Source: Deltaproteobacteria bacterium (GTDB taxonomy: Bacteria > Myxococcota_A > Polyangia > HGW-17). From it: DNA of 33,713 nucleotides. The notes beneath the pieces are model-generated. The model worked only from the letters and a program-made list of their open reading frames with translations. It was not told where the DNA came from and searched no databases. The position numbers and the translations under genes are program-made. Positions within the stretch are counted from its first letter, which is position 1. Every line of letters begins with the position of its first letter. The stretch lies in assembly GCA_027858615.1 (NCBI GenBank), contig JAQICJ010000294.1, positions 1 to 33,713 of the forward strand, written 5' to 3'. Of this stretch, positions 1-33,713 are shown piece by piece.

Positions 1-70
1 TGTAAGTTCTCAATTCAAAAGATGAAAAATTGTGTATCAAGTTCTTCGGGATTTTTTTGCAATTATTTTA

Positions 71-98
71 TTGACAATATTTTAATAGGCAGTATTTA
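71..98 (+). promoter_or_regulatory. Sigma-70-type promoter for tRNA-Trp/secE/nusG transcript
   Basis: A perfect -35 box TTGACA lies at 71-76 and a -10-like TATTTA at 93-98, with a 16-base spacer. The predicted start falls near 105, a few bases before the tRNA at 112. No other strong promoter is seen before rpoB, so it may drive the tRNA and the secE-nusG-rplKAJL genes together. Bases 1-70 hold no recognisable gene. Confidence 0.7.
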
Positions 99-111
99 AC
101 ATCACCTGCGT

Positions 112-185
112 AGGGCAGTAGCTCTAATTGGTAGAGCGGCGGTCTCCAAAACCGCATGCTGGGGGTTCGAATCCCTCCTGCCCTG
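112..185 (+). tRNA. trnW: tRNA-Trp (anticodon CCA)
   Basis: A full cloverleaf can be drawn by hand. The acceptor stem is AGGGCAG (112-118) with CTGCCCT (178-184). The D stem is GCTC (121-124) with GAGC (134-137). The anticodon stem is GCGGT/ACCGC with loop 144-150 and anticodon CCA at 146-148. The T stem is 161-165/173-177 with loop TTCGAAT, and the discriminator base is G185. The 3' CCA is not encoded. tRNA-Trp directly before secE-nusG is a classic bacterial arrangement. The CCA anticodon reads UGG, so this tRNA gives no sign that UGA is read as Trp. Confidence 0.97.
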
Positions 186-204
186 CCGAGTTTAAGGATT
201 GATT

Positions 205-564
205 ATGGGTAATCGTAAATATGTTCATCTCACATTCATGATAGCAACGGTTATTTTTGCCTGGGTTTTTATTCAGGCAACCGGAGTCATCTGGTCATAT
301 TTTGCCAGACCAAACAGACTTATGGTTAACCTTGTCTGAATTGGATTAGGATTTATTCTGGTTGGTTCCCAGTGGATCAACAAAGAAAAATTCCATAGAA
401 TCAGTACTATTATAAATGAGTTGAAGCGAGTTACTTGGCCCACTAAAAAAGAAACCAAGACAGCAACTTATGTTGTGATTGTTACAGTGTTCATTGCCTC
501 CATAATCATGTTTTCCTTCGACTGGTTCTGGTCTTGGGTGACCAGTAAAATTCTCACCAGTTAA
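205..564 (+). CDS. secE: Preprotein translocase subunit SecE, interrupted by an in-frame TGA
   Basis: SecE clamps SecY in the protein-conducting channel of the inner membrane. The frame opens at ATG 205, six bases after AAGGA, and runs to TAA 562-564 (119 codons), but codon 45 (337-339) is TGA. Both sides read as SecE in the same frame. Upstream are a hydrophobic segment (about residues 10-32) and the start of a second. Downstream are the rest of that second segment, the conserved amphipathic motif INELKRVTWPTKKET and the final membrane helix. The plan is the three-helix, E. coli-like SecE. The essential C-terminal part lies after the TGA, with no ATG start for it nearby. Possible readings are a base error, a real nonsense mutation, readthrough or recoding. 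Position before nusG supports identity. Confidence 0.85.
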
Positions 565-582
565 ATTTAGAGGAGATTCCCA

Positions 583-1113
583 ATGGCTAAAAAATGGTAT
601 GTCGTTCATACCTATACACAAGCGGAAGATGCTGTAAAGACAGCACTGGAAAAGAAGATCAAAGCCGAGGGTGTTTCTGAACTGTTTGAAGAGATTCTCA
701 TTCCCCGAGAGAAAATCATTGATAATAAGAAGAAGGGGAAAAATAAAATCACAGAAAGAAAATTTTTCAGTGGTTATATTTTTGTAAAAATGGAAATGGA
801 TGACAGAGCATGGCATATAGTTAAAGCCATTCCCAAAGTTACAGGTTTTCTTGGAGGAAAAAATCCCACTCCTCTGCCAGAAAGCGAAATAGTTGGAATT
901 CAAGCCCAGATAGCTGAAGGCAAGTCAAAACCAAGGCCTAAAATCATATTCACCGAAGGTGAAAAAGTCAGAGTTAAAGAAGGTCCTTTCAGCAACTTTG
1001 AGGGTATTGTCGAAGAAGTTAAACCGGACAAACAGAAACTCAGAGTTCTTGTTTCTATATTTGGAAGAGCTACACCTGTAGAGCTTGACTATACACAGGT
1101 GGAAAAAACATAA
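583..1113 (+). CDS. nusG: Transcription termination/antitermination factor NusG
   Basis: NusG binds the RNA polymerase clamp, suppresses pausing, and links polymerase to Rho or to ribosomal protein S10. The 176-residue product begins with the typical [13 protein letters not shown] of the NGN domain, has the [10 protein letters not shown] strand and FLGG segment around residues 63-93, and ends with a KOW domain ([16 protein letters not shown], about residues 125-140). Length matches the family. A ribosome binding site (AGGAG) precedes ATG 583. It lies 18 bases after secE and 19 bases before rplK, the usual order. No Aar-type insertion is seen between the NGN and KOW domains. Confidence 0.98.
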
Positions 1114-1132
1114 AGAACATTTAGGTGTAGAG

Positions 1133-1555
1133 ATGAAAAAAGTTATTGGACTTATCAAATTACAATTACCGGCAGCCAAAGCAACACCTGCTCCACCAGT
1201 AGGTCCCGCTCTGGGCCAGCACGGAGTAAATATTCCCGCGTTCTGCAAGGCATTTAATGCCAGAACATCAAAAGACGATGGAATGATTATTCCTGTGGAA
1301 ATCACAGTTTTTGCTGATCGGTCATTTTCTTTTATTACTAAAACTCCTCCCGCTTCAATTCTACTTTTAAAAGCCGCAGGTCTTGAAAAAGGATCGGGAG
1401 AACCCAATAAAAACAAGGTTGGCAACGTAACCCTTGATCAGGTTAAAGAAATTGCCAACACCAAGATGGTAGATCTGAACACCAATAAAATGGAATCAGC
1501 TATTAAAATCATCAAGGGTTCTGCACGTTCCATGGGAATTATAGTGAAGGAGTAA
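1133..1555 (+). CDS. rplK: 50S ribosomal protein L11
   Basis: L11 binds the GTPase-associated region of 23S rRNA at the base of the L12 stalk and takes part in factor binding and the stringent response. The product is 140 residues, near the E. coli length of 142. The N-terminal domain carries the proline-rich [20 protein letters not shown] segment, and the C-terminal RNA-binding domain ends [12 protein letters not shown]. The frame extends upstream into nusG, but ATG 1133, preceded by TAGGTG, gives the standard N-terminus [14 protein letters not shown]. It is followed by a weak hairpin and then rplA. Confidence 0.97.
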
Positions 1556-1564
1556 TAATTTCAC

Positions 1565-1586
1565 ACCTTCTTAAGGAAGGTTTTTT
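1565..1586 (+). terminator. Weak hairpin plus T-run between rplK and rplA
   Basis: ACCTTC (1565-1570) pairs with GAAGGT (1576-1581) around a five-base loop, and T continues to 1586. The stem is only six pairs with modest GC, so partial termination or pausing is more likely than a stop. It could lower rplA relative to rplK or mark a processing site. The remaining bases up to rplA (1587-1638) show no gene. Confidence 0.4.
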
Positions 1587-1638
1587 ACCACATCGTATTT
1601 TAGTGACGTTGTGGGAGGTTTTAACCGAAAGAGGAATT

Positions 1639-2349
1639 ATGGCCAAACACGGAAAAAATTATAATAAAAAAATGGAGATGCTTGACCGCCGTCAACGTTA
1701 TGAAATCGATGACGCAGTCAAACTTCTAAAACAAGTTAGTTATACCAAATTTGACTCATCGGTTGACTTTGCTATAAATCTTGGAGTAAATCCACGTCAC
1801 GCAGATCAAATGGTAAGGGGCACGGTATCATTACCTCATGGTACAGGCAAGGAAGTAAAAGTTCTTGTTTTCGCCAAGGGAGAAAAGGCTATTGAAGCCA
1901 AAGAAGCCGGAGCTGACTTTGTTGGAGCTGAAGATCTGGTCGAAAAGATCAAAGAAGAAAACTGGGTTGATTTCGATAAAGCCGTTGCTACTCCCGATAT
2001 GATGAGAGTAGTCGGCAAAATCGGACGTATTTTGGGAACCAGGGGACTAATGCCCAATCCCAAGGTAGGAACAGTTACCTTTGATGTTGGTCAGACAGTC
2101 AAAGACCTTAAAAAAGGCAAAATTGATTTCAGAGTAGAAAAAGCTGGAATCATTCATGTGGCTGTTGGCAAGATCTCTTTTGATGAAAAGCAACTCAGAG
2201 AAAATATTCTGGCTGTAGTGGATATTCTCAAGAAAATGAGACCTGCTACTGCAAAAGGTGTTTATTTCAAGAGTATGACCATCAGTCCCACTATGGGTCC
2301 AGGAATCAAGCTGGATATTCCAAAAGTACTTCTTGCCCTTCTTGATTAG
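1639..2349 (+). CDS. rplA: 50S ribosomal protein L1
   Basis: L1 forms the mobile stalk at the E site and in many bacteria represses its own operon by binding mRNA. The 236-residue product (E. coli 234) contains the family signature [18 protein letters not shown] around residues 126-145 and the C-terminal segment [13 protein letters not shown] 1639 is chosen over an upstream GTG/ATG at 1603 because GAGGAA sits just before it and MAKHGKNY is a normal L1 start. The stop at 2349 is only 11 bases before rplJ. Confidence 0.97.
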
Positions 2350-2360
2350 TGAGGTTTGAC

Positions 2361-2879
2361 ATGAATAGAGTAGAAAAAACAAAAGCAATTGAAGAATTAA
2401 GAGAAATTGCTGCAAAAGCACAATCGTTTGTTCTGGTCGATTTCAGCGGAGTCACCGTAGAACAGATCAACAAGGTTAGAAGAGATTTTGAAGCCAATGA
2501 TTGTGAATATAAAGTAGTAAAAAACACCCTTTTCTCAAAAGCCCTGGCTGATACAGATGCTCAAGTAATTACAGAATTGCTCAAAGGGCCTGTAGCCATA
2601 GCCTGGTCTTTTGAAGAACCAGCCCCACCGGCAAAGATTGCAGTCAAGTATCAAAAAGAGATCAAAAAGTTTGATATTATTGGTGGGTACATGGAAGGCG
2701 AGCTTCTGGACAAAGAAGGTGTCAGCCATCTTTCAAAGATGCCTTCAAAACCGGAACTGCAAAGCAAATTGCTAGCTACAATGCTTGCTGTACCACAGAA
2801 TATGATGAGACTCATGGAAGCAGCTCCCAAAAAGTTCCTGATGTTACTTCAGGCTAAGCAGGAAGCTGATAAAGAATAA
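2361..2879 (+). CDS. rplJ: 50S ribosomal protein L10
   Basis: L10 (P0) anchors L12 dimers to the ribosomal stalk. The 172-residue product starts MNRVEKTKAIEELRE and has the FVLVDFSGVTVEQINKVRR segment, the NTLFSKAL motif, and a C-terminal helix (about residues 130-170) that would carry the L12 dimers. ATG 2361 follows GAGG at 2351-2354. The upstream in-frame GTG at 2349 overlaps the rplA stop and lacks a ribosome binding site. Only 11 bases separate it from rplA, so the usual long L10-binding leader is not present here. Confidence 0.96.
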   Translation: MNRVEKTKAIEELREIAAKAQSFVLVDFSGVTVEQINKVRRDFEANDCEYKVVKNTLFSKALADTDAQVITELLKGPVAIAWSFEEPAPPAKIAVKYQKEIKKFDIIGGYMEGELLDKEGVSHLSKMPSKPELQSKLLATMLAVPQNMMRLMEAAPKKFLMLLQAKQEADKE

Positions 2880-2921
2880 CCAAAAACGGCATAATTTCTA
2901 TATATTTTTTAGGAGGATAAA

Positions 2922-3302
2922 ATGGCAGTAACAAAAGAACAAGTAATCGATTATCTCAGTAATATGACAGTCATGGATATGGCTGATCTGGTCAAGGAAC
3001 TGGAAGAAAAATGGGGAGTTGAAGCAGCTCCTGCAGTAATGGCCGGTGCAATGCCCGCCGCTGCTGATGATGGTGGAGAAGAAGAAGAAGAGCAGACTGA
3101 ATTTGATGTAGTTATCAAAGAAGTCGGCAAAAAGAAAATCAAAGTTATCAAAGCTATCCGTCAAATGACAAGTCTCGGCCTCAAAGAAGCCAAAAACATG
3201 GCTTCTGCTGATTCCGTGGTTAAAAGTGGAATCGCCAAAGAAGACGCTGAAAAGGCCAAAAAAGTACTTGAGGAGGCTGGCGCTACTGTAGAGCTTAAAT
3301 AA
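2922..3302 (+). CDS. rplL: 50S ribosomal protein L7/L12
   Basis: L12 is the multicopy stalk protein that recruits translation factors. The 126-residue product has an N-terminal dimerisation domain (residues 1-35), a short Ala/Glu hinge (MPAAADDGGEEEEEQ) and the C-terminal factor-binding domain from about residue 55. The strict IKAIR...LGLKEAK core is kept. The following segment reads MASADSVVKSGIAKEDA, where most families have a Val-Glu/Asp-x-x-Pro stretch, so the usual proline is missing. AGGAGG precedes the start. It is followed by an attenuator-like region before rpoB, as in many bacteria. Confidence 0.97.
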   Translation: MAVTKEQVIDYLSNMTVMDMADLVKELEEKWGVEAAPAVMAGAMPAAADDGGEEEEEQTEFDVVIKEVGKKKIKVIKAIRQMTSLGLKEAKNMASADSVVKSGIAKEDAEKAKKVLEEAGATVELK

Positions 3303-3311
3303 CTCCATTTT

Positions 3312-3332
3312 AAACATATTTGTATGTTTTTT
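3312..3332 (+). promoter_or_regulatory. Attenuator-like hairpin after rplL
   Basis: AAACATA (3312-3318) pairs with TATGTTT (3323-3329) around TTTG, followed by three more T. The seven-pair stem is AU-rich and would be a weak terminator. The rplL-rpoB gap is the place where other bacteria reduce transcription from the high ribosomal level to the polymerase level, so partial termination is a reasonable inference. Confidence 0.4.
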
Positions 3333-3359
3333 GAGAAAGAAGGAAATAGATATACTCGA

Positions 3360-3386
3360 CAGGGTTAATATACCCTGATCGGGTAT
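3360..3386 (+). promoter_or_regulatory. Two mutually exclusive hairpins in the rpoB leader
   Basis: CAGGGT (3360-3365) can pair with ACCCTG (3372-3377). The same ACCC block can instead pair as ATACCC (3370-3375) with GGGTAT (3381-3386). The two stems share bases 3372-3375 and cannot coexist. A short T-run (3392-3396) follows the second. This looks like a small switch or attenuator between rplL and rpoB. No ligand or protein can be named from sequence. Confidence 0.4.
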
Positions 3387-3420
3387 GTCTATTTTTGTTA
3401 ATTACATTCAGGAGTTGCCA

Positions 3421-6400
3421 ATGTCCTCTCTGGTTCAACTAAATAGCCGTTTCAGAAAATCCTTCAGCAAATTTAACATACCCGTTAATGTCCCAAACCT
3501 GATAAAATTTCAGATTGACTCTTACAACAAGTTTTTACAGGGGAAGATCGATGCGGAAATCAGAAGAAACGATATTGGACTGCAAAATGTTTTCCAATCT
3601 GTTTTTCCTATTTCCGATTATCAGGGAACATCATCACTTGAATTTGTACAATACAGAATAGAAAAACCAAAATACGATGTGGAAGAGTGCAGACAACGGG
3701 GTCTTTCATACGAAGCCACAGTCAGAGTTACAATCAGGTTGATCATTTATGATAAACCTGTTGATGAAGAATCTGAAGATGAAACCAGGGAAATAAGGGA
3801 CTTTAAGGAAGAAGAAGTATTCTTCGGCACCATACCACTTATTACTTCCAATGGTACCTTTATGATCAATGGTGTTGAACGGGTTGTTGTAAGTCAGTTG
3901 CATCGTTCATCAGGTATCTTTTTCAAACATGATAAAGGCAAAAAACATGCCCGCAGAAAATTGATTTATTCTGCTCGGGTAATACCAACCAGAGGTTCCT
4001 GGTTGGATTTTGAGTTTGATGCTAAAGATATTCTTCATGTACGAATAGACCGTCGCAAAAAAATGCATGCTTCCGTTTTGTTGCGTGCTTTTGGTATGAC
4101 TACTGAGGAAATTCTCAACAGTTTCTATTTTGCCGAAACAATTTCTCCTTTGGAAGAAGATGGTTATTGGCAAAAAGAAGTTGATTTCGAGAAATTGGAA
4201 AAGTTCAGTCTCAGTCACGATATTATAACTGTAGATACCAAAGAAAAGATTGTCAGTCGTCGTAAAAAGCTGGGTAAATCTAGAATCAGAAAGATTAAGA
4301 AAAGCGGAGCAAAAAAACACCTTATAGAAGATGGTTATCTGCTGGGCAAAGAAAAATATAACAAAAAAGTTCTGGCAGAAGATGTTTTCGATCCTGAAAC
4401 CGGTGAGGTAATTGCTCTTTGCAACAAGGGTCTTAACAAAACAATTCTCAAAAAAATCCGCAAGGCCGGAATCAAATCATTTAAAACTCTTTTCATTGAC
4501 AATCGTAATGTTCACGATCATTTCCAGAAAACTGTAAAACTCGACAAAGTAAGTACTCAGGAAGAAGCCTATCTGGAAATTTACAAAAGATTGAGACCAG
4601 GCGAGCCTCCCACAGTAGATACAGCCAGAAAGTATTTTGAACACATGTTTTTCAATCCGGATCGCTATGATCTGAGTCCTGTGGGACGGTTGAAAATTAA
4701 TTACAAGTTCAAGTATGAAGATCGCGACAATACTGAAACCACAGTTATCCAGAAAAGGGATATTGTGGAAACTGTAAGATACCTGCTGAATCTAAAGGAA
4801 GGAAAAGGCAAAGTCGACGATATTGACCATCTGGGCAACAGAAGGCTGAGAGCTGTCGGTGAACTCCTTGAAGATACCTACAGAAAGGGTCTGGAAAGAC
4901 TCAAAAGATCCGTGCGGGAAAGAATGGCAACTTCCAGTGAAATGGAAACCTCGATGCCTCACGATTTAATCAATTCGAGGCCTGTAGCTTCCGCTGTCAG
5001 AGAGTATTTTTCTTCAAGCCAGTTATCCCAGTTCATGGATCAAACCAATCCTATTTCTGAAATAACCCACAAAAGAAGACTTTCAGCGCTTGGACCCGGT
5101 GGTCTGACCAGGGAAAGAGCAGGATTTGATGTCAGGGATGTTCATCCAACCCATTACGGAAGAATTTGTCCCATTGAAACTCCTGAAGGTCCAAATATTG
5201 GTTTGATTGCTTCCCTTGCATCTCATGCCAGGATCAATGAATACGGCTTTATTGAAACCCCTTATCGTAAGGTTAAAGATAAAGTAGTAAATAACGATAT
5301 CAGAACCATAAAATACTACAGTGCTTTGCAGGAAGAAGAAGAAAAAATAACTGAAGCAACTGTAAATATGGATTCCGAAAACAGGATCATTGATGATTTC
5401 GTTTCGGTGAGAACCGACGGAGAGACAGTCAACGTTCCCAGTGAAAAAGTAACACTAATGGATGTAGCTCCTGAACAACTGGTCAGTGTAGCCGCTTCCA
5501 TGATTCCCTTTCTTGAACATGATGATGCCAACCGTGCTCTCATGGGAGCTAATATGCAGCGCCAGGCTGTTCCTCTCATGATTTCCAGATCACCGCTGGT
5601 AGCCACCAAACTTGAACCTAATGTTGCCAGAGATTCTGGAGTAACTCTGGTTGCAAGGAATCCCGGTGTTGTTGTCAAGGTTAACGGTCGCCGCATAGTA
5701 GTTAAAAGAGATGTGGAAGGGGATATTGAAAAAACAAGTCTTAAACCAGATATCTACACTCTTACCAAGTTCAGAAGAACCAATCAAAATACCTGTTTCA
5801 ACCAGAAACCCATAGTAAATGAAGGCGACAGGGTTCGAAAGGGAGATGTTATTGCTGATGGTCCCTCCACCGAATGTGGAGAATTGGCCTTGGGTAAAAA
5901 CATCATGGTAGCATTCATGCCCTGGTCCGGGTACAACTTTGAGGACTCCATTCTGGTCAATGAAAACTTGGTCAAGGATGACGTTTTTACTTCAATCCAT
6001 ATTGAAGAATATGAATGTGACGCCAAAGAAACCAAGTTGGGTCCCGAAGAGATCACTGCCGATATTCCCAATGTCAGCGAGCGTGCTTTACGCAATATCG
6101 ATGAAAGTGGAATAGTCAGGGTTGGCGCCGAAGTAAAATCAGGCGATATTCTGGTTGGCAAGGTAACTCCCAAGGGTGAAACTCAGTTGACTCCAGAAGA
6201 AAAGCTCCTTAAAGCGATTTTCGGTGAAAAAGCGGGAGATGTCAAAGACAGTTCTCTGCGTGTTTCACCAGGAACAGAAGGAATTGTCATTGGTGCCAAA
6301 ATCTTTTCCCGTCGTGGTCAGGATAAATCACCCCGTGCTCTGGATATTGAAGATGTCGAACGTGAAGATCTCCTCAAGGATCAGACAGATGAAATAAGAA

Positions 6401-7650
6401 TCATCTCAGACAGTTTCTATTCCAGAATCAAGAAATTGCTGGTTGGTAGAATTACTGGTTCCCGCTTGATCGATGATTCCAGAAAAGTACTTCTTCCCAA
6501 GGGGATTACCATTAAGGAAGACAGTCTTGATTCCGTGTCCCAGCGATATTGGAAAGATATTCAAATAAAAGACAGCAACGGAATTATCGAACAGAAAATC
6601 GATAATCTTTCCAAAAAACTCGATCAGAACATCAAGGAAATAGAAACTTCCTATCGGGAACGAATTGAAAGAATTACCAAGAGCGATGAACTCAACACCG
6701 GAGTTCTGAAAAAGGTAAAAGTTTATCTTGCCATTAAACGCAAATTGTCAGTTGGTGACAAAATGGCCGGACGCCATGGTAACAAGGGTGTTATTTCCAG
6801 AATTCTCCCTCAGGAGGATATGCCTTACATGGAGGATGGAACTCCTGTTGATATAGTTTTGAATCCCCTGGGTGTTCCTTCCCGTATGAATGTTGGTCAG
6901 ATTCTTGAAACCCATCTGGGATTGGCTGCTCATGAATTGGGACGTCAGGTCTCCGAATATATGGAGAGCAAAGATTGGGAAGCAGAAGTAGCCCGTTACC
7001 AACTTAAAAAGATCTATAATTCTGAAAAAGCCAATCGTTTTCTGGAACTGGCAACTGATGAAGAAGTAAAATTGTGGTCCAGAAAAGTAAAAGAGGGAAT
7101 TCATATTTTTACTCCTGTATTTGAAGGAATTGAAGAAAAGGAAATCAAGGATTTTCTTACTATGGCCGGCAAGGATACTTCCGGACAAATGATTCTTTTC
7201 GACGGCAGAACAGGGGAAGCTTTCCATCGTCCTGTAACCGTCGGTATCATGTATATGCTCAAGTTGCATCATCTGGTTGATGACAAGATTCATGCCCGCT
7301 CCACTGGCCCTTATGCTCTGGTTACCCAGCAGCCACTTGGTGGTAAAGCTCAATTTGGTGGACAGAGACTTGGCGAAATGGAAGTCTGGGCTATTGAAGC
7401 CTACGGTGCAGCCTATTCTCTTCAGGAATTCCTCACGGTCAAATCTGATGATGTAGCTGGCAGAACCAGGATGTTCGAGTCCATTGTCAAAGGTGAAAAC
7501 AAATTGAATGCAGGTTTGCCTGAAGCCTTCAATGTTCTCCTCAAAGAACTGCAAAGTTTGTGTCTCAATATTGAAACCCTTTCTCTTGATGAGAGCAATC
7601 AGGGCGATTATTCCATGATTACATCCATGAAAGACGGGGTTCTGTTCTAA
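3421..7650 (+). CDS. rpoB: DNA-directed RNA polymerase subunit beta
   Basis: RpoB forms one jaw of the polymerase active-site cleft and the rifampicin pocket. The product is 1409 residues. The rifampicin cluster [13 protein letters not shown] lies at residues 532-544, followed by H550 and S555, matching the sensitive E. coli residues H526 and S531. D540 matches D516. The [17 protein letters not shown] segment, the [21 protein letters not shown] motif and the C-terminal [18 protein letters not shown] motif are all present. ATG 3421 follows AGGAG with good spacing. An upstream in-frame ATG (3385) falls in the leader hairpin and lacks a convincing ribosome binding site. Confidence 0.98.
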
Positions 7651-7874
7651 AACTGAAGTCATAATCAGTTTAGACTCAATCAGGAGTTTAAATTATCTGA
7701 TTTCCTTTCAGGTGTTGGAACAGATAATTATTTCGGAGTCGGCAGATCAATTAATTTTCTGTCAACTCAGTTTAATCATGAGCAGAAGTTTAAGCCTCGT
7801 CATGATCATTTATAACATTATAAAGTTAATTAGCCTGATTCAATCAGGTAAAAGCATATTTGGAGAAGTTTCCC
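7651..7874 (+). other. 224-base rpoB-rpoC spacer with an inverted repeat next to the rpoC start
   Basis: No gene is supported here; a short frame through the spacer lacks a ribosome binding site and homology. The perfect inverted repeat CCTGAT (7834-7839) / ATCAGG (7843-7848) with a three-base loop ends 12 bases before GGAG of the rpoC ribosome binding site. It could affect rpoC translation or be a processing site. No good promoter was found. Confidence 0.45.
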
Positions 7875-10800
7875 ATGAAAGATATATTCAGTTTTTTTGA
7901 GCCCACAAAGGAAACTAAAGATTTCGATGCTATTCAGATAACCTTGGCTTCACCAGAAAAAATTCTGGAATGGTCTTATGGAGAGGTAAAAAAACCCGAG
8001 ACAATAAATTACAGGACATTCAAACCAGAAAAAGATGGATTATTTTGTGCTAAAATATTTGGACCTGTAAAAGATTATGAATGTAATTGCGGTAAGTATA
8101 AAAGAATGAAACACCGCGGGGTTGTTTGTGAGCGTTGCGGTGTCGAAGTTATTTCTTCCAAAGTCAGACGGGAAAGAATGGGGCATATAGAACTTGCTAC
8201 TCCCGTTGCCCACATCTGGTTTTTAAGAAGTCTCCCCTCAAGAATTGGCAATTTACTGAACATAAAAGTCAAGAATCTGCAGTCAATTCTTTTCTGTGAA
8301 GCCTTTATCGTTACCGATCCCCTGGATAGTGGACTGGAAAAAGGCAAAATTCTAAAAGAAAACGAATATCAGGAATTACAGGAAGAACTGGGTTATGGTT
8401 CTTTTAAGGCTGAAACCGGTGGTCAGGCTATTTATGATCTTTTATCTCAACTTGATATTGAATTGTTGAACTTTGAGATCAAGGAAGAATTGCAGTTAAC
8501 CAAGAATAAAGCAAAAAGAAAAAAATATGCCAAAAGGCTTAAAACCATCAAGGCTTTTAAAAATTCAGACAATCTTCCTGAATATATGATGGTAAAAGTT
8601 GTTCCGGTTCTGCCACCTGACCTGAGACCTTTGGTTCCCCTTGATGGCGGACGTTTTGCCACTTCCGATCTCAATGATCTTTATCGTCGGGTCATCAATC
8701 GTAACAACCGCCTCAAAAAATTGATCGAACTCAGTGCACCTTCAATAATCATCAGAAATGAAAAAAGAATGTTGCAGGAGTCGGTGGATGCTCTTTTTGA
8801 TAATTCCAGAAAAAAGAAATCAGTTACAGGTTCCCACAGGCGTCCTTTGAAATCTCTGTCCGACATGCTTAAAGGTAAACAGGGACGTTTTCGTCAGAAT
8901 CTCCTTGGTAAGAGAGTCGATTATTCCGGTCGTTCCGTAATTGTTGTAGGTCCGGAATTAAAACTTCACCAGTGCGGACTTCCCAAAAAAATGGCTCTCG
9001 AATTGTTCAAACCATTCATTTATCACGAATTGGAAAAACAGGGACACACTTCAACCATCAAGAATTCCAAGAAGATGGTGGAAGCAAAAGATAATCCCGT
9101 TATTTGGGATATTTTGGAGAAGGTTATTCGGGAACATCCCATTATGCTGAATCGTGCTCCAACTCTGCATAGACTTGGTATTCAAGCTTTTGAGCCAGTT
9201 CTTATTGAAGGAAAAGCCATTCAGTTGCATCCTTTGGTTTGTACAGCTTTCAATGCCGACTTTGATGGTGATCAGATGGCTGTTCATGTACCATTAAGTG
9301 TGGAAGCCCAGATGGAAACCAGGGTTCTGATGATGTCCACCAACAATATTTTGGGACCGGCTCACGGAAAGCCAATTATAGTTCCCTCTCAGGATATAGT
9401 ACTTGGACTTTACTACATAACCAGAGATCTTCCTTTTCGCAGGGGCGAATACAAGCCTGAAGGCAATATATTTGCCGGTATTTATGACGGGATCCAGGAA
9501 GTCAGAATGGCTTACGAAAACGGATATCTTGATCTCCATGCCAAAATAAAGGCTCGCCTTACATCTATTGACGAATACGGTGATGAAAACATCAAAATTT
9601 ACGATACCACCACAGGCAGAGTTCTGCTTTATGATATCGTACCTAGGGAGATCCCCTTCGAATATATCAATCAAACTCTCAAGAAAAAACAATTGGGGAA
9701 TCTGATTGACAAGTGTTATCGACTTCTCGGAGAAAAAGCCACAGTTCTTCTGGCTGATTCACTGCGCAGCATGGGTTACAAATATTCCACTATTGCTGGT
9801 ATTTCCATCGGTATTGATGATATGCACATCCCTGCCAGCAAGCAGAAAAAACTTGAAGAAGCTGAACTTGAGTTGAAAAAATATGAAGATCAAGAAAGTG
9901 AAGGTGTGATCACCTCAGGTGAGAAACACAATAAGATCATCGACCTCTGGTCAGGAATGTCCGATACTATTGCCAACGAAATGATGGACGGAATTGCCAC
10001 CGAGACTTTCACTGATTCGGAAACAGGGAAAACAGTAGTTGACAAATCACTCAACCCCGTTTTCATCATGGCTGAATCAGGTGCTCGTGGTTCTCATCAA
10101 CAGATCAGACAGTTGGCTGGTATGAGGGGTTTGATGGCCAAACCTTCAGGTGAAATTATTGAAACACCAATTACAACCAACTTCCGTGAAGGATTGAGTG
10201 TTCATCAATACTTCATTTCCACTCACGGTGCTCGTAAAGGTCTGGCTGATACCGCTCTCAAAACCGCCAACTCCGGTTATCTTACCAGAAGGCTGGTTGA
10301 TGTTTCCCAAAATGCCATTGTTTCGGAATTTGATTGTGGAACAGCCAAAGGCATTGAACTGGGTCATCTTACCGATGGTGGTCGCATTGTCGAAACTTTG
10401 GACGAACGAATTCTGGGCAGAGTTGTACTGGAAGATATCGTTGCCCCTTATACAGATGAAGTTATTGTTTATGCCAATGAAGTAGTTGACGAGGAAAAAG
10501 CGGAACGAATCAAGGAAGCCGGGGTTGACCGGGTTAAAATTCGTTCGGTTCTTACCTGTGAAGCTTCCAGGGGTGTTTGTATCAATTGTTATGGTCGAGA
10601 TCTTTCTCGAGGTGCCATGGTGAAGATCGGTGAAGCTGTAGGAATTATTGCTGCCCAGTCCATTGGTGAGCCTGGTACTCAGTTGACAATGAGAACCTTC
10701 CATATTGGTGGTGCTGCCAAGGTTGGTGCAGACGAATCATCTATCGAAGCCCAATCCAAAGGAATAGTCAGGCTTGAAAACTGTAATAGTGTGGAACGTG

Positions 10801-12071
10801 AAGATCCCCAGACCAAAGAAAAAGAAAAGGTTATCATCAATCGCAATGCTCAATTGATCATTCTTGACGAATCCGGTCGGGAAAAGAGCCAGTACAATCT
10901 GATTTATGGTGCCAAAATCATGGTGGACAACGGTGATACCGTAGAACAAAGTCAGCGCCTGAGTGAATGGGATCCCTATTCCGAAACCTTCCTGGCTGAA
11001 GTGGGTGGTTTCGCCAAGTACGAAGATCTTGAAGAAGGTCGTACTCTCAAGGAAACCATGGATGAAAATACCGGGCGTACCAAAAAGATGGTTATCGAAA
11101 GTAAAGATACCAGTCTTAAACCGAGAATCGTTATTGTCGATAAAAATGGTGTGCCCAAAAAGATCCCCGGAACCAAGCACGATATGGTGATCAGACTTCC
11201 TGCCAAAACATTTGTCAGTGTATATGACGGTGAACAAATCAATGCAGGTGCCGAGCTGGCCAAGCTTCCCCAGGAATCTGCCAAAACCACCAAAGATATT
11301 ACCGGTGGTCTCCCTCGAGTTGTTGAATTGTTCGAAGCCAGAAAACCAAAAGAGCATGCTATTATTACAGAAATTGACGGTGTTGTTAGTTTCGGAAAAG
11401 ACATCAAAAACAAACAAAGAGTGATAATCACCCCCAATAAAGGTAAATCCAAAGAATATAAAATTCCCAAGATGAAACATGTTAAAGTCAGGGAAGGCGA
11501 ATATGTTCATGCCGGTGATTCCCTCATGGAAGGTCCCCCAAATCCCCATGATATCCTCAAAGTTTCCGGTATCGAAAAATTGGCCAAATATCTGGTTGAA
11601 GAAGTTCAGGGTGTTTATCGAGTCCAGGGTGTATCGATAAATGACAAGCATATCGAAATGATCGTCCGCCAGATGCTCAAAAAAGTAAAAGTAATAGAAC
11701 CCGGAGATACAGAATTTCTGGTTAATCAAAGAGTAGATAAATTGAAATTTGATCGCGAAAACTCGAATATTCTTAATGAGGGTGGAAAACCTGCCCTGGC
11801 TGAACCACTTCTCATGGGAATTACCAAAGCTTCGCTTTCAACAGAATCTTTCCTCAGTGCTTCTTCCTTCCAGGAAACCACCAAAGTCATGACTGAAGCG
11901 TCAATCTGGGGAAAAATTGATTATCTCAGGGGTTTGAAAGAAAATGTTATTATGGGAAGAATTATTCCTGCCGGAACAGGTCTGAAGGCATATGAGCGGA
12001 TGACCTATTTTGTCAAGGATGAAGAAGAGAAAGAAGATGACTTTATAGATGAAGAAGAAATGGATTTTTAA
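7875..12071 (+). CDS. rpoC: DNA-directed RNA polymerase subunit beta'
   Basis: RpoC carries the catalytic magnesium site of RNA polymerase. The product is 1398 residues. The N-terminal zinc ribbon uses C70, C72, C85 and C88. The catalytic NADFDGDQM motif is at residues 460-468, with D462, D464 and D466 binding Mg2+. The second zinc site is visible later as FDCGTAKG and [14 protein letters not shown]. The C-terminus is acidic ([16 protein letters not shown]). ATG 7875 is preferred over a TTG at 7860 because GGAG lies upstream and MKDIFSFFE is a typical start. It ends the polymerase transcript. No canonical terminator follows before the next promoter. Confidence 0.98.
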
Positions 12072-12185
12072 TCTGAAATAGATCTTGTTTTTTCAGAAAA
12101 ACTCAATTTTTCGTCTATTCTATCCTTATTTCGTTCTTTTTTCGAAAAAAAGCCAATATTTCTGCTTAAAACTGCAAATATGTAG

Positions 12186-12213
12186 TTGACAGTTATTATT
12201 CCATACCTATAAT
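12186..12213 (+). promoter_or_regulatory. Consensus sigma-70 promoter of the str operon
   Basis: TTGACA (12186-12191) and TATAAT (12208-12213) are both perfect consensus boxes with a 16-base spacer. The predicted start is near 12220, about 60 bases before rpsL. It is the strongest promoter in the window and probably feeds rpsL-rpsG-fusA and much of the downstream ribosomal cluster. Upstream bases 12072-12185 hold AT-rich sequence with small inverted repeats but no gene. Confidence 0.85.
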
Positions 12214-12220
12214 ACTCCAC

Positions 12221-12246
12221 GCTTTCAAAATGGAAGCATCTTTTTT
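12221..12246 (+). promoter_or_regulatory. 5'-terminal hairpin and T-run in the rpsL leader
   Basis: GCTTTC (12221-12226) pairs with GGAAGC (12232-12237), including one G-U pair, around AAAAT, and six T follow (12241-12246). The hairpin would start at or next to the predicted 5' end. It has terminator shape, but the RNA would be only about 27 bases long, so 5'-end stabilisation or very early attenuation are both possible. Confidence 0.45.
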
Positions 12247-12279
12247 CGTTTCTATAACCAGTGAAAGAAGTTTATAAAT

Positions 12280-12654
12280 ATGCCGACAATTAATCAGTTA
12301 GTGAGAAAAAGAAGAAAAGTTATCAAGAAAAAAAGTGATGCTCCAGCTTTGAAGGGATGCCCTCAAAAGCGCGGTGTTTGTGTGAGAGTTTATACAACAA
12401 CTCCCAAAAAGCCTAATTCGGCTTTACGCAAAGTTGCCCGTGTCAGACTTACAAATGGCATGGAAGTTACAACTTATATACCAGGAGAATCTCATAATCT
12501 TCAGGAACATTCCGTTGTTCTTATCAGAGGTGGACGTGTAAAAGATCTGCCCGGTGTAAGATATCATGTTGTTAGAGGTACCCTCGACACCGCAGGTGTT
12601 GATGACAGAAGACAGGGTCGCAGCAAGTACGGAACAAAAAAACCAAAAGCATAG
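12280..12654 (+). CDS. rpsL: 30S ribosomal protein S12
   Basis: S12 sits at the decoding centre and controls accuracy. The 124-residue product has the invariant [18 protein letters not shown] segment (residues about 38-55) and [17 protein letters not shown] near residues 84-100. Both streptomycin-related lysines, equivalent to E. coli K42/K43 and K87/K88, are wild type, which is the streptomycin-sensitive form. It is first in the str operon behind a consensus promoter. The ribosome binding site is weak (GAAAGAAG, well upstream). rpsG follows after 13 bases. Confidence 0.98.
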
Positions 12655-12667
12655 GAAGGTGTGTTGA

Positions 12668-13156
12668 ATGTCCCGTAAAGAAAGAGCACCAATTAGATAT
12701 GTTCATCCGGATCCTAAATTTATCGATGCAGATCTGGATTTAAGAAAAAAATTGACCAAGTTTATCAATGGGATCATGTTATCGGGCAAAAAAAGCGTAG
12801 CCGAAAAATGTGTTTACGATGCCTTTGATCTTATTGAACAGAGAAGGAAAGAAGACCCTCTCAAAGTTTTCCAGAAAGCTATTGATAATGTGAGACCCAG
12901 AGTCGAAGTCAAATCTCGTCGTGTAGGTGGATCTACGTACCAGGTGCCGATGGAAGTTGACTACAGAAGATCTATTGCTCTGGCCATGCGCTGGCTCAAG
13001 GGATTTTCCAGAAAAAGACCTGAATATACTTTCGTAGAAAGACTTGCAGCCGAGTTAATGGAAGCAAGTGAAGGTCGCGGTTCTTCAGTAAAGAAAAAAG
13101 AAGATACCCACAAAATGGCCGAAGCCAATAAAGCTTTCGCCCATTATCGCTGGTAA
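12668..13156 (+). CDS. rpsG: 30S ribosomal protein S7
   Basis: S7 nucleates assembly of the 30S head and contacts E-site tRNA and mRNA. The product is 162 residues, slightly longer than the common 156. It contains [25 protein letters not shown] near the N-terminus, the [21 protein letters not shown] beta-hairpin (about residues 77-98) and the C-terminal [24 protein letters not shown] precedes ATG 12668. In E. coli S7 represses its operon through the rpsL-rpsG gap. Here that gap is only 13 bases, and the structured gap is instead after rpsG. Confidence 0.98.
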
Positions 13157-13204
13157 TAAAAATACAATTTTAATAACTGTATAATATCGGGATTTATCCA
13201 CCCA

Positions 13205-13231
13205 CCGCAAGGCGAGTTTTCGAACCGGCGG
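13205..13231 (+). promoter_or_regulatory. Structured hairpin in the fusA leader
   Basis: In the 122-base rpsG-fusA gap, CCGC (13205-13208) pairs with GCGG (13228-13231). Inside that, GG (13211-13212) pairs with CC (13225-13226), and CGA (13213-13215) pairs with TCG (13220-13222) around GTTT. Symmetric AA bulges separate the stems. The block is much richer in GC than its surroundings. A TATAAT at 13180-13185 lies upstream but without a good -35 box. A ribosomal-protein or translation control site for fusA is possible, but the ligand is unknown. Confidence 0.45.
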
Positions 13232-13278
13232 CTGTGATAACCGGATTATTGCATCCAAAATTCAAAAGGATTCAGTTA

Positions 13279-15369
13279 ATGACTTCCTCCAATAACGAGA
13301 TGGATAAACAAATTTCCATCAATGACATCAGAAACATTGGAATTATGGCACATATAGATGCCGGGAAGACAACTGTAACCGAAAGAATATTGTACTATAC
13401 AGGAATTACCCATCGCATCGGCGAAGTCCACGACGGCAATGCCACCATGGACTGGATGGAGCAGGAACAGGAACGTGGAATCACCATTACTTCTGCTGCT
13501 ACAACCACCAGATGGGGTGGAAAGAGAATCAACATTATTGACACTCCAGGACATGTTGATTTCACCATGGAAGTCGAAAGATGCCTCCGGGTACTTGATG
13601 GCGGAGTTGTTGTTTTTTGTGCTGTTTCCGGAGTTCAGCCCCAATCAGAAACTGTATGGAGACAGGCTGACAAATACCAGGTTCCTCGGATCGCTTTCAT
13701 TAACAAGATGGATCGGGTTGGAGCCAACGAAGAAAACGCCATAGAATCCATGGAAAACCGACTGGGTGCTCTTCCTCTGCAATTACAGATTCCAATTGGC
13801 AGAGAAGATGAATTCATGGGAGTTATCGATCTGGTTAACCGCCAGGCTTATGTCTGGGAGAAAGATATTCTGGGAGCTAAATTTGAACTTATAGATATCC
13901 CTGAAGATCTTAAAGATAAAGTAGAAAAGAAAAGACTTGCTATCATTGACATTCTAGCGGATATCAATGAAGAGTTTCTTGATATTGCCTTGCAGAACGA
14001 AGATGTTCCTGCTGAAATCCTGGATAAATATATCAAGGAAGAAGTCCTCAAACTTAAAATTACCCCTGTTTTTCTGGGCAGTGCCTTTAAAAATAAAGGT
14101 ATTCAGCCTCTCATGGATGCAGTAGTTTCCTATTTGCCATCACCCACGGAAGTCAAAGAAATTCGGGGAGTGGACAAAGAAGGAAACACCCTTGTGCGCA
14201 AACCTAGATATGACGAACCGGTTTCTGCCTTGGCCTTCAAAATAATGAGTGATCCCTTTGTAGGGCAACTCACATTCTTGCGTGTTTATTCTGGGGTGCT
14301 TGAAGCTGGTTCTACAGTATATAATGCAACTTGTGGCAAAAACGAACGGATTGGACGTTTGCTCCGAATCCATGCCAACAAGCGAGAACAGATAGATGAA
14401 ATTACAGCTGGCAATATTGGTGCTGCAGTTGGCTTGAGAGTCGCCTCTACCGGTGATACTCTCTGTGACGGATCTGCACCGATTTTGCTTGAATCTGTCG
14501 ATATTCCGGAAACAGTTGTTTCAGTAGCCGTTGAAACAAGGACTGCAGGAGATACGGAAAAACTCGGAAAGGCATTAAAAAAGCTTTCCCGTGAAGATCC
14601 CACCTTCAAGGTGAGTATGGATCAGGAAACCGGTCAGACTATTCTTAAGGGAATGGGTGAACTCCACCTCGAGATTATCATTGATCGTCTGATTAGAGAA
14701 TTCAAAGTGGAAGCAAAGATCGGAAAACCAGAAGTGGCTTATAGAGAAACCATTACCAAAAAAGCCGGTGGCGAATGCAAATTTGTCAAACAAACTGGTG
14801 GTAAAGGTCAATATGGACACGCTGTTATTGAAATAGAACCTGCTGAAAATGCATCAGGTTTGACCTTTGTCAACAAAATTACCGGCGGAGCAATTCCCAG
14901 AGAATATATTTCTTCTGTTGAAAAAGGAATTAAATCCGCTATGACTAATGGAATTTTGTCCGGTAATTTTATGGTTGACATTAAGGCAACTTTGTTAGAT
15001 GGATCCTTTCACCAGGTTGATTCCTCAGATAATGCTTTTATTGCTGCCGGTTCTCTTGCATTTAAAGATGCAGTGAGAAAAGCAGGTCCAATCATTGTAG
15101 AGCCGATCATGGATGTTGAAGTAGTCACTCCTGAAGAATATCTCGGTGATGTTCTGGGAGGAATCAGTTCCAGAAGAGGTAAAATCCTTGGTATGGAGAA
15201 CAGATCCGGAGTTCAGATAATTGATTCACAAATTCCCTTGGCAACAATGTTCGGATATGCTACACGGCTAAGGTCGCTTTCGCAGGGAAGAGCAACTTAT
15301 ACGATGCAATTTTCGCAGTATAAGGCGGTTCCCGCTAATATTATTGATAGTTTGGTTGATAATAGTTAA
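13279..15369 (+). CDS. fusA: Translation elongation factor G
   Basis: EF-G is the GTPase that drives ribosomal translocation and, with RRF, recycling. The 696-residue product has the G1 loop AHIDAGKTT (residues 24-32), G2 RGITI, G3 DTPGHVDF, G4 NKMDR and G5 GSAFKNKG, then the beta-barrel domain II, domain III, domain IV ([13 protein letters not shown]) and a C-terminal domain V. ATG 13279 is chosen because AAGGA lies eight bases upstream. The in-frame GTG at 13234 falls inside the leader hairpin region. tuf, which often follows, is absent and rpsJ comes next. Confidence 0.97.
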
Positions 15370-15443
15370 CCTCCAAAGGATAGATCACCATCGTTTGAAC
15401 TTTGCGGTTCATCAACATTTAATCGGCGATTGATCAATATATC

Positions 15444-15470
15444 CTCAAAAAGTTTAACTGTAACTCTGAG
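15444..15470 (+). promoter_or_regulatory. Possible hairpin in the rpsJ leader
   Basis: CTCA (15444-15447) pairs with TGAG (15467-15470) and AGTT (15451-15454) with AACT (15462-15465) around a seven-base loop, with AAA on one side and a single C on the other as an internal bulge. It lies 7 bases before the rpsJ ribosome binding site. S10 operons are often controlled by L4 binding a leader, but there is no direct evidence for that here. Confidence 0.3.
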
Positions 15471-15486
15471 ATTAATAGGAGTAAAA

Positions 15487-15795
15487 ATGCAGATAAGTCG
15501 AATAAGAATCAAATTAAAAGCTTATGATCATAAATTGCTTGATCAATCTGCTACTGAAATTGTAAATACTGCAAAAACAACAGGAGCAAATATTGCAGGT
15601 CCTATTCCTTTGCCTACTAAAATCAGCAGGTATTGCGTATTGAGATCCCCACATGTAAACAAGAAATCCAGAGAAGAGTTCGAAATCAGAACTTTTAAAA
15701 GATTGATAGATATTCTGGAACCAACTCAGCAAACAGTTGATGCTTTGATGAGACTTGATGTTGCGCCTGGAGTAAATGTCGAGATTAAAACCTGA
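15487..15795 (+). CDS. rpsJ: 30S ribosomal protein S10
   Basis: S10 (NusE) is a 30S head protein that also joins antitermination complexes with NusB and NusG. The 102-residue product contains [21 protein letters not shown], the extended loop [29 protein letters not shown] (about residues 38-66) and the C-terminal [14 protein letters not shown] 15487 follows AGGAG; the frame's earlier start at 15430 has no support. It stops with TGA and is followed 24 bases later by rplD in the same frame. The rplC gene normally found between them is missing. Confidence 0.97.
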
Positions 15796-15819
15796 GGCAA
15801 TTGAGATAGGGAGTATACG

Positions 15820-16452
15820 ATGCCAACTTTAAAAGTATTCGATCAAAAAGGTAAAGAACAAAGTACAATAGAATTGTCTGATGATGTTTTTGCAGTTGAA
15901 AGTAATGATCACCTCATGTGGCTGGTGATCAAGGCTCAACTTGCCAAGAAAAGAGCTGGCACCCACAAAACCAAGGGTAGAAGCGAAGTTCGCGGCGGTG
16001 GAAAAAAACCATACAGACAAAAAGGTACTGGTTGGGCACGCCAGGGTAGTATTCGGGCGCCAAATCATGTGGGCGGTGGAATAGTATTTGGTCCCACCCC
16101 CAGAAAATATATCCAGAAAGTCAATAAAAAGGTTTCCAGAAAAGCGCTTAAAATTGCTCTCAGTCAGAAAGCAAAAGATGAAAAACTGGTTATTGTAAAT
16201 GATCTCAACCTCGGGCAAATCAAAACCAAAGCAGTAAACTCAATGATCAGTAACTTTGGTAATGGCAAAACCCTCATCGTTGAAGATCAAAATAACCGGG
16301 AACTGGTATTATCTTCCAGAAATCTTGCCAAACACAAATGGCTGGCTCCAGAAGGTATCAATGCATATGACATCGTAAATCACGACACCTTGATTATGGA
16401 CGAAAAGACTGCAAAAGCACTGGATGAAAACCTTAAAAAAGCAGTGAGGTAA
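15820..16452 (+). CDS. rplD: 50S ribosomal protein L4
   Basis: L4 lines the peptide exit tunnel and in many bacteria represses the S10 operon. The product is 210 residues (E. coli 201). The extended RNA-binding loop [23 protein letters not shown] lies at about residues 60-83, flanked by the globular domain with KIALSQKA and [21 protein letters not shown] near the C-terminus. It directly follows rpsJ rather than rplC, which is an unusual gap in gene order. rplW starts three bases after its stop. Confidence 0.97.
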
Positions 16453-16455
16453 AAA

Positions 16456-16761
16456 ATGAAATTTGCTGAAGATATTATCATCAGACCTATAATGACTGAA
16501 AAAAGTGTTGTAATGCAGGACAACCAAAGAAAATTTACCTTTGAGGTAAATCCTGCTGCAAATAAAATTCAAATTAGAGATGCTGTTGAGAAACTATTCA
16601 ATGTCAAGACCACAGATATAAAAACCATGAACTATCTTGGCAAAAGCGTTGAAAGAAGAATCGGCAGAACAAGAGTTGCAGGAAGAAAGAAAAGCTGGAA
16701 AAAAGCTATTGTGACCCTCAAAGAAGGTCATGATATTGATTTCTTTAATGATGCAGTGTAA
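16456..16761 (+). CDS. rplW: 50S ribosomal protein L23
   Basis: L23 surrounds the exit tunnel mouth and docks trigger factor and SRP. The 101-residue product begins with the family motif DIIIRPIMTEKSVVM (residues 5-19), has FEVNPAANKIQIRDAVEKLFNV, and ends with the VTLKEGHDIDFF segment. Length is normal. It starts three bases after rplD, within the distance expected for translational coupling, and its own ribosome binding site lies inside the rplD end (GTGAGG). Confidence 0.97.
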   Translation: MKFAEDIIIRPIMTEKSVVMQDNQRKFTFEVNPAANKIQIRDAVEKLFNVKTTDIKTMNYLGKSVERRIGRTRVAGRKKSWKKAIVTLKEGHDIDFFNDAV

Positions 16762-16776
16762 CTGAGGAGAATAATA

Positions 16777-17607
16777 ATGGGTATCAAAAAATATAGTGCT
16801 TTTACCCCTGGCCGCAGATGGATGACAAGTAATGATTTTGCTGAATTATCCGATGATTATGAGGTAGAACCATCCCTCATCAAACCGATGAAATCCAAAG
16901 CCGGTAGAAACAACCACGGAAGAATTACTGTCAGATTCCGAGGCGGTGGTCATAAAAGAAAATACAGAGTTATCGATTTCAAAAGAAATAAAACTGGCAT
17001 TCCCGCCACAGTCAAAAGTATTCAATACGATCCTAATCGAACAGCATTCATAGCTCTCATTTATTATGTAGATGGGGTTAAATCATACATTCTTGCTCCG
17101 GACGGTTTGAAAGAAGGAGATAAAGTAATAAGTGTAAACAGTGAAAATGCTGATATCGTAGTTGGAAATGCGATGCCAATTGAATTTATTCCAGTTGGAA
17201 CTCATGTGCATAATGTGGAATTGCACATTGGACATGGTGGTCAATTGGGAAGATCTGCAGGAAATTCAATCCAGGTGGTTGCCAAAGAAGGCAAGTACGC
17301 CTCACTTAAAATGCCATCCGGTGAAGTTAGAAAAGTAAGCCGCAGGTGCAGAGCTACTATCGGTACCGTTGGCAACAAAAATCATTCCAATCTCAAAGGC
17401 GGAAAAGCCGGACGCAGTAGATGGCTTGGACGCAGACCACATAATCGCGGTGTTACAATGAATCCTGTAGACCATCCCATGGGCGGTGGTGAAGGACGTT
17501 CCAGCGGCGGTCGCCATCCTTGTTCACCTTGGGGCACACCTTCCAAAGGTTATAAAACCCGTAAAAATAAACGAACCGATAAATATATCGTAAAACGCAG
17601 AAAATAA
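16777..17607 (+). CDS. rplB: 50S ribosomal protein L2
   Basis: L2 is a core 50S protein needed for subunit association and peptidyl transfer. The 276-residue product has the N-terminal RNA-binding part ([19 protein letters not shown], residues about 44-62), the [25 protein letters not shown] segment and the signature [20 protein letters not shown] near residues 228-247. That segment includes the conserved histidine equivalent to E. coli H229. Length is normal (E. coli 273). AGGAGA precedes the ATG. Confidence 0.98.
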
Positions 17608-17620
17608 TTAAGGAATTGTT

Positions 17621-17896
17621 ATGGCTAGATCAGTAAAAAAAGGTCCATTTATAGATGATCATTTGGTTGCAAAAGTTATGAAGGCCAAGGCTCAAGGTAA
17701 TAGAAAACCTATCCAGACCTGGTCCAGAAGATCCACTGTCTTTCCAGATATGATAGGTCTCAATATTGCCGTTCATAATGGTCGCAAATTTATTCCCATC
17801 TATATCAGTGATGAAATGGTAGGACATAAACTCGGTGAATTTGCGCCCACCAGGACTTTCTATAGTCATGCCGGCAGCAAAAAAATGAAACGCTAG
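17621..17896 (+). CDS. rpsS: 30S ribosomal protein S19
   Basis: S19 lies in the 30S head next to S13 and contacts the A-site finger and tRNA. The 91-residue product starts [15 protein letters not shown] and keeps [50 protein letters not shown], which is the conserved core of the family. The start follows AAGGAATTG. It stands in the normal place between rplB and rplV. Confidence 0.98.
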
Positions 17897-17907
17897 AGGA
17901 GAAAGAA

Positions 17908-18306
17908 ATGTCTGCAAAAAATAAACATATAAGCAAAAGAACGCGTATCAAGGAAGACAGAGCTACCTATCCTCGTGCATCTTTGAACAATGTTCGCATT
18001 GCTCCCAGAAAAGCCAGGATTATTGCCAATATGATCAGAGGCAAAAATGTTGAAGAAGCCCTTTCTCTCTTGGCTTTTACCAATAAAAAAGCTGCAAAAT
18101 TGATCAAAAAGCTGCTTATGAGTGCAACTTATAATGCAGAAGAGTATTTTGATTTTGAGCCTGAAGATACATATATCAAGACTATCTATGTTGACGAAGG
18201 TCCTGTCATGAAGTGGAGAAGGCCGAGAGCCAGGGGCAGAGCATTCAGAATCAATAAAAGAACAAGTCATATCACTATAAAATTAGATTTACGAGAGAAT
18301 GAATAG
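17908..18306 (+). CDS. rplV: 50S ribosomal protein L22
   Basis: L22 reaches into the exit tunnel with a long beta-hairpin. The product is 132 residues, about 20 more than E. coli, with the extra residues in a basic N-terminal stretch (residues 1-25). The core starts near [33 protein letters not shown]. The tunnel hairpin is recognisable as [30 protein letters not shown] (about residues 92-123). GAGGAG precedes ATG 17908, which supports the long N-terminus. Confidence 0.96.
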
Positions 18307-18314
18307 GAGGCACC

Positions 18315-18965
18315 GTGGGACAAAAAGTTCATCCTGTTGGAATGCGTTTGGGCATCATTAGAACCTGGAACTCCAAATGGTATGGAGAACAGAATTACGC
18401 CAAATGGCTCAAGCAAGATATCAATATCAGAAAATACATCAAAAAAGAAATGCCGGATGCCGGAATTTCCAAAATTGATATTGAAAGGCGTACAGCCGAA
18501 AAATTAAAAATAATTATCTTTACCTCCAAACCTGGTCGCGTTATTGGAAAAGGCGGAGCAAACGTCGAAGAATTGCGCAAAGGACTGCATAAACTTTCTG
18601 ACAGTGAAATGTTTGTTGACATTCAGGAGGTAAAGAAAGCCGAGACTAATGCCCAATTGGTAGCCGACAATATTGCCAGACAGCTCGAAAGAAGGATAAA
18701 TTTCCGTCGAGCTATGAAAAAGTCTATCCAAAATTCCATGAATATGGGAGCCAAAGGAGTAAAAATACACCTGGCTGGTAGACTTGGCGGTGCTGAAATG
18801 GCTCGTAGAGAATGGTATATGGAAGGTCGAGTACCTCTTCATACTTTAAGAGCAGATATTGATTACGGTTTTGCCGAATCTAAAACAACCTATGGTACCA
18901 TAGGGGTTAAATGCTGGATCTATAAAGGTGAAGTTTTAACCACTAACGATACTGAACAAATATAA
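18315..18965 (+). CDS. rpsC: 30S ribosomal protein S3 (GTG start)
   Basis: S3 forms the mRNA entry site with S4 and S5 and has helicase activity. The 216-residue product begins [23 protein letters not shown]. Its KH domain is around residues 60-110, with the signature [16 protein letters not shown], and the C-terminal domain contains [31 protein letters not shown]. The start codon is GTG at 18315, supported by AGGAGG five bases upstream and the invariant N-terminus. The usual long basic C-terminal tail is short here. Confidence 0.97.
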
Positions 18966-18978
18966 GGCAGGTTTTACC

Positions 18979-19395
18979 ATGTTGAGTCCAAAAAGAGTAA
19001 AACACAGAAAAGTACAAAAAGGCAGAACCAAAGGTCGCGCCAAAGGCGGAAAAACAGTAGCATTTGGTCAATTTGGTCTGCAGACACTCGAACCTTCCTG
19101 GATAACTTCAAGGCAGATTGAGGCTTGTCGTGTTGCCATCACCAGAAAGATGAAACGCGGTGGCAAGGTTTTTATCAGGATTTTTCCCCATAAGCCGATT
19201 TCCAAAAAACCGGCCGAAGTAAGAATGGGTAAAGGTAAAGGTGCACCTGAAGAATGGGTAGCTGTTGTAAAACCAGGCCACATCATGTTTGAGATTTCAG
19301 GAGTTGATGAAGAACTGGCTCGGGAAGCTTTTAAATTGGCCCATTACAAATTGCCCGTGAAAACCAGGTTTGTGAAAGGTATTAATAAGATATGA
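18979..19395 (+). CDS. rplP: 50S ribosomal protein L16
   Basis: L16 helps organise the A site and the peptidyl transferase centre. The 138-residue product starts [24 protein letters not shown], has the basic segment [47 protein letters not shown] (about residues 54-100) and the [19 protein letters not shown]-terminus. Length matches the family (136-140). Its TGA stop overlaps the rpmC start as ATGA, which points to translational coupling. Confidence 0.98.
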
Positions 19396-19601
19396 AAGAT
19401 TCACAATACAGCGTAAGCCAATTGAAGGAAAGAACTGGCGAAGAGCTTTACGGACTGATGGCTGAATTAAAAAGAAATCTTTTTGATCACAGAGTCATGC
19501 AGGCTACAAGTCAGTTGAAAGATCATAATTCTATCAAAAGAACCAAAAAAAATGTTGCCAGGATTATGACAGAGATCAACAGAAGAAAGAATGCCGGCTA
19601 A
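19392..19601 (+). CDS. rpmC: 50S ribosomal protein L29
   Basis: L29 is a small helical-hairpin protein beside L23 at the tunnel exit. The 69-residue product has the expected first helix ([32 protein letters not shown]) and the second-helix motif [19 protein letters not shown] near the C-terminus. The start overlaps the rplP stop by four bases (19392-19395). It lies 10 bases before the chosen rpsQ start, in canonical order. Confidence 0.96.
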
Positions 19602-19611
19602 GGAGATTATC

Positions 19612-19881
19612 ATGGAAAGACAGCGCGGAAACAGAAAAACATTGGTCGGTGTAGTAAAGTCAGCCGGTAAAATGGATAAAACCGTTTCGGTTGAAGTAGA
19701 AAGAAAATTCAAACACCCTATATTCAAAAAATATATCAAGAAACACAAAAAATATCTGGCCCATGACGAACAAAACCAATATCAAGAAGGAGACAAGGTT
19801 AAAATGGTTGAATCCAAACCTATCTCCAAGAATAAACGTTGGGTGGTTCAGGAATTGATAGAAAGAAAACCAAGAATATAG
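19612..19881 (+). CDS. rpsQ: 30S ribosomal protein S17
   Basis: S17 is an OB-fold protein binding 16S rRNA helices 7 and 11. The 89-residue product includes [46 protein letters not shown], the family signature, and ends with [20 protein letters not shown] 19612 is chosen because AAGGAG lies at 19600-19605. An upstream in-frame ATG at 19591 overlaps rpmC and lacks support. The C-terminal extension past VVxEL is short and basic. Confidence 0.96.
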
Positions 19882-19909
19882 GTTTTATAACTCTCAAAGA
19901 GGTGAGATT

Positions 19910-20278
19910 ATGATCCAGATGCAAAGTGTACTGGATGTTGCTGATAACTCAGGTGCGAAAAAAGTTATGTGTATTAAAGTACCTGGCGGATCAAAAAGAA
20001 AATATGCATCCATTGGTGATGTTATAGTAGTGTCCGTCAAAGAAGCTATCCCGGCAGCCAAAGTAAAAAAAGGACAAGTATTAAAAGCAGTTATTGTAAG
20101 AACAGCTAAGGAAATAAACAGACGTGACGGCTCTTACATAAAATTTGACCGCAATGCTGCGGTTCTATTGAACGAAGTTCAGGAACCAATTGGAACCAGG
20201 ATTTTTGGTCCCGTTGCCAGAGAATTGAGAGCCAAGAAATTTATGAAGATAATTTCCCTGGCTCCGGAGGTGCTATGA
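19910..20278 (+). CDS. rplN: 50S ribosomal protein L14
   Basis: L14 lies at the subunit interface next to L19 and is the docking point for the silencing factor RsfS. The 122-residue product starts [24 protein letters not shown] and keeps [17 protein letters not shown], the [27 protein letters not shown] core and the terminal [23 protein letters not shown]. Length equals the family norm. GAGGTGA precedes the start, and its TGA stop overlaps the rplX start. Confidence 0.98.
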
Positions 20279-20643
20279 TGTTGGCAAGAATCAGAACAGG
20301 AGATACCGTCAAGGTTATATCTGGAAAATTCAAAGGTAAAGTTGGCAACGTTCTTAGAATACTCAAGAAAAAAAACAGAGTTATCGTGGAAGGTGTCAAT
20401 ATTCAGACTGTAAACCGCAAAGCCAGACAGGCTAATGAAAAAGGTGAGCAGGTAAAAAGAGAAGGCTCGATTCAAATTTCCAACGTAATGCCCATTGATC
20501 CGGTAACTAAAAAGTTTGTCGGAACCAAGGACGAGGCCACCAAAGTAAAAGGTGCCAGAGTTGGAACCAAGGTGCTTGAAGATGGCAGAAAAGTTAGAAT
20601 TGCCAAAAGCAGCGGTGAAGTAATCGAGGCTAAAAGCGAATAA
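20275..20643 (+). CDS. rplX: 50S ribosomal protein L24
   Basis: L24 is an assembly initiator protein near the tunnel exit with a KOW motif ([22 protein letters not shown], about residues 5-26). The product is 122 residues, longer than the E. coli 104. Many long L24 proteins carry two CxxC zinc pairs in the C-terminal half. Here the matching positions (DPVTKK and AKSSGEV) have no cysteine, so this is a zinc-free form. Two ATGs overlap the rplN stop (20275 and 20278). The second is seven bases from GGAGG and may be the true start. Confidence 0.95.
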
Positions 20644-20657
20644 TTGGAGGATTAAAG

Positions 20658-21287
20658 ATGGCCAAGAAAAAAGGTCGCAAAAAATCTAAAAAAGGCAACA
20701 AGAATCTTCAGAATGAGCGTGTCAGAAGAGAAGCGGAGCCCCGATACAAAAACCTTTATAAGGAAAAAATCATTAAAAACATGGTTGATGAATTTGCTTA
20801 TAAAAATCGGATGGAAGTTCCCAAGCTCAAGAAGATTATTGTTAACGTAGGTCTGGGTGAAGCCATGGAAAACCCAAAAATTCTGCAAAGTGCTCTCAAG
20901 GAAATTACCATGATCACTGGCAGAAAACCTGTAGTTACCAAAGCCAAAAAATCTATTGCCAATTTTAAATTGCGCGAAGGTACTAAAATTGGTGCAATGG
21001 TGACTCTCAGAAAAGAAGTAATGTATGAATTTTTTGAAAGACTGAAAGCCATCGCAATGCCAAGAAAAAGAGACTTTAATGGTGTTTCCGTGAAAAGTTT
21101 TGATGGAAGAGGAAATTATTCCTTAAGCATGACTGAGCAGATTATCTTTCCCGAGATCAGTTATGATGACATCGAAAAAATCAAAGGGATGAGTATACAA
21201 ATAGTTACCAGTGCCCAAACCGATAAGGAAGCACGCTCTTTACTTGGATACTTTGGAATGCCCTTCAGAAAAACGGGAGGAAAATAA
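20658..21287 (+). CDS. rplE: 50S ribosomal protein L5 with basic N-terminal extension
   Basis: L5 binds 5S rRNA and contacts P-site tRNA and S13. The product is 209 residues against about 180 in most bacteria. The family core begins at [19 protein letters not shown] (residue 28 onward) and contains [42 protein letters not shown] and [33 protein letters not shown]. Residues 1-27 are an extra, lysine-rich tail. GGAGG precedes ATG 20658 and no other ATG falls before the core, so the tail is likely real. Confidence 0.97.
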
Positions 21288-21466
21288 TGGCTCGTAAATG
21301 TAAAATGGCAGGCAAAAAGAAAAAATTCAAAGTAAGAGAACGAAACAGATGCCCTCACTGTGGAAGATCCAGAGCTTACATGAGAAAATTCGATATGTGT
21401 AGATTATGTTTTCGAAAGTTGGCTTTGGAAGGTAAAATTCCTGGTGTTATCAAAGCAAGTTGGTAG
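21287..21466 (+). CDS. rpsN: 30S ribosomal protein S14, zinc-binding short type
   Basis: S14 helps build the 30S head near S3 and S10. The small gene encodes 59 residues starting [21 protein letters not shown]. The zinc ribbon is CPHC (residues 22-25) followed by MCRLC (C39 and C42), and the end is the standard [13 protein letters not shown]. This is the C+ (type Z) form of about 61 residues, not the 101-residue E. coli form. The ATG shares a base with the rplE stop (TAATG) and follows GGGAGG. A third unusual cysteine is at residue 5. Confidence 0.95.
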
Positions 21467-21477
21467 GGAGAAATAAT

Positions 21478-21876
21478 ATGTCAATGACTGATCCTATTGC
21501 AGATTTTCTAACACGAATAAGAAATAGCATAAGTGCCCAAAAAATTAATGTAAAGGCACCTTATTCCAAATTAAAAGTAAATATAGCTACCGTGTTGAAA
21601 AAAGAAGGCTATATAAAAGATTTCAAAATCGATAATGGCAAACCATTCAGAAATATTGTCATCGAATTGAAATACGGCAGTAAAAACAAACCCGCTATTG
21701 AAGGTATTAAGAGAGTATCCAGACCAGGACAGAGGATCTACTCAAAAACGGATGAACTTCCTAGAGTAAGACAAGGTTTGGGTATTACCATAGTAACTAC
21801 AAGCAAAGGCGTAATGACAGACAAAGACGCCCGCCAAAACAATATTGGCGGTGAGTTGGTCTGTACAGTATGGTAA
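21478..21876 (+). CDS. rpsH: 30S ribosomal protein S8
   Basis: S8 is a central-domain assembly protein that in E. coli represses the spc operon by binding near the rplE start. The 132-residue product begins MSMTDPIADFLTRIRNS and ends with the signature KGVMTDKDARQNNIGGELVCTVW. ATG 21478 follows GGGAGA at the expected spacing; the upstream in-frame TTG at 21460 is inside the rpsN end and is not used. Normal order between rpsN and rplF. Confidence 0.97.
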   Translation: MSMTDPIADFLTRIRNSISAQKINVKAPYSKLKVNIATVLKKEGYIKDFKIDNGKPFRNIVIELKYGSKNKPAIEGIKRVSRPGQRIYSKTDELPRVRQGLGITIVTTSKGVMTDKDARQNNIGGELVCTVW

Positions 21877-21889
21877 AGGGGGCTAGACA

Positions 21890-22429
21890 ATGTCTCGTAT
21901 AGGCAAATTGAAAATTGACCTGCCAGATAAAGTAAAGGTGCAGGAAGAAAATAATGTTGTTCATGTTGAAGGGCCTAACGGTAAATTGAATCATGAAATT
22001 CCTCAGGGAATCAAGATGGAAGTTACCGATAAAGACATCCTTTTTGTTCGAAAAAACGATAGCAAACAGGATAGAATGAACCACGGCATGATCAGAGCCA
22101 AAGTTGCAAACATGGTTGAAGGCGTAAGCAAAGGTTTTCGCAAAAATCTGGAAATCAGAGGCGTAGGTTACAGATGTGAGATCAAAGGTAAATATATTGT
22201 TTTTGCCCTTGGTTATTCTCATCCTGTCTACTTTGAGGTTCCCCAAGCAATCAAGGCTAATATCGAAAACAGAGGTTTAAAAATAGAACTATTTTCTCAT
22301 GACAAAGTTATTCTCGGCAGAATTGCCGCTGAAATCAGAAGTCTCAGACCTCCCGAGCCATATAAAGGCAAAGGTATCAGGTATGAGGGTGAATATGTCA
22401 AAGAAAAAGAAGGAAAAGCCAAAGCATAA
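21890..22429 (+). CDS. rplF: 50S ribosomal protein L6
   Basis: L6 lies near the factor-binding site with two similar domains, both visible: MSRIGKLKIDLPDKVKV to about residue 80, then GVSKGFRKNLEIRGVGYRCEIKGK onward. The C-terminal signature RSLRPPEPYKGKGIRYEGE is intact. The product is 179 residues (E. coli 177) with a short lysine-rich end. The start is preceded by AAAGGGGG. It is in normal order between rpsH and rplR. Confidence 0.98.
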   Translation: MSRIGKLKIDLPDKVKVQEENNVVHVEGPNGKLNHEIPQGIKMEVTDKDILFVRKNDSKQDRMNHGMIRAKVANMVEGVSKGFRKNLEIRGVGYRCEIKGKYIVFALGYSHPVYFEVPQAIKANIENRGLKIELFSHDKVILGRIAAEIRSLRPPEPYKGKGIRYEGEYVKEKEGKAKA

Positions 22430-22444
22430 ACGGCAGGTGAGATT

Positions 22445-22804
22445 ATGATAAGAAAAGTCAGAATGCGTCATATCCGTAAAAAAAGAGGTCGAAGAAAAAT
22501 ATTTGGAACCAAAGATAAACCTCGCATGACCGTTTATCGTTCCAATAAAAATATCTACGTACAGGTTATTGACGATTTGGAAGGTAAAACTATTTGTGCA
22601 ACTTCAACCTTGAACCAGGACATGAAACCGGAACTGGACGATTTGAGCAAAATCGAACAGGCAAAAAAGGTTGGAATCAAGATAGCCGAACTCTGCAAAG
22701 AAAACAAAGTCAAAACAGTTGTTTTTGATAAAAGCGGGTTCAGATATCATGGAAGAGTTCGCTCTCTGGCAGAAGGCGCAAGAGAAGGCGGAATTGACTT
22801 TTAG
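22445..22804 (+). CDS. rplR: 50S ribosomal protein L18
   Basis: L18 carries 5S rRNA into the central protuberance with L5. The 119-residue product has a basic N-terminus ([27 protein letters not shown]), the fold core [19 protein letters not shown] and the terminal signature [28 protein letters not shown]. Length is normal (E. coli 117). AGGTGA lies upstream of ATG 22445. Confidence 0.97.
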
Positions 22805-22827
22805 ATTACAGGAAAAAGAGGAAATTG

Positions 22828-23325
22828 ATGCCAAACAGACCCCAAGAAAATAATGAATTGATAGATAAGTTAGTTTACATTAACCGCGTTGCCAAAGTTG
22901 TAAAAGGTGGTAGAAGATTCAGTTTTTCAGCTCTGGTAGTTGTCGGCAACCAAAGTGGCAGTGTTGGGTTCGGACTCGGTAAAGCCAACGAAGTACCTGA
23001 AGCGATCAGAAAAGCCAAAGAAAAAGCTGAAGGCAACATGATAGATGTTCTTCTCAAGGGAACCAGTATTCCCCATGAGATCATCGGAAAATATGGTGCT
23101 GGTAAAGTACTTTTGCGTCCTGCCTCCAAAGGAACAGGCGTTATTGCAGGTGGTGTAGTAAGAGCTGTTATGGATGCTGTTGGTGTTCATGATGTACTTA
23201 CCAAGTGCATTGGCAGCAATAACCATCACAATGTTTTGAAGGCTACCTTTGATGCTCTGACCAGGCTTCGTGATGCAAATGAAGTTGCTGAGCGCAGAGG
23301 AATTCCCGTAGAAAAACTCAAATAG
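22828..23325 (+). CDS. rpsE: 30S ribosomal protein S5
   Basis: S5 forms part of the mRNA entry tunnel and affects accuracy. The 165-residue product has the S5 N-terminal double-stranded-RNA-like domain ([26 protein letters not shown], residues about 16-41) and the C-terminal domain with [41 protein letters not shown]. The start is ATG 22828 after GAGGAA; the in-frame TTG just before it (22825) is less likely. Normal order with rpmD following. Confidence 0.97.
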
Positions 23326-23347
23326 AATAAACAGGTAGGAGATAGCC

Positions 23348-23545
23348 ATGGCTACTTTTATAAAAATTAAACAGTTACACAGTACTATAAGTACACCTCC
23401 TGATATCAGAGCGACTATAAAAGGTCTCGGACTCAGAGGCCCTGGAAAAGAGAGAATCCTTAAAGATACTCATCAGATCAGAGGCATGATCAGAAAAGTG
23501 GCCCATCTGATAGAGATCGAACCCTGGGAAAAGGAAGGGAAATAG
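23348..23545 (+). CDS. rpmD: 50S ribosomal protein L30
   Basis: L30 is a small 50S protein absent from some lineages. The 65-residue product shows FIKIKQLHSTISTPPDIRATIKGLGLRGPGKE, where the family has a similar strand-helix-loop, and ends with the conserved IRGMIRKVAHLIEIE. Length is slightly above the E. coli 59. GTAGGAGA precedes ATG 23348. It lies between rpsE and rplO as usual, with only three bases before rplO. Confidence 0.95.
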   Translation: MATFIKIKQLHSTISTPPDIRATIKGLGLRGPGKERILKDTHQIRGMIRKVAHLIEIEPWEKEGK

Positions 23546-23548
23546 GGC

Positions 23549-24478
23549 ATGAATACTTTATCCAATCTCAAGAGAAGCAAAGGTTCTGTTAAAAACAGAA
23601 AAAGAAAAGGCAGAGGTCAGGGAAGTGGTCTCGGAGTTACTGCAGGAAGAGGAAATAATGGTCAGAAATCAAGAAGCGGTGGTTATATCCGACTTGGTTT
23701 CGAAGGTGGACAGATGCCATTGCAGCGCCGGGTTCCCAAAAGGGGATTCAACAATATTTTCCGTAAGGAATATTTTGTAGTTGATCTTGATTTTCTCGTC
23801 AGAAAATTTCCAGAGGGCGGACAAATAAACCTGTCGATTTTGAAAGATAAAGGTTTTTGTCATAATGTAGATCTTTTCAAAATTACCGGCAATGGCAAAC
23901 TTGGTGATGCCAAATACGATATTATTGTTGACTCAATCACCAAACCCGCCCAGGAAGCTATTGAAGCAAAAGGTGGTAAGGTCACTGTCAAAAAAACCAT
24001 CAACAATTATATGGAAGTATCACTTGCCAAATTGAATAAAAACTTCACCTCTGATAACGATGAAGTAAATATTACTTTTGAAGATATGAAAGCCAAGGGT
24101 CTCATACCTAAATCAAAATCAAAAGTGAGAATTACTTCTGTTGGTAGAATTAATAAAAAATTCAATGTTGAAGCACATCAGATTTCTCGCCAAGCTTATA
24201 CTACCATTAAAAAGAATGGTGGAAGCGTCAAATATCTTGAATCTACTAATCACATCCTTAAGGTCAATTTCAAAAAATTACAAAAATGGTTTCCTGCTGG
24301 GGGCAAAGTAAATCCTGAAGATCTCAAAAAATTGGGAGTACTGAAGGACAATCAGATTGTATCTCTGGTAAACAAAGGCCGGGTCAATTGTAAATTTGAA
24401 ATTCAGGTCCACAAAGCTTCCAAGTCAGCCAGACGTAAAATTGAAGCCAAAGGTGGAGAAGTTAATATTATCGAATAA
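23549..24478 (+). CDS. rplO: 50S ribosomal protein L15 with triplicated C-terminal domain
   Basis: L15 is a late 50S assembly protein with a glycine/arginine-rich N-terminal arm and a globular C-terminal domain. Residues 1-73 are a normal arm (GRGQGSGLGVTAGRGNNGQKSRSGG, then GFEGGQMPLQRRVPKRGF). Residues 74-149 are the normal C-terminal domain, ending AIEAKGGKVTVKK. The protein should stop near residue 150 but continues to 309. Residues 153-231 and 234-309 repeat the same domain, each with a leading V-x-L/F strand, a hydrophobic K-G-(F/L/V) turn, a positively charged middle and a terminal (I)-x-x-x-GG-x-V motif. All are in one open frame with no stop. It was probably built by duplication; the function of the extra domains is unknown. 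Confidence 0.95.
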   Translation: MNTLSNLKRSKGSVKNRKRKGRGQGSGLGVTAGRGNNGQKSRSGGYIRLGFEGGQMPLQRRVPKRGFNNIFRKEYFVVDLDFLVRKFPEGGQINLSILKDKGFCHNVDLFKITGNGKLGDAKYDIIVDSITKPAQEAIEAKGGKVTVKKTINNYMEVSLAKLNKNFTSDNDEVNITFEDMKAKGLIPKSKSKVRITSVGRINKKFNVEAHQISRQAYTTIKKNGGSVKYLESTNHILKVNFKKLQKWFPAGGKVNPEDLKKLGVLKDNQIVSLVNKGRVNCKFEIQVHKASKSARRKIEAKGGEVNIIE

Positions 24479-24520
24479 TTGGATAATCTGATGATTATCA
24501 TAAAATAACGGAAATTTACT

Positions 24521-25834
24521 ATGCCAAGTGGATTCGGAAATATACATAAAATTCCAGAACTGAGAAAAAGACTCTTATTTACTTTGGGAATGCTGGCCAT
24601 TTTCAGAGTTGGAATCTTTGTAACCGTTCCTGGAGTTGATCGTAGTTTAATGGAACAGGTCATGTCAGGTGCATCCGGTACTTTTCTTGGTTTGTTCAAC
24701 ATGTTCAGTGGTGGTGCCCTTAAGCAGATGTCAATTTTTGCTCTGGGAATCATGCCTTACATCAGTTCCTCCATCATTACTCAATTGCTCACAGTGGTTG
24801 TGCCACATCTTGAACAATTGAAAAAAGAAGGAGAATCGGGCAATAAGAAAATTAACCAATATACCAGGTATGGTACAGTGGTTCTTTGTGTCATTCAGGG
24901 ATATTTTCTGGCAACCTGGTTTGAAAGTCAGAATCAGGCATATCCAGGAATGGTTATTAATCCTGGTCTTACTTTCAAGATAATGACTGTTCTTACCATG
25001 ACCGCCGGAACTATATTTATTATGTGGCTTGGTGAGCAGATCACCGAAAAAGGTGTTGGCAATGGTATCTCTCTTATTATCTTTGCTGGTATCGTAGCCA
25101 GAATGCCCGATGCTTTTATCCGTGTATATCAGCAATTCCGCAGTGGAGACATCGGAGTGCTCAATCTTGCCATTATTGTGGCTATAGCCGTAGGAGTCAT
25201 TGCTGTTATCACCTTCTTTGAAAGAGCCTACAGAAAGATTCCGGTCCAATATGCCAAAAGGGTGGTTGGACGCAGAATGTACGGTGGTACTTCTTCTCAC
25301 CTTCCCCTCAAGGTCAACATGGCCGGTGTAATTCCAGCAATTTTTGCTTCATCTTTACTGATGTTTCCTGCTCAAATTGCCAGTTTTACCCAAAGTACAT
25401 GGCTCAAAAATTTCCTTTCCCCAATATCAAATCCCATTGATTGGAGATACAACCTCCTGTACGTAACCTTGATCATTTTCTTTGCTTTCTTCTATACAGC
25501 AATAACTTTCAATCCTAAAGATGTTGCCGATAACATGAAAAAACAGGGTGGATTTGTTCCCGGGATCAGACCTGGTCAGAGAACAGCTGAATATATCGAC
25601 AAAGTATTAACCAGACTTACCTGGGGCGGGGCTATATATGTCGCTGCAGTATGTGTTCTTCCCAATTTATTGCGGGCACGTTTCAATGTTCCTTTCTATT
25701 TTGGGGGCACCAGTCTTCTGATTGTAGTAGGAGTTGCTCTTGATACAGTGCAGCAGATTGAGGGACATCTCATAACCAGACATTATGACGGCATTTCAGG
25801 ACCAAAAGGACCAAGAATCAGAGGAAGAGGTTAA
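24521..25834 (+). CDS. secY: Preprotein translocase subunit SecY
   Basis: SecY is the pore of the inner-membrane protein export channel. The 437-residue product shows about ten hydrophobic segments. Typical motifs include [27 protein letters not shown] at the N-terminus, [30 protein letters not shown] (about residues 60-90), [20 protein letters not shown] (about residue 260 onward) and [21 protein letters not shown]. The C-terminal tail ends GPRIRGRG. The ribosome binding site is weak. Its partner secE is at the start of this same window; adk follows after two bases. Confidence 0.98.
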
Positions 25835-25836
25835 AA

Positions 25837-26484
25837 ATGGCCAATATTGTTTTTCTTGGAGCACCGGGATCAGGTAAGGGAAGCCAAGCGGCAAGAGTTA
25901 AGAAAAATCTTGATATTCCTCAAATATCCACAGGTGATATGCTCAGAGCAGCCATAAAAAATAATACGGATCTAGGCAAAAAAGCTGCTGGTTATATGGA
26001 AGCCGGAGAACTTGTTCCTGATGAACTGGTTTCAGCCATTGTCAAAGACAGACTTTCCAAATCAGATTGTGATTCTGGATTCATCCTTGATGGCTACCCC
26101 AGGACTATTCCACAGGCTCAAGTATTAGAACAGATTCTTAAGGAAATTGTTCGCGAGATCGACTATGTTGTTGAGATCAAGGTTCCTGAAGATATAATCC
26201 TGCCGAGGATAACCGGAAGAAGATCCTGTCCCAAATGTAAACGTCCATATCATGTCAAGTTTCTCAAGCCAAAGAATGAAAATATCTGCGATGATTGCGG
26301 AGTTGAACTTGCTCAAAGAAATGATGATACTCCCAAGAGCGTAAAAGTAAGACTTGACTCTTATCATAAAATGACTAAACCACTTTCGTTATTTTACTCT
26401 GAAAAAGGAATTCTTCATGGAGTGGATGGTGTTGGTGATATGGATGAGATTACTCAACGGATTATGCAGATCCTGAAGTCATAA
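25837..26484 (+). CDS. adk: Adenylate kinase, zinc-LID long form
   Basis: Adk interconverts AMP and ATP with ADP in the cytoplasm. The 215-residue product has the P-loop GAPGSGKGS (residues 8-16; most bacteria have T in the last place), the AMP site ISTGDMLRAAI, and DGYPRT at 85-90. The LID carries a structural zinc site from C131, C134, C151 and C154, unlike the cysteine-free E. coli enzyme. It starts two bases after the secY stop, which suggests coupling, and is followed by map, a widespread arrangement. Confidence 0.97.
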   Translation: MANIVFLGAPGSGKGSQAARVKKNLDIPQISTGDMLRAAIKNNTDLGKKAAGYMEAGELVPDELVSAIVKDRLSKSDCDSGFILDGYPRTIPQAQVLEQILKEIVREIDYVVEIKVPEDIILPRITGRRSCPKCKRPYHVKFLKPKNENICDDCGVELAQRNDDTPKSVKVRLDSYHKMTKPLSLFYSEKGILHGVDGVGDMDEITQRIMQILKS

Positions 26485-26493
26485 AACAAGGCA

Positions 26494-27267
26494 ATGATGA
26501 TGAGAATCAAAATCAAAAACAGAACTGAGATCGATAAACTCAGAGCTGCAAATATCATAGTCAGAGATGTACTCAGTCTCTGTGGTGATCTCATCAAACC
26601 CGGTATAACAACCTGGGATCTGGAAAAGGCCTCCAGGGAATATATTGAAAAAGTTGGCGCTAAATCAGCCTTTTACAAATATCAGCCTGCAAAAACCATG
26701 CAACCTTATCCGGCTGTTCTGTGTACTTCCAAAAATGAAAAGGTCGTTCATGGAATTCCCAGTAAGAAAGAAGTTCTCGAAGAAGGGGACATTCTTTCTA
26801 TCGATTTTGGTGTTATTAAAAATGGATATTGTGGTGATGCGGCTCGTACTTTTGCCGTGGGCAATATTTCAGAAACAGCCCGAAACCTGATGACAACCAC
26901 CAAAGCATCGTTGGAAGCAGCCATCAAAAAAATGCTCCACGGTAACAGGTTATCTGACATTGGACATGCAGTCCAAACTGTTGTAGAAAATGACGGATTC
27001 AATGTTATCAGAGATTTTGTCGGCCACGGAATTGGTCAGGATATGCACGAACCTCCTCAGGTACCAAATTTTGGTAGACCCGGGAGAGGATTGAAGTTGC
27101 AAAATGGTTTGGTCCTTGCTATAGAACCGATGGTCACAGAAGGTGACTGGCAGGTCGACATCCGTGAAGATGGATGGACTGTTGTTACCAAGGATCGTAA
27201 GTTAGCCTGTCATTTTGAACACAGTGTTGCAATTACTGAAGAAGGCCCTTTTGTTTTAAGTGCCTGA
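26494..27267 (+). CDS. map: Methionine aminopeptidase type I
   Basis: MAP removes the initiator methionine from nascent proteins. The product is up to 257 residues. Metal ligands are visible at D104, D115, H178, E211 and E242, with the substrate histidine at H86 (VVHGIP) and the [17 protein letters not shown] motif. It is the short type I form without an N-terminal zinc extension. Three ATGs run in a row (26494, 26497, 26500); the third is best spaced from AAGG at 26488-26491. infA, which often follows map, is absent, and rpmJ starts 17 bases later. Confidence 0.97.
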
Positions 27268-27284
27268 AGCCTAGGAGAATAAAG

Positions 27285-27398
27285 ATGAAAGTTAGAGCAT
27301 CAGTTAAAAAAATATGCGATAAATGCAAAATTATTAAAAGACGAGGTGTCGTGCGGGTTATTTGCGAAGATCCCAGACATAAACAGAGACAGAAATAA
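27285..27398 (+). CDS. rpmJ: 50S ribosomal protein L36, zinc type
   Basis: L36 is the smallest 50S protein, binding 23S rRNA near the L7/L12 stalk base. The 37-residue product reads [20 protein letters not shown] and ends PRHKQRQK. Zinc ligands C11, C14, C27 and H32 are all present, so this is the C+ form. It starts after AGGAG. It lies directly after map rather than infA, and before the leader of the rpsM transcript. Confidence 0.95.
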
Positions 27399-27403
27399 AT
27401 AAC

Positions 27404-27439
27404 CTGGTTTCATCTCAAAGCCAATTTCTGGCAAACCAG
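27404..27439 (+). promoter_or_regulatory. Nested hairpin upstream of rpsM (candidate alpha-operon leader)
   Basis: CTGGTTT (27404-27410) pairs perfectly with AAACCAG (27433-27439). Immediately inside its 3' arm, GCCA (27420-27423) pairs with TGGC (27429-27432) around ATTTC, so the two stems stack with a nine-base bulge on one side. It begins six bases after rpmJ, in a 133-base gap before rpsM. In E. coli the same location holds the S4-binding pseudoknot. Here S4 is not in the operon, so the ligand is open. The rest of the gap includes a possible CCGC/GCGG stem near 27490-27506. Confidence 0.45.
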
Positions 27440-27531
27440 TAGTATTTTCAATTAGATTAATTGTATATTTACTGAATTTTGAGATGTTAACCGCTTAAAC
27501 TTTGCGGATTTTAGTCCAAAGGAGGATAGTG

Positions 27532-27900
27532 ATGCCGCGTATTGCCGGTGTAGACCTTCCAAAAGATAAACGAATGGAAATTGCTTTGACCTATGTATAT
27601 GGAATAGGCAGAAAAACAGCCCAGGATATTCTGGATGCAGCCGGAGTACCAGAAGGTACTTCATCTGATAATGTATCAGAATCTCAAGTTAAAAATATCA
27701 GAGATATAATAGACGATAAATATACAGTTGAAGGTGATCTGCGCAGAGAAATCAATATGAATATAAAAAGATTGATGGATCTAAGATGCTACCGGGGACT
27801 CAGACATATGAAACATCTTCCCGTCAGAGGTCAGCGTACTCACACCAACGCCAGAACTCGCAAAGGTCCGAAAAGACTGTCAGTAAGAGGTAAGAAATAA
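27532..27900 (+). CDS. rpsM: 30S ribosomal protein S13
   Basis: S13 sits in the 30S head and bridges to the 50S (B1 bridges). The 122-residue product starts [26 protein letters not shown], has the helix-two-turn-helix region, and ends with the signature [34 protein letters not shown] 27532 is preceded by AAAGGAGG. The in-frame upstream ATG at 27502 lies in the leader. Its stop overlaps the rpsK start (TAATG). Confidence 0.98.
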
Positions 27901-28295
27901 TGGCAAGAGCAAAAAAAAGAAGAAAAAAAGGAAAGAAAAAGCTAAAAAAGAATATTTCGAAAGGAATGGCTTTCATAGTTTCAACTTTTAATAATACCAT
28001 CGTTACTTTTACAGACCTGAACGGCAATGTTCTTTGCTGGTCCAGTGCAGGTATCAGATTCAAGGGTTCAAGAAAATCTTCTCCCTTTGCAGCCCAGCTC
28101 ACAGGCGAAGATGCAGCTTACAAAGCAAAAGAACATGGAATTCAATCTGTTGAAGTAAGCCTTAAAGGACCCGGTGCCGGTCGGGATTCAGCTCTGAGGT
28201 CTATTTCTGCAGCTGGAATTAAAGTTACCAAAATCAAGGATGTTACTCCTATTCCTCACAATGGTTGCAGAGCAGCCAAAAGAAGAAGAGTGTAA
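27900..28295 (+). CDS. rpsK: 30S ribosomal protein S11
   Basis: S11 lies on the 30S platform and helps shape the E-site mRNA path. The 131-residue product has a lysine/arginine-rich N-terminus (residues 1-20), then [30 protein letters not shown], the [13 protein letters not shown] motif and a C-terminal [14 protein letters not shown]. The start overlaps the rpsM stop. In most alpha operons rpsD follows; here a 196-base gap without it leads to rpoA. Confidence 0.98.
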
Positions 28296-28491
28296 TAATT
28301 ATCTTAGCGATGCTTTCAAAAATAACCTGATGGTTCTGAACTGGTTTTGTTAATTATAAATCCAACTTCTGTAATTTACCGGTTATTAGTTTTAAAGTAT
28401 TGTCAGGTAAATTATCCAAACAATTATTTGGTTTCACTTGGATTAATTGTTAATCAATTACATTAATTGGTGTCTGAAACAAGGAATTAAA
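28296..28491 (+). other. 196-base rpsK-rpoA gap, where rpsD is expected
   Basis: No gene or remnant of rpsD is readable in any frame. The sequence is strongly AT-rich with small inverted repeats, for example CCAAA/TTTGG at about 28417-28432 and GATTAA/TTAATC at about 28441-28455. A TTGTCA followed 17 bases later by ATTATT (about 28403-28431) is a weak promoter candidate for rpoA, not convincing by eye. Confidence 0.4.
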
Positions 28492-29598
28492 ATGGATGAA
28501 AACAAAGAAATGAATGAGCCCGGAATCGTGGATGCTCAGGAAAACAAAGAACAAATTGAAGAAGTCAATATTTATGACTGGATAGCCAAAAATTGGAGAG
28601 ATCTCATCAAACCAAAAACTATTCTGGTAGATGAAGATTCTCTTTCTGAAAAATATGGCAAGTTCACCTGTGAACCATTGGAAAGAGGCTACGGTACAAC
28701 TATTGGCAATACTTTGCGTCGGGTGCTGCTCTCTTCAATGCAGGGTGCTGCTATTACTTCGGTAAAAGTTAGCGGCGCCGTGCACGAGTTCACCAATATT
28801 CCCAATGTCGTCGAAGATCTGACTGATATTATTCTTAACCTCAAGGGTGTGCTTTTTAAAAAGAAAAATCCCAAACCAGTTGTTCTTCATATAGACGTCA
28901 GGGGCCCGGGTGAGGTAACTGCCAGTGATATCCAATTAGTAAATGAGATGGAAATCATGAATCCGGAACATCATATCTGTACATTGACAGAAGATGCTCA
29001 CTTTAAAATGCAGTTGGCTGTACAGACCGGAAGAGGTTATATTGGTGCCGAAGAACACAAGGATGAAACTCTTGGTGTTGGCAGTATTCCGATAGATGCA
29101 ATCTATTCCCCCATTAAAAAAGTTAATTTCCAGGTGAGAAATGCTCGCGTTGGTCAAAAAACAGACTTTGACAAACTGATTCTCGAAATATGGACTGACG
29201 GTACTGTTGATCCTCAGAATGCAGTTGCTTTTTCCGCCAAGATTTTCAAGGAACTAATGCAGATATTTATCAACTTCGAAGAGGAAGAAGAACCTCTTGA
29301 AGATGATGAGGGTGAAGAAGAAGAAGAAGTCAATCAATTCCTCTTCAAATCTGTTGATGAATTGGAATTGAGTGTGCGCTCCAGGAATTGTCTCCAGAAT
29401 GCAAACATCAATTATATTGGTCAATTAGCCCAAAAAACTGAATCTGACATGCTTAAAACCAAGAACTTCGGTCGAAAATCTCTCAAGGAGATCAAGGAAA
29501 TTCTTGCAGAAATGGGATTGACCTTAGGTATGCAGATTGACTGGTGGCCCATTGATCAGCCTCCGCCAAAACAATATATGAAAAAGAAGAAAAAATAA
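28492..29598 (+). CDS. rpoA: DNA-directed RNA polymerase subunit alpha with acidic N-terminal extension
   Basis: Alpha dimers nucleate polymerase assembly, and their C-terminal domains contact promoter DNA and activators. The product is 368 residues against about 330-345 in most bacteria. The normal start corresponds to NWRDLIKPK at residue 34, so residues 1-33 are extra and acidic. The N-terminal domain carries [32 protein letters not shown] glutamate-rich linker (about residues 262-284) leads to the C-terminal domain [19 protein letters not shown]...[18 protein letters not shown] 28492 follows AAGGA; no start codon lies nearer the core except M6. Confidence 0.97.
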
Positions 29599-29656
29599 GT
29601 CTGAATAAAACTAAAATTCAGTTAATTCAGAAGAACAGATATTCCGAGGTAAAAAA

Positions 29657-30118
29657 ATGAGACATAAAAAATCAGGTAAGGTTTTTGGAAAATCACCTTC
29701 TCATCGTAAAGCAATGTACAAAAACATGACTTCTTCCCTCATAGAACACGGAAGAATCAAAACTACGGTTCAAAAAGCCAAAGAACTGAGAAGATATGCA
29801 GAAAAAGCTATCAGTTGGGGAACTTCTTTGGGGGAACTGGTTAACAAGCCAAAAGATGCCCTCAGTGCTGAAGAAAAAAGCAAAGTTGTGCATCACTACA
29901 GAATGGCCAAAAGAATTATCCCAGACAAAGATCTGCTTAACAAGTTGTTTACCGAGATCGCACCACTCTATCTCGATCGCAACGGTGGTTATACCAGAGT
30001 GGTCAAAAGTATGAGAAGAAGAGGCGATAATGCCGAAATGGCAATTATTGAACTTGTAGATTACGATTTCAACCTTGAAGAGATGGCAGACGATCTGGAA
30101 GAAGAAACAGAAGAATAG
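29657..30118 (+). CDS. rplQ: 50S ribosomal protein L17
   Basis: L17 is a 50S protein near the tunnel exit and the last gene of the cluster. The 153-residue product begins MRHKKSGKVFGKSPSHRKAMYKNMTSSLIEHGRIKTT and keeps KELRRYAEKAISWG and GGYTRVVKSMRRRGDNAEMAIIEL. The C-terminal tail (residues 139-153) is strongly acidic and absent from the 127-residue E. coli protein. It ends 40 bases before a strong terminator. Confidence 0.97.
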   Translation: MRHKKSGKVFGKSPSHRKAMYKNMTSSLIEHGRIKTTVQKAKELRRYAEKAISWGTSLGELVNKPKDALSAEEKSKVVHHYRMAKRIIPDKDLLNKLFTEIAPLYLDRNGGYTRVVKSMRRRGDNAEMAIIELVDYDFNLEEMADDLEEETEE

Positions 30119-30158
30119 AACCAACTGTTGTTTGGTTTGAACACTCAGGTTATAATAC

Positions 30159-30199
30159 AAAAAGCTTCGTCAATATCATTTTGGCGAAGCTTTTTTTTT
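30159..30199 (+). terminator. Strong rho-independent terminator after rplQ
   Basis: A 15-pair stem (30159-30173 with 30181-30195, core AAAAAGCTTCG/CGAAGCTTTTT, including G-U pairs near the loop) closes a seven-base loop and runs into a T-tract to 30199. It ends the whole translation cluster. A smaller inverted repeat, AACCAA (30119-30124)/TTGGTT (30132-30137), sits just after the rplQ stop. Confidence 0.92.
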
Positions 30200-30226
30200 A
30201 GGGATTTTAAATCAAGTTTTATCTGG

Positions 30227-30248
30227 AAACAGTTTGCTTTAACTGTTT
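30227..30248. repeat. Perfect inverted repeat upstream of the lipoprotein gene
   Basis: AAACAGTT (30227-30234) pairs with AACTGTTT (30241-30248) around TGCTTT. It lies 12 bases upstream of the putative -35 box. An operator-like or secondary transcription-end role are both possible. No T-run follows directly. Confidence 0.45.
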
Positions 30249-30259
30249 GTGGTTATTTT

Positions 30260-30290
30260 TTGAAAACCCGCAATCTTAAATTGTTATAAT
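30260..30290 (+). promoter_or_regulatory. Extended -10 promoter for the lipoprotein gene
   Basis: TATAAT (30285-30290) is preceded by TGT, giving an extended -10 element, with TTGAAA (30260-30265) as a -35 box 19 bases upstream. The 5' leader to ATG 30504 would be about 205 bases without a supported gene. A second -10-like TATATAAT sits at 30381-30388 with TGG before it and could be a nearer start. The rest of 30200-30503 shows nothing else that is clear. Confidence 0.55.
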
Positions 30291-30503
30291 ATCTTGTGAT
30301 GTTATGATTGCAGGATTTCAGTTGTTTTAGAGCGCCTGTTTCTTCTGTCGCCAAATACTGGTTATTTTTGAAAATGATGGTATATAATGTGTATCTCAGG
30401 TTCAGACGTATTTATTTGGATCTGGAAATTGTCATCAAGACAGGTATAAACTACTTAGTACTAACTAGATTATGCCAATTATTATCTATTAAGGAGTAGA
30501 ATT

Positions 30504-32033
30504 ATGAAAAGATTATTAATTATGTTATTTGTTGTAGCTACCTTCGGTTTGGCCTCATGTCGAGACGACGACAATTCCAACAATTCCAACAACACCAACA
30601 ATACCAACAATACCAACAACACCAACAATCAAGATGGTGATACCATTGCCATGGTGCAAGATCCGAGTAACCCCAATTTTCTGAGTGATGGGGAAACAGT
30701 AAATCTTAAAAGTGTAGTTGTTACAGCTATAGATCGCTACGGCGATTATACCGGTTCTTTCTGGGTATCAGAAAATACAACTGCTCCTTATGAAGGAGTA
30801 GGTGTTTATAACTTTGACACTTCGGCTCAATGGTGGACAGATCTGCAATTGGGTGATTTAATCAATGTGACCGGCATAAAAACAGAATATAATTATAATG
30901 ATGAATTTGATGATGCTGTGACCCAGATTACAGAGCCGGTTGTTCAAAGACTTGGTACAGGTAATCCCATAGATCCTGTGTCCATCCAGGCAAGTGATCT
31001 GCTTACAGTTGAAGATGGTGAACAATGGGAAGGCGTACTGGTTACTCTTTCTAATGTCAGAGTAGGTGAAGTGGGCGAACGCGACGGCAGATATGAAGTA
31101 TCTTTATATCAAAGTACCAAAGCTCAGGATGATATGGCAGATCTTTCTTCCATCAATCAGGGTGAATGTCTCTCCAAATTTACTGGGATTGTAACCTACT
31201 TCTTCGGTTATTATCTTATGCCCAGAAGTGCTTCCGATATTGAAGTAGCAGCCGATGACAGTGCTTGTCCCACTGTTGCCAATGAAATCTGTGACAACGA
31301 GATCGATGACGACGGCAACGGATTTACCGATTGTGATGACTTTGCCTGCACAGGTGATCCTGCTTGTCCCGCCAAAGTTGAAAATACAGACGAACTTTGT
31401 GCTGACGGCAATGATAACGACGACGACGGTGTTGCTGATTGTGATGATCCTTCCTGTTATGGTCATCCCGATGTAACAATCTGTGTCGAAGAAAGTTGTA
31501 CAGACGAGGTCGACAATGACGGTGACGGCTATACTGACTGTGAAGATTTTGACTGTGCCCAGGATGTGGCTTGTGATGGTTCTTTTGAAACTAATTGCAC
31601 CGATGGTAACGATGACGACGGTGATACTTATTTTGATTGTGATGATATGGATTGTAACGATGATCCCGCTTGCATAGAAACAATTTGTGATGACGAAGTT
31701 GACAATGACGGCGACGAACATACTGACTGTGAAGATTTTGATTGCCTATACAGCGATGCAGCTTGTCAGGTGGATCAAGAAGTAACCGATGAACAATGCT
31801 CTGATGACACCGATAATGACGGCAACGGATTTACCGATTGTGAAGATTTCTCTTGTCAGAGAAGTCCTCTGACCACTATATGTGAAGGTAATGCAATTAC
31901 TTGTGCCGACGGTGTTGACAACAACGATAACGGCTTTGTTGATTGTGGCGATTTCGCCTGCAGATATTGCGATACAAACAATCCCGACAATAACCGGGTT
32001 GTTTCAACCTGTCCTCCCTGTTCCTCCAACTGA
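30504..32033 (+). CDS. Lipoprotein with OB-fold-like domain and seven Asp/Cys repeats
   Basis: No gene name can be given. The 509-residue product starts with a lipoprotein signal (MKRLLIMLFVVATFGLASC, lipid-modified C19), so it should be anchored to a membrane. Residues 20-43 are an Asp/Asn/Thr linker made by a 9-base DNA repeat. Residues about 65-248 resemble the OB-fold domain found in secreted nuclease-associated and other surface proteins (VVVTAIDRYGDYTGSFWVSE, GDLINVTGIKTEY). Residues 263-489 are seven repeats with regular C-x13-C-x4-C-x(2-8)-C spacing and acidic DNDGDGYTDC motifs that look calcium-binding, like repeats common in Myxococcota surface proteins. AAGGAG precedes ATG 30504. 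It is monocistronic between two terminators. No catalytic residues are recognised; adhesion or metal binding is only a guess. Confidence 0.85.
   Translation: MKRLLIMLFVVATFGLASCRDDDNSNNSNNTNNTNNTNNTNNQDGDTIAMVQDPSNPNFLSDGETVNLKSVVVTAIDRYGDYTGSFWVSENTTAPYEGVGVYNFDTSAQWWTDLQLGDLINVTGIKTEYNYNDEFDDAVTQITEPVVQRLGTGNPIDPVSIQASDLLTVEDGEQWEGVLVTLSNVRVGEVGERDGRYEVSLYQSTKAQDDMADLSSINQGECLSKFTGIVTYFFGYYLMPRSASDIEVAADDSACPTVANEICDNEIDDDGNGFTDCDDFACTGDPACPAKVENTDELCADGNDNDDDGVADCDDPSCYGHPDVTICVEESCTDEVDNDGDGYTDCEDFDCAQDVACDGSFETNCTDGNDDDGDTYFDCDDMDCNDDPACIETICDDEVDNDGDEHTDCEDFDCLYSDAACQVDQEVTDEQCSDDTDNDGNGFTDCEDFSCQRSPLTTICEGNAITCADGVDNNDNGFVDCGDFACRYCDTNNPDNNRVVSTCPPCSSN
30573..30626 (+). repeat. Six 9-bp tandem units encoding the Asn/Thr/Ser linker
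   Basis: Six head-to-tail copies of a 9-base unit (AAYWCCAAC-like: AATTCCAAC twice, then AACACCAAC, AATACCAAC twice, AACACCAAC) encode a run of Asn-Ser/Thr-Asn just after the lipid-modified cysteine. Units are multiples of three, so length change by slippage would keep the frame. Confidence 0.9.
31290..31970 (+). repeat. Seven protein repeats with four cysteines each
   Basis: First cysteines are at residues 263, 299, 332, 365, 395, 432 and 467. In every copy the second is exactly 14 and the third 19 residues later; only the fourth varies. Copies 1 and 6 share a DNA stretch (GACGGCAACGGATTTACCGA near 31312 and 31819), and copies 3 and 5 share another (ACTGACTGTGAAGATTTTGA), which fits relatively recent duplication or gene conversion. 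Confidence 0.88.
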
Positions 32034-32067
32034 TTTGCAGACAAATTTGTTTTATTACCAACTTTAA

Positions 32068-32101
32068 GGAGGGAAAGTTAATTCTTTCTCTCCCTTTTTT
32101 T
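32068..32101 (+). terminator. Rho-independent terminator after the lipoprotein gene
   Basis: GGAGGGAAAG (32068-32077) pairs with CTTTCTCTCC (32084-32093), with one G-U pair, around TTAATT, followed by a T-run (32095-32101). It lies 34 bases after the lipoprotein stop. On the other strand there is no T-run, so it is not a clear terminator for nqrF. Bases 32102-32245 hold AT-rich spacer only. Confidence 0.8.
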
Positions 32102-32245
32102 CCTTCACTGAACTCTCAAATAAATCCAATCCAAATCAAGGGGCAAAAACAAATATATATCTTGCTTTGTCTTTATGAAGAACAACTGCATCTTAATAAG
32201 CTATTATCAAGCCCCCTTTTAAATTCTAATTATTGATTTCAGAAC

Positions 32246-33343
32246 TCAGAATTTGTCGTAGAAAATCTGATCCTCAGGTATTTGTTCAGTAGATAGAATT
32301 TCCATAATTCCATCGATCATGGGAGGTGGACCGCAAAGAAAGAAGTGAAGTTTTTCTTTATCATATTTGGAAAAATGGAAATCCTCGGCAAAAACCTGAT
32401 GGATGAAACCGGTTTTTCCATGCCAATTCTCAATTTTTTCATCACTGAGAGCAAAAACGGAGGAAAAATTGTCGAATTTACTTTCCAATTCTTTGAAATA
32501 ATCGAAATAAAAGAGATCTTTTTTGGTTCGGGCTCCAAAATACAGACTTACAGGCAAAGAAAGTTTTTGTTCAAGAGCAGTGTCAACTATGGATTTCAAG
32601 GGAGCCATACCCACTCCGCCTCCAATGAGGACCAGATGTTCCCACTGCTTGGATTTGAATTCCCATTCCCCATATGGACCGGTGAAGGTGATTGTTTTAC
32701 TTTCTTCAATTCGATGGAGCCAGGTTGATCCGAGACCTCCGTCTACTAGCTTTACGGTCAGGGTAAATTGACAATTTTCATTTTCGGCACAGGCAACAGA
32801 GTAGGCGCGAAATTCATATCCGTTGAGTGAGGTTTTGCAAGGGATCTTGATTTGGACATATTGTCCGCATTGGAAACAAAAATCCTCAGCATCAACATTG
32901 AAAACAAGTTCTTTGATATCTGGAGTCAGCATTTTTGTTGATACCAATTTTGCCTCGTATTCTTTGGCATCAAGGTATTGGGCGGGTAAATCCAACTCGA
33001 TGTCTTCCATAAGTTTGAGTTGACAGGCGAGCCTGGCACCTTTTTTTACTTCTTTTTTATCGATAAACTCTTTTTCAATGGGCAGAATTCTGCCTCCCCC
33101 TGATTTAACTTTTACTTTGCAATAACCGCAGGTGCCTTGTCCACCGCAGGCCGAGGGGATGAAAATATCTTCTGCATAAAGAGCCGAAAGCAGATCTTCT
33201 CCGGCGTTCACTTCGAAAGTTTTATCTTTTATGCTGACCTTGATGGGTTTTTGGGGAATAAACAGCCTGGTGCTGATAAAAATAATGACAAGGAGTATTT
33301 CTATTAAGAGGATAAAAAGGATAATACCTAGAATTATATTCAT
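32246..33343 (-). CDS. nqrF: Na+-translocating NADH:quinone reductase subunit F, shortened form
   Basis: NqrF is the NADH-oxidising entry subunit of the sodium pump, passing electrons from NADH through FAD and a 2Fe-2S cluster. The 365-residue product has one N-terminal membrane helix (residues 2-24), a ferredoxin domain with C66, C72, C75 and C107, the flavin motif RAYS (179-182) and the NAD-site GGGVGMAP (241-248). It ends in a terminal Phe, as in Vibrio. Vibrio NqrF is about 407 residues; the loss is mostly in the flavin domain just before RAYS, where the usual insertion is replaced by a short KTSLNGYEF turn. It follows nqrE by 17 bases. Confidence 0.93.
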   Translation of the reverse strand: MNIILGIILFILLIEILLVIIFISTRLFIPQKPIKVSIKDKTFEVNAGEDLLSALYAEDIFIPSACGGQGTCGYCKVKVKSGGGRILPIEKEFIDKKEVKKGARLACQLKLMEDIELDLPAQYLDAKEYEAKLVSTKMLTPDIKELVFNVDAEDFCFQCGQYVQIKIPCKTSLNGYEFRAYSVACAENENCQFTLTVKLVDGGLGSTWLHRIEESKTITFTGPYGEWEFKSKQWEHLVLIGGGVGMAPLKSIVDTALEQKLSLPVSLYFGARTKKDLFYFDYFKELESKFDNFSSVFALSDEKIENWHGKTGFIHQVFAEDFHFSKYDKEKLHFFLCGPPPMIDGIMEILSTEQIPEDQIFYDKF

Positions 33344-33360
33344 ATTTTTCTCGTTGAAAT

Positions 33361-33713
33361 CTAAAAATTTACCATGCCATTAAACCCCATGAAAGCCATG
33401 GCCATGATTGCTGTAGTAATCATGGTGATGCCAATACCTTCAAGTGGAGCAGGAATGTTGGAGTACCTGAGTTTTTTTCTAATTCCGGCCATGGTGAGAA
33501 TAGCCAGGGTGTATCCGGCTCCGGCTCCAAAACCGTAAGTCAAAGCTTGAATAAAGGTGTATTCCCTGATGATCATAAAAAGAGAAACGCCAAGAATGGC
33601 ACAGTTGACAGTTATCAGGGGCAAAAAGATACCCATAGCATGATAGAGAGATGTTGAAAATTTTTCGATGGCCATCTCGACAATTTGGACAAAAGCTGCA
33701 ATTACAGCTATAA
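33361..33713 (-). CDS. nqrE: Na+-translocating NADH:quinone reductase subunit E (partial, 5' end beyond window)
   Basis: NqrE is an integral membrane subunit of Na+-NQR, related to RnfA. The frame reads through the window edge; visible are VIAAFVQIVEMAIEKFS, GIFLPLITVNCAILGVSLFMII with the conserved cysteine that in this family helps hold an iron centre, YGFGAGAGYTLAILTMAGIRKKL and the C-terminal GIGITMITTAIMAMAFMGFNGMVNF. An apparent start at 33675 is only an internal methionine. About 117 codons are visible of the usual 200, so this is the C-terminal half to two-thirds. Its place before nqrF fits the nqrABCDEF order. Confidence 0.93.
   Translation of the reverse strand, partial: IAVIAAFVQIVEMAIEKFSTSLYHAMGIFLPLITVNCAILGVSLFMIIREYTFIQALTYGFGAGAGYTLAILTMAGIRKKLRYSNIPAPLEGIGITMITTAIMAMAFMGFNGMVNF

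Follow-up and report, generated by a model that had tools for sequence, protein, structure and literature searches.

The universal ribosomal proteins are regarded as almost invariant and serve as phylogenetic markers. Bacterial uL15 (TIGR01071, PF00828) is ordinarily a protein of ∼145-200 residues in which an N-terminal arm is followed by one C-terminal domain, and a 2024 survey places uL15 among the proteins that develop no extensions (PMC11354259). The uL15 proteins of mitochondrial and chloroplast ribosomes (PDB 3j7y_M, 296 residues; 6ywe_J, 312 residues; 5mlc_N, 271 residues) are similar in total length to the protein described below, but each contains one matching stretch that comprises at most the arm and one C-terminal domain, and sequence comparison detected no domain repeat in these three chains. 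The initial annotation of the present locus knew of no described uL15 with tandem domains, which agrees with a search of open-access papers, where no earlier description of a tandem-domain L15 was found.

The window (the whole stretch of DNA analyzed, 33,713 nucleotides) carries an rplO gene that departs from this pattern (Table 1). Its frame is uninterrupted, with 309 codons and zero internal stops on translation, and starts three bases past the L30 stop codon, preceded by the purine-rich sequence GGAAGGG. Genomic neighborhood analysis places the gene between L30 and secY, the position of uL15 in the spc operon. The whole protein passes the rplO_bact TIGR01071 equivalog cut-off (195.6 versus 77.95 bits, NCBIfam), with three stretches matching the model, and PF00828 has no match in the 3.67-Mb genome beyond the three rplO domains. 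The 309-residue product is thus encoded by the sole uL15 gene of the assembly.

Table 1. Coordinates of the three-domain uL15 gene, its domains and neighbors in the window, and of the two-domain uL15 genes of group f35
Feature	Position	Strand	Remarks
rpmD (uL30)	23348..23545	+	Ordinary neighbor 5' of rplO, spc operon
rplO (uL15), three-domain form	23549..24478	+	309 aa plus stop; frame, Pfam, NCBIfam
rRNA-penetrating N-terminal arm (uL15), residues 1-73	23549..23767	+	Signature GRG-G-G...GFEGGQMPL-RR-PKRGF
C-terminal domain copy 1 (D1), residues 74-149	23768..23995	+	PF00828 at 23780-23986 (49.1 bits); AlphaFold2 elements 75-147
C-terminal domain copy 2 (D2), residues 153-231	24005..24241	+	PF00828 at 24014-24229 (52.1 bits); AlphaFold2 elements 154-229; D2 clade 97/82
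C-terminal domain copy 3 (D3), residues 234-309	24248..24475	+	PF00828 at 24263-24463 (59.5 bits); AlphaFold2 elements 236-307; D3 clade 99/97
secY	24521..25834	+	Ordinary neighbor 3' of rplO; relatives keep gene order
Two-domain uL15, G297	C28 35877-36302	-	Loci L174, L175 (with G292)
Two-domain uL15, G292	C391 1399-1836	+	Loci L174, L175 (with G297)

The N-terminal region is that of a canonical uL15. The glycine/arginine-rich arm ends in the signature by which members of the family are recognized and holds 22 of the 24 invariant columns common to ordinary L15 proteins in the alignment. No spacer separates D1 from the arm, which is also the case in ordinary L15, and linkers of a few residues each precede D2 and D3. 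All three PF00828 matches lie above the curated cut-off of 21.5 bits. In self-comparison, the local alignment scores are 50 for D1/D2 (z 5.8), 99 for D1/D3 (z 14.3) and 100 for D2/D3 (z 13.9), and none of 300 shuffles equaled any of them. D2 bears a small insertion past its first helix, and W247 is invariant in D3. Since an ordinary uL15 has exactly one C-terminal L15p/L18e domain and this protein has three, the rplO product represents a uL15 variant rather than an ordinary member.

Structurally, the three copies are alike. AlphaFold2 predicts the order strand-helix-strand-helix-strand-strand-helix-strand for D1, D2 and D3, with a pLDDT mostly between 80 and 93, and low confidence for the arm, as expected when it is modeled in isolation. 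D2 and D3 modeled alone adopt an unchanged fold, whose best PDB matches in Foldseek are bacterial uL15 chains (1.2-2 Å rmsd over 69-78 columns). The relative orientation of the domains is left unfixed by AlphaFold (pTM 0.43 and 0.51). The initial annotation had read the protein as an L15 whose C-terminal domain is followed by two further copies of itself; Pfam, self-alignment, the domain tree, AlphaFold and Foldseek all bear this out, including the resemblance of D1 to both later blocks and the predicted identity of their fold with that of the L15 C-terminal domain. The domain limits it gave, those of Table 1, lie within a few residues of the predicted secondary structure, and the three closing motifs it quoted (AIEAKGGKV, TIKKNGGSV and KIEAKGGEV) are present.

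The three-domain form is not confined to a single assembly. The GTDB order of the window comprises 13 genomes, of which eight belong to the window's family (f1), one to f3 and four to f2 and f4. Three C-terminal domains are found in all eight f1 genomes (four genera) and in G009, the sole f3 genome, so that the nine triplicated genomes span five genera; the frame has 310-316 codons in f1 and G009, except in G002 (f1), where it ends inside domain 3 at the contig end. The four f2 and f4 genomes all encode a single-domain L15. Among 290 genomes of the class, no three-domain L15 was found outside f1 and f3, the other members examined being single-domain. Across 379 sampled genomes of the phylum, the only other group that stands out is f35, a separate class, both of whose genomes (G292 and G297) encode a uL15 with two tandem L15 domains, the second copy of G292 being a weak match. 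A contig scan yielded 80 further loci that appear single-domain, 68 of which were measured (L15 frames of 119-217 codons). These surveys cover part of each group at E ≤ 0.001 per domain, and many of the genomes are incomplete.

Several other candidates for a tandem L15 were rejected. G109 and G558 each have two contigs with one PF00828 match apiece, and those of their copies that were examined are single-domain. The PF00828 matches of G212 and G676 lie on two different contigs, and the readable copy of G650 has one domain. In the phylum of G564 (197 genomes sampled), there is no multi-domain L15 among the matches listed; two genomes there have two matches, one of them on different contigs and the other with a readable copy that is single-domain.

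Phylogenetic analysis indicates that the extra domains arose before f1 and f3 diverged. In a tree of 65 domains, D1-D3 cluster together (97/87), apart from all single domains, and the D2 copies of the nine genomes make up one clade, as do the D3 copies, with the D1 of G009 basal on the drawn root. Each copy has evolved in place, with no sign of homogenization. A concatenated tree of 19 proteins recovers f3 as sister to f1 (100/100), with f2 and f4 outside. Because of these domain clades and the sisterhood of f3 and f1, the simplest history indicated by the trees is one triplication on the f1+f3 stem, before the family split. The f35 domains fall outside the D1-D3 clade, which favors an independent duplication; as the second copy in f35 is divergent, this independence is probable, short of proven.

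The additional copies are maintained by selection. dN/dS was compared for five close pairs in each of the four parts (arm, D1, D2 and D3) and lies between 0.00 and 0.25 in the 19 estimable pair-by-part comparisons; dS is saturated for D1 of G002/G005 and near or at saturation in some others, which makes those ratios rough. D2 and D3 are thereby shown to be under purifying selection. Mean identity between lineages is about 66% for the arm, 48% for D3, 40% for D1 and 39% for D2, making D3 the best conserved of the three copies. The net charge within the clade ranges from -4 to +1 for D1 (+1 in the window), from +2 to +9 for D2 and from +5 to +10 for D3, the domain of single-domain relatives spanning -3 to +7.

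Other proteins encoded in the window are also unusual. In the nine triplicated genomes, uL24 (20275-20643) is 122-129 residues long, versus 102-112 residues in the class members with which they were compared. An insertion around residues 80-91 of the window's protein is common to both triplicated families, f1 and f3, and missing in f2. uL22 (17908-18306) carries an N-terminal extension, PF00237 beginning at residue 24, and has 129-133 residues in the f1 genomes measured versus 103-121 elsewhere (in G009, 117-131 according to the start chosen); the lengths of both proteins rest on mechanically chosen starts. The hinge of bL12 (2922-3302) is unusually acidic, DDGGEEEEEQTE, and a long, very acidic linker joins the two domains of RpoA (28447-29598, 383 residues). 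Further downstream, 30504-32033 encodes a putative lipoprotein of 509 residues, without a Pfam match, in which D-x-D-G-x-x-D-C-like motifs recur and an Asn/Thr-rich tract lies close to the N-terminus.

The reading we favor, with moderate confidence, is that the protein is a genuine and sole uL15, enlarged by ancestral tandem triplication, whose D2 and D3 most likely brace the surface of the 50S subunit. Judging from its conservation, the arm would penetrate the core of the 23S rRNA in the usual bacterial manner, and D1, joined directly to it, would take or neighbor the canonical position. The likeliest place for D2 and D3 would be the surface of the 50S subunit, where they would probably clamp nearby 23S rRNA helices and/or ribosomal proteins and thus add a built-in assembly or stability brace. 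Both domains are basic, conserved, predicted to fold and tethered to a ribosomal arm, which suggests contact with rRNA. As the tandem domains are kept under selection in all nine sampled genomes, the ribosome of the f1+f3 lineage probably has two extra protein modules. Their location can be narrowed less than the initial annotation had proposed. The published contacts of uL15 cover 456 Å2 with uL4 and 838 Å2 with bL35, and the residues listed for them (Pro8; Arg50, Glu52, Pro63) fall in the N-terminal arm, outside the C-terminal domain (PMC4881015); a placement of the extra mass near L35/L4 is therefore not established.

A possible, if rather unlikely, alternative is compensation, in which the extra domains stand in for, or shore up, a lost or altered part of the 50S subunit, such as a shortened rRNA helix or a missing neighboring ribosomal protein. 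Other ribosomal proteins of the clade are indeed altered, uL24 and, in f1, uL22 being long. However, bL35, which forms the largest listed interface with uL15, is present in eight of the nine triplicated genomes and in each of the order's four single-domain genomes; uL4 and uL30 occur wherever the operon is covered. The one genome without bL35 is G002, a 77% complete MAG, so that loss of bL35 is not supported as the cause of the triplication. On the rRNA side, the Rfam LSU model matched nothing in the order's 13 genomes, and a sarcin-ricin pattern matched in three of them only, near contig starts, on just short 3' pieces of 23S.

The fold of the extra copies raises the prospect of a covalent eL18 mimic, D2 or D3 filling the eL18 site beside uL15 and the archaeal layout having been reached convergently by duplication. 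The fold class is identical (CATH 3.100.10, PMC11354259), and eL18 touches uL15 in eukaryotes (PMC7804294). Two plant 60S chains, 7qiw_S and 7qiw_c, match D2+D3 weakly (Foldseek E about 0.012-0.015) in a list dominated by L15 chains, and residues 197-232 give a weak NCBIfam L18e match (E 4.7e-7). Against this, the protein scores 29.5 bits with the L18e equivalog NF003079, whose cut-off is 85 bits, the domain tree derives D1-D3 from the bacterium's own L15, and bacterial 23S rRNA may have no eL18 binding site. We consider the mimic unlikely. Equally unlikely is the broader scenario that the clade rebuilt the surroundings of uL15 by covalently adding two modules resembling eL18, in an independent parallel to archaea and eukaryotes, together with the changes in uL24 and uL22, and that f35 arrived independently at a two-module version.

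The seat of the ancestral domain may itself have shifted, D3 of f1 having taken over the canonical contacts and D1 and D2 having become spacers or peripheral elements. D3 is the best conserved copy and the best PF00828 match in most f1 genomes; in f1 it is as a rule D3, rather than D1, that comes nearest to the consensus of the family, so that either copy may occupy the canonical seat. In f1, D1 has a longer branch than its G009 counterpart, and of the three copies it is the least basic. Yet it is D1 that adjoins the arm spacer-free, as in ordinary L15, and in G009 the best family match is D1 (66 bits); such a takeover appears doubtful.

A role outside the ribosome core, whether in docking, in autoregulatory RNA binding or as a source of separate proteins released by linker cleavage, would suit two basic domains that are well folded in prediction, but there is no gene duplication in trans, no cleavage motif was identified and retention in nine of nine genomes is explicable without it, so that this reading is very improbable. 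A neutral ratchet acting on a harmless duplication, or an assembly error at a repeat, is the least credible explanation of all: domain duplications can be neutral and the window's genome is fragmented (312 contigs), but the copies are highly diverged (mean identity of 39-48% between lineages), orthologous by position across nine separate genomes from five genera, which rules out an assembly artefact, and under purifying selection, no dN/dS near 1 being seen in D2 or D3.

Taken as an enlarged uL15 with a surface brace, the protein bears on how ribosomes grow. A conserved triplication and a second, probably independent duplication within the phylum suggest that the core set of the bacterial 50S subunit can grow by domain duplication. 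The clade offers a natural case for how ribosomes gain modules, a question usually approached through archaeal and eukaryotic additions. Extra L15 copies could also disturb the uL15 columns of concatenated marker alignments.

Compared with known systems, the protein shares the arm signature, the fold, the place in the spc operon and the sole-copy status of ordinary bacterial uL15, from which it differs in its length and in its three domains. S1, an OB-fold protein, is mobile and only loosely bound; it has no arm buried in the rRNA core and is not universal. Like the present uL15, bS1 is a ribosomal protein with a tandem domain in variable number (one to six S1 domains, PMC7432502). The f35 uL15 likewise carries tandem copies of the L15 domain after a normal arm, but two rather than three, and from outside the D1-D3 clade. 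eL18 has the same L15p/L18e fold as the predicted structures of D2 and D3; unlike these covalently attached domains, which descend from the bacterium's own L15, it is a separate protein. An additional module of the L15p/L18e fold beside uL15 would be a comparable solution, for which archaea and eukaryotes use a separate eL18.
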